A DNA stretch of 42,121 nucleotides from a virus: positions 1 through 42,121 of IMG/VR virus record IMGVR_UViG_3300042568_000126, one strand, 5' to 3'. Of the stretch, positions 1 through 42,121 are shown in pieces (the first letter of the stretch is position 1; the number at the start of each line of letters is the position of its first letter). The notes below the pieces were generated by a model, which had not been told where the DNA came from, searched no databases, and saw nothing but the letters and a program-made list of their open reading frames with translations. Position numbers and translations under genes: made by a program.

Positions 1-116
1 GCGACGAGTACGGAACCAGCGTTCCGATGTGGCGTGCAACCCACTTCTTGGCGACCTCGGGATCCTGCTGACTGAGCATATCGATAGCAGTAGACACGCC
101 TTGCAGGTAGCTCTTG
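1..116. repeat. Terminal overlap, copy 1 (identical to 41989-42104)
   Basis: These 116 bases are repeated exactly at the other end of the window. The repeat lies inside the giant virion gene, and collapsing it keeps that gene in frame. It is therefore best read as the assembly overlap of a circularly closed contig, not as the packaged terminal repeat of a T7-like genome. Confidence 0.95.
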
Positions 117-3100
117 TTCGACAGGTTGTTGACCAAGGCGTACCACACGCTAGCTACTGCCGACTCTGTCAGCTCTGCGTTCTCGTTTTCAAGGTGCGTG
201 TACTTCATAGCCAACGACAAGTCGGCCAGAGTGCCCAGCATCGTTGAGAACGGGTCGAGGCGGTTGTAGGCGTACCAAGTGTCGCCAATCTTGAAGGAGT
301 ACGGCTGGAATCCAGCAGTCATCCAAGTCTTGCGCTCATCGCGGTTGCGGGGGCCATAGCCAGTCACCGTGCCGCCTGCTGCCAGAGAGAATCCAGCAGC
401 AAACAGGGCTGTGCCAGTAACAGCGCGACCAACAGCCTCAGCCTTCACAATCGGATCAGGGCTGGTCAGCTCCTTGTAGAGGCGCGTTTCCTGATTGGAA
501 CCAAACTTGGCAACAAACTCAGGGAATCCGAGCTTCGTAGCTTTCCGAGTGAACGACTCGCCCAGCTTCTGGCGGGTGTACTCAAGCACATGGTTGCCCG
601 GGAAACGGTCTCCAGCGTAGATCAGCGAGTTGATCGGCGTGGTGACAAACGGCAAGAACAGGCGTAGCGACTTATGCTCGGCTACCGCACGATTGACAGT
701 CTTCTGCCAACTGAAGCGCGGGTCAGCCTGCATAGTGTCTTCCTTGGCAGCAGCCAACGCTGCGTCACTCATGCCTTGGAAGTTGTACTTGTCTGTTTCA
801 CCTGCACCGACAATCGCGGACGCTTTAGCCCATTGAGCGTTGCGGTAGTCTTCCGCAAACTTCTTGATCTCTTTAGCCGATCCCGTAGGAAGTGCAGCAC
901 GGGCGGCTGCTTGACCTTCAGCAAGGAGTCGGCGGTTAGAGATGAACTCACCGTCAACGATTGCCATGTCCATAGCTTCCTTAAGGCGGCTAGCGGCTTC
1001 GGGGCCAACAACACCGTTGGCCTTCAGCGACTCCTGCACACGGGCGTAGAGCTGACCGCGATAGTTGAGCTGCTTGAAGAACTCGTCGCCAGTCAACACA
1101 AGACGCTGCGGCAGGCGGATAAAGCCGAGCAGGAAGTCAGCCGAAGCCTCCGAGTCACGGGCGTAGTTCTTGGCGGCATCGCCGGACAAGCCTTTCTTGT
1201 ACGCCGACTGGAGTGCGCCCTTACGGATGCCCGGCAAGTTCTTGCTAGTCCACGCCTGATTCGACTTAACATCGAACGGAGAACCAGTACCGATGGGGCG
1301 TTCACTCTTAAACGCTCGGCGGGTGATGTCCAAAGCGGAGCCTTCCACCAAGGACGGGCCACCCTTACTCGGGGCCAGCGTGAACGACTCCAAGAACGCT
1401 CTGGTCATGCCAGCGTAGGCATTCAGGCCGACCTGCATAGCGCGTAGACCATTGGTATCGCCAGTTGCTCGCGCAATAGCTCCACCAAGGATCTGCTCTA
1501 CAGGGCGCAGCATCATGGTCATGGAGTTGGCGGTCAGAGCCACGCCAGCCCAAGTAGACGACGAGGAGATCAGGCCGTTGATCCACCACTCGTTGTGGAA
1601 GTCCCAGAAGCCGACCATCTTGACGGCCTTAGCCATCTTCGACACAATCGGGCCTACCGACTCGCCACGGGCGACCTTCTCTTCGATGACGCTCTTGTAC
1701 TTGTCGAGCGTCTCCATGACCTTCTCGCGGCCACCAAGCTGTTCAAGGATGTTCTTAAGACCATCTTCGCCATACTGCTGGCGCAGGTAGTCCAGCTTTG
1801 CAGCCATCTCTTCCGAGTAGCCCGGCATAGCCGATGCAGGCGTAAACGCTGCGGACTTAGGCTTGCGCGGGGTAGCGGTAGATGCTGTGGAGGTAGCGGT
1901 AGGCGTAGCCGGAACTGGCGATGCAGACGGCGCACCGCTTGGCGTAGCCACAGGAGACGGCGTAGGCGTAGGCCCAGTCGGCGGGGCGATCTTGACACCG
2001 ACTGCTAGGGACTCGTCCAGCTTAATCCGCAGCGAGGTCAGCAAGCGACCAGCTTCGCTGGACACGGAGCCAACTGCGCCGATGAGTTCGCCGTGACCCA
2101 CAGCACGAACCAAGGTCATGAGCAACTCTTCGTTCGTGACGCTGCCATCGGCAAAGCGCGGAGCCATGATATCCAGCTCCTTGACGATGTCAGAGCCGGA
2201 CTTGATCAGCATGAGCTTGCCATGCAGGATCTCAGCACGCAGCTCCACAAGCGTTTTAGCGCGTGCGCGGAGGTGGGTTGCCAAGTCGTAGGTAGAGATG
2301 CCAGTCTCTTCGGCAATACGGTCTAGGCCATCCTTACGCATAGCCGCCAGCGAATAGGTATCGAGGTTCTTGTTGGTCAAGCCCTTAGCGGCCAGATCGC
2401 GACCAACGATGAACCGCTCCATAACACGCAGGAACGAAGCCTCCGTGCGCGTGATGTCCATACGGGACAGGTTCAGCATCCCCATGTTGGACATCAGCCA
2501 TGCTTCCGCTAGCTGCTCAGGGGACTGAGCGCGGGGGTTGACACCCTCAGGGCCAATCGTGGCGGGGTTGTTCTCCCACCAATAGATAAGGTCTTCGGCA
2601 TCTTCCCTACCGAGCTTCTTACCCTTAGCCACCAGCTCGCCAATCTGCTCGGGAGTGCGGCGCGAACGACCACCCGGGGCCGGAGACGGCGTAGGCGTGG
2701 GCGGAGTTGCAGGCGGCTTACCGCCACCACCAGCACCGCTCGGCGTGGGTGTAGTGGGCTTGGCGGGAGGCGGAGTCGTTGGCGGCGTTACAGTAGCCGG
2801 AGGTGAGTACTTACCGCTATCGTCGAAGTTCATCGGCTTCTCGACGATGGTCGTGTCCTTCGTATCCTTCAACGCCTGCTTGATGCGCTGGCCGTGGGCG
2901 ACGACCTGTTCGACATCAATACCCGCTGCGGCAAGAGCTGCCTTAAACTTAGCCTCAGACTTGGACGGCTTTGCGCCTGCAAGGATGTACGCGACCTTGT
3001 CAATATCACGGGCAAAGGTCAGCGTCTCAGAGCCATAGCGCGGCGTAGATCCGCTTAGGTCTCTAGGCAGCTTGAAGTCGTCAAAGGCTGCGGCAGACGG

Positions 3101-6100
3101 CTGCGGAGCTGCGGCAGGTGCAACCTCGGCGCGGCCTTCAACAACTTCATCGACCTCAATCGCTTCCGGCTGCATCGCAGCGTTGCGGCTCGAAATGAGA
3201 TCAGCGTCCTTTACAAGTTTAGCTTTAGAAGCTGCATCCTGCGCGGTAGCCGACTTGAGCTTGCTAAGATCGGCGTTATCCGCCTTAGCCAGTTTCATGT
3301 CAGACTTAAGGAGCTGGATCTCAATCTCGGTGATGTTGTAGTTGGGATCGTCAAGATCCATCCTGCGGCTAATACCTAGCAGGTTATCCAGCTTCGCTTG
3401 TAGGTCAGCAAGGAACTGAATCTTTGCAGCGTCCGGCGGCTTTACGGCAGCAGCTTCGATGGCATCCGCCACCTCTTCGACGACCTCGCCACGGGCCACC
3501 GCAGAATCAGCCACACGCTCGGCCACCTGCGGGTTAGCTTCAAGGTGCTGCTTGACGGCAACCTCAATTTCAGTCTTAGGTTCTTCACCGCTTACGACAG
3601 CATCGACTGCCTTAGAGACCGTAGATTCGGTCTTAGCGCGACGACGAGTCCGTGCGGCGGATTCTTTAGTGGTGCGGTTCTTGGCCGTTGTGGGGAAGGC
3701 GTTGGCGGTTTGTGGGCCGCTGTTGGTTTCCACCACAGATACGGTCGGTTCCGGCGTAGGTTCAGGGATAGCAGCAGGAGTAGGCTCCGGCAAGGGAGCC
3801 GCTTCCGCCGCTACAGGCTCAGGGGTAGCAGCAGCTTTAAGCTGTTCCACCTTCTCGGCTAGAGCCTGACGAGCAACGCCAAGCTGCTCTTCGTTAGTGC
3901 GGATCATCTTCCGCAGCTCAGTCATACGATTGCGTGCTTCGGCCTTAGCTGCTGCACGCTCATCGCGGCGAAGGTTTTCAAAGTCCTTACTAGCAAGCTC
4001 GGCTAGCTCTTCTTTGTCGGCGGCTACTTCTTTCTCCAAACTTGCGATGCGCTTGTTTTCGGGCAGCTTCTTGATCTCTGCTTCGATCTCAGGCGTGATA
4101 GCTTTAGCAGCCTCAGCAGGCTTGGCTTCCGTAACGGGCTTCTCAATCTTAGGTGCAGCACCAGCAGACTCTTCGCTAATACGCATAGCGACACGGTCGT
4201 ACTGAAGTTTAACCTTACGGGCCGCTTGCTGCGCTGCACGAGTTTGAGGTGCTTCAGGCCCAAACTTCTTCAAAGCCTCCATTGCCTTGCTTTCCTTATC
4301 GGAAAGCTGCTTGGCAATGTCGCTTAGGCGGGTGTCGGAGACCGTAGTCGAGTACGAGCTGCCGCCACTACCGATGGTCAGCTCGGGTTCTTTGATGCCG
4401 ACCTTTGACAGGATCAGCTTTACCTCTTCTTCGGTAAGCGTCAGCACCGTTCCGAGCTTAGATGCTTCGGTGCGGTCTGTGCCAACCTGTGCAGCCTTGG
4501 CGTTGTCTGGCTTGGCCTTAGAGCTGTCTAATGCGTCTAGGATCTCTTTAGCTTTGTCGGAACTAATCGCGTTCTTGGTGACCTGAATATCCAAGAACTT
4601 AGAAACAATATCGATGTTTCCGTTTGACAGGCTGTAGCGGCTTTCTGCACGCCACTTAATAAGCTCCTCACCAGTCAACCCACTTGCTTCTAGATCTGCG
4701 TCAGCTTTCTTAATCTCTTTCTTGATCTTGTTGATGTCGGTGATTACTTCGGCAGAACCACCAGTCTGATACCCAGTAGCCTGACCGTCCTCCATCAAGT
4801 CGCGCAATCCAGCGGCATCTTCCTTGGACAGCATCACGCCGCTTTCATCTAGCGTACCACCCTTGGCTGTGCTCTTGGCACGACCACCTTCAACCTTATC
4901 CGTACCCTTAACGGCCTTACGGGCGGCTTCCAGCGTGCGCTTCTTGAGGTTGACCAGCTCAACCAGCTTGTCTACAGCCTCCTTGGTGGGCACGATACCA
5001 ATGCTGCCCAGATACTCCTCAGCAAAGATCTTGTCCTTAGCTTCATCTTTGGTTGCGTTGGCGTAGCGCACCAAAGCGTAGATGATGTTGTCGCCCTTGA
5101 CTCCTTCAGCAACCTTGACGGGCGCAGCGTCTGCACTACGACCCAGCTTAGGCAAGCTAAACGCAGCCTGAGCGTCACTATCGAATCCGTTTAGAATCTT
5201 GGGGTACGGAACGCTAGCGGCCAAGTCGATACCCGACAAGCCAGCCTGCTTGCCTGCATCCAGAGCCTGCTTGATGGAGTCGGCATCGGTGTCCGTGACC
5301 TTGAAGAACTGGCGTGCGTAGGCGGTCTCGACACCAAAGATGTTACCGAGGCTCTGTAGGCGCGAGATGGTGCTGTTTGCAGCACCAGCACGACCACGCA
5401 AGTACGAGTTCAGGATGTCATCGGTACGACCTGCACCAAACATACGCCGCATGGTGGACACAAAGTCCGACCACATCATGTTGGTTTGTGCAAGCAGACC
5501 GCGCACACCGCCGTCTTGGACAGTCTTGAGTAGATCTAGGCGTTTCTGCGTAGCCAGCGTACCGTGGTACGACCACCACTCAGCAGGGGACACATACTGG
5601 TACTCGTCCTTGGCTACGATCTCGTCAAGGATGGAAGCACGCTGCACATCGTCCGCCTCACGCAAACGCTCAAAGCGGCCCATAGCCTCAGGGTTGGCGC
5701 GTAGGTACGCTTCGCGCTGAGACAGGAACTCACGGGTGATCTTCCTGCGCTGCTTCTCACCGAGGCTCTGCTCAAGCGAGTGCCACAGCTCGTGCATGAT
5801 GTCATTGCGTACCGTACCCGCACGCAGCGAGTCACCGAACACAGTAACAACACGCTTCAGGTAGTTGAACGATGCGGTAGCTCCGGCCTCTGTAGAGGCT
5901 CCACCGAGGGCAACCGAGACATCGTCAAAGTTACGCTCACCAATCAAGCCCACCATATCGACAACAGCTTGCCGGGCTTGGCCTGTAAAGCCGTCAGCGA
6001 CCTTGGTGTCTTGCAGCAGCTCGTTGACAGAGCCGCGCCAGACCTCTGCGTCGATCTCGCCAGCTCCAGCTTCAACAGCTAGATCGCGGGTCTCGGGATC

Positions 6101-6943
6101 CAAAGTACGGTCAAACGGCTTGGCCTCACCGTTAATAGCTTCGCCACGGCCAAGGCGGATAGCCTCAGCGTCAGCCATAGACTTCTTGTCGATGACTGTT
6201 TCCCACAGATCCTCAGCAATGCCAGCAGCGTTGATAGCGGCCTCAACCTGCGTCAGTCCGCCCTGACGACCGACCTTGTAGGTCTTAGCCATCTTTGCGC
6301 TGCGGAAAAGCATATCCAAGGGAACGCCCAGCAGGCCACCCTCGGCTAGGTTCTTGAGGCGACCCTCGAACTCCGAATCATCCATGTCTGTCGCAAGGTA
6401 GCTGCTGACAGTATTCTCGTATGCCGTACCAGCCAGCATATCGGATAGGCGACCATCGCTGCCCTCAAACACAGCGAAGTCTACGATGCCGCCCCGCGCC
6501 AACTCAGATGCCAGCGTGTCCTTGCTCAACCACTTACCGACACGGCCCAGCTTGCCTAGCTTACCTGCCGTACCGAGCGCACCGAACGGCAGTAAGAATT
6601 GGAGCAGACCTTCGGACAGTCCGCCCACCATAGTCTTAGAAGTGCCAAGGATGCGGTCTTCATCGTCGTAGTCCGGCAAGGCATCAAAGGTAGCCATATC
6701 GGCTAGTCCGTAGATACCCTGCACAGCCCCCTCAACAGCACGGGGGATAGACATCAGCAAGTCAGCCGTATCGAAGATCTCCTGCTGATGGTACTCAGCA
6801 GCAGCCTCCGCACCAGCGGCTCGACCGTATGCCTTGTAAGGCGTACCGCTAAAGTCGTAGCTGCCTGTCAGCCAGCTCTTCTCTCGCTTGATAGGGCCAA
6901 AGAGGCTGTCTTGTTCTTCGTCGTCGTTATAAAAGTTATTCAT
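1..6943 (-). CDS. Giant internal virion protein (gp16-like ejection protein), runs off the window start
   Basis: This is the largest gene of the genome, cut by the window origin. It starts at ATG 6943, overlapping the preceding stop as ATGA, and continues in frame at 41988-41360 once the 116-bp terminal overlap is collapsed, giving about 2,523 residues against about 1,318 for T7 gp16. By position, last of the internal virion genes, it should be ejected into the host envelope to help DNA entry (inference). I see no lytic transglycosylase domain. Instead there is a zinc-protease motif HELWH at residues 384-388, with DEIVAKDE as a possible third-ligand segment about 60 residues later. Charged, coiled-coil-like stretches fill the middle, with Pro/Thr/Ala linkers near residues 1400-1430 and 1650-1690. 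The C-terminal third contains LPQRLVLTGDEFFKQLNYR, a type of segment I associate with large phage polyvalent proteins. The role is confident; the protease activity is inferred from the motif. Confidence 0.85.
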   Translation of the reverse strand, partial: MNNFYNDDEEQDSLFGPIKREKSWLTGSYDFSGTPYKAYGRAAGAEAAAEYHQQEIFDTADLLMSIPRAVEGAVQGIYGLADMATFDALPDYDDEDRILGTSKTMVGGLSEGLLQFLLPFGALGTAGKLGKLGRVGKWLSKDTLASELARGGIVDFAVFEGSDGRLSDMLAGTAYENTVSSYLATDMDDSEFEGRLKNLAEGGLLGVPLDMLFRSAKMAKTYKVGRQGGLTQVEAAINAAGIAEDLWETVIDKKSMADAEAIRLGRGEAINGEAKPFDRTLDPETRDLAVEAGAGEIDAEVWRGSVNELLQDTKVADGFTGQARQAVVDMVGLIGERNFDDVSVALGGASTEAGATASFNYLKRVVTVFGDSLRAGTVRNDIMHELWHSLEQSLGEKQRRKITREFLSQREAYLRANPEAMGRFERLREADDVQRASILDEIVAKDEYQYVSPAEWWSYHGTLATQKRLDLLKTVQDGGVRGLLAQTNMMWSDFVSTMRRMFGAGRTDDILNSYLRGRAGAANSTISRLQSLGNIFGVETAYARQFFKVTDTDADSIKQALDAGKQAGLSGIDLAASVPYPKILNGFDSDAQAAFSLPKLGRSADAAPVKVAEGVKGDNIIYALVRYANATKDEAKDKIFAEEYLGSIGIVPTKEAVDKLVELVNLKKRTLEAARKAVKGTDKVEGGRAKSTAKGGTLDESGVMLSKEDAAGLRDLMEDGQATGYQTGGSAEVITDINKIKKEIKKADADLEASGLTGEELIKWRAESRYSLSNGNIDIVSKFLDIQVTKNAISSDKAKEILDALDSSKAKPDNAKAAQVGTDRTEASKLGTVLTLTEEEVKLILSKVGIKEPELTIGSGGSSYSTTVSDTRLSDIAKQLSDKESKAMEALKKFGPEAPQTRAAQQAARKVKLQYDRVAMRISEESAGAAPKIEKPVTEAKPAEAAKAITPEIEAEIKKLPENKRIASLEKEVAADKEELAELASKDFENLRRDERAAAKAEARNRMTELRKMIRTNEEQLGVARQALAEKVEQLKAAATPEPVAAEAAPLPEPTPAAIPEPTPEPTVSVVETNSGPQTANAFPTTAKNRTTKESAARTRRRAKTESTVSKAVDAVVSGEEPKTEIEVAVKQHLEANPQVAERVADSAVARGEVVEEVADAIEAAAVKPPDAAKIQFLADLQAKLDNLLGISRRMDLDDPNYNITEIEIQLLKSDMKLAKADNADLSKLKSATAQDAASKAKLVKDADLISSRNAAMQPEAIEVDEVVEGRAEVAPAAAPQPSAAAFDDFKLPRDLSGSTPRYGSETLTFARDIDKVAYILAGAKPSKSEAKFKAALAAAGIDVEQVVAHGQRIKQALKDTKDTTIVEKPMNFDDSGKYSPPATVTPPTTPPPAKPTTPTPSGAGGGGKPPATPPTPTPSPAPGGRSRRTPEQIGELVAKGKKLGREDAEDLIYWWENNPATIGPEGVNPRAQSPEQLAEAWLMSNMGMLNLSRMDITRTEASFLRVMERFIVGRDLAAKGLTNKNLDTYSLAAMRKDGLDRIAEETGISTYDLATHLRARAKTLVELRAEILHGKLMLIKSGSDIVKELDIMAPRFADGSVTNEELLMTLVRAVGHGELIGAVGSVSSEAGRLLTSLRIKLDESLAVGVKIAPPTGPTPTPSPVATPSGAPSASPVPATPTATSTASTATPRKPKSAAFTPASAMPGYSEEMAAKLDYLRQQYGEDGLKNILEQLGGREKVMETLDKYKSVIEEKVARGESVGPIVSKMAKAVKMVGFWDFHNEWWINGLISSSSTWAGVALTANSMTMMLRPVEQILGGAIARATGDTNGLRAMQVGLNAYAGMTRAFLESFTLAPSKGGPSLVEGSALDITRRAFKSERPIGTGSPFDVKSNQAWTSKNLPGIRKGALQSAYKKGLSGDAAKNYARDSEASADFLLGFIRLPQRLVLTGDEFFKQLNYRGQLYARVQESLKANGVVGPEAASRLKEAMDMAIVDGEFISNRRLLAEGQAAARAALPTGSAKEIKKFAEDYRNAQWAKASAIVGAGETDKYNFQGMSDAALAAAKEDTMQADPRFSWQKTVNRAVAEHKSLRLFLPFVTTPINSLIYAGDRFPGNHVLEYTRQKLGESFTRKATKLGFPEFVAKFGSNQETRLYKELTSPDPIVKAEAVGRAVTGTALFAAGFSLAAGGTVTGYGPRNRDERKTWMTAGFQPYSFKIGDTWYAYNRLDPFSTMLGTLADLSLAMKYTHLENENAELTESAVASVWYALVNNLSNKSYLQGVSTAIDMLSQQDPEVAKKWVARHIGTLVPYSS

Positions 6944-9789
6944 TGCGGGAAGAAGGCTGAGGTTAGTGCGATTTGGCTACGCTTAAAGCGTTCAATGTTC
7001 TGCTCAGTAAACGGTAAGCCAAAGTTAGACATGATGGTCTTGAGCTGTGTGTGCTCAAGGTTGGTAGTGTTCTCGGTTGCTCGGTTGAACCACGCCGTTA
7101 GGCTATCAGAAGCGTTGGGGGTCTCTTGGAACAACTTGAGTGGATCTTGTGCTGCTAGGTAGTCGGCATCCTTGGGTGGGACATCCAGCAGTAGGGGAGT
7201 CATGAACGGGTTAATGTCTTTTGCATTAAGGGTCTGGCCGTTAATGAACAGCGAGCCGTCCATGCTGGAGACCTGCAAGGACACGGCCTCTTTGACCGTA
7301 AGTCCAGTATGGCGCACGACTTCAGTCACATACTGTTTAAAGTAGTCTGGATCCTGCGTAAGCGAACCGTAGTCGTCAAACTGCCCAGAGGTGGAGTTGA
7401 AGATGGCATCTCGGCGGTAGATAAGGCTGTCGGCGGAAACCATGCCATTGACCATATCCGCTCGGCCCTCAGACAGGTTCTCGTAGAAGTCGCCAACATC
7501 CAGATCGTGTGTGCCTAGTGCTTCTCCGCCAATACCTTTTGTGTTGCTGGCGATGTCGCCCTCGTCGTAGTCCAGCCATGTCATGTTGCGGCGTTTAGTC
7601 CAATGCTTTAGATAGTCAGAACCAGCCGTTTCCTGCTGCTTGATCTGGCTTTCTAGCATCTGCCCAATTGCCTCGCGAGGAGACATTAAGGCATTCTTGA
7701 TTACTTTATACACCTCAGGGTCTGCTGCGCCAATACTCTCCAGCTCTTTCATGGCGGCAGTCTTACCAGCTAAGGCGGCAGCTTCTTCAATCTGACTCCT
7801 CGACAGGCTATTCTTGCGGCCATTGCGATACACTTCCACAACCGCCGCGCTAAAGGCTTGGCGTGCCGACTGGAAGTAACCCTGAATGATGGGGGAACCA
7901 GCAGCACGCTCGCCAATTTCCGTGGCAGCGATACCTTGCGCGGCCTGCAAAGATGCCTGTACATCGTACAGAGGGCCAATAGTAGGATCTGTGATGTATG
8001 AGGGGATATTCATAATGGCCTCCCGCTCGCGCCGCAAAAGATCTACATCCTTTTCAGGGAGATACCGCGAATACTCAATTTCCTGCTCTACCGTGAAGTT
8101 TGTCTCCCCCCGTGCCCATTTAACCCATTCTTTCTTAATCCCATCAACCTGTGTACGCAGCTCAGTTTCGCGTTCTGTAACGGTCTGCTTGGCACGCGAC
8201 ACCACCTCATTCATCTTTTCTAGCCTCTGCGCGCTTGTTAGGGTCGGATCTGAGTTGATGTTAAACAGCTCATTCTCGAACCCTTCGCGGAGAGCGACCA
8301 TACCACGCTCTACCTCGATACCAATAGGCGTGTTGCTGTAGGCTTTTGTAGCAAGCCCAAGCGATACTTGAATTGACTCAAGCCGATTCGTGTAGTTGGG
8401 GTCAGATTCTGCTGTTCGCTGCGCCGACCGCTGGGCATTAATAGTCTGGAAGAAGGAATCAAAGTCTTTATGAGAGAGCTTACCTTCTGCCATTGCCGTA
8501 TGGATCATGTTGTCGGCATCGCCGTACCGCCGTTCACCAATGGCGCGGCGTACCTCCGTAGCGAGTGAAGAATCAGTCTCGATCTCAGCAGCAGTTACCT
8601 TCTCGTACAGGTTGAACTGCTGCATAGCCGATACACGCGCTTCGCTATCGTCTGGATACAGTTCAGCGACCTTCGCCTCAAACTGCTTCCTAAGCTCAGG
8701 CATAGGCAAATCCTTAGGAAGGGAGTTGCGGACATTGTATCCGACTTGCGACAAGAACTCATTGCGCTCTTTAGCCTTGCGATCCTTGTTACGAGCCTCG
8801 CGCTCTTCAAGGTTGATCTCGGTGGTCTCGACAGAGGCCATCGCTTCAGCAATCTTGGCAGAGATCTTGGTGTTGTCGCCCAGCTTCTTGTCGCCAAACT
8901 GCACATCTTCCATGTTTAGCAGGACGGCACGGGCCTGATCAAGCAACATACGCCGAGCTTCCGGCTCTTTCATGACCGTAGCTTGCGCGATGTAGTCACC
9001 GACAACCGTTAAGCCAGCCGCCGCCAGTTTATTCTGAATGTCTGGCATACCCATCTCACGGCCTTCAGCCAGCGAAGCCTGAAGTTTAGTGTTAGCCGCG
9101 ACAGGGTCTTCCAGCATCTCCTTTAGCAAGCCGCCCCAGCTATTAGAAATCTGCTCATTACGCCACTCCTTCAAGGCAGCGGCACGGGTCTCAGTAGCAG
9201 CAGCGACGAAGTTGCTCTGGATGTTGCCAAGGTACTTGGAAGCCTCGACACGGCCATCGTAGTTCGCCAAGATCGGGCTGGATGCGTAGGTGTTCCACAG
9301 CTCCTGCGCGACGACTTCAGGAGCCTTGGCAGGCTCTGGCATAAAGTTGCCATTCTCGTCTACAACTGTACCGAATTTGTCCAGCTCCATCTTCAGAGCC
9401 GTCTCGTAGCGGGACATAGCGTCCTTAGCCCCGAAGGTGTACAGACTCTTGTAGAAGAGCGGCTGGTAGTGCTCAGGAATCTGCTTGCTACGCGACAGGG
9501 CGGCTAGCTGCTTCTTGGCCTCCTCGGGGTTCTTGTTCTCTAGGGCAGACTTGACATTAGAGCCAGCGTCCGCATAGGCGGCAGCAGCCGACTTCTGTAC
9601 TTCCTCGCCAACACCCGCAGCCACCGACGAAGCTAGGTCGGTGAACGACTTGGACAAGGGAGCCAAGTCGATGATGTTCTGCATCTCCGGGGCTTGGATG
9701 ATCGGAGGAGCAAAGGTATCGACCGGGCTAGCAATAGGACGAAGCTCGGCCTGCTGCTGCTGATTCTCAATTACATAACGCTTTGCCAT
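6940..9789 (-). CDS. Internal virion protein, gp15-like
   Basis: A 949-residue protein between the gp14-like and gp16-like genes, the place of T7 gene 15 (747 residues). It is rich in Glu, Lys, Ala and Gln, looks strongly helical, and has no signal peptide or recognised catalytic motif. In T7 the equivalent is part of the internal core and helps form the channel that takes DNA across the envelope, so the function is inferred from gene order, size and composition. The start ATG at 9789 overlaps the upstream stop (TAATG), and its TGA overlaps the next ATG, so it is translationally coupled on both sides. Confidence 0.8.
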   Translation of the reverse strand: MAKRYVIENQQQQAELRPIASPVDTFAPPIIQAPEMQNIIDLAPLSKSFTDLASSVAAGVGEEVQKSAAAAYADAGSNVKSALENKNPEEAKKQLAALSRSKQIPEHYQPLFYKSLYTFGAKDAMSRYETALKMELDKFGTVVDENGNFMPEPAKAPEVVAQELWNTYASSPILANYDGRVEASKYLGNIQSNFVAAATETRAAALKEWRNEQISNSWGGLLKEMLEDPVAANTKLQASLAEGREMGMPDIQNKLAAAGLTVVGDYIAQATVMKEPEARRMLLDQARAVLLNMEDVQFGDKKLGDNTKISAKIAEAMASVETTEINLEEREARNKDRKAKERNEFLSQVGYNVRNSLPKDLPMPELRKQFEAKVAELYPDDSEARVSAMQQFNLYEKVTAAEIETDSSLATEVRRAIGERRYGDADNMIHTAMAEGKLSHKDFDSFFQTINAQRSAQRTAESDPNYTNRLESIQVSLGLATKAYSNTPIGIEVERGMVALREGFENELFNINSDPTLTSAQRLEKMNEVVSRAKQTVTERETELRTQVDGIKKEWVKWARGETNFTVEQEIEYSRYLPEKDVDLLRREREAIMNIPSYITDPTIGPLYDVQASLQAAQGIAATEIGERAAGSPIIQGYFQSARQAFSAAVVEVYRNGRKNSLSRSQIEEAAALAGKTAAMKELESIGAADPEVYKVIKNALMSPREAIGQMLESQIKQQETAGSDYLKHWTKRRNMTWLDYDEGDIASNTKGIGGEALGTHDLDVGDFYENLSEGRADMVNGMVSADSLIYRRDAIFNSTSGQFDDYGSLTQDPDYFKQYVTEVVRHTGLTVKEAVSLQVSSMDGSLFINGQTLNAKDINPFMTPLLLDVPPKDADYLAAQDPLKLFQETPNASDSLTAWFNRATENTTNLEHTQLKTIMSNFGLPFTEQNIERFKRSQIALTSAFFPQ

Positions 9790-10403
9790 TAGGTCGTAGC
9801 TCCGGGGTACTTACCAGTCTGCTTGTACTTGATGTCGGCGTAGGTTCCGTAGGCATCCAGAGCACCAGCACCAATACGAAGAGCAGCACCGATGTAGTCG
9901 GGCTGTTCGACGGGCCTAGGTGTAGCCGCAGCGATCTGGGCCTGTTGGTTGGCGCGGATGCCTTCCATGTTCAATTGAATCTGAGCGTTCTGCCAAGTCT
10001 GGTTGCGGATGGTGTTCTGGGCAAACCCTAGTTCTTGGCGACGATACTCATTCAGGAGGGCATCAATGGATGCACCACCCGTACCCGTCTCACCTGCGGT
10101 CACACGAGCCGTGCTAGCGGCCTGTGCGGCCCTCATAGACGACATATCGATAGCTTGGGCAGCAGCGGCTGTCTCTTGCTGCTGGCGCGTTTGTAGCGCG
10201 TTGTATTGCGTAATAGCGTTAGCCGTGGCCGCTTCCTTGGTGGCCTTAAACTGAGCGTTCTGGTACTTAGCCTGAGCCTGAGCGTTGGCCTGCTGTTGGG
10301 CGACACTCACGCCAGCGGAGATGGTGGTGATAGCCAATGTTGTGGCGGCGATGGCCTCCGCGCTCATGGCTGAGATGGCGGCTACAAGTTCAACGGGGCA
10401 CAT
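9789..10403 (-). CDS. Internal virion protein, gp14-like
   Basis: 204 residues from the ATG at 10403 (MCPVELVAAISA). The longer frame reaching 10460 would overlap the previous gene and adds an unlikely N-terminus. The N-terminal 40 residues form a small, Ala-rich hydrophobic segment, followed by an Ala/Gln-rich region (AQQQANAQAQAKYQNAQ) and a conserved-looking stretch around RRQELGFAQNTIRNQ. This pattern of N-terminal hydrophobic helix plus Ala/Gln helix is typical of T7 gp14-type proteins, which insert into the outer membrane during ejection. Position between the gp13-like and gp15-like genes supports the call. The ribosome-binding site is weak and the start lies 2 bases after the upstream TAA, suggesting coupling. 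Confidence 0.78.
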   Translation of the reverse strand: MCPVELVAAISAMSAEAIAATTLAITTISAGVSVAQQQANAQAQAKYQNAQFKATKEAATANAITQYNALQTRQQQETAAAAQAIDMSSMRAAQAASTARVTAGETGTGGASIDALLNEYRRQELGFAQNTIRNQTWQNAQIQLNMEGIRANQQAQIAAATPRPVEQPDYIGAALRIGAGALDAYGTYADIKYKQTGKYPGATT

Positions 10404-10404
10404 A

Positions 10405-10887
10405 TTAGACTCTCTTGACCATGTATTGGTAGTTCTTGTTGTACCGTTCCGCAGGCTCAAAGCCTAGGAGGCGTGCCCAGCGGATGTGCGTTGTGTTGCG
10501 GGTATCGAACAAGTTAGCCATCAGGTACTTGCCTGCTCCAAACAGCCCAAGCCAGTACGGGGCTTCGCGGAGGACGGACTTGTGATACTTGGTCATGGCA
10601 TCCGTACCAAACAGCCACGGGCTTCCGATCCATGCGTGGGTGTAGCCGCAGCCAAACATAAGGAAGGGGACATCGTCAGCGCAGGCCACCCAAGCGTGGG
10701 GTGATACAGAAACGCTGTCACGCACGATCTCGTACAGCGTCCTATCGTTGCAGTAGGGGTTTTCCATTAGCTCGCGTACATCTGTCCAGCGCATCTCGCG
10801 CACGATGTGTAGGATGTCGTCAGGGGTGGGGTGGCGATAGGTTACGCCCGATACCGCTGGAAGTTCGTTGTGAAGTTGGCGATCCAT
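10405..10887 (-). CDS. gp13-like protein with acetyltransferase-type fold
   Basis: 160 residues from ATG 10887 (MDRQLHNELP), chosen because AGGAGC lies just upstream; the frame open to 10908 lacks such a site. The C-terminal segment NTTHIRWARLLGFEPAERY resembles the end of T7 gp13 (NTSHIRFLK...) and the last strand-helix unit of GNAT acetyltransferases. In T7, gp13 is needed for virion assembly; an enzymatic role is not established. Its place directly after tail tube B and before the gp14-like gene matches T7 order. The gene overlaps the end of the tail tube B gene by about 45 bases. Confidence 0.72.
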   Translation of the reverse strand: MDRQLHNELPAVSGVTYRHPTPDDILHIVREMRWTDVRELMENPYCNDRTLYEIVRDSVSVSPHAWVACADDVPFLMFGCGYTHAWIGSPWLFGTDAMTKYHKSVLREAPYWLGLFGAGKYLMANLFDTRNTTHIRWARLLGFEPAERYNKNYQYMVKRV

Positions 10888-13580
10888 TCTGCTCCTAGGA
10901 TAGTACACGGGAACGGCGTAGCGTTCGTAACTTCGATGGTCAGGTTGTCCGTCTTGGTCAGGGTGGGGAAGCGATACTCCCCGTTGTCCAGCTTAACCGA
11001 GCCGCCACCATCGTTGCCAAGGCTGGCCGTGTAGGTCATCGTAGCGGGGGTCTCCTGCTGGATCTGCACGCTGACCGTGAAGTTGTTGGTGTTGGCAAAC
11101 TTCAGCACACCGAACAAGTTCTGGTAGCGACCAGTCTTGACCGAGGCGGAGCCACCGTTGCGGGTGTCCTCGCGAACATCCACGCGACCAAACTGGTAGC
11201 GCATGGTGTACGGATGGCCGAAGTGCATACCAGTAACTGCCGTCTGATTGCCGGGAATATCAAACTGGGAGCTGCTGATTCTAGTGACCGCCAGCACAGT
11301 ACCGTCAGCCTTGACTACAGTTGAAGTCCAGCCAGTAGCCGGAAGATCAAAGCCCGTAGGTACAGTTACTCGCGTGTTGCCGCTAACAAGCGTCTTGGTC
11401 AAGCTGTCCATATTGATGCGTGCGTCAATCAACGGCGCGGTTACGGTACTGAAAGTATCCGTACCGAACTTGATGTCCATCTTCTGGAGGGCATAGCCAG
11501 TACCGATCTTGGTGACCATGTACAGCGTGTTGTCGTAGAACGCTACCGTCAGGATCTCGAACGGGTAGGCGAACTTAGACCACGCCGACTGGATGATGTC
11601 GTTACCGTTGATGAAGTACTTCCAGACATACAGCGTATCGGGATCGCTGGCGCAGCGCAGGAAGAACACCTCTTCGGTTGAGGAGCCTACGATCTCCGAC
11701 ACATTGCTTGGGATGTAGCGGGGGATCTGTGTGGCTAGGCTGTTGGCCTGATACGAACCAACAGTCACATTCTCCAGAACCTGCTGGAACTCCCACATCG
11801 ATGCGTATAGATCGCGGTTGGTGGAGAAGTAGATGTTCTTGCCTACGGCTACGGGTGACACGCCCATATCAGCCTCGTAGGCTGTCACGAACTGGATGCT
11901 AGCCGTCTTAGGCGTAAGCAGAGGCTCGCCTGTGACAACGAACTGCGCCCTGTCCGCAAACACAATGAGACGCTCGTTGTGCGGGACAGCGTGTTCTAGC
12001 TTGGCTACAGAGGTGTGGGAGGCTTGGAGATCAATCGGGTCAGCATCCAGAAGCTGCCGCACGGTGCTGCGCCAGAAGTTGCCGTAGATGCCAGCCTCCG
12101 ACATCACAACAGAGGACTCCGTAAGCAGACCCAGACGGTTCTTGTGGAAGAACACATCGGTGATGGGGGCATCAACAAAGGTCGGGGCAGGGTTGCTATC
12201 GTCGTCGCCCACCAGCCGATCTAGCCAATTAAAGGCTTCGACCGAGAAGTATGGCGTACCCGCAGTTCCAGTAATAGTGCCGCTAACATCGACCCGCCGC
12301 ACGATAGCCAGCGGCATATTCTCTAGCTCGTACTTAATGCCCGGGCCTACTGTCTCGCGCCACTCGCCCTCGCCAAAGTCGCCGGACACCTTAGCAACAA
12401 ACTTCACATAGAAGTCGTCCTCGGCTGTCTCCACCGAACCTTGGATCTTGAAGACTACACCATCGCGGCATCGCGGAGGCAACTCGTCAAAGTTGTCCAC
12501 CGTCTGGAAGTAGGACTTCATGGCGGTATCGCCAATAGAGTCCTTGGTCGTAATAGAGGTAATGTCTAAAGTAGAGTGGGTTACTTCAATAACTGAGCCT
12601 GAAACAATTGTGCTCCAACCTGTTCCAACGCCGCCAGTAATTGCTGCCGTGGTCAGCTTGGTTGCTAGCTGCGCCGCGATAGCATCTGTTTTAATGTTTG
12701 CATACTCGCTGGCCTGCCCGTCATTGATCTCGGTAATCGAGCCAAGACCTAACGAAGAGGTGGGGGTAAACGACAACCCCGGGATCTTGGAGCGGATGAA
12801 TAGCTGACCGCCGCTGACATATGCAGTCACGAGTTCATCGAGCGAGTCTCCGGCACTTGCTGCGTTAATAGCATCGCGTGCAACAATTGGATTGTTAATT
12901 CCAGCGTTGGCCCAGTTACGGGTGTAGCCTAGGATAGTAATATTACCACCCGTAAGCGAAGACACATTCGCTCGCCACAGTTCGGCAGCGGCTGTAGTAC
13001 CAGCCGTGGTTCCGTCCCAAGTGGACACCTCAGCGTCCGCAAGGCCAGTCACAAAGTTAATCGTAGCCTTGTAGTTGATCTTGTAGTTACCCTGCCGGAT
13101 ATAGATATACGCCTTACGCGCATCCTGTGCAGCCGTGGTAGCAGCACCCAGCGTGACGGTCTTAGCCGTGTTGGTCAGGAAGGTGTAGTCGTTGACCGTA
13201 GTCCACTTGTAGTCGCTAGCCGCGCCCGTCAGGTAGTTGTTGACCAGCGTAGCGTCAGGGTAGAAGACAAACTCATCATTACCGTTCAGATCCCACACAC
13301 GGACTGCATCATACGCCGTTGCGGTGTTATCCACGACAGCGGCAAGATACCGTTCAGAGGTATCCCGATTGATCCAATGGTAGCTGGCGTTACCATAGTC
13401 GTCGTCCACCGAAGCGGTAAGGGAATTCAGCCATTGCGTAGGGAACCGCTTCTTCAGCCCCTCTACGATAGTCCCGTAAGCGTTCTCCTGCACCTTGCAT
13501 TGGCTCTCCAGACGCAGCGCATCCGGCTGCTGGGAGACACCGCCAACAAGGTTAGGTTGAGCCTTAGAGATCAGAACCAT
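10842..13580 (-). CDS. Tail tubular protein B (gp12-like nozzle)
   Basis: A 912-residue protein (T7 gp12 is 794). The N-terminus, with AQPNLVGGVSQQPDALR at about residues 7-23, is the family signature; it is followed by many short beta-rich segments as expected for the nozzle at the tail tip. It forms the distal tail with tail tube A and anchors the fibres. The gene starts 2 bases after the tail tube A stop codon and ends in TAA. Identification rests on the N-terminal signature, length and gene order and is secure. Confidence 0.95.
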   Translation of the reverse strand: MVLISKAQPNLVGGVSQQPDALRLESQCKVQENAYGTIVEGLKKRFPTQWLNSLTASVDDDYGNASYHWINRDTSERYLAAVVDNTATAYDAVRVWDLNGNDEFVFYPDATLVNNYLTGAASDYKWTTVNDYTFLTNTAKTVTLGAATTAAQDARKAYIYIRQGNYKINYKATINFVTGLADAEVSTWDGTTAGTTAAAELWRANVSSLTGGNITILGYTRNWANAGINNPIVARDAINAASAGDSLDELVTAYVSGGQLFIRSKIPGLSFTPTSSLGLGSITEINDGQASEYANIKTDAIAAQLATKLTTAAITGGVGTGWSTIVSGSVIEVTHSTLDITSITTKDSIGDTAMKSYFQTVDNFDELPPRCRDGVVFKIQGSVETAEDDFYVKFVAKVSGDFGEGEWRETVGPGIKYELENMPLAIVRRVDVSGTITGTAGTPYFSVEAFNWLDRLVGDDDSNPAPTFVDAPITDVFFHKNRLGLLTESSVVMSEAGIYGNFWRSTVRQLLDADPIDLQASHTSVAKLEHAVPHNERLIVFADRAQFVVTGEPLLTPKTASIQFVTAYEADMGVSPVAVGKNIYFSTNRDLYASMWEFQQVLENVTVGSYQANSLATQIPRYIPSNVSEIVGSSTEEVFFLRCASDPDTLYVWKYFINGNDIIQSAWSKFAYPFEILTVAFYDNTLYMVTKIGTGYALQKMDIKFGTDTFSTVTAPLIDARINMDSLTKTLVSGNTRVTVPTGFDLPATGWTSTVVKADGTVLAVTRISSSQFDIPGNQTAVTGMHFGHPYTMRYQFGRVDVREDTRNGGSASVKTGRYQNLFGVLKFANTNNFTVSVQIQQETPATMTYTASLGNDGGGSVKLDNGEYRFPTLTKTDNLTIEVTNATPFPCTILGAEWIANFTTNFQRYRA

Positions 13581-13581
13581 A

Positions 13582-14214
13582 TCAGAAGTGGTTTAGGTTG
13601 TTGAGGACATTGCGGCGCATCACGACACGGCCTGCGGCCCAGCCATCAAAGATGGTGTAGTCCGAGTCCGTAGCCTCTTGGTCACGCAGAGCGGCCAGAG
13701 CCATGATCTCATCCTGCATCTGGAACTGGTGAACGGTAGGCGCACCAGCAATGCGGTCTTGGAATACACGCGCAGCTTTGATCATGATGTAGCGGCGTGC
13801 GGTCTCTGGGATTTGCTCGAAGTCTTGGTAGTAGACGATCTCGCACTTCGGATCGATACCCAAGACAAAGGTGTTCTTGTTGTGAGCCTTGTTGTACAGG
13901 CGCATAGCTCCTGCTCCCGTACTGTCGAAGCGCACTACGATCTCGTAGTCAAGGCGGGACAGGCTCTCGTCATACAGGTCGATCTTCGCGTAGTCAGTCG
14001 GCACGGCAACCTTGCCGTTGACATCACGAGTCAGGGTCTTGACCTCGGTGTTGAAGTGCCAACCCATCGATAGGACTTCGCGAGTGGCCTCATCAAGCAC
14101 AGACTCAGCCATCTGCCCATCAGCTCGGGTGGCCGGAAGTGCTGCAATAGGAGCTTCACCGATGCCTGCCAGCATCGTGTTCACAGCTTGGAGCTTGTTG
14201 GTGGAGACGACCAT
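13582..14214 (-). CDS. Tail tubular protein A (gp11-like gatekeeper)
   Basis: 210 residues, close to T7 gp11 (196). The N-terminus has KLQAVNTMLAGIGEAPIAAL, the typical opening of this family, and the middle carries EIVYYQDFEQIPETARRYI, also characteristic. It forms the ring joining the portal to the nozzle. It follows the capsid gene after a strong hairpin (14240-14267) and is immediately followed by tail tube B. Confidence 0.94.
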   Translation of the reverse strand: MVVSTNKLQAVNTMLAGIGEAPIAALPATRADGQMAESVLDEATREVLSMGWHFNTEVKTLTRDVNGKVAVPTDYAKIDLYDESLSRLDYEIVVRFDSTGAGAMRLYNKAHNKNTFVLGIDPKCEIVYYQDFEQIPETARRYIMIKAARVFQDRIAGAPTVHQFQMQDEIMALAALRDQEATDSDYTIFDGWAAGRVVMRRNVLNNLNHF

Positions 14215-14239
14215 AGTGTTTCTGTAGTAAGGGGGAAGT

Positions 14240-14267
14240 GGGGGCTACCCGCTATTGGATAGCCCCC
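14240..14267 (-). terminator. Hairpin directly after the capsid gene
   Basis: On the minus strand an 11-bp stem (GGGGGCTATCC with GGGTAGCCCCC, one G-T pair) closes a 6-base loop AATAGC, starting 7 bases after the capsid stop codon. T7 has its main phage RNA polymerase terminator at this exact place, after gene 10. No long T-run follows, only CTT then CCCCCTT, so it may also act as a processing or stability hairpin. The stem is read directly; the function is inferred. Confidence 0.7.
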
Positions 14268-14274
14268 AACGAAA

Positions 14275-15336
14275 TCACGATGCCTTCGTCAAGTTGATGC
14301 AGCACTCAGGGCGCAGCACGCCGTGGCCCATCGCGTAGCGAGCGACCAAGAGCGTACCCTGACGGTCGATGCGGTACTCCGACTGCATCGAGAGATCCAT
14401 CAGCTTCAGCGTACCAATGGCTTGCTTGGTGAAGAAGGTCGTAACGATCTTCGTACCTTCCTGACCAGAAACCAAATCCGAGTTACGGTACTTGGCGGGG
14501 CCAGTCTGCGAAGATCCGGCAATACCGTCATTAACTGAGGTTGCGATCTTCGCATACGGGGTGTGGTTCGACTTCATGATCTTGATGCCGCCGATTTCCA
14601 GCATTTCGCCGGGGCTAACCAACGAGCCGTTCTCGCTGCTGGTCACATCCTTGTTGAAGAGAACCGTCTTGGCGACATCCGAGATGCCGGAACGGTACAG
14701 CTTGTAGAAGGTATCCGGCTGGACGATAGCGTAGCGATCACCCTTCGGGACATTGACTTCATCAAAGCGAGTAGCCGCCGTGTAGCACGCACCGATGAAA
14801 GCCTCAACAGCCGTAGTCAGCGTGCCGCTGAAAAGAGTTGCGTCGAGAATCGGGCGGGTAGGAACCGTGTGGTCGGTGTTGAATGCAGTCGTGTAGCCTG
14901 CAATCGCCAGCAACTGGATCAATTGCTTGTCCGAGGTGTACGCCAACGCACGACCCATCTCGGTCGAGTAGATCGAACGGATGTCGTAGTGGTTTTCCAG
15001 CTCTTCGATTTCCGGGACAAAGGTCGTCGAGACCAGCAGGTCGTCCACCGTGATGGTCGTCTCGGCTTGCTTGAACGCCGTACCAGTCGTGAAGGCGGTT
15101 GAATCCAAGAGGTCAGAACCCGGAGTGTGGTATCCAGCTTGCGCGACACCAACGCTCGGGAACTGAGCGGACTTACCATTGGTGATGGTGCGGACGGTCG
15201 TCAGCGGAATCATGACATTGGCCTGTTCAAAGGCCGTCATCACTTCACCGCTGAATTGCTTCAGGAACAGCGCGTCATAGGTGGATCCAGAAGCGTTAAC
15301 AAGTCCCGGGCGGGACATTGTGGGTGTAATCGGCAT
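14275..15336 (-). CDS. Major capsid protein (gp10-like)
   Basis: 353 residues, about the size of T7 gp10A (345). The sequence includes FLKQFSGEVMTAFEQANV near the N-terminus and GDRYAIVQPDTFYKLYRS in the middle, both typical of podovirus HK97-fold capsid proteins. It lies after the scaffold gene as in T7, though separated from it by a lipoprotein gene and a roughly 200-base leader with a strong hairpin. No frameshift product was identified. Start ATG 15336 follows the leader; no strong Shine-Dalgarno sequence is evident. Confidence 0.95.
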   Translation of the reverse strand: MPITPTMSRPGLVNASGSTYDALFLKQFSGEVMTAFEQANVMIPLTTVRTITNGKSAQFPSVGVAQAGYHTPGSDLLDSTAFTTGTAFKQAETTITVDDLLVSTTFVPEIEELENHYDIRSIYSTEMGRALAYTSDKQLIQLLAIAGYTTAFNTDHTVPTRPILDATLFSGTLTTAVEAFIGACYTAATRFDEVNVPKGDRYAIVQPDTFYKLYRSGISDVAKTVLFNKDVTSSENGSLVSPGEMLEIGGIKIMKSNHTPYAKIATSVNDGIAGSSQTGPAKYRNSDLVSGQEGTKIVTTFFTKQAIGTLKLMDLSMQSEYRIDRQGTLLVARYAMGHGVLRPECCINLTKAS

Positions 15337-15539
15337 TGTCTTAGTTCACTTTACAAACAGAGTCAAAGATGAAAGGGTTAACGATCAGCCAGCTATCAGC
15401 CTTGCGCCAAGTTGTCCACCGTAGCAGGCTTGGTTCCAGCGATTACCGTCAGTCGTGAATGGATAGGAGGGATCTAGGTTAGCGGCCTAGACCCCTCCAG
15501 CGGAGCTGTCCTAAGGTAGCGATTCTGTCGGGCAGCAGT
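15337..15539 (-). promoter_or_regulatory. Untranslated leader of the capsid gene
   Basis: About 200 bases without a gene between the lipoprotein stop and the capsid ATG. It contains the 33-base hairpin at 15466-15498 and, read on the plus strand, a 23S-rRNA-like motif at 15508-15532. In T7 the matching interval holds the strongest phage promoter, phi10. I could not recognise a phage promoter by eye because the recognition sequence of this polymerase is unknown. Confidence 0.5.
15466..15498 (-). terminator. Long hairpin in the capsid gene leader
   Basis: A 13-bp stem with a single G-T pair (GGAGGGGTCTAGG with CCTAGATCCCTCC on the minus strand) and a 7-base loop. No T-run follows, so it is a candidate RNase III-type processing or mRNA-stabilising structure for the most abundant transcript rather than a classical terminator. 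The structure is seen; the role is inferred. Confidence 0.6.
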
Positions 15540-15932
15540 TCATGCAGAAGGGTGTTTAACCTTCTCCTCAACCACGGCAAGATCCTTCTTGCGCGTCTGG
15601 CTGCGGTAGTAGTTCAGAGCGAGGGCTGCGAGGATACCCACCAAGCCGCCCTCAGCAGACTCTGGAAGACCCGTGAGTGTGTCGGCGGTGCGCTGCTCAA
15701 CTGCTTCAGCGACAGCCTCAACTGCTTCAGCGAATTCCTTAGAAGCCTCTCGAACCTCCTCCTTGGCTTCAGCCACATCGTCCTTGGTGGCCGTCTGGTC
15801 GGAGATCTTCTCCAGAGCCTCTACAGTCTTCTGCTCGTACTTCGCCTGTGCGTCAGCCACAGCGCGGATGTCAGCAGAGGTAACACACGCTGCCAGAAGC
15901 AGCGACAGGGAAAGGATGCTTAGGATTTTCAT
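15540..15932 (-). CDS. Small lipoprotein with coiled coil, inserted between scaffold and capsid
   Basis: 130 residues. The N-terminus is a bacterial lipoprotein signal: MKILSILSLSLLLAAC with the acceptor Cys at position 16. A long Glu/Ala-rich coiled coil follows with an internal repeat (EAVEAVAEAVE), then a short hydrophobic segment near residues 96-108 (GLVGILAALALNYY) and a basic tail. It should be exported and lipidated (inference). A lipoprotein inside the head-assembly block is out of place. It could be a spanin-like lysis protein or a superinfection-exclusion lipoprotein; I do not recognise a family. Start ATG 15932 overlaps the scaffold stop, so it is co-translated with late genes. 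Confidence 0.8.
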   Translation of the reverse strand: MKILSILSLSLLLAACVTSADIRAVADAQAKYEQKTVEALEKISDQTATKDDVAEAKEEVREASKEFAEAVEAVAEAVEQRTADTLTGLPESAEGGLVGILAALALNYYRSQTRKKDLAVVEEKVKHPSA

Positions 15933-16678
15933 CAGAGGTTCTTGGAGTTGGCTAGACGCTTGGTGACTTCGTTACGGTAGGCGGGGTCAGAAGCGTACCG
16001 CTTGTCTGCCATAGCCACCTTGACCTGTGCCCACGATTCAAACGGGGCCATAGATGAGTTACCGTTAGCTTTGCCAGACAGCAGGCTGGGGCCATTGCTC
16101 TCACGGTACTGGGCATACAGACCCTTGATAGCAAGAGACTGCTGGGCCGGATCGTTAGAGGAGACAGCCTTGTTGTAGGCTGCTACCTGCTCGGGGGCTA
16201 GGCTCTTAGCGGCCCACTCCACCATACCGTTGTAGGCTTCACGGCCTCCGATGTCCTGCGTCAGGGTGCTGATCTGCTGGTCAGCTAGAGCCTTAGCACC
16301 ATCGATGTACTGCCGGATCATGGCAGTAGGCACACCCGTAGCTTCCAGAGCCGCCAAGGATTCAGGCGAGAGGTCACCCTTCTCAGCGAACTCCTTGGTG
16401 TACGGCTCGAAGTCGATAGTCTTGGGGGCTTCAGGCGTAGTGCCCTGCTTCTTCTCAAGCTCGGAGTACGCCTTGGCTAGATCCTCAGCCGACTTGAACT
16501 TCTCAGGAAGCCACGAGGGGCGTTCACCAGACGGAGCGGCAGCAGGCTCATTGGAGGGAGCAGGGGTAGGAGCCGCGCCTGCCTCCGTCTGGGGAACACT
16601 TACGGGTGCGGCCTGTTGCTCGGGAGCACTCGGGCCGGGAATATTGGGGATGACATTGACTTGTTGAAAGTTGCTCAT
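15932..16678 (-). CDS. Capsid assembly scaffolding protein (gp9-like)
   Basis: 248 residues (T7 gp9 is 307). The N-terminal 50 residues are disordered and Pro/Ala/Glu-rich, followed by RPSWLPEKFKSAEDLAKAY, the hallmark of podovirus scaffolds, and a charged helical C-terminus (VTKRLANSKNL). It directs procapsid assembly and is then lost. It overlaps the end of the portal gene and precedes the lipoprotein and capsid genes. Confidence 0.93.
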   Translation of the reverse strand: MSNFQQVNVIPNIPGPSAPEQQAAPVSVPQTEAGAAPTPAPSNEPAAAPSGERPSWLPEKFKSAEDLAKAYSELEKKQGTTPEAPKTIDFEPYTKEFAEKGDLSPESLAALEATGVPTAMIRQYIDGAKALADQQISTLTQDIGGREAYNGMVEWAAKSLAPEQVAAYNKAVSSNDPAQQSLAIKGLYAQYRESNGPSLLSGKANGNSSMAPFESWAQVKVAMADKRYASDPAYRNEVTKRLANSKNL

Positions 16679-18252
16679 TGCGTCTGCTCCTGATTAGGCT
16701 GTGCTTGTTGCATAGCTCCTTGTACCATCGCCTTGCCGCCAAGGTCGAGTGCCTTGGGGCCAAGCTGCTGGGCCATCTGCATCATCTGGGCCTGCTGCAT
16801 CTCTTGCTGCATCTCCTCTTGGCTCTTGATGAGACCCTTCGGATTGATGCCCAGAGCGGCAGCACGGCGGCTGAAGTAGTCACCGACATTGATGTACTGC
16901 GCCAGAGCTTGGGGGCCAAGCGATGCGGCAGCACCCTGCACAAAGATGTCCAGCTTCTGAAGGTCGTGGCCTCGGCCAAGGGCTTCAACGCCCGTGATGA
17001 CAACAGGGCTGACCACGCCATCATTCAGCTTGGGTAGCTTCTGGGCCTTGGTCATACGCTTCATAACGAGGCGCACCAAGGGTAGCTGGAACTCGGCAGC
17101 AAGGACGGAGTACACACCACCGAGGGCGGACTCCAGCTCTTGTGCCATGTAGCGGATCTCCTCAGCCGTGACGCGCTCGGCGTTACGCTGGATCGAGGAG
17201 TTCATCAGGAAGGCGTAGCCCAGCCGCTGCTCAATAGACTGGCTGACCTGCGAAGCGATGTTGAGGTCGGCCTGCTTCTGAGCTTGGAGGACGGTGACAT
17301 CCGCAGCGTTACCGCTGATGAACCCACCGTTGGGGGCCAAGGCGCAGTCCTTGATACGGGTAGTACCGTTGGGGGCGACGAGGAACAGGAGGCGAGCAGC
17401 AGCAGCCGAACCCTCTACGATGGCCTGCGTCAGACCTTCCAGAGAGATTAGGTCACCGAGGTACTCCTCGACATGGCCGCGACCGTAGTCTTCGTCAGCG
17501 ATGTGCGACCAGCGCAGGACAATCCACGGAAGCTCGTCCGGCTTGTATGTGCCGTAGCTGCCCGGGATCTTGATGCCTTCAACTTCTTGGTAGACCTCGT
17601 ACTTGCCCTCTTCGAGGTAGACCTTGGTGTACAGATCGTAGGTCTTGTCGGGGTTGTTGTAGCTGGGAGACTCCTTCTCCTGTAGCTCCAACACCTCACG
17701 CACATCCTCAGGCAGCGCGTCTTCCGCGATGCACTCCTTGGTGATCAGGCACAGAAGGTTACCCATAGGATCCCTTCTGGTCACATACTGATCAAGGTGG
17801 AACACCCGCAGCTTGGTGTCCTTGTCGAGGTACAGCAGGGCGTTGCCTGTGGTGATAAGGTGCTTGATGGCCTCGAACACCTTGACCCGCATACCGCTGC
17901 GCTCCACCTCGTTCATTACCGCCTGCTCAATGCGGGAGAGAGACTCCTCAATCTCACCCATCTGCTGCGGCATCTGCTGGAGCATAGCCATCTTGAATTC
18001 ATCCAGCGTCAAACGGAAGAAGCTGGCGTTCGGTGGGAGCAGAGCCAACAGCAACTTAGACGCAAGGTTGTTTACCCCTCGCGCACCCAGTCCTTGGAAC
18101 GGGGTAGCCAGCGTCTCCTGCTGCGTGTGACCCTCATCCGTAATCAAAGACGGGATGGTCAGCTTGGCGCAGGAACGCGCCCGATCTAGGAATGCCTGAC
18201 GGTCGGTTTCCAACCGCTGGTAGGTGTGCTGTGCGCTCTGCTCTTGAGACAT
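16675..18252 (-). CDS. Portal protein (head-tail connector, gp8-like)
   Basis: 525 residues, matching T7 gp8 (536). The N-terminal TPFQGLGARGVNNLASKLLL and the following LLPPNASFFRL are family signatures, and the C-terminus is rich in Gln and Met. It forms the dodecameric channel for DNA packaging at one capsid vertex. It starts 1 base after the stop of the Pro-rich gene without a good ribosome-binding site, so translation is probably coupled. Confidence 0.96.
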   Translation of the reverse strand: MSQEQSAQHTYQRLETDRQAFLDRARSCAKLTIPSLITDEGHTQQETLATPFQGLGARGVNNLASKLLLALLPPNASFFRLTLDEFKMAMLQQMPQQMGEIEESLSRIEQAVMNEVERSGMRVKVFEAIKHLITTGNALLYLDKDTKLRVFHLDQYVTRRDPMGNLLCLITKECIAEDALPEDVREVLELQEKESPSYNNPDKTYDLYTKVYLEEGKYEVYQEVEGIKIPGSYGTYKPDELPWIVLRWSHIADEDYGRGHVEEYLGDLISLEGLTQAIVEGSAAAARLLFLVAPNGTTRIKDCALAPNGGFISGNAADVTVLQAQKQADLNIASQVSQSIEQRLGYAFLMNSSIQRNAERVTAEEIRYMAQELESALGGVYSVLAAEFQLPLVRLVMKRMTKAQKLPKLNDGVVSPVVITGVEALGRGHDLQKLDIFVQGAAASLGPQALAQYINVGDYFSRRAAALGINPKGLIKSQEEMQQEMQQAQMMQMAQQLGPKALDLGGKAMVQGAMQQAQPNQEQTQ

Positions 18253-18253
18253 A

Positions 18254-18430
18254 CTAGATTGTGTTTACTGCCCGTAGGGGAATGACGAGCTGATTAGTTC
18301 CGAGCCGCGCAGCCATAGCACGCATCTGCTCGCTCTGGGCATCCGCAGCAACCTTAGGGGTAAAGGGTGTGGGGGCCGGAGGGGGAGGCGGAGGCGGGGG
18401 TTGCGGGGTGATCTTAGGGGCTGAACACAT
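18254..18430 (-). CDS. Small proline-rich protein upstream of the portal
   Basis: A 58-residue frame not apparent from length-filtered predictions. It starts at ATG 18430 inside the end of the previous gene, in another frame, and ends with TAG just before the portal ATG. It begins MCSAPKITPQ, continues with eight consecutive prolines, and ends in RLGTNQLVIPLR. Short proteins starting MC, with a Pro-rich middle and a G-T-x-x-L-x-I/V-P-like end, occur near portal genes in many podoviruses; their function is unknown to me. It fills what would otherwise be a 160-base gap. The overlapping start and typical ends support it. Confidence 0.7.
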   Translation of the reverse strand: MCSAPKITPQPPPPPPPPAPTPFTPKVAADAQSEQMRAMAARLGTNQLVIPLRAVNTI

Positions 18431-18608
18431 CGTCCTGCTGCTCGTTATATCGTTGGATGAGGTAGTCGATTACTGACCGCTGTCCGGCCCGATAGAAGAT
18501 TAGCCGCTCGGCTTCATCGAGACGGGCACATCTGTCAGGGTAGATAGAAGCCAGAAAGCGGATCAGCTCCTTAGGAACTGTGGGGCATTTATCAGAGTTC
18601 GTATCCAT
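18414..18608 (-). CDS. Small hypothetical protein
   Basis: 64 residues, MDTNSDKCPTVPKELIRFLA..., ending TAA. It is acidic and probably helical, with no membrane segment or motif I recognise. It overlaps the preceding gene by about 17 bases and the Pro-rich gene at its end, as expected in this tightly packed block between exonuclease and portal genes. Podoviruses often carry a short conserved protein here; I cannot assign a function. Confidence 0.65.
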   Translation of the reverse strand: MDTNSDKCPTVPKELIRFLASIYPDRCARLDEAERLIFYRAGQRSVIDYLIQRYNEQQDDVFSP

Positions 18609-18795
18609 CGTAGCCCTGCATTTCGTGCAGCAAACGCAGCTCGGCTAGCTCCTTGCGGAGCTGCTCGATGACTGCGTAGACTTCGTTGGCCTCGGTGTAC
18701 AGGGAGTTGAGCTGCTGGCGCACAGCCTTAGCCCTAGCCATCCGTGCGTCCTTGGTCAGGGACTCGTCGGCAAAGTCAAAGGTACGATGCTTCAT
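18592..18795 (-). CDS. Small coiled-coil hypothetical protein
   Basis: 67 residues from ATG 18795, which overlaps the upstream TGA as TGATG; a GTG three bases earlier is possible. The sequence is heptad-rich (NEVYAVIEQLRKELAELRLL), so a coiled coil is likely. No family is recognised. It is coupled to its neighbours on both sides. Confidence 0.65.
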   Translation of the reverse strand: MKHRTFDFADESLTKDARMARAKAVRQQLNSLYTEANEVYAVIEQLRKELAELRLLHEMQGYDGYEL

Positions 18796-19157
18796 CACCA
18801 GCTCTCGTCCGTCTCAGCGCAGCGGCGTTGAGCTTCGCGGCTACGGATAGCAGCCATCAGGATGATGGTGTAGTTGATCAGGTCGAGGCAGGTATCCTCC
18901 ACGCTCTCGTCCTTGACCGCCAGATCCCCGTCCTTGGTAAAGCCAGCAAGGCGGGACAGCTTGTCGCCCATGCGGATGATGATGCCAACCTCAACGCTGC
19001 CCAGATCCATAGCTTCGATCTGCCGGAAGTTACGGAACGGATCCTCGGTCGAGGCGTAGTCTTGGCACTTGGCCTCCATGATGAGCTGCGCCTTGACGCA
19101 GGCATCCGTGTGGATCGACAGCGGGGTAACAAGCGGGTAGATCTTCAGGGTGTCCAT
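18795..19157 (-). CDS. Nmad1/DUF1599-like (MazG-type) nucleotide protein
   Basis: 120 residues with the pattern K-x-x-DY...DPFRNF, then SVEVGIIIRMGDKLSRL and DESVEDTCLDLINYTIIL. These segments match a phage family (nucleotide-modification-associated domain 1, related to all-alpha NTP pyrophosphohydrolases) that lies next to replication genes. The acidic residues of the second and third segments would bind metal. It probably acts on a nucleotide pool or a modified nucleotide (inference). It lies just after the exonuclease with a short overlap. Confidence 0.7.
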   Translation of the reverse strand: MDTLKIYPLVTPLSIHTDACVKAQLIMEAKCQDYASTEDPFRNFRQIEAMDLGSVEVGIIIRMGDKLSRLAGFTKDGDLAVKDESVEDTCLDLINYTIILMAAIRSREAQRRCAETDESW

Positions 19158-19858
19158 AGCTTTACTTCTCCTGTTTTGTGGTTCCAGTCCTTAGAGTCTT
19201 TGAGGATGTACGCTAGCCGTGCTTGGCGTAGCGCATCATGTTCTTCTAGGCCAGCCTTGGTATAGGCGGTAACGACCGCATCCCATGTGCAGCTAGCGTT
19301 CAGGATGTTCTCGGCCTTGACTGGGCCGCAGCCGGGAAGGCCAGTATATCCATCGACGCGATCACCCGTCAACACCTGCGTCAGGAAGTAGCGGTAGCCT
19401 TCCTCAGGGCTGACCTCGAAGACCTCGTCGGAGATAGGGTTGTAGTGCTTGCCGGGAATCTGCTTCATGTCCTTGTCCCAGCTCACGATGACGGTGTCCT
19501 TGCCTGAGCGTAGGCCAAGCACATCGTCTGCTTCTAGGTTAGCGCACACCACAGCTTTGAATTCGCGGGTCACCCAAGCCACCATGTCACGGTAGGCCAG
19601 CGGCTTGCGTCCAGTACGGTTGGCCTTGTAGCCCATGTCCACACGGCGGCGGAAGTTCTCCTTGTCCGAGAAGGCAATGACGCACTTGCTCGTCTTGAAC
19701 TTCTTCTGGAGCCGCAGGATCTCTCCGTCGAAGAGGGACTTAACCGCACGCACATCCGAGTGGAGGGTGTAGAAGTCTTCGCCCCAATTGATCTCAGTCT
19801 CAGCGGCGGATGTCAGGCGGAACACAACAAGGTCGCCGTCAATAAGTAGGGTGGTCAT
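19145..19858 (-). CDS. 5'-3' exonuclease (gp6-like, FEN family)
   Basis: 237 residues (T7 gp6 is 300). Visible motifs in order are LIDGDLVVFR at the N-terminus, YKANRTGRKP near residue 78, EADDVLG near 110, VSWDKDMKQIPG near 125, and the helix-hairpin-helix LTGDRVDGYTGLPGCGPVKA near 163-182. Together these are the metal-binding and DNA-binding parts of flap-type exonucleases. In T7-like phages the enzyme removes RNA primers and degrades host DNA. Start ATG 19858 overlaps the stop of the upstream homing endonuclease gene (ATGA). Confidence 0.93.
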   Translation of the reverse strand: MTTLLIDGDLVVFRLTSAAETEINWGEDFYTLHSDVRAVKSLFDGEILRLQKKFKTSKCVIAFSDKENFRRRVDMGYKANRTGRKPLAYRDMVAWVTREFKAVVCANLEADDVLGLRSGKDTVIVSWDKDMKQIPGKHYNPISDEVFEVSPEEGYRYFLTQVLTGDRVDGYTGLPGCGPVKAENILNASCTWDAVVTAYTKAGLEEHDALRQARLAYILKDSKDWNHKTGEVKLWTP

Positions 19859-20184
19859 TTGCTGAAGCGTTGTTTCTTTAGATGTTTGAGGACAGCGATG
19901 GTCTTGGAGCTAGGCCCAAACCACAGGATGTCTAGAGCTACTTCAACTTGCGTTGCTTTAATCGTGCAGTCGCGACCCTCTAAAAACTCATGGGCTGTCT
20001 CGCCGCTAGCTTCCCATCGCCATACCTTTTTACCAATACAGCGTACTGAACCTCCATACCAATCTTTGATCTCCATCAAGACGGGCTTGTAGGTATTGGT
20101 GATCGAGACACGCACGCCTCGACCATCCCAGTACACGCAACCCTCGCCGTCAAACAGACCATCGATATAGCTTGAGTCCATCAT
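19855..20184 (-). CDS. Single-motif LAGLIDADG-type homing endonuclease, free-standing
   Basis: 109 residues from ATG 20184; a longer frame would need a TTG start inside the polymerase gene. The segment YIDGLFDGEGCVYW is a degenerate LAGLIDADG helix with the acidic catalytic residue, followed by a beta-strand pattern (VRVSITNTYKPVLMEI, then WRWEASGETAHEFL) typical of this nuclease fold. With one motif it would work as a dimer. It sits between DNA polymerase and exonuclease genes with no visible intron, as free-standing homing endonucleases often do. No ribosome-binding site is seen. Confidence 0.82.
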   Translation of the reverse strand: MMDSSYIDGLFDGEGCVYWDGRGVRVSITNTYKPVLMEIKDWYGGSVRCIGKKVWRWEASGETAHEFLEGRDCTIKATQVEVALDILWFGPSSKTIAVLKHLKKQRFSK

Positions 20185-20195
20185 GAAGACTGAGC

Positions 20196-21881
20196 TTAGT
20201 GCGTATCCGCCCAAGACTTACCGATCTTCGCATCACCTGCCATAGGGATTCTCAGGTTTAGTCTCTTACCTGCATCAACGATGCTGGCTTTCAGTTCGGC
20301 TGCAACCACTTCGGATGCTTTGGCCTCACACTCAAACTGCATCTCGTCATGCACATGGGCCACGAGGTAGGCAATGCCCTGCACCCGATCACAGGCAAAC
20401 ACGGTAGCCTGCTTCATGACCACAGCTCCGGCACATTGCAGGAGTGAGTTGAGGGCAGCGTGCTGGGTACGGACAGGGATAGGTCTGCCGTCCAGTCCAC
20501 GGAGATGGCCCCGCTTCTTGGCTGCATCCTTCACATCCTCCAGCAAGTCAGCGTAGGCAGGGATGGCACGCATGAACTTGGCACGCATGGCCTTGCCCTC
20601 CTTCTCGCCTCCTCCAACGATCTCCCCCATCTTGGCATCGCCTGCCCCGTAGAGCAGGGCGTAGATAAAGGTCTTCGCCTGCGCTCTCGTAGGCAGTCCA
20701 GCAGCCTTCTGGTTGGCGGTGTGGATGTCACCATTCAGCACCTCCTGCCCGTAGGCTCCGTTGTCGTACCGAGCTAGGTAGTGGGCGAACAGGCGCAGCT
20801 CTAGGGCGGCAGCGTCACAGCCTACCAGCACCCAGCCTTCGGGTGCATGGAACAGGCTGCGGTACTCCGGCTCCTTGGGAACCTGCGCCATGTTGGGGCC
20901 GCTGTGTGTGCAGCGTCCTGTCACCGTACCGTTGTGGTTGCAGTACCCGTGGATCCTGCCGTCCGGCTTGACCTGCTGGATCCAGTTCTGCTGGCCCTCG
21001 GCTAGTTGGCCTAGTCTCTTTTGGAGCAGGAACCGTGCCGCCAAGGACTTGGCCTCGGTGTACGGCATGGACTCCAGCACGGACTCATCGATCTTCGGCT
21101 CACCCGTTTCGGTGAACTCGACAGGAACCCACTTGTACTTCTCACGCAGGGCACGAGCGATGTGCTGCCTGCTTCCGGGGTTGAACGCAGTCATCTTGAC
21201 TCTACGCTTCTTGGTCTTCGGGGTCTCGTACTCGTCCACGAACGGAGGGAAGATGGCAGCTAGGGCTGCATCGATCTCTGCTCGCTGGCCCATGAGCTTG
21301 GCAGTCAGGGACTCAGCAGCCGAGCGGTTGAAGGTAAACCCCCGCTGCATCATCTGGTCAATCCTCCGAGCGAAGTTGTGCTCCAAGTCCATAGCGTTAT
21401 CGGAGCAATGCTTCTCGTGGATCTTCTGATACAGGCGTGCGGTCACCTCGGTGTCACGGATGCAGTACTCCAGCATCTCCTGCGTGAACTCCTTCCAGTC
21501 CGTAGTCTTACCGAACTCACCCTTGTGGTGATCGAGGCGGTAGCCCCATGCCTCCAGAGAGTGACGGCCAATCAGCGCAGGAGGAAAGCCCTTGCGATTG
21601 AAGTCAGTCTCACGGAGGTCAGGCCACAGCAGGCGGCTAGCTACCAAGGTGTCCAGTACTTCGCCCAAGTACTGTAGCCCATGCAGCTTCTTGATCACGG
21701 GCAGGTCGAAGCCTTGGATGTTGTGCCCGATCAGTTGGGGATGGCTGCTCAGGATGTGGGCAATGGTTACGGTGTCAGGCTTAACAAAGCTCTGCACCTC
21801 CCCAGTTGTGGAACGCAGCACGATGCAATGGATCGTGGTGCATTCCTCTAAGAGGCCATCGGTCTCGATGTCGAGGATCAT
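20196..21881 (-). CDS. Family A DNA polymerase with 3'-5' exonuclease (gp5-like)
   Basis: 561 residues, shorter than T7 gp5 (704), with no room for the thioredoxin-binding insertion. Exonuclease motifs are DIETD (residues 4-8), NIQGFD (54-59) and EYCIRDTEV (138-146). Polymerase motif A is VGCDAAALELR (D356), motif B is K403 to the YGAG at 411-414, and motif C is HVHDE (H511-D512). All catalytic residues are present. The start overlaps the primase-helicase stop as ATGA. Confidence 0.97.
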   Translation of the reverse strand: MILDIETDGLLEECTTIHCIVLRSTTGEVQSFVKPDTVTIAHILSSHPQLIGHNIQGFDLPVIKKLHGLQYLGEVLDTLVASRLLWPDLRETDFNRKGFPPALIGRHSLEAWGYRLDHHKGEFGKTTDWKEFTQEMLEYCIRDTEVTARLYQKIHEKHCSDNAMDLEHNFARRIDQMMQRGFTFNRSAAESLTAKLMGQRAEIDAALAAIFPPFVDEYETPKTKKRRVKMTAFNPGSRQHIARALREKYKWVPVEFTETGEPKIDESVLESMPYTEAKSLAARFLLQKRLGQLAEGQQNWIQQVKPDGRIHGYCNHNGTVTGRCTHSGPNMAQVPKEPEYRSLFHAPEGWVLVGCDAAALELRLFAHYLARYDNGAYGQEVLNGDIHTANQKAAGLPTRAQAKTFIYALLYGAGDAKMGEIVGGGEKEGKAMRAKFMRAIPAYADLLEDVKDAAKKRGHLRGLDGRPIPVRTQHAALNSLLQCAGAVVMKQATVFACDRVQGIAYLVAHVHDEMQFECEAKASEVVAAELKASIVDAGKRLNLRIPMAGDAKIGKSWADTH

Positions 21882-23476
21882 CAGAAGTCCTTCTCCTTAG
21901 TGCCTTCGTCGAACGCAGTAACCTCACGCAACCTGCCAGTCTCCGGCTCGTACTTCAACGCACCAGCCGTACCAGTCTCACCGCTGAAGCGGTTCTTCAG
22001 GATGCGGATGGTCGTGATGTTCTTGGACTCATCGTCCTGCTGGTCACGCTCCAGACCAATGACCATGTCCGATAGCTGGGCAATGGCTGCTGATCCACGG
22101 AGCTGGGCTAGGCTGGTCTGTGCTCCGTTCTCGTGGCCCTTACCTTCAGGCCGCTTGAGGTGGGAGACAAGGATCATACCCATGCCAGTCTCCTCTACGA
22201 GGGAGCGGAGGGCAGTCATGGTGCGGTCGATCAGCCTACGCTCGTCGCCCTCATCCATGCCGGAGACTACGATGGACAGGTGGTCAAGCACCACCCACCT
22301 ACAGCCGCAGCTCTTGTGGAGGAAGCGGATGCGGTTGAGCAGGTTGTCCGAGTCGAGGCTACCGAAGTGATCGTAGAAGAACGCCTTGTCTTCCCCGATC
22401 AGTTGCTCGAAGGGTTCCTTGATCTCGGTGACATCGTAGCCCTTGATGTGCAGCGGCTTGTTCAGCGCGATAGACAGGAGGCCAAGGGCTGTGCGCTTGA
22501 CGCTCTCCTCCAAGGCGATGTAGCCCACCCGCTCTCCCATCTGGATCAGGTGGTAGGCGATCTCCCTGCACACGAGGGACTTGCCGATGCCCGAGCCAGC
22601 CGTCACCGTAACCAGTTCACGGGTACGAAGACCATGAGTCTTTTGGTTGAGGAGCTGCCAAGGGTAGTCCTTGGACTCGACCTCGTCGTCCTTGGTAATC
22701 AGATCCCAGACCGCTGACCCACTCACGATGCCGTCAGGACGGAACGCCTTAGCATTCCACATGGCATCGACCAGCTCGGGGATCTTGTTTGCCATCAGCA
22801 TCTCGTTCGCATCCTTGAGGGGAAGCGTAGCGATGCAGGCCTTGTTCGGGCTGAACAGTTCAGCGCACTCCGATGCCGCCTTCTTGCCCGGCTCATCGTT
22901 ATCAAACATGAGCACTACCTTCTCAAACTGTTCGAGCCAGTTGATGTTGGCAGCGATAGATTTCTTTGCGCCCTGCGCCCCTGTTGGTACAGAGACCACA
23001 GGCCACTTGTTTGCCTGAGCTTGGCTGAGGGACAGGGCATCGATCTCCCCCTCCACGATGCAGATGCGCTTGCCTTCGGTGCGGCACACATTGCTACCGA
23101 ACAGCACGCCCGACACCGTACCTAGAACCTTGAAGTCCTTGTTGGCAAAGCGGAGCTTCTGCCCACAGAGCTGGCCCTGCTCGTCGTAGTAGTTGGCGAC
23201 ATGGACACGCTGGCCCATGTAGGTTCCGATGCCGTAGTTGTACTTGCGTCCTGTATCCACATGGATACAACGCTTGGCTGCTCCGTAGGTGTCAATAGTT
23301 ACGGGCGTGAACGCCACCTTCTTACTCACAGTCTCCACGATCTTGTCTCCTTGTTGGTGTTTGTTGCAGGCGAAACAGAATGTATGCCCATCAGAGTAAA
23401 CCGCCCGAGCATCGGACGAACCGCAACTCGGGCAGGCTTCATGTCTGATGAAGGCAGCTTCAGATGAGTCCTTCAT
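21881..23476 (-). CDS. Primase-helicase (gp4-like)
   Basis: 531 residues from ATG 23476 (MKDSSEAAF), chosen because T7 gp4 begins equally close to its zinc finger; a longer frame reaches 23515. A Cys4 zinc ribbon uses residues 15, 18, 34 and 37. The TOPRIM primase core has EGEID (142-146) and DNDEPG (192-197). The RecA-like helicase domain has Walker A GSGIGKS (294-300), a Walker B-like WVVLDHLS, then VSHLKRP and QLRGSAAIAQLSD. The acidic C-terminus ends in Phe, as in T7 gp4, where it contacts the polymerase. Confidence 0.96.
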   Translation of the reverse strand: MKDSSEAAFIRHEACPSCGSSDARAVYSDGHTFCFACNKHQQGDKIVETVSKKVAFTPVTIDTYGAAKRCIHVDTGRKYNYGIGTYMGQRVHVANYYDEQGQLCGQKLRFANKDFKVLGTVSGVLFGSNVCRTEGKRICIVEGEIDALSLSQAQANKWPVVSVPTGAQGAKKSIAANINWLEQFEKVVLMFDNDEPGKKAASECAELFSPNKACIATLPLKDANEMLMANKIPELVDAMWNAKAFRPDGIVSGSAVWDLITKDDEVESKDYPWQLLNQKTHGLRTRELVTVTAGSGIGKSLVCREIAYHLIQMGERVGYIALEESVKRTALGLLSIALNKPLHIKGYDVTEIKEPFEQLIGEDKAFFYDHFGSLDSDNLLNRIRFLHKSCGCRWVVLDHLSIVVSGMDEGDERRLIDRTMTALRSLVEETGMGMILVSHLKRPEGKGHENGAQTSLAQLRGSAAIAQLSDMVIGLERDQQDDESKNITTIRILKNRFSGETGTAGALKYEPETGRLREVTAFDEGTKEKDF

Positions 23477-23840
23477 CCTTGGTCTTGTTCTTGTTGTTAA
23501 GGTAGTTCTGTACAAACTTCTCCGTGTCTTCGATGGCGAACATAACTACCCAGCCTGTTAGCTGGCGGTTCTGTCCACTCATCGCTCCGTTCTGCCGCAT
23601 GAGGACTACGGGGATCTCCTCCTTCTTGCGGTCACGCTCGGCTTGGGCGTAGTACTTTAAAGCTGCAATGCTGGAGATGCGCTTCACTTCTACATGGAGC
23701 GTATCCCCAGCATCGAGCAGGTCAGCCGAGTGCTTGCCGTTTGACTGGGCAGCGCGGATGCAGTTAGGTGCGTGCCAGTACTCGCGCACATGGTCACGCG
23801 CTTCTCGTTCTCCACGCTTACCCTTGTCACGGCTATTCAT
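23460..23840 (-). CDS. Holliday-junction-resolvase-type endonuclease
   Basis: 126 residues. An N-terminal KGKRGEREARDHV carries the catalytic Glu, followed by ADLLDAGDTLHVEVKR, the D...E-x-K core of the PDDEXK nuclease fold, and ALKYYAQAERD. This pattern is closer to Hjc-like phage resolvases than to T7 endonuclease I, but it takes the same genome position (between SSB and primase-helicase) and should likewise resolve branched DNA before packaging and help degrade host DNA. The start overlaps the preceding gene and its 3' end overlaps the primase start. Confidence 0.85.
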   Translation of the reverse strand: MNSRDKGKRGEREARDHVREYWHAPNCIRAAQSNGKHSADLLDAGDTLHVEVKRISSIAALKYYAQAERDRKKEEIPVVLMRQNGAMSGQNRQLTGWVVMFAIEDTEKFVQNYLNNKNKTKDEGLI

Positions 23841-24099
23841 CTCGGGCTACTCCCTTTGCTTTCTTGATGTCACGGTACAGGGCACAGTACCCTGCCGTGT
23901 TCAACCAGCTTGCCTCGTAGTCCGTAGCCACTAGCGTGTACACATACACATCTTCGCCCAGCACAGTAATCTTGTGCGGCTGGATATCGAAGCGAGCAGT
24001 CTCCTCAAAGTTAATCTTGAGCTTGTGCATCGCATTGACCGCATCCAGCTTGGTCTGGAATACTTTCCAGAAGCAGAGGTTGCGTACTCGCTGTGCCAT
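23833..24099 (-). CDS. Small hypothetical protein in the replication block
   Basis: 88 residues, MAQRVRNLCFWKVFQTKL..., mixed alpha/beta composition, acidic end (VARDE). No motif is recognised. It overlaps the SSB stop (ATGA) and the resolvase start, so it is translated with them; a DNA-metabolism accessory role is only an inference from position. Confidence 0.75.
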   Translation of the reverse strand: MAQRVRNLCFWKVFQTKLDAVNAMHKLKINFEETARFDIQPHKITVLGEDVYVYTLVATDYEASWLNTAGYCALYRDIKKAKGVARDE

Positions 24100-24689
24100 C
24101 AGAAGTCTTCCGTGCTCGGCACTTCGGTGACGGTGGGTTCATCGGAGCTGACAGCACCGAACCCGTAGTCGTTGAAGTTCTTTGCACCGCCCGAAGAGCG
24201 GAGTACCTGAACGGCTTCGAGACGCAGGCTCAGGCCAGCACCAACCGAAGGAACGAAGTAGGCGTTGGCTTTGAACGCTACCTTGATCTCCGAGTTGTGG
24301 CCCACCACATCGGTGAAGGGCTTGCCATCCGTACCGAAGAGGGCAGGCTTGCGCTCGTACTTACGACCGTCCTTGGTTTCACCAGAGGCAGCCAGCTTGA
24401 ACTTCACCTTGAAGTCCCCAGTCTCGCTGCCGTCCTTGTTGGTCAAGGGGCGGAGCGGTGAGTCGGAACGCTTGATCTTCGGCTTCTTGTGCTCCGCAGC
24501 CATGAGCTGGATAGCTTCCTCATACATGGCTTCTAGCCGCTGCATGAAGTCTGCGTGCTCAGGGTTGTTGGGAGACAGGACGATAGTAGCTTCATACTCT
24601 CCAGCCTCATTGAACTTGGTGTTCGGCTCGTTGAGCTTCGGCCAGATTGCAATGGCAGGCGGGGTCGTGATGATCTTGTTGTTGTTCAT
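24099..24689 (-). CDS. Single-stranded DNA-binding protein (gp2.5-like)
   Basis: 196 residues. The N-terminal IITTPPAIAIWPKLNEPNTKF is followed by an OB-fold-type strand pattern, and the segment GLSLRLEAVQVL near the end is typical of gp2.5-like proteins. The acidic C-terminus ends EDF; in T7 gp2.5 the acidic tail with terminal aromatic residue binds polymerase and primase-helicase. It lies directly after the RNA polymerase gene. The family match is by pattern, not search. Confidence 0.9.
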   Translation of the reverse strand: MNNNKIITTPPAIAIWPKLNEPNTKFNEAGEYEATIVLSPNNPEHADFMQRLEAMYEEAIQLMAAEHKKPKIKRSDSPLRPLTNKDGSETGDFKVKFKLAASGETKDGRKYERKPALFGTDGKPFTDVVGHNSEIKVAFKANAYFVPSVGAGLSLRLEAVQVLRSSGGAKNFNDYGFGAVSSDEPTVTEVPSTEDF

Positions 24690-27127
24690 GAGAAGAAGTA
24701 TTCGCTTTGGTTTAGAGTTGTGATGTCGAAGCTGCCCATCTCGGGAGGAGCTGGAACAGCCTCGGAGTTGTTGAGGCGCAGCTTAGTGTTCTGGGCAAAC
24801 TCTTCAAGAAGATTCCCAGAGAATGTCTCAAGTGCTGCATCCTTGAGAGCTTGCGACAACAGATCCACTTGCGATGCAGGTACTCCGAAGGAGTCATGCA
24901 CGCAGGTAATCTGGTATACGCCCCGCTCGGATAGACGATTGACAGCCTTGACTAAGACGGTCGCGTCTAACGAGTGGATGAAGTTGGGGGACAGGGCTGA
25001 CCGCTGCTTGGTGCGGCTCAGGGTCTTGTCCTCCTCGCGCATCTTGAAGACCACATAGCGGTCGCCAAGATTGGTGCGGACATACGCACCTCGTGTGCTG
25101 TTGTACTTGTGCCGGACGAAGAAGCCAACGGGTGTAGTCCACTCGATGGCCTTGCCTTCGTCGGTGTGTAGGTTAGCTACCTCGTGCAGCCATGACATGG
25201 CGGCTCGTGCCCCAGTCACGATCTCATTGATGCTGGCCCAGACCATACGGTTAAGGTAGATCAGGTAGCGGTAGCTGTCCTCAGCGATGGGAGCTAGGCG
25301 GTTGGCGTAGCAATGGTCTGCGTAGTAATCGCTTACATACTTCTGGCTGGTGTAGATGCTAGCTCCGTAGGGCAGCACCATGACCGAGCGTTTAACCAGA
25401 CCACGAGGCAGGCGGTGATGCCAGAACTCCAGCCATGCCTTGGACATCGGGTGCTCGTAGCTATCCTGTAGCTTCTTCAGCGTCAGGTCAGCCACACGCT
25501 GGTAGATATCCTGCGGTGCAGGCGAGGGCGCACAGTTGGTTGCATCCGCACCGTACTGGTCGCGCAGCATGAGAGAGAACAACTGTAGGCCATTGTTAGA
25601 TCCATCAAGTTGGATTGGCAAATGACTCAAAAATTTTTCACCCTCAACATTTGCTACCTCAATGCACGCTGCGAGGAATTGCCAAGGCTTGTCGGCCTCA
25701 GCCCACCACAGGTCAGAGAGGGGATCGCGGCCAGTAGCTTGGATGCGAGCTAGGTTGTCGCGTGTCCATGCTTCCCGTTCATCCCATGTACCCTTGTCCA
25801 TGCCAAAGGTGTTGGCGGTGTGGCGGTAGAGCCATTGCTTACCCCGACTGTCCAGCTTGACACCGTCACGGAACATCAGCAGGCCGCGAGCTAGGTCATC
25901 GCCCTGCGGATTGAGGAAGGAGGGCACAGCGTACACCCGACCTCGGAAGTCAAGCTGATAGGGGAACCAGAACGGTTCAGTACCCATCTCCTTGGCTACC
26001 ATCAGGGTGCGGCTAGTCCCAATACGAAGAGCTTGGTGCTCACGGTTACGGGTGTGGGCACGAGCAGCCATCTTCTTCCATTGGCGGTGCTCCTCGCTGT
26101 CCTTATCGCATTCAGGACGGGTAGGAGGAACCTCATCGGTACGCTTGGGCAGGCAGGGCACATCCATGTCCCGCTCCCACAGCTCACGGGCCACATCGTA
26201 GACGGTGCGGTTGATCAGGAACGGTGTGTTCTGGATGTGGTTGACCGCTTGGTATACGGCTGGACAGTTATCCTTGCTGTTGGTTGCAAGGACATCCTCG
26301 TCCACACCCTTGATCAGCTTGAGCTTGGGCAGCTCCTCTGTCCAGTAGCCCCCATCATCGACGGTACGCCATGCCTTGGGCGGAGCGTTGAGCGGTAGCC
26401 AGAAGGGTTTAGCTGCGGCCAGCAGTTCGTGTGCTTTCTTCAGCCACTCGACGGTCTCGGGCGTAGGCATCACCAGCTTCATGGTGCTACGCTTTCCCGG
26501 AGTTGTCGGGTTGGCTACATTCTTGAAGTACAGCAGGCCGGAGGTCTCGACCATGATCTCCAGCATGAACGCACCCACCCGCATCTGATCACGGTGTGAC
26601 CAGTCAGCTAGGCTGAGAGATGTGACCAACCACTTGAGGCTTTTGTTGGACTGAGCACGGTTGCGTGCCTTGGTCTTGGTGCGTTTGTGCTTACGCTGGT
26701 GGTTGAGAAACTCGGTCTTGTCCTTCGCCTTGATGGCACGGAGCATAGCCTCCTCACGAAGGTGTGCCCCAACTGCATGGGCGATGGGCTGGTAGTACAT
26801 ACCCTTGGCTAGGCAGTCCATGATTACACGAGCTGCAATGATGGAAGCCACATCAGCGGGGATCGCTGCCAGCAGGGGAACTGATGCAGCGTACTGTCCA
26901 GCCACACCAGACTTGTACTTCTCTAGCATGGACTCGATGCGTCCAGTCATCCGGCGTGCTGCCTCGGTCATGAGGCAACGCTCGGGGCTGAAGTGGGTCG
27001 GTGCTACAGGTGCAATCATCTCAGCCTTCTGCTGCCCGTAGGCCACAGCTTGGCGAGAGCGGTAGCGAGAGAGGCCGAGAGAACGCATTCGTTTCTCCCG
27101 TGCCCGTGTAGATTTCTTGTCGGTCAC
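24686..27127 (-). CDS. Phage single-subunit RNA polymerase
   Basis: 813 residues (T7 gp1 is 883). Motifs in order: DFRGRVYAVP (393-402), motif A QLDGSNNGLQLF with the catalytic Asp 508, motif B KRSVMVLPYG with Lys 579 and Tyr 587, and motif C VHDSFG with Asp 745, corresponding to T7 Asp537, Lys631, Tyr639 and Asp812. The promoter-specificity loop should lie around residues 670-710. It would transcribe the middle and late genes. The start is a GTG overlapping the HD gene stop (GTGA) with GGAGG five bases upstream. Confidence 0.98.
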   Translation of the reverse strand: MTDKKSTRAREKRMRSLGLSRYRSRQAVAYGQQKAEMIAPVAPTHFSPERCLMTEAARRMTGRIESMLEKYKSGVAGQYAASVPLLAAIPADVASIIAARVIMDCLAKGMYYQPIAHAVGAHLREEAMLRAIKAKDKTEFLNHQRKHKRTKTKARNRAQSNKSLKWLVTSLSLADWSHRDQMRVGAFMLEIMVETSGLLYFKNVANPTTPGKRSTMKLVMPTPETVEWLKKAHELLAAAKPFWLPLNAPPKAWRTVDDGGYWTEELPKLKLIKGVDEDVLATNSKDNCPAVYQAVNHIQNTPFLINRTVYDVARELWERDMDVPCLPKRTDEVPPTRPECDKDSEEHRQWKKMAARAHTRNREHQALRIGTSRTLMVAKEMGTEPFWFPYQLDFRGRVYAVPSFLNPQGDDLARGLLMFRDGVKLDSRGKQWLYRHTANTFGMDKGTWDEREAWTRDNLARIQATGRDPLSDLWWAEADKPWQFLAACIEVANVEGEKFLSHLPIQLDGSNNGLQLFSLMLRDQYGADATNCAPSPAPQDIYQRVADLTLKKLQDSYEHPMSKAWLEFWHHRLPRGLVKRSVMVLPYGASIYTSQKYVSDYYADHCYANRLAPIAEDSYRYLIYLNRMVWASINEIVTGARAAMSWLHEVANLHTDEGKAIEWTTPVGFFVRHKYNSTRGAYVRTNLGDRYVVFKMREEDKTLSRTKQRSALSPNFIHSLDATVLVKAVNRLSERGVYQITCVHDSFGVPASQVDLLSQALKDAALETFSGNLLEEFAQNTKLRLNNSEAVPAPPEMGSFDITTLNQSEYFFS

Positions 27128-27642
27128 TCGTCCCTCCGTAGATGGTTGAAGCGCGTGAGGAATAGCTCACGGGCGTTGACAACAGTCCAAGGTACGATGA
27201 AGTTGGGGTCAGGGCGCACACCGATTAGACCGTAGTCACCGATGGGCATGAGGTCTCTGACCTCAGCGGCGCACATCTCTAGGTCTGCCTTCTTGACCTC
27301 CTCCTTGTAGGTGTCAGGCTCGATATCAAAAGCAGCGCAGATCGTAGCGTTCAACCGCTTCTCGATCTCACGGTACTGGGGGAGCAGAGCCTTGAGCGGG
27401 GTAGGTACATCGACGAGGTACGCCTCGGTCGCATCATGCAGCAGGGCGTGCAGCCCAGCACGCTCATCGACCAAGAACGAGACACGCACCGAGTGTTCCG
27501 CTACTGAGTAGAACTGGTGCGTGTGTCCGGCGAATCGGCACAGGTGCGCTAGAGAGTGAGCGATGTCCCAGATGTGGATGTCCTCGATGCGAGGTGCGAG
27601 GGGATCTAGCTGACGACCGCTGTGCGTTGTGATGTACTTCAT
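27124..27642 (-). CDS. HD-domain phosphohydrolase (YfbR/5'-deoxynucleotidase-like)
   Basis: 172 residues from ATG 27642 (MKYITTHSGR). A longer frame to 27693 would start inside the tRNA-like sequence, and family members typically begin here. Visible motifs are DIAHSLAHLCRFAGH (26-40), EHSVR (His 50), HALLHDATEAYLVDVPTPLK (His 69, Asp 70) and a later Asp 120, giving the metal-binding H...HD...D set. Related enzymes dephosphorylate deoxynucleoside monophosphates, so a role in the nucleotide pool during replication is likely. It is coupled to the RNA polymerase gene by GTGA. Confidence 0.85.
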   Translation of the reverse strand: MKYITTHSGRQLDPLAPRIEDIHIWDIAHSLAHLCRFAGHTHQFYSVAEHSVRVSFLVDERAGLHALLHDATEAYLVDVPTPLKALLPQYREIEKRLNATICAAFDIEPDTYKEEVKKADLEMCAAEVRDLMPIGDYGLIGVRPDPNFIVPWTVVNARELFLTRFNHLRRDE

Positions 27643-27665
27643 GTTGGGTATGTGGGTATGTTGGG

Positions 27666-27740
27666 TGGTGAAGCGGGTGGGAGTCGAACCCACATTCGGA
27701 GTCGCTAAAGCCCTCCGGCCTACCGTTGACTGACCGCTCC
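27666..27740 (-). tRNA. Complete tRNA-shaped sequence, anticodon position UUA; probable attP
   Basis: A 75-base cloverleaf can be read on the minus strand. The acceptor stem GGAGCGG/CCGCTTC has 7 pairs including one G-U. A D-arm follows with 3 good pairs. The anticodon loop is CTTTAGC, the T-arm is GTGGG-TTCGACT-CCCAC, and discriminator A plus an encoded CCA close it. The three bases at positions 34-36 are TTA, which would read the stop UAA. The two anticodon-stem pairs next to the loop are mismatched (G-A, G-G), so it may be non-functional. It lies just downstream of the integrase gene, where phages keep an attP copy of a host tRNA, so an attachment site is the leading explanation. An active ochre suppressor is unlikely because many genes here end in TAA. 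Confidence 0.65.
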
Positions 27741-27745
27741 GTAAA

Positions 27746-27776
27746 CTGGGAGATAGGCTCTCAACCTACCCCCCAG
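27746..27776 (-). terminator. Hairpin between integrase and tRNA-like sequence
   Basis: A 12-bp stem with two G-T pairs (CTGGGGGGTAGG with CCTATCTCCCAG) and loop TTGAGAG. It closely resembles the hairpin at 36019-36043 in stem start, loop and following CAG-TTT, suggesting a repeated phage signal: a terminator or RNase cleavage site separating the early block from the RNA polymerase block. Confidence 0.6.
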
Positions 27777-27793
27777 CCCAACAACAAAGGAAC

Positions 27794-27810
27794 CATCGCT
27801 CGCAACGATG
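27794..27810 (-). terminator. Small hairpin just after the integrase stop
   Basis: A 6-bp stem (CATCGT with GCGATG) and 5-base loop, followed by GTTCCTTTGTTGTT. It could be a weak terminator for the integrase message. The short stem and broken T-run keep confidence low. Confidence 0.35.
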
Positions 27811-27814
27811 ATGT

Positions 27815-28591
27815 TCAGATCCTAGCTACGGCAGACTGTAGGTCTACCATGTCTAGGTGGGAGTAGCGCATCGTTACCACAATTGAACTGTGGCCGAGCA
27901 GCTTCTGGACTACGGCAAGGTTGACCCCAGCCTTGACTAGGCGTGAGGCAAAGGTGTGCCGGAGTGAGTGGACTACCAGATCCTTATCAGTCAGGCCCGA
28001 CAAAGCCTTGGCCCGATTGAAGTGGTAGTTCAGAGTGGCTTGCTTGATCGTGCCGCTGCGCCCTTGGCTCATAGCCATGCGTGCCTCGGCGTTGATCGGT
28101 ACGGTGCGGGGCTTGCCGCCCTTCGTGTTAGCCACTCGGATGGTGTCACCTTGGATGTCATCTGCACCAAGGCGGAGTGCTTCACCGACACGCAGTCCTG
28201 TGTTCACGAGGAATGTACAGAAGTTGCGGTAGTCGGGAGGCAGGTACGAGAACAGGAGAGCCTGCTCTTCCTGCGTCAGGATACGGGAGCGAGGCTCACC
28301 CTCCCGCTCCTTACGGATGCGGAGCGGTGCTGCTACCTCGCCCAACTCGTAGCCTACTGCTGCCATCTTACCGAGGGCAGCTAGCTTGCGGTTGATTGTG
28401 GCCCCACTCAGACCCTGACGCTTCAGCTCCTGCCGCACACACTCGATGTGCTTGGAGCCGAGAGCCTTGACGCTGGTGTTGGGGCCGACAATTCCTACAA
28501 CGGTGCGAGCGTTGGCGACAAGGCCCAGCTCGTCCTTCTTACCTGCCCAGACTGTGCGCTCGGTGTACGAGCACAGCTCTTGGAGGTTCAC
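27815..28591 (-). CDS. int: Tyrosine recombinase / integrase
   Basis: 258 residues from GTG 28591, which overlaps the upstream TGA (GTGA) and has GAGGGAG just before it; the frame to 28621 lacks this. The catalytic set is complete: Arg 134 in TGLRVGEAL, Lys 157 in the NTKGGK turn, HSLRH (His 208, Arg 211), His 234 in LLGHSS and the nucleophile Tyr 243 in MRYSHL. The N-terminus resembles a core-binding domain. The protein would integrate the phage at a site shared with a host tRNA gene, consistent with the adjacent tRNA-like sequence. Integrase directly before RNA polymerase is known in cyanobacterial podoviruses. Confidence 0.94.
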   Translation of the reverse strand: MNLQELCSYTERTVWAGKKDELGLVANARTVVGIVGPNTSVKALGSKHIECVRQELKRQGLSGATINRKLAALGKMAAVGYELGEVAAPLRIRKEREGEPRSRILTQEEQALLFSYLPPDYRNFCTFLVNTGLRVGEALRLGADDIQGDTIRVANTKGGKPRTVPINAEARMAMSQGRSGTIKQATLNYHFNRAKALSGLTDKDLVVHSLRHTFASRLVKAGVNLAVVQKLLGHSSIVVTMRYSHLDMVDLQSAVARI

Positions 28592-28701
28592 TTGTGCTCC
28601 CTCAGTAGGAGGACGGAGCACAGCAGACCTAGGAAGCAGATGCCCAGACCGATCAGCACGATAGTCTGACCAGTCGCATCAGAGTAGTAGGCGTGACTCA
28701 T
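28588..28701 (-). CDS. Very small single-span membrane protein
   Basis: 37 residues, too short for usual gene finders. It runs ATG 28701 to TGA 28588, overlapping the previous stop (ATGA) and the integrase GTG. A short polar N-terminus (MSHAYYSDATGQ) precedes one strong transmembrane segment (TIVLIGLGICFLGLLCSVLL) and a basic end (REHK). The predicted topology is N-out/C-in by the positive-inside rule. Coupling on both sides and the clean membrane pattern support it. A lysis-related function is possible because an exported lysozyme-like gene lies nearby, but this is speculation. Confidence 0.65.
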   Translation of the reverse strand: MSHAYYSDATGQTIVLIGLGICFLGLLCSVLLLREHK

Positions 28702-28814
28702 TGTGCGTCCCAGTAGAATCGGCGGATGAGTTCGCTGATGATGATGGTGCTGACGATACCCAAGCAGCAGCCGATGATGGTTAGGTACATCAATGTGACG
28801 AGGCGTTCTTTCAT
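28698..28814 (-). CDS. Very small single-span membrane protein
   Basis: 38 residues, ATG 28814 to TGA 28698, with ATGA overlaps at both ends. It has a short charged start (MKER) and one long hydrophobic segment (LVTLMYLTIIGCCLGIVSTI), then ELIRRFYWDAQ. It is the upstream partner of the 37-residue membrane protein; the pair might act together, for example as holin-like or membrane-stress proteins. No family is recognised. Confidence 0.65.
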   Translation of the reverse strand: MKERLVTLMYLTIIGCCLGIVSTIIISELIRRFYWDAQ

Positions 28815-29080
28815 TGTGGTTCTCCGTGGATCGTTTGCTCGGTGAGCATATCGAGGTTGTTGATGAGTTCCTTGAACCGCGAGCGGAAAGCTGCGGTGCT
28901 GTATAGGTAGGGTAGCGCGGGGTCAGCGGTTAGTCCATCGTCCGGCGTGTTACCCCACCCGATTTCGATCAGCTCAAGCAGCCACATGGAGTGCCAGAGC
29001 TGCTGGATCTGACGGCCAGTCGAGGGTGAGTTGATCTCGTAGTACTCACACATCTTGGGGATGTGAATGTATAGGTTCAT
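28811..29080 (-). CDS. Hypothetical early protein
   Basis: 89 residues starting at ATG 29080 with AGGAGC upstream. The sequence (MNLYIHIPKMCEYYEINSPS...) is rich in Leu, Tyr and Trp, with IQQLWHSMWLLELIEIGWG as the most hydrophobic part, but it has no clear membrane span or motif. It is followed by the two tiny membrane genes with an ATGA overlap. Confidence 0.7.
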   Translation of the reverse strand: MNLYIHIPKMCEYYEINSPSTGRQIQQLWHSMWLLELIEIGWGNTPDDGLTADPALPYLYSTAAFRSRFKELINNLDMLTEQTIHGEPQ

Positions 29081-29089
29081 GGTGTGCTC

Positions 29090-29317
29090 CTAGGATCGGG
29101 GATCGGTGTGTCGGCCTAGACTGTGGTGCAAGCGCACCTCTACATTCTTGTAGGCGATGACCCGCCGTGCCAGTTCCTGCCGAAGCAGGGCGATCTGGTT
29201 GGAGTAGGTCTCAGCCTTGGCAGCGTTGCGCTCGATAGCTTGGGTCAGCTCGACGATTCGCTCGTCGATTGTCTGGCCTGATAGCTGGCGTGCGTAGGTT
29301 TGGAAGTCAGCGTTCAC
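29090..29317 (-). CDS. Small coiled-coil early protein
   Basis: 75 residues from a GTG start that overlaps the lysozyme-like stop (GTGA). Heptads in ERIVELTQAIERNAAKAETY predict a coiled coil, followed by a basic, His-rich tail (RLHHSLGRHTDPRS). No family is recognised. Translational coupling to the lysozyme-like gene suggests the two are produced together. Confidence 0.68.
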   Translation of the reverse strand: MNADFQTYARQLSGQTIDERIVELTQAIERNAAKAETYSNQIALLRQELARRVIAYKNVEVRLHHSLGRHTDPRS

Positions 29318-29724
29318 TTGCTCATCTCCTTCTTGACCTTGAGCCAGTAGGCTTCGGTTGCTTTCTTGGTGTGACCCTTCGGGCCTCCATTGTGGATGCG
29401 AGCCAGCGTCTCCCAGTCACCCGCAGCCAGAGCCTTGGGTGCGTAGCGTTGGAAGTAGGCACGCATGGTACGCTCGCTGTACACATGGTCAGCGAGGCAG
29501 TCACCGTAGCTACCGTCCTTCATGCGTGCATCCTGCCAGTACGCACGCTGGATTTGGTAGGGGCCAATAGATTTCCCGTTGTCCCCTACTGCGTAGCGTC
29601 CGTTGTCGGGCATACCGCCCGTCTCGACACGGCGGATGGCATCGAAGAAGTCTCGTTCGGTGTTGGCCTTGGCTACCAAAGGGGCAGCGATAACAGCCAG
29701 CACGAGTGCGGTTTGAGCGATCAC
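29314..29724 (-). CDS. Exported i-type-lysozyme/destabilase-like muramidase
   Basis: 136 residues from GTG 29724, which overlaps the previous TGA (GTGA) and has GGAGG seven bases upstream; the longer ATG frame to 29763 runs into the preceding gene. The start yields a signal peptide (MIAQTALVLAVIAAPLVAKA). The mature part has FFDAIRRVETGG, then DNGKSIGPYQIQRAYWQDA, and ends with LARIHNGGPKGH, the segment typical of invertebrate-type lysozymes. It should hydrolyse peptidoglycan after export, as a signal-dependent endolysin or an entry/exclusion enzyme. Its position among early genes, not late, is unusual. Confidence 0.82.
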   Translation of the reverse strand: MIAQTALVLAVIAAPLVAKANTERDFFDAIRRVETGGMPDNGRYAVGDNGKSIGPYQIQRAYWQDARMKDGSYGDCLADHVYSERTMRAYFQRYAPKALAAGDWETLARIHNGGPKGHTKKATEAYWLKVKKEMSK

Positions 29725-30083
29725 GGCAGCACCTCCATCTGGTTGGCGGAGGGGATGCAGCATTCAGGGCAGTACAGCCCACCGTCATGCACCAGCAGGA
29801 AGTTGACGGCAGCACGCACGGTTTCAGGTTGGTCAGCCAGCTCGGCGTGAGTGGTGACCTCGCCCTCGGCGTAGCAGAATTCACACTTGTAGGTCTTCGA
29901 TACACGCTCCGTGCTGACCAAGGTCACGGTTGCGCTTGGCATGACCCCCTTCAGGTGGTCATTGGTGTAGTCGTTGATGTTGTCCACCATACGCTGCGTA
30001 CACCTGACAAGTTCCTTGACTGAGGCTGGGCGCAGCGAGCCGCCATTGATAGCGATGCGAATGGTTACTGCGTTGAATCTCAT
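29721..30083 (-). CDS. Early protein with two CxxC pairs (zinc-ribbon-like)
   Basis: 120 residues from ATG 30083 (MRFNAVTIRI), preceded by AAAGGAACTACC. Cysteine pairs C67-x2-C70 (CEFC) and C105-x2-C108 (CPEC) could bind one zinc ion, splitting the protein into a helical N-terminus and a zinc-ribbon-like C-terminus. Function unknown; early position and small size fit a host-takeover protein. Its stop overlaps the GTG of the lysozyme-like gene. Confidence 0.72.
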   Translation of the reverse strand: MRFNAVTIRIAINGGSLRPASVKELVRCTQRMVDNINDYTNDHLKGVMPSATVTLVSTERVSKTYKCEFCYAEGEVTTHAELADQPETVRAAVNFLLVHDGGLYCPECCIPSANQMEVLP

Positions 30084-30120
30084 GGTAGTTCCTTTCGTTG
30101 TTGGGTAGGTTGTTGGGTGA

Positions 30121-30393
30121 TCAGGGTAGGCAGACTTCCCAGAGGCCGACAAGTTCTGTGCGACCTTCCGGCGCAACATCCACTAGCTTGACCGTGCTGG
30201 GCCAGCAGTAGCCGAAGTCGTAGCCGCGCTGCATCATGATGTCACGGTTGTTGCTTGCCGCCTTGGCACACTCAAGGGCGGTTGCCTCGTCGGAGTAGTA
30301 GTTCCAGTCCACCTTGTACCCGCCGCGAGTATCGACTGGCTTGGGGTACGACATCCAAGGTTGGCTGGTCGTGTTAATGCTCTTGCTCTTCAT
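30121..30393 (-). CDS. Hypothetical early protein
   Basis: 90 residues from ATG 30393 (MKSKSINTTSQPW), with the AAAGGAACTACC ribosome-binding site and CA-rich leader; a longer frame to 30453 would enter the ribozyme. Aromatic-rich (WNYYSD, YDFGYCWPS), no known motif. It is the first gene after hammerhead copy A. Confidence 0.72.
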   Translation of the reverse strand: MKSKSINTTSQPWMSYPKPVDTRGGYKVDWNYYSDEATALECAKAASNNRDIMMQRGYDFGYCWPSTVKLVDVAPEGRTELVGLWEVCLP

Positions 30394-30430
30394 GGTAGTT
30401 CCTTTCGTTGTTGTTGATGTTGATACTGAC

Positions 30431-30499
30431 GGCCTCGTCAGGTGGTGCGTCACACCACTACATCTAGAGCGGAGAGTGTCCGCCCCAGATGTTTCGGCC
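30431..30499 (-). ncRNA. Type II hammerhead ribozyme, copy A
   Basis: 69 bases on the transcribed strand. In order: stem II half GGCC, core GAAA, a 13-bp stem III starting CATCT and ending AGATG with loop CACTC, cleavage triplet GUA (predicted cut between 30459 and 30458), stem I GTGGTG/CACCAC with loop TGACG, core CTGACGA, stem II half GGCC. All conserved hammerhead core bases are present. It lies between the DUF932 stop and the next gene. CTGACG can alternatively pair with CGTCAG just downstream. Confidence 0.9.
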
Positions 30500-30503
30500 T
30501 AGG

Positions 30504-31490
30504 TCACACCGCTACCAGAGCGGACATGACCTTCGACTTGAACTCGGCAGCGTCACCGTAGATGTTGGCGTGCATACGGCGTTCGCTGTTGTCGTTGCGG
30601 ACGGTGCGTTCGTGATCAGTCCACTCGGTGATCGAGTTGAAGATGCCCCAGAGGGAACCATCAGCGACTGCGTTCTTCGAGTTGTACAGCTTGGACTGCC
30701 ACTCGGAAACCGTAGCCTGCGCCTTGCGCTTGGCACGCTCGTCGTCAGGCTTGCCGACTGCGGCGATGTACGCACGCTCGTAGATCTCCTGCACATCGGA
30801 GGTCTTAGGCTTGGTACGGTTGAGCTGGACAACCTGTGCCTCGAAGGCACGGGCGGTCTCGACACCGAGCACAAGCTCGCGAGCGATGCGCTCGATCTTG
30901 AGGTGTACAGAGCGGGTGTGGCGTACCTTGTGGGCGTTGTTGCCAGCCTCACGAAGGGCCATGTTGTAGGTGTTGTTGCACACCACACGCACCGATGTGT
31001 TCAGGCAGCTAAACGCTGCGCTACCATCGTGTGAGTTGCCGAACATGGCGTAGGTGCGGACGATATCACCGTTGCCAGCATCGAACACATGGGTGTGAGC
31101 ACACACGAACGAGATAGCACCGCCCTTGAACGAGCCGCACGACTCGATGCGGACGGGTGCATCGGTGACGGCAGCGACACCGTCACGGATCATCTCGAAC
31201 ACTTCGCGGTTCTGCACAGGGGTGTAGCGGTCACCGACCACACCGAGCACAGCACCATTGTCCGAGCGGACAACTGCACGGTGATCAGGCAGGGTGACAC
31301 GCGCACCGTCCTGTGCGCCGCCGACCAGAGGCATGGTCTGGATGGGCACGAGATGCACATCCCAGTTCAGGTAGCCAGCGGCCAGAGCCTGATCAGGTGT
31401 GAAGGTAGACGGCAGGACTTGGCCGAGGCCATGCCATGCACGAGTGCCAGCGAGAACGAGAGTGTCCGAGGAAGTGATGTTGTGAGCCAT
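30504..31490 (-). CDS. DUF932 phage/plasmid-type protein
   Basis: 328 residues, ATG 31490 with AAGGAATC upstream. The N-terminal TRAWHGLGQVLP, the central VVRSDNGAVLGVVGDRYTPVQN and the C-terminal WGIFNSITEWTDHERTVRN are typical of the DUF932 family of phages and plasmids. Its biochemical role is not established, though it often occurs with mobile-element replication or anti-restriction genes. It is flanked by hammerhead copy B upstream and copy A downstream, so its message would be cut at both ends. Confidence 0.9.
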   Translation of the reverse strand: MAHNITSSDTLVLAGTRAWHGLGQVLPSTFTPDQALAAGYLNWDVHLVPIQTMPLVGGAQDGARVTLPDHRAVVRSDNGAVLGVVGDRYTPVQNREVFEMIRDGVAAVTDAPVRIESCGSFKGGAISFVCAHTHVFDAGNGDIVRTYAMFGNSHDGSAAFSCLNTSVRVVCNNTYNMALREAGNNAHKVRHTRSVHLKIERIARELVLGVETARAFEAQVVQLNRTKPKTSDVQEIYERAYIAAVGKPDDERAKRKAQATVSEWQSKLYNSKNAVADGSLWGIFNSITEWTDHERTVRNDNSERRMHANIYGDAAEFKSKVMSALVAV

Positions 31491-31525
31491 GATAGATTCC
31501 TTGTTGGTTGTTGGTTGAGACTGAC

Positions 31526-31594
31526 GGCCTCGTCAGGCAGCGCAGTACGCTGCGACACCTAGGGCGGAGAGTGTCCGCCCCAGATGTTTCGGCC
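31526..31594 (-). ncRNA. Type II hammerhead ribozyme, copy B
   Basis: 69 bases: stem II half GGCC, GAAA, 13-bp stem III from CATCT to AGGTG with loop CACTC, triplet GUC (predicted cut between 31554 and 31553), stem I GCAGCG/CGCTGC with loop TACTG, CTGACGA, stem II half GGCC. Stem I differs entirely from copy A yet pairs fully. The first base overlaps the TAG stop of the upstream gene. Like copy A it is followed by GTCAG, allowing an alternative hairpin. Confidence 0.92.
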
Positions 31595-31884
31595 TAGCGT
31601 GCTCCGTATTCGAGATCGGCCAGCATGGCGCGGCGATCACGGATCAGTACTTCCCGAAAAGCGGGGGCGTTCAAGCGATTGTCAGCATCCCGCTGGAGGT
31701 AGTCGCACACCGCACGCAGCTCGTCGCGGACTTCCCAAGCCGTAGCTAGCACGCCGACGACTGGATTGTCGAGGATGGCGCGGAGTTGCTGGCGCACCTC
31801 TTCGCACTCGACCTCGCTGATGTAGGTCTCAAGAGTGCCGATGGTAGCTGCCGAGAGACGACGATTGTAGGTAGCTTGCTTCAT
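31594..31884 (-). CDS. Hypothetical early protein, helical
   Basis: 96 residues from ATG 31884 (MKQATYNRRLSAATI), with AAAGGAACC upstream; the frame to 31989 overlaps the previous gene and lacks a ribosome-binding site. Highly charged and helical, no membrane segment, no recognised motif. It ends in TAG, whose last base begins hammerhead copy B. Confidence 0.7.
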   Translation of the reverse strand: MKQATYNRRLSAATIGTLETYISEVECEEVRQQLRAILDNPVVGVLATAWEVRDELRAVCDYLQRDADNRLNAPAFREVLIRDRRAMLADLEYGAR

Positions 31885-31919
31885 GTTGGTTCCTTTGGTT
31901 GGTTGTTTGAGAAGGACAG

Positions 31920-31944
31920 TTAGGGCGGAGAGTGTCCGCCCCAA
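31920..31944 (-). ncRNA. Hairpin matching hammerhead stem III only (decayed copy)
   Basis: A 10-bp stem (TTGGGGCGGA with TCCGCCCTAA) and loop CACTC, identical in its loop and upper stem to stem III of copies A-C. No GAAA core or CTGANGA core flanks it, so it cannot be a hammerhead. It sits at the equivalent place, just after the preceding stop codon, and may be a decayed copy kept as a processing or terminator hairpin. Confidence 0.75.
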
Positions 31945-31954
31945 GAGATCAGTT

Positions 31955-32392
31955 TTAGCTATACGAGCGGATGCTAGGCATAGCCTCACGCACCGTAGCC
32001 GTCAAGATATCGTACTCGTAGGCTTCGGTCTTGCGAAGAGGAACCCAGATAGGTTCTTCACCATCCGTTACACGAGCCTCAAAGCAGTCGCTTTGATAGG
32101 GATTGTAGCGGATCAGCTTGCCGTAGCTTTGGTTGAGGAAATTGTAGATATGGAAATTCATATCTAGGAATAGTGTGCCGTAGATGAAGGCGTGCACATT
32201 CTTGCGCTTCTCGCGCAACACCCGAGCACGGCCAGCTTGGGAGACCTTATAGGTCGGAGCCAGCAGGGCTAGGTGTTGAGTGTGTCCGACGACCTTCCAG
32301 CGACCATTCACTTTGGATTGTACGCTGTACAATTTGCGGTGAAAGTTCCAGTAGATGCGGACTGGCGTGTTGTGGTATGGGCGGAGTTCCAT
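31955..32392 (-). CDS. Conserved-looking phage hypothetical protein
   Basis: 145 residues, ATG 32392 with AAGGAACTCCC upstream. It contains VRIYWNFHRKLYSVQ, then GRARVLREKRKNVHAFIYGT and IRYNPYQSDCFEAR. I have seen similar segments in unassigned phage and plasmid proteins but cannot name a function. Basic in the middle, acidic later, no membrane span. It follows hammerhead copy C and precedes the decayed stem III hairpin. Confidence 0.75.
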   Translation of the reverse strand: MELRPYHNTPVRIYWNFHRKLYSVQSKVNGRWKVVGHTQHLALLAPTYKVSQAGRARVLREKRKNVHAFIYGTLFLDMNFHIYNFLNQSYGKLIRYNPYQSDCFEARVTDGEEPIWVPLRKTEAYEYDILTATVREAMPSIRSYS

Positions 32393-32412
32393 AGGGAGTT
32401 CCTTGTGTTGTT

Positions 32413-32481
32413 GGTCTCATCAGGGTAGGCTTAACCTACCGACACCTAGAGCGGAGAGTGTCCGCCCCAGATGTTTCGACC
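32413..32481 (-). ncRNA. Type II hammerhead ribozyme, copy C
   Basis: 69 bases beginning directly after the TAA stop of the gp88-like gene. Stem II half GGTC, GAAA, 13-bp stem III from CATCT to AGGTG, GUC (predicted cut between 32441 and 32440), stem I GGTAGG/CCTACC with loop TTAAG, CTGATGA, stem II half GACC. Stem II changes GGCC/GGCC to GGTC/GACC with pairing kept, and the variable core base is T instead of C. Confidence 0.92.
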
Positions 32482-33309
32482 TTACTTGAGCCGCACGACC
32501 ATGCCGGACTTGTCCCGAGTCATACGACCTAGGGCGGACAAGCCTACGATGCACCCCATAGGATCGCCATCGGAATTGAGATGCGAGATCGGATCGCGAG
32601 TGCGGTCGTCGGACTTGCGCCCGTCGATCACATCGTAGCCGTTCCACTTGGTAGGCATCGGCTCGTCCGGCTTGACATCGAACACTACGGCCACATTGAT
32701 ACCGCGCCGGATAGCATCGGATAGCTGGGCATCGGTAGTGTTCTCGGAGCGGCTAAGTGTGAGATGGTAGTCTAGATTGTACTTATTGACCAGATCCCAA
32801 TTCTTCGAGTACTCGTAGAAATTGAGATCGGCGGGGAGATCGCTACAGGCTTCGCGGATCGCTTGACGGACACGCGAGAGGCCTTGTAGGTCGCTTGTGC
32901 CGTTGAGCCGGATCGTGACACGAATGTGACGACCTAGCTTGCGAACACGAGCCGCTACCTTACGACGAGCGGATTCTGCTAGTTCGGCAATGAATCCGGC
33001 GCGGTCGGTTAGGTAGTAAACCGAGCGATTAACTTGCGCTTGCTGGACGGTTCCCATGACCATGCGGCCAGCGTGAGAACCTAAGCAAGCAGCATAGCAT
33101 CCAGCGGACATGAAGGGGCAGAATGCCCCCGGCTTGAAGTACAGGACAAGGGCTAGGTCGGCATCGCCCGAAGACTCGGACTTGTCGATCTTAGCACTAG
33201 CCGACCACAAGGTAGATTTAGACCTACGCTTGCCAGTCTTGGTGTACTTGAAGGGTACAATACCAGATGACTTGATATCCGCTAGGATGGTTGCTTGTGC
33301 GTGTTGCAT
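32482..33309 (-). CDS. gp88-like early phage protein with Cys cluster
   Basis: 275 residues from ATG 33309 (MQHAQATIL) with AAGGAACC upstream; an ATG at 33333 lacks a site. A cysteine cluster FCPFMSAGCYAACLG (Cys 64, 71 and 75), then RMVMGTVQQAQVNRS, IRLNGTSDL and FYEYSKN follow the pattern of the phage 'gene product 88' family. The three cysteines suggest a metal or iron-sulfur site, possibly radical-SAM-like, but no function is established. As the first gene after the left-end promoter region it is probably among the earliest expressed. Confidence 0.82.
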   Translation of the reverse strand: MQHAQATILADIKSSGIVPFKYTKTGKRRSKSTLWSASAKIDKSESSGDADLALVLYFKPGAFCPFMSAGCYAACLGSHAGRMVMGTVQQAQVNRSVYYLTDRAGFIAELAESARRKVAARVRKLGRHIRVTIRLNGTSDLQGLSRVRQAIREACSDLPADLNFYEYSKNWDLVNKYNLDYHLTLSRSENTTDAQLSDAIRRGINVAVVFDVKPDEPMPTKWNGYDVIDGRKSDDRTRDPISHLNSDGDPMGCIVGLSALGRMTRDKSGMVVRLK

Positions 33310-33348
33310 ATAGGTTCCTTGTTGTTGGTGCATCGGAGCTACCGATGC

Positions 33349-33428
33349 GTAGACTCGTCAGGCTAGGAGCGATCTAGCGACAATCTAGGCTGATATTCGC
33401 GGAGAGTATCCGCCCAGATGTTTCGTAC
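33349..33428 (-). ncRNA. Type II hammerhead ribozyme, divergent copy D
   Basis: About 80 bases with all core elements: GAAA, stem III C-G plus ATCTGGGC/GCCTAGAT, GUC (predicted cut between 33379 and 33378), stem I GCTAG/CTAGC with a 7-base loop, and CTGACGA. It differs from the others by one bulged T in stem III beside the core, a roughly 21-base stem III loop, and a weak stem II (GTAC against GTCTAC). Activity may be reduced. It precedes the gp88-like gene. Confidence 0.78.
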
Positions 33429-33460
33429 AGGATTCCTACTTGCCACACTTACCTCGTAAG

Positions 33461-33479
33461 ATTGTGCATATTGCACAAT
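33461..33479. promoter_or_regulatory. 19-base palindrome, operator-like
   Basis: Perfect 8-base arms ATTGTGCA and TGCACAAT separated by TAT, about 150 bases before the first early gene. It has the size and symmetry of a dimer-binding operator. No repressor gene is recognised in the window. Confidence 0.45.
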
Positions 33480-33770
33480 TTTGGGGATTTTACACTTGCA
33501 GCGTCTGGACTAACGGACTACCTTATCGGCGTTTACCGCTAGTATATGCAAGCGTAGGCTATCGGGTCGATTGTCGCGGCTAGCAATCGCTAGCGGCGGC
33601 AACCTAGGCAACCCGTTCCTACTACGATGGACGATGCATCCTATTGCATCCCCTAGGTGAGGCCGTCAGCCCCCGATCCGATCCCGACCTACGCGAAGAA
33701 CCCGTGTAGCACTTTCCGAGTGTCGCCCTTAAGCTAGCTCATCCATGCCTCATCTTGCAGGGTTGTTTGT

Positions 33771-33788
33771 GCAAGGCTTGCGCCTTGC
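33771..33788 (-). other. Hairpin with GNRA tetraloop
   Basis: On the minus strand, GCAAGGC and GCCTTGC form a perfect 7-bp stem closed by the GNRA tetraloop GCAA. It is one of several stem-loops in the gene-free left-end region and would be part of the early leader RNA. Role unknown. Confidence 0.5.
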
Positions 33789-33864
33789 CGTTCGCATCGG
33801 CCTAACCGATCCCTAGTGCGGGTTCGGCCCCCGCTGCAGTCCACCGTTCGCGTTGTCAAGGATC

Positions 33865-33904
33865 GCGGCGAACCGCGACACCTAGCATCCAGAGTGTCAG
33901 CCCC
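33865..33904 (-). ncRNA. Hammerhead relic in the left-end region
   Basis: Shares GACACTCT and CTAGGTGTCGC with copies B and C and keeps a stem I-like hairpin, here CGCGG/CCGCG closed by a TTCG tetraloop. The GAAA and CTGANGA cores are missing, so it should be inactive. Confidence 0.5.
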
Positions 33905-34177
33905 AACAAAACCGCCGTTTTTCGCACATCTATTAGGGAGCGGCGCGACCATGTGCCCCCGTATCGTATGCGAATTCGTCATAAACCCTTGCAATTACGC
34001 CACTTATGACGGATTCATAGTCCGGCACACGGGGGGAAGGAGGGCAGCTCAACTAACGATACCCATCTCGGATTTTTCCGCCAAACTATTTCGGGCGGAT
34101 AGGGCCACTTTGGAGGCGGCAATCCAGAGATAAAGATGACCCCCTAGCTAGCACCATGCTAACCAGAGGGCCATGCC

Positions 34178-34208
34178 CCCCTCAACAATGCACCACGGGG
34201 TTGAGGGG
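34178..34208 (-). other. Hairpin at the predicted early transcript start
   Basis: A perfect 9-bp stem (CCCCTCAAC with GTTGAGGGG, read on either strand) with a 13-base loop. The sigma70 promoter would start transcription near 34207, so the early RNA would carry this hairpin at its very 5' end, which can protect messages from decay. It also lies just after the last tail gene and could end read-through late transcription. Confidence 0.55.
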
Positions 34209-34213
34209 TAACC

Positions 34214-34241
34214 AGTATAGCCTACAGACGGCTCATGTCAA
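34214..34241 (-). promoter_or_regulatory. Sigma70-type early promoter
   Basis: TTGACA (34241-34236), a 16-base spacer, then TATACT (34219-34214). This is close to the bacterial housekeeping consensus and points towards the early genes. The -35 box contains the TGA stop of the last tail gene. A host-recognised promoter here fits the T7 strategy in which host polymerase transcribes the early region. Confidence 0.75.
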
Positions 34242-35425
34242 CGCTCAGTTACAACAAGATGCCCCGTCAGCGTCACAGCCGAGGAGCTGGTGTTCTTCAG
34301 GAAGTAGTGCAGGTTGCTACCCGTGTACAGGCGGATGCCCGGATCGGAGTACTGGTTGACCAACGCCACATTGACTTGGCTAGCCGACACCACCATGAGG
34401 GGTCGAGCTACGATTAGCGACACCGCTCCAGCAGTTAAGCTCGTGCCCAAGGTGATCGACTGGATGCTGCGTACACCCTTGCAGCCTGCGTCTAATCTGA
34501 ACCAGACCACATTGCCAATCACGGGTGTCGGAGGGATCTGGTCGCCAGCAATAGCCGCCAGCGTAGCCGTCTTACCCGCGACACCATCGCTGTTGGTGTA
34601 GCTGACCGTACTGTTGCTAATAGCCGCTGCGTTGGTGTTGGCGGTCGTGGTCACCAGACCAATGATGTAGCCTGCGCCGTTTGTGCTGCCGTCTAGATCA
34701 CGCGCAGGGAAGGTTGGGGTCGTAATAGCCTGAGCGGTCGTAGTCGTCACCACGAGGCCCGTATTGACCCACACGATGTCCGCCAGCATGATCGTGCAGA
34801 GGGTCGTCGTAGCCGCAGCAGCCTCGGTGATGTACAACTGACCAGTCGGTGTCCAGAGCGGAAGGCAACCGTTGTCGGCTGCTGTCATGCCGTCTGTAGC
34901 TCGACCGTTGAGGCCGGGAGTGCCGGGCGACCAAGCACCGTTAAAGCCTGCGTCCTTCCAGAACGCATACCAGTAGGCTGTGCCCTCGGTCGCTGTACCG
35001 ACCTTGTTGACCCCAATGACCCTACCAGTCACCCCGACATTGGACGGGTTGTTGACCTTCTTGTCGCCACTAGGGTCGAACACGCACCACTCGCCGCCGT
35101 CTGTCCATTGCAGGGACTCTCCGGCAGACAGAACAGCCTTGAACAAGCAGTACTCAGTACCGCTGACATCCTTCTTAACCGTCACCGTGTTGGCCGTAGT
35201 CGCATGGCGGTTGAACACCGAGATGCTCTTGATCCCTCTCTGGGTAGACGCAGCAGGTGCTGCCACAATCACGGTCGTACCGACTGTGTTGATCGTACCC
35301 TGACTGTCAGCAGGCGTGAACGCGCTGGTTGTCATGTCCACATACGACACCGCATAGTCGATATCGGCTGTGCTGCTGGTCGTTAGCTCAAGTACTTTGG
35401 TCGTAGCGTCGAGTGTGATTGCCAT
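34238..35425 (-). CDS. Tail fibre or spike-associated structural protein
   Basis: 395 residues from ATG 35425 (MAITLDATTKVLEL) with GGAGG eight bases upstream; a frame to 35440 overlaps the previous stop. The whole protein is Thr/Ser/Ala/Val-rich with beta-strand periodicity and few charges, as in virion surface proteins. An N-terminal domain of about 110 residues (ISVFNRHATTANTVTVKKD) resembles small phage beta-sandwich decoration modules. Last gene of the late transcript; its stop overlaps the early promoter. Confidence 0.7.
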   Translation of the reverse strand: MAITLDATTKVLELTTSSTADIDYAVSYVDMTTSAFTPADSQGTINTVGTTVIVAAPAASTQRGIKSISVFNRHATTANTVTVKKDVSGTEYCLFKAVLSAGESLQWTDGGEWCVFDPSGDKKVNNPSNVGVTGRVIGVNKVGTATEGTAYWYAFWKDAGFNGAWSPGTPGLNGRATDGMTAADNGCLPLWTPTGQLYITEAAAATTTLCTIMLADIVWVNTGLVVTTTTAQAITTPTFPARDLDGSTNGAGYIIGLVTTTANTNAAAISNSTVSYTNSDGVAGKTATLAAIAGDQIPPTPVIGNVVWFRLDAGCKGVRSIQSITLGTSLTAGAVSLIVARPLMVVSASQVNVALVNQYSDPGIRLYTGSNLHYFLKNTSSSAVTLTGHLVVTER

Positions 35426-35426
35426 G

Positions 35427-36005
35427 TTAGAAGCCTCCAAACGCCATACGGGCCATAACTGCTGGTTGGTTTAGTCCAGAACCACCACCGCCTCCGCTAG
35501 GGGCAGCCCATGTACCGTCTGCGCGTAGGAAGTTAGTTGTACCACCTCCGCTGGCTGGGGCTACTCCGCCCGTTGAGGTTGTAAACAATGGAAGCTGCGC
35601 TGGCGGTACTTTTCCAATACCATCTAATTCAGCATATCCATTTACCCCACCTTTAGCTGAAATGACCTGCACTTCAGAGCCATTAACGGTAACTAGACCA
35701 CTCCCCTTGGTCGTGATTTCGATACCAATATCCGTATCCGTACCGTCAGCCGACACAACTACAGGCGTTCCCGTATCAGAGTTGGTAGCAGTCAGGTAGT
35801 TAACAGCAGCACTTGTCCCGTTGTCATCAAACCGCAAGACGGTGTGGCTGTATGTTGGGTCAATGACCGAGTTCAGCGGCAGATCGAGCGGAATAGCCTC
35901 CGCTTCCAAGACTGCGATGCGTGTTTCGTGGTTGTTTTGTACGCCTAAGAACTGTGTCTCAGCCGATACAAGAGCGGGTTGGTTCGTGTTGCGGGGTAGT
36001 GCCAT
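35427..36005 (-). CDS. Tail fibre-like structural protein
   Basis: 192 residues from ATG 36005 (MALPRNTNQPALV); the frame to 36047 would run through a hairpin. It has a short N-terminal helix (NNHETRIAVLEAE), a beta-rich middle (DTDIGIEITTKGSGLVTVNG), then KVPPAQLPLF and FLRADGTWAAP, short motifs common in phage fibre shafts, and a Gly-rich end. It is likely a fibre connector. Confidence 0.72.
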   Translation of the reverse strand: MALPRNTNQPALVSAETQFLGVQNNHETRIAVLEAEAIPLDLPLNSVIDPTYSHTVLRFDDNGTSAAVNYLTATNSDTGTPVVVSADGTDTDIGIEITTKGSGLVTVNGSEVQVISAKGGVNGYAELDGIGKVPPAQLPLFTTSTGGVAPASGGGTTNFLRADGTWAAPSGGGGGSGLNQPAVMARMAFGGF

Positions 36006-36018
36006 AGTCGATGGGAAA

Positions 36019-36043
36019 GCTGGGAGGCTCACAACCCCCCAGC
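36019..36043 (-). terminator. Hairpin between esterase-like and fibre genes
   Basis: 9-bp stem GCTGGGGGG/CCTCCCAGC with one G-T pair and loop TTGTGAG, followed by TTT. It is a near-copy of the hairpin at 27746-27776. Confidence 0.6.
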
Positions 36044-36056
36044 CCACCTCACTTTC

Positions 36057-37655
36057 TCAGTAGATCCAATTCACAGGAAGTTCGCGATACACAGAGCTGT
36101 CAGAGCTGATGTATTCTCCAAAGTACAAGCCTGCACGACCAGTCAACGGACTGCCAGCCATAACGCTGACCATCCAGTTACCGATGTCGCTCGTCCACTT
36201 AGCTTGGGCCGTAGAAGCTGCGTCAAGCATTTGAGCTTCAGTCGGGCAAGCGTAGCGGAACTTGACATTGCTGCGGTAGCGTGCTTGGGTGCGCTGGATC
36301 ATGCGGCCCAAGACATCGTCGTGCGGGTCGTTTGCCCACCACATCAGACCACCGTGGTAGGTCGTCGAAAGCGGGGTGGTCACTTCGACCGTACCTACAG
36401 GCGACAAGTTAACAACCAAACCAGTACCAGCCGTTTCGGTGTCGCCATTGCCAGCGTCAATGGTGCAAGTCACATCAGACAGCGTGGTTGTAAACTCACC
36501 GTTTACGCCGCTACCAGCTTGTTGTCCCGGCAAGAAACGATAGCTTGCATCGGTAAACGCTGGTGCAATGTCACATGAAGTTACAGCACCCGCGCTAACC
36601 GTTTTAATACGCAGCTTAACTTTCTTGCCCACACAATCGCCACCATCAACGGAGATTGTACGGCCCACGGTCACAAACCCAGTACCGCCGTTAACAATAG
36701 TCGCATTGACGGCACTTTCCGTAGCAGTCTTAAACCGCCTCGGGTACTGCTGACCAATGAACTCGTAGAGGTGGTAAACAGGCGGCAGGTACTGGAGGTT
36801 AGCGTGCTGCTGCTCCATGTACCACAGGAGCGAAAGCTGCTCCGTGTGCCACGAGGGAAGAGCTGCAAGCTGTGCTCGGGTAAAGACACCCGTGTAACGC
36901 TCGGTGAAGACGGGGTCGTTGATCGAGCGACCAGCCCAGTCTGCACCACCGCTGTAGCCAAGACCACCAGCAAACTCCTTCATGATCGGAGTGTTCAGGC
37001 GGAAGTCGGGGCAACCATAGTGGTTGACAACGCCAGCCACGGTGCTATCGACATTCGGGCGAATGCCGTAGAACGAGCGCATGGTGTCGGTGAAGTCGTT
37101 GCTGTTAAGCGGCCCCGTCAATTGCGACAGGATGCAGCGAACACCACCAAAGCTAGAACCCATCAAGAAGATCTTGCTGGGATCAATACCGAACTCAGTA
37201 GCGCGGCTCTTGAGCACCATTACGAACAGCTTGAGCTGCGTAAACAGGGCTTCGGCTGCAATCGGCTCGTTACCTTGCGGGGCGTTCCAGACGAGACCTT
37301 GAGCGTGTGCTGCGCCCAGCGTGTCTGTCTGAAGGATACCACCAGTAGCGTAGTTGGTATCGTTCATCGGGAAGATGTGCTGCTGGGCGGTAAAGCCCAC
37401 CAGAACAGTCTTGATGTCGGTACGCCCTTGGAGATGCGAGAAAACAGCATTACCGTTAGAGTTAACAATAAACGGTAGACGACCATCGTTCTGAGCAGCA
37501 CCACCGCCGTGTACATACACGAGGCAGGGGTTTGACTCAGCACGAGTGCCGCTAGGGTGCAGCTTCACATGGAAGCGGCTAGCATCGTAGTTAGGATCCC
37601 AACGCAAGTCGATTGCGTCTCGACCTGCGGATAGATCAAAGTTGATTGTTGCCAT
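36057..37655 (-). CDS. Alpha/beta-hydrolase (esterase-like) tail protein
   Basis: 532 residues. The N-terminal half is an alpha/beta-hydrolase: oxyanion motif HGGG (49-52) and nucleophile elbow G-S-S-F-G with Ser 168 (166-170). The probable acid/histidine region is WWANDPHDDVLGRMIQR near the end. A beta-rich insertion in between (NGGTGFVTVGRTISVDGG, then RIKTVSAGAVTSCDIA) resembles modules of phage fibres. By position in the fibre cluster it should be virion-bound and deacetylate or de-esterify a host surface polysaccharide (inference). Substrate unknown. Confidence 0.8.
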   Translation of the reverse strand: MATINFDLSAGRDAIDLRWDPNYDASRFHVKLHPSGTRAESNPCLVYVHGGGAAQNDGRLPFIVNSNGNAVFSHLQGRTDIKTVLVGFTAQQHIFPMNDTNYATGGILQTDTLGAAHAQGLVWNAPQGNEPIAAEALFTQLKLFVMVLKSRATEFGIDPSKIFLMGSSFGGVRCILSQLTGPLNSNDFTDTMRSFYGIRPNVDSTVAGVVNHYGCPDFRLNTPIMKEFAGGLGYSGGADWAGRSINDPVFTERYTGVFTRAQLAALPSWHTEQLSLLWYMEQQHANLQYLPPVYHLYEFIGQQYPRRFKTATESAVNATIVNGGTGFVTVGRTISVDGGDCVGKKVKLRIKTVSAGAVTSCDIAPAFTDASYRFLPGQQAGSGVNGEFTTTLSDVTCTIDAGNGDTETAGTGLVVNLSPVGTVEVTTPLSTTYHGGLMWWANDPHDDVLGRMIQRTQARYRSNVKFRYACPTEAQMLDAASTAQAKWTSDIGNWMVSVMAGSPLTGRAGLYFGEYISSDSSVYRELPVNWIY

Positions 37656-37668
37656 TGTGAGGTGTTAG

Positions 37669-38466
37669 TCAGCGTAGGGGTGAGAAGGTTCCATCTGTTT
37701 CCGGCAGCAGGCGAGCCATACCGCCAGAGATGATAAGACGGGTGTTAGCAGCAAACCCAGAAATGCTAGCTCCGACACCGATCTTGATACCGTTGGTGCA
37801 GTCAATGCGTGACACCGACAAGCAGTTGCTGTGGGTCGTGTTTCCACGGTCTCCTACAGCCGGAACATAGGTGTTGTTGGCAAAGATGGTATTGTTGTAG
37901 ACACCACCGTTGTTGTTCACGAACAGCTCGCTCTTAGTCATCTGCTTCCACGACATTGTGCCAGCAGCTTCGTCAATGACCTTACCGCTCAGGAAGCACA
38001 CCGTGGCGTGGTAATGCCACAGCAGACGCTGAGTGGTGACGGGAGTGATGTTGCCGGACTGATGCAAAGACAACGAGTCCGTACCCGGCACAAGGTTAGC
38101 TTGACGAGCAGCCGTAGCTGTCGGCCAAGTGTTTGTACCACCAGAGGTGCGGTAGGTCGGCAACTCTTTAGTCAGGTCACCAGTCGCAATCAGGGTTGCC
38201 GTAATTTGTCCAGCAGTCGTTGCTGAGAACGCTTCGGCAAAGCCCCAGACATCAACATCAAGCTGTACAGGCCAGCTATAAAGGTCACGCTGAGTCAGGA
38301 CAATGGGCTGGTGCAGGTACACATAGTCGCTCAAAACTTTGGTTTCGGCAGTACCTGCCCACCAAGTGTTGGCGTTAGCTGTAGCTGCATCAATAGCAGA
38401 GTGGGTGTTTTGTGCTTTAACGATCTGTTCCCCTAGGGGGCCAGACCGCAGTTTGAAGGGTCGCAT
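37669..38466 (-). CDS. Putative tail fibre/spike protein
   Basis: 265 residues. After a polar N-terminus it is beta-rich with many Thr, Asn and Gly (ELFVNNNGGVYNNTIFANN, IKIGVGASISGF), as in fibre or spike domains. No catalytic motif is recognised. It precedes the esterase-like gene by 13 bases, so they probably form one adsorption module. Confidence 0.68.
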   Translation of the reverse strand: MRPFKLRSGPLGEQIVKAQNTHSAIDAATANANTWWAGTAETKVLSDYVYLHQPIVLTQRDLYSWPVQLDVDVWGFAEAFSATTAGQITATLIATGDLTKELPTYRTSGGTNTWPTATAARQANLVPGTDSLSLHQSGNITPVTTQRLLWHYHATVCFLSGKVIDEAAGTMSWKQMTKSELFVNNNGGVYNNTIFANNTYVPAVGDRGNTTHSNCLSVSRIDCTNGIKIGVGASISGFAANTRLIISGGMARLLPETDGTFSPLR

Positions 38467-38499
38467 GGAGAGGTGTTTCTTTAGTTGGGATGTATAGTT

Positions 38500-38805
38500 C
38501 TAACCGAGCAAGCGACGAGCTAACTCAGGGTTCTGTCGTAGGAGCAGCGGGATGAGCTGATCTAAAGCCCGTACCTGCCGCTCATCTAGTTCTAGTTCAT
38601 AAGCTGCCGAGGCTGCATGGAGCAGCTCGTGGAGGAGGGTAGTCGGCAACATGGATTCGTCTTGGGGGCTGATCAGGATGGTCGGCTTGGGGTGTTCCCA
38701 GTACTGTCCCCAGTCACCCAGCTCGGCTACCTCCTTGACATCGATGTTCTGGACACCAAGGTGGAGGGTCTGAAGATACCACTTCTTCTGCTGCTTCTTT
38801 GCCAT
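38500..38805 (-). CDS. Small zincin-like HExxH protein
   Basis: 101 residues. TTLLHELLHAASAAYELELD carries the zinc-binding motif H59-E60-x-x-H63, with downstream acidic residues (E71, E73, E75) that could give the third ligand. The basic N-terminus (MAKKQQKKWYLQTLHLG) and C-terminal helix (IPLLLRQNPELARRLLG) complete a compact domain. Small HELLHA proteins of this sort occur in many phages, often without known role. It lies after the intergenic region that follows the large terminase gene. Confidence 0.78.
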   Translation of the reverse strand: MAKKQQKKWYLQTLHLGVQNIDVKEVAELGDWGQYWEHPKPTILISPQDESMLPTTLLHELLHAASAAYELELDERQVRALDQLIPLLLRQNPELARRLLG

Positions 38806-39230
38806 GCTTCTACCTTAGCCGGATATGAGTTGTATTCATTCTGATATTGGCAGGCCAGCTCCGCGCCGTCCCCAATCCAGATATGAATACATCCCTCATG
38901 CTCAAGTTAGAAAACCCATATGCTCTACTTCTGTTCTACTTCAAAAGTAGAAGGGGGGTTAGAGGGGGGGAGGCACGACTCGTCCCTCGTCGGCCTGAGA
39001 AGGGTAACAAACCTCACTACCAACTTCTTCCAACTTCGATCAAGATTTCTGATTTTTCTTTCCGGCTGCTACTTTCAAAGGATTTGTCGCCAAGCGGAGG
39101 CTGCGTTAGCAGACTCCTGCTTTATCCTGTGAATCATATAGATACTAAGAAACGGGCCAACGCAATAGGAACGCATTACAGCGATTCTGCTATGGGGCTG
39201 GTAGGTAGAGACCTGTAGACTAGCTATCGT
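38806..39230 (-). other. Gene-free interval between terminase and HExxH gene
   Basis: About 425 bases, more A+T-rich than the coding regions. It contains a palindrome TTCTACTT-CAA-AAGTAGAA (38934-38952) next to a direct half-repeat TCTACTTC (38924-38931), and a widely spaced 9-base inverted repeat, TGTATTCAT (38831-38839) with ATGAATACA (38883-38891). A 123-codon plus-strand frame (38847-39218) crosses it but lacks a ribosome-binding site. I see no clear promoter or terminator. Confidence 0.55.
38934..38952. promoter_or_regulatory. 19-base palindrome, operator- or hairpin-like
   Basis: Arms TTCTACTT and AAGTAGAA separated by CAA, with one further TCTACTTC half-site 3 bases away. It could be a protein-binding site or a small hairpin in the late transcript. 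Confidence 0.4.
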
Positions 39231-40940
39231 TTACCAGCGGCCCTTGTAGCGCGTCTGGAGCGATCCCATCCAGCCTTGGGGGGTTGGCCTCCTACCAATG
39301 GCGTGCTCGACGAAGGTGTCCAGCTCCTTTTGGAGACGGTCGGCCTTACGGACAGCCATAGCATCATCAACGGATGCGCCGATCTTTTCGACCCAGTAGT
39401 TGACGGCCATCGATAAAGCGTCTAAGCGGTCGTCGTGGACTAGGCTTCCACGGTCAAGCGTGATGTGGGCTAGTTGGAAGAGGAGGCTGTACTTGAGGCG
39501 TTGTTCGACACCCATGTCGCTGGTGTCGTTACGGACAAAGGCTAGGTCACGCTCGATCAGCTTGCGGTCGAAGATCAGGCGGTGCTGGTTCATGACTGGT
39601 TCGAGGGTCTCGATGATTCGCCGCTCTTTTTGCGACGAATGTTTGACCTCGGTCAAGGTGCATGGGTGGTACTTACGGAGGATCGGGGCAAAGAGCTGAC
39701 CCCACATACCGTCACCGTAGTTCGCTTCGTGTACGATCTCCGTAACCTTGTATTTAGCAGCGACTTGCGCTAGCCGTGTAAGGTTCTGTTCGGTGTATCC
39801 ACCACGGACACCGTCAGCGTCTAGGACGAAGAACTGGTGGGAGAGTTTGGCGATGACACAGTAGCCCAGCTCGTCTTTACCACGACCGCTGGGGTCGATA
39901 GTCATGACGATGCCGTCATACTTGGTGGGCTGACCGACACGGGACATGGGGCGGTAGTAACGGTCGCCGCTAAAACCGAGGGTCTCGATGTCCCACTCTA
40001 GTGTTCTGTCGGAAGCGTAAACCAGCTTCTCGAATCCGTGAGTATTGTCAAGGTCGTCAACGATTAAGTCCGACAGCTTGAGCGGGTAGCGATCAGCATC
40101 GCTGATGGAGGTGTCGAGCTGGAATTGGAGAGCGAATCCTGAGCGTCCGTAGGATAGCTCGCGTTCTTCTAAGTCTAGGTCGCTAAAGCGTTTAGGGTCA
40201 ATTGGGTCGCCCTCGTCCAGACCCAACCCGTCGATAAACGGGGCTAGTTTGTCTGCGTAACCCTTGCGCTGTTTACCAGTTGGCATACGGGCAGGCCAGA
40301 TGCGAGTCTGGTAGCCACGCTGGGGGAGGATCGAGTAGATCGACTCGGCAGACTGGGGTGTGCCTAGGAACAGCACCTTGCTGCTGTCGCCGGGCTTGAG
40401 GACTGCGTCAAATTCCTTGATGGACTCCAGCAGCTTCTCACGCATACCGGGTGTCCACGAGTTGTTGGCAACCTCGATGTCGTCGGCTACAACTAGGTTC
40501 GCTCGACTACCCGTGATCTGACCAGTAATACCAACCGAACGAACAGACGGGGCATGAGAAGCAGGAGCAGGGCCGACATCAAATGCGATCTTGGAGTTGC
40601 GCTGCTCGCCCCGTGGGGCAAGGTGGTTGAGGAAGGGTAGCTCGTTGATTAGACGAAGGGTAAAGGTCGTGAAGTCATCTGCGCGTGTCTTGGATGCAGA
40701 CACGACGAGGATGTTGTCGGCAGGGTGATGGTAGAGCCACCACAGCACATAAGCCGAGGTAATCCACGACTTGCCTACACCACGATACGCCTGAACAATG
40801 GAGCGTTTTGGGCCGTGATGTAAGTAAGACGCAATGTCGTATTGGACTGGGGTCGGGTCAGGGAGACCTAACCCACGCCAGCAGAGGAACACGAAGTTCC
40901 TGAAGTCACTAAGATCAAGTGCCGTACTTTTGCGTGTCAT
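39231..40940 (-). CDS. terL: Terminase large subunit (gp19-like)
   Basis: 569 residues, close to T7 gp19 (586). The ATPase domain has Walker A AYRGVGKSW (51-59) and Walker B LVVADDIE (149-156), followed by the coupling-type motif FLGTPQ near 191. The nuclease domain has MTIDPSGRGKDELGY (Asp 349) and HDDRLDALSMAV near residue 520. All core motifs are intact. It drives DNA packaging through the portal and cuts concatemers. The start overlaps the small subunit gene. Confidence 0.97.
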   Translation of the reverse strand: MTRKSTALDLSDFRNFVFLCWRGLGLPDPTPVQYDIASYLHHGPKRSIVQAYRGVGKSWITSAYVLWWLYHHPADNILVVSASKTRADDFTTFTLRLINELPFLNHLAPRGEQRNSKIAFDVGPAPASHAPSVRSVGITGQITGSRANLVVADDIEVANNSWTPGMREKLLESIKEFDAVLKPGDSSKVLFLGTPQSAESIYSILPQRGYQTRIWPARMPTGKQRKGYADKLAPFIDGLGLDEGDPIDPKRFSDLDLEERELSYGRSGFALQFQLDTSISDADRYPLKLSDLIVDDLDNTHGFEKLVYASDRTLEWDIETLGFSGDRYYRPMSRVGQPTKYDGIVMTIDPSGRGKDELGYCVIAKLSHQFFVLDADGVRGGYTEQNLTRLAQVAAKYKVTEIVHEANYGDGMWGQLFAPILRKYHPCTLTEVKHSSQKERRIIETLEPVMNQHRLIFDRKLIERDLAFVRNDTSDMGVEQRLKYSLLFQLAHITLDRGSLVHDDRLDALSMAVNYWVEKIGASVDDAMAVRKADRLQKELDTFVEHAIGRRPTPQGWMGSLQTRYKGRW

Positions 40941-41133
40941 CGAATGGGAGAATCTTGGCTAGCCCTTCGAGGCCGCTGTCTTTGACTGGGACAGCCTCGA
41001 TGCCGTTGTCTTTCAGCATCTGTCGGGCCACATTCAGTTCAGCCGCTGTAGCCTGACCGCTGCGGATGCGAGCTAGGAGGTCTTCGGCTAGGGCTTGGTG
41101 CAGGGTTGCGAATGTTTCACTTAGGTCGGTCAT
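40915..41133 (-). CDS. terS: Terminase small subunit (gp18-like)
   Basis: 72 residues from ATG 41133 (MTDLSETFATLHQAL), overlapping the holin-like stop as ATGA; the frame to 41199 would overlap that gene. It has a helical N-terminus, then ATAAELNVARQMLKDNGIEAVP, a pattern shared with small terminase subunits of podoviruses, and an acidic end. Shorter than T7 gp18 (89). Position directly before the large subunit supports the call. Confidence 0.82.
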   Translation of the reverse strand: MTDLSETFATLHQALAEDLLARIRSGQATAAELNVARQMLKDNGIEAVPVKDSGLEGLAKILPFDDTQKYGT

Positions 41134-41357
41134 GGAAAAAGATACCTCGCTACGATTGATGCTACCGTAGCTACGGCAGCGGCCCATCCCAAGAACCATG
41201 CTCGGGACATCTCTAGCTCGACGATACGGGTTTCTAGCTTAGTAATACGCTCGGCCACTTGGGTCTGTTTGTCGCTCATAGTCTCGATTTTGCCTTCGAT
41301 GCGACCGATGGCGACTAGGACTTCTACTAGGTTAGCGTCGATTTTGTCTTGATTCAT
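41130..41357 (-). CDS. Holin-like coiled-coil membrane protein (XhlA type)
   Basis: 75 residues: an N-terminal amphipathic coiled coil (IGRIEGKIETM, ITKLETRIVELE) followed by one C-terminal transmembrane segment (AWFLGWAAAVATVASIVARYLF). This build matches hemolysin XhlA-like phage proteins linked to lysis. T7 also has its holin next to the terminase genes. It starts two bases after the TAA of the giant virion gene. Lysis function is inferred from topology and context. Confidence 0.72.
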   Translation of the reverse strand: MNQDKIDANLVEVLVAIGRIEGKIETMSDKQTQVAERITKLETRIVELEMSRAWFLGWAAAVATVASIVARYLFP

Positions 41358-41359
41358 GT

Positions 41360-42104
41360 TTACTCGTTATCGTAGATGCCGAGCTTAGTCGGAGCTTCAC
41401 CACGCTGGGCGGCGGCTTTTTGCCGCTTAATGGTTTCCACCGAGTTACGGAGACTCGGGTATTTACGCAGCATCTCGCGCCACGCAAGCATACGGTACTT
41501 GCTCATCTCGGTGCGGATCTCCGATACACGGGGCGACTGCACAAAGTCAGACGACATAGGCGACAGCCTCGTGTAGCGATCACTCTTGACCAAGTCGGTC
41601 AGAGCTTCCTCGAGGTTCTTACCGCGAACAAGAGTCTCGCTGAAGATCTCTTGGAACTTGTCGTGAGCATTGCGGCCATCCGGCAAGTCCACACGCCGCA
41701 GGTCAATACCCTCGGCCATGTAGTGCAGCGGACGGAACGCAGTACCAAGGTTGATCAGTTCGTTGCGGAGGGCATCGTCCTGAACAGGTGCTGTGTTGAT
41801 GGGCGAGAACAGGTCGATGAAGAATCGATCTGTACGCTTGATCGGCCTACCGAACATATCGCGTGCGGGTAGATTGTTATCGGACAGGCCCGGGATCTGG
41901 TTGAAGACAGACGACACAATTCCATCAAAGATCTCAGGATCGTTGATGCGCTTGTAGTCGTCGGTGTAGTCCGTCAAGCTGCGAAGCTGCGACGAGTACG
42001 GAACCAGCGTTCCGATGTGGCGTGCAACCCACTTCTTGGCGACCTCGGGATCCTGCTGACTGAGCATATCGATAGCAGTAGACACGCCTTGCAGGTAGCT
42101 CTTG
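41360..42104 (-). CDS. C-terminal end of the giant internal virion protein (circular continuation)
   Basis: This is the same gene as 1-6943. The frame is open to the window end; an internal Met at 42085 makes it look like a separate 241-residue gene. Mapping position p to p+41988 puts ATG 6943 exactly 7,572 bases before the end of TAA 41360, a multiple of three. The segment contains RSLTDYTDDYKRIND and ends KLGIYDNE. It should be annotated as one gene once the contig is circularised. Confidence 0.9.
41989..42104. repeat. Terminal overlap, copy 2 (identical to 1-116)
   Basis: Exact second copy of the first 116 bases of the window, showing that the contig closes on itself. Confidence 0.95.
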
Positions 42105-42121
42105 AAGTGGGTTGCACGCCA
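42105..42121. other. 17-base inverted copy of 30-46 at the contig end (artefact)
   Basis: The last 17 bases are the reverse complement of 30-46 (and 42018-42034) and depart from the true continuation at 117 onwards. This fold-back is typical of a chimeric read or assembly error. Confidence 0.85.

Follow-up and report, generated by a model that had tools for sequence, protein, structure and literature searches.

A series of predicted type II hammerhead ribozymes between the early genes of a T7-like phage with an integrase

What hammerhead ribozymes do naturally in bacteria and phages has been a standing question since 2011, and the phage DNA analysed here (IMG/VR record IMGVR_UViG_3300042568_000126; the window is the whole stretch of 42,121 nucleotides) puts it in a particular form: what would a series of self-cutting RNAs do between the early genes of a phage that carries its own RNA polymerase? 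In T7, the early RNA is cut by RNase III at several places between early genes ahead of and around the RNA polymerase gene, and these cuts leave hairpin-ended messages. Judged by its gene content, the phage is T7-like with an integrase: it encodes a T7-type single-subunit RNA polymerase (family match to PF00940, phrog_414; 24686–27127, downstream of the hammerheads), a T7-type terminase, a gp2.5-like SSB, a primase-helicase and a DNA polymerase, together with a tyrosine integrase (PF00589; 27815–28621). The early region holds gene A (GP88-like, PF17338; 32482–33333, with the real start probably behind an AAGGA motif, at about 33310), gene B (PF25735, a relative of mycobacteriophage L5 gp82; 31955–32392), gene C (31594–31884), gene D (DUF932, PF06067; 30504–31490) and gene E (30121–30393), with C and E giving no match in the family search. 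All of these located genes, and the best promoter-like site before the early region (34214–34241; TTGACA-16-TATACT, 11/12), are on the minus strand. This putative promoter is also kept in the related phage L002, and no convincing sense promoter or terminator was found between the early genes. The hammerhead series lies in the early region, between genes, and between this presumed early promoter and the polymerase gene, a stretch that in T7 carries the RNase III sites.

Architecture and detection of the series

On the minus strand, where the genes of this region are encoded, four elements have CUGANGA, GAAA and an NUH cleavage site in the correct order. Three are intact: HHR1 (30431–30499, predicted cut between 30459 and 30458), HHR2 (31526–31594, between 31554 and 31553) and HHR3 (32413–32481, between 32441 and 32440). 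Each consists of a 4-bp stem II, GAAA, a 14-bp stem III, UA or UC, a stem I of 6 bp with a 5-nt loop, and CUGANGA, with loops closing stems I and III, and stem II left open. The first of the series, HHR4 (33353–33426, predicted cut between 33379 and 33378), is degenerate; its core is present and the open-stem-II arrangement is kept in part: stem II has just 2 bp, stem III is bulged, and stem I contains an A.C mismatch. The original prediction of four minus-strand elements with the full type II order therefore holds in its coordinates and in all four cut positions, HHR1–HHR3 being complete and HHR4 a core with weak stems, and it was right that three elements are exactly 69 nt long (HHR1, HHR2 and HHR3) and that some touch the upstream stop codon: the first base of HHR2 is the final base of that codon, and HHR3 directly adjoins it. 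Its picture of copies in successive gaps is borne out for three of the five gaps, which hold intact copies; a fourth has the weak copy and the fifth a truncated one (31943–31920), recognised by motif and by comparison of copies, in which the stem III hairpin and UGUC are retained and stem I, core and stem II are gone.

A model (R1), built from 24 other viral hammerheads with the window sequences excluded, found all four elements, scoring HHR3 at 57.5 bits (E 1.5e-15), HHR2 at 50.2 (E 2.8e-13), HHR1 at 45.3 (E 9.4e-12) and HHR4 at 16.1 (E 0.012). The type II descriptor gave four matches in 400 whole-window shuffles (about 0.01 per window) versus three observed, while the hairpin motif gave 10 matches (five sites, both strands) versus 0.38 expected. 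The stem III hairpin, GGGGCGGACACUCUCCGC, is nearly identical among the copies and its ACUCU loop is invariant in all. Stem I is wholly different in sequence, and its pairing is still retained: 100% of cells are paired, four of six pairs are altered on both sides, and the covariation score was reached by 0 of 500 shuffles. On this sequence evidence, HHR1–HHR3 are well supported as textbook sense-strand type II hammerheads. HHR4 has homologs with better pairing in two other phages (L002, 6213–6282; L294, 18624–18688), and by this comparison it is a copy that has weakened and not a match by chance. In L002 itself HHR3 is missing, and HHR2 has an additional U ahead of stem II and a mismatch in stem III. 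A related leader element in the window (33905–33860) was weighed as a sixth hammerhead and rejected, as it has no CUGANGA.

The originally proposed check against the Rfam type II model (RF02276, Hammerhead_II) found none of the window elements, and Rfam gave nothing of use at gathering or relaxed thresholds. We attribute this to poor sensitivity of the model, because in 13 other viral loci it found just 3 of 36 comparable elements and missed the other 33. A weak Rfam match to RAGATH-23 (13.5 bits) was set aside, as it spans the stem III hairpin only. BLASTN of the region against phages returned no relatives; these were reached through pattern and protein searches of IMG/VR.

Hammerheads in other T7-like phages and in known clusters

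Among 73 T7-like polymerase loci, selected without regard to ribozymes, 12 of the 14 hammerhead matches (types I, II and III) lie upstream of the polymerase gene in sense orientation (p=3e-9), two chance matches with long loops in antisense (L314 and L339) having been counted against the placement. One T7-like phage (G045), with a polymerase 32% identical, carries 10 hammerheads, all upstream of that gene, and G041 carries three. Unannotated copies also occur in cultured phages, so that carriers can now be named: S2B (Caulobacter), RHEph01 and TRX32-1 (Rhizobium), RHEph21, and jiawei (Mycobacterium). Hammerheads are not universal in T7-like phages, since the early stretches of the six examined (LUZ100, Pasto, Lo5R7ANS, BB8, ParKuw1 and CRP-143) gave none.

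Clusters of hammerheads recur in many viral contigs, and the earlier statement that type II hammerheads are usually isolated proved wrong: clusters in prophages, with a proposal of transcript processing, were described by Perreault et al. (2011; PMC3088659), who report in vitro cleavage for clustered hammerheads of C. scindens, A. caulinodans and A. tumefaciens, with the A. tumefaciens cluster active in E. coli as well. The window elements share with those type II hammerheads (RF02276) the core, the open-stem-II permutation, the stems and the NUH cleavage site, and also the phage context, the clusters flanking single genes and the proposed processing of a long transcript. The triple cluster at ardA in an A. 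tumefaciens prophage likewise has three sense hammerheads flanking phage genes; its cleavage has been demonstrated in vitro and in E. coli, and as far as that account tells it belongs to a different phage type and not to a T7-like early region. Measured against the same account, the features that appear to go beyond it are the location among the early genes of a T7-like phage that encodes its own polymerase, the placement common to unrelated T7-like phages and to all three topologies, and a 3' strand covarying with core position N7, which the account, so far as it goes, does not describe.

A strand that can pair with the catalytic core

Directly 3' of stem II in HHR1, the strand CGUCAG can pair with the catalytic strand CUGACG, forming a hairpin (CUGACG-AGGC-CGUCAG; 30426–30441, minus strand; indicated by folding and covariation) that is incompatible with the active fold. 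HHR2 has an equivalent anti-core hairpin (31521–31536, minus strand; indicated by folding and matched tails), and HHR3 has no anti-core tail. HHR1 and HHR2, like 37 further type II copies, are followed by a UCAG strand that could pair with the core, and where the tail comes directly after stem II its variable base is concordant with N7 in 37 of 39 copies. Matched anti-core tails number 46, versus 22.9 by permutation (maximum 34 over 5000 permutations); G8 is paired too in 46 of the 46, and the pairing ends at stem I in 39. Elements were clustered at 70% against representatives, single linkage at 75% having been dropped after it joined 203 of the 316 elements in a single family, and across 17 sequence clusters the anti-core association remains (Fisher p=1.8e-4).

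The agreement between N7 and the tail in 37 of 39 copies implies a conserved refolded state, which is probably a product trap. It would assign a function to a core position that is otherwise taken to be free, and suggests that the ribozyme has a second functional fold. In the energy model, the 3' product forms stem I and the anti-core hairpin. The 3' tail could also pair with loop I (4 bp in HHR1, 4 bp in HHR2, 3 bp in HHR3); the loop I–tail pseudoknot described in PMC3088659 is possible in HHR1 and HHR2, and as a general rule it is not above permutation over 316 elements, with a weak excess in the anti-core subset.

Processing of the early RNA and competing explanations

Our main reading, to which we assign a probability of roughly 0.8, is that these are type II hammerheads in the early polycistronic RNA of a T7-like phage, cutting themselves between genes and refolding afterwards. 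While RNA polymerase moves through each gap, the RNA would fold and cut itself after A17 or C17, leaving the upstream message with a 14-bp stem III hairpin and a 2',3'-cyclic phosphate at its end. The downstream message would start with a 5'-OH followed by the hairpin of stem I, some 60–75 nt before the next start codon. The CUGACG released in HHR1 and HHR2 would then refold with the downstream CGUCAG, stacked on stem I, so that the active fold is lost, re-ligation is blocked and the 5' end is fully paired. We infer that such cleavage takes place in the cell and benefits the phage.

The outcome would parallel the processing of T7 early RNA by RNase III, in that the cut sites lie between early genes and the messages are predicted to end in hairpins; it would differ in that the RNA itself cuts, with 5'-OH and 2',3'-cyclic phosphate ends and no protein. 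This comparison, made in the original prediction, is strengthened by our survey, because unrelated T7-like phages carry all three hammerhead topologies in the same place. The accompanying idea that the early RNA is reduced to single-gene messages keeps its T7-like early context and loses its completeness: with three intact, one weak and one truncated copy in the five gaps, full reduction is not expected, and to judge from the copies processing in this phage would be incomplete at best. The pattern suggests that T7-like phages with early hammerheads cut their first long message by RNA alone, as T7 does by host RNase III. As hammerheads occupy one functional position across unrelated T7-like phages, and the protein counterpart in T7 is thoroughly understood, their function becomes testable. 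Tentatively, and with the odds slightly against it, we propose that in integrase-bearing T7-like phages hammerheads of three topologies are a general form of early-RNA processing that replaces RNase III, and that many type II copies have an anti-core strand that is under selection and captures the catalytic strand once the cut is made, making cleavage one-way and capping the 5'-OH with stacked hairpins.

A possible but less probable explanation is that cleavage is real and that its selected effect is control of translation or stability of the downstream gene, by clearing or exposing the ribosome-binding site, rather than separation of messages. Hammerheads do directly precede a Shine-Dalgarno sequence (SD) and start codon, these being found within 60 nt downstream in 209 of the 316 type II hammerheads from viruses and bacteria versus 44 in shuffled tails, a position that counts for our main reading as well. 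In the type III hammerheads of S2B and jiawei, the loop of stem II contains the SD, and the start codon is inside (S2B) or just past (jiawei) the 3' strand of stem III, so that cutting could open the start site. In the window, however, the SD lies outside the ribozyme and appears unpaired both before and after cleavage, and the contact of HHR2 and HHR3 with the upstream stop codon suggests that the 3' terminus of the upstream message is important as well.

It is unlikely, in our view, that the anti-core strand is an off switch holding some ribozymes inactive before cleavage rather than a product trap. The two folds of uncleaved HHR1 are near balance in the energy model (−39.1 versus −40.7 kcal/mol, a difference within about 2 kcal/mol) with the anti-core fold slightly favoured, and this greater stability could also inhibit cleavage. 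Against this, the pairing ends exactly at stem I, as the 3' product predicts, and the tail is 3' of the ribozyme, so the active fold would form first in transcription.

Decidedly improbable is a spreading or decaying repeat, duplicated recently between genes and of little function. It would account for the near identity of stem III, for the truncated and degenerate copies and for the difference in copy content between two closely related phages, but not for a stem I that is wholly divergent yet paired, for unrelated sequences of all three topologies at the same place in other T7-like phages, or for the covariation of N7 with the tail. That GGGGCGGACACUCUCCGC itself does the work, as a terminator or a site for protein binding, say, with an incidental hammerhead core, has very little left to recommend it: the hairpin does survive without a core at 31943–31920 and keeps its loop, but no U-run follows it, on which ground an intrinsic terminator was rejected, the search for terminator-like sites did not list it, it is missing from the hammerheads of other T7-like phages, and the shuffles exclude a chance origin of three full cores. 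A separate hairpin, GCAUCGG-UAGCU-CCGAUGC, follows HHR4.

Hammerheads of the early region

Nearly all genes of the window (42,121 bases, IMG/VR) lie on the minus strand, and because they include a T7-type RNA polymerase, a T7-type terminase, a gp2.5-like SSB and a T7-type primase-helicase, together with a family A DNA polymerase, a head-tail connector and a tyrosine integrase, the phage is, judged by gene content, a T7-like phage of the integrase-bearing, temperate-looking kind, for which LUZ100, a phage of the same kind, serves as comparison (PMC10134795). The early region, preceded by a noncoding stretch (33.43-34.2 kb) and a strong promoter-like site from a candidate-promoter scan (34241-34214, minus strand), runs leftward from genes A to E through the integrase to the polymerase. 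As the original prediction had claimed, it carries complete sense-strand type II hammerheads of 69 nt, recognized by our pattern descriptor on the minus strand: HHR1 (30499-30431), HHR2 (31594-31526) and HHR3 (32481-32413). The further claim that some elements touch the upstream stop codon also holds, with a 1-base overlap for HHR2 and HHR3 directly following one. Stem I differs in sequence among the three copies while pairing is kept in every one; with two copies from L002, the locus of a closely related phage, compensatory changes on both sides are evident in four of the six stem I pairs (five sequences), a covariation score reached by no shuffle.

HHR4 (33426-33353, minus strand) is degenerate. 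G045, a distant T7-like phage, has a better-paired hammerhead whose stem I, GCUAGGUCGCUCCUAGC, matches that of HHR4, GCUAGAUCGCUCCUAGC; L002 holds a better-paired homolog, and a second hairpin with the loop UAGCU or CAGCU follows all three. Between genes B and C only a stem III hairpin is present, as a deletion would leave.

Over 400 dinucleotide shuffles of the window, the descriptor gave 4 matches in total. A covariance model trained on 24 viral hammerheads from outside the window and L002 scored HHR3 at 57.5, HHR2 at 50.2, HHR1 at 45.3 and HHR4 at 16.1 bits. The Rfam type II model, proposed as a check, matched none of the four elements; this negative reflects the model itself, since it recovered 3 of 36 descriptor-found elements in 13 control loci and missed the other 33.

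The window (33905-33860, minus strand) and L002 (5665-5740) share a structured leader element resembling half a hammerhead, GACACUC...GUGUC plus a stem I-like hairpin without CUGANGA, with the same GUUG/CAAC closure in both. A tRNA-like gene with anticodon UUA (27666-27740, minus strand; labelled tRNA-Stop by ARAGORN) adjoins the integrase and is kept in L002 (about 11776-11850); it may represent the attachment-site copy of a host tRNA, or else act as a UAA suppressor. One early-region gene encodes a destabilase (i-type lysozyme) domain (29314-29763, minus strand).

Recurrence upstream of the polymerase in T7-like phages

Several T7-like lineages carry hammerheads in the same genomic place. 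Three of 47 hammerhead-bearing viral records tested encode a T7-type polymerase (that of L002, G041 and G045), mutually 28-33% identical, L002 apart, and every hammerhead of G041 (3/3) and G045 (10/10) is sense and upstream of it. Among 73 T7-like polymerase loci, chosen by protein alone, 12 of 14 matches, which include types I, II and III, fell in this compartment, which accounts for 14% of the strands scanned (p=3e-9, binomial; independent events are fewer because some loci, L353/L360 and L362/L364, are close relatives). The reversed-sequence control for these loci gave no matches, and with the covariance model L317 and L371 yielded additional copies, again sense and upstream. We infer that the elements would cleave in cells and shape message fates, and that hammerheads may replace RNase III. 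A 12-base tandem repeat, accaccctaggc, occupies the end of the G045 contig that precedes its early region (L294, about 19270-19461).

The original prediction took type II hammerheads to occur mostly as single copies, which is incorrect. The strict pattern with a GGCC stem II occurs in 116 IMG/VR stretches (about 2 estimated by chance) and 44 stretches in GTDB genomes, the GGUC/GACC form in at least 120 further IMG/VR stretches, and the 316 distinct type II elements found by descriptor reach nine per locus (L016, L224). Perreault et al. (PMC3088659) described clustered hammerheads in prophages, proposed that they process transcripts, and showed cleavage in vitro and, for one cluster, in E. coli as well; together with our counts, this makes the series a known, widespread arrangement. 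A Shine-Dalgarno sequence and start codon lie within 60 nt downstream of 209 of the 316 elements, versus 44 with shuffled tails. Rows of 9-12 same-orientation hammerheads occur in L016, L183 and L224 (records G003, G039 and G045); no T7-type polymerase was detected in G003 or G039.

Covariation of N7 with the downstream strand

In HHR1 and HHR2, GUCAG directly 3' of stem II, read together with the last C of that stem, is exactly complementary to the catalytic strand CUGACG. Among the 316 elements, collected without reference to their tails, 39 carry UCAG at this position (about 4 expected from base counts, by estimate), and the variable tail base matches N7, the variable core base, in 37 of them (U7-A 22, C7-G 15; two exceptions). 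Within the first 19 nt, 46 matches were found against an N7 permutation mean of 22.9 and maximum of 34; the pairing takes in G8 in 46/46 and ends at stem I in 39/46. After clustering, the association persists in 17 groups (p=1.8e-4), two of which contain both pair types. The active hammerhead leaves N7 unpaired, so a second fold is needed to account for the covariation. Predicted energies of the active and anti-core folds are similar before cleavage; in the 3' product, the anti-core fold, stacked on stem I, is the only one predicted to be available. We read this anti-core strand as a product trap, which would make cutting one-way and protect the 5'-OH end, the main alternative being an off switch. 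No description of it was found in the open-access papers searched.

Hammerheads in cultured phages

Five cultured phages carry unannotated hammerheads in the early region, all of them sense: the Rhizobium phages RHEph01 (types III, II, I), TRX32-1 (II, I) and RHEph21 (III), Caulobacter phage S2B (III, I, I) and Mycobacterium phage jiawei (III); one in TRX32-1 immediately follows a GP88-like gene, as HHR3 does. The reversed-sequence control gave 1 match in 107 kb, and no hammerhead was found in the early stretches scanned from LUZ100, Pasto, Lo5R7ANS, BB8, ParKuw1 and CRP-143. Several loci have one additional U separating core base A9 from stem II (L002 7896-7965, L379 9599-9661, L380 2079-2140, L385 6488-6548); because four cultured phages (RHEph01, TRX32-1, S2B, jiawei) carry it, it is probably tolerated in the HHR2 of L002.

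In type III hammerheads of S2B (L385 8984-9041) and jiawei (L376 9135-9188), the stem II loop contains the Shine-Dalgarno sequence and the start codon falls in or beside stem III, a placement that suggests control of translation by cleavage. In Mesorhizobium phage Lo5R7ANS, the T7-like early region, without a hammerhead found, carries an annotated RtcB-like ligase (L377 9397-10050), an enzyme type that joins hammerhead-type ends.
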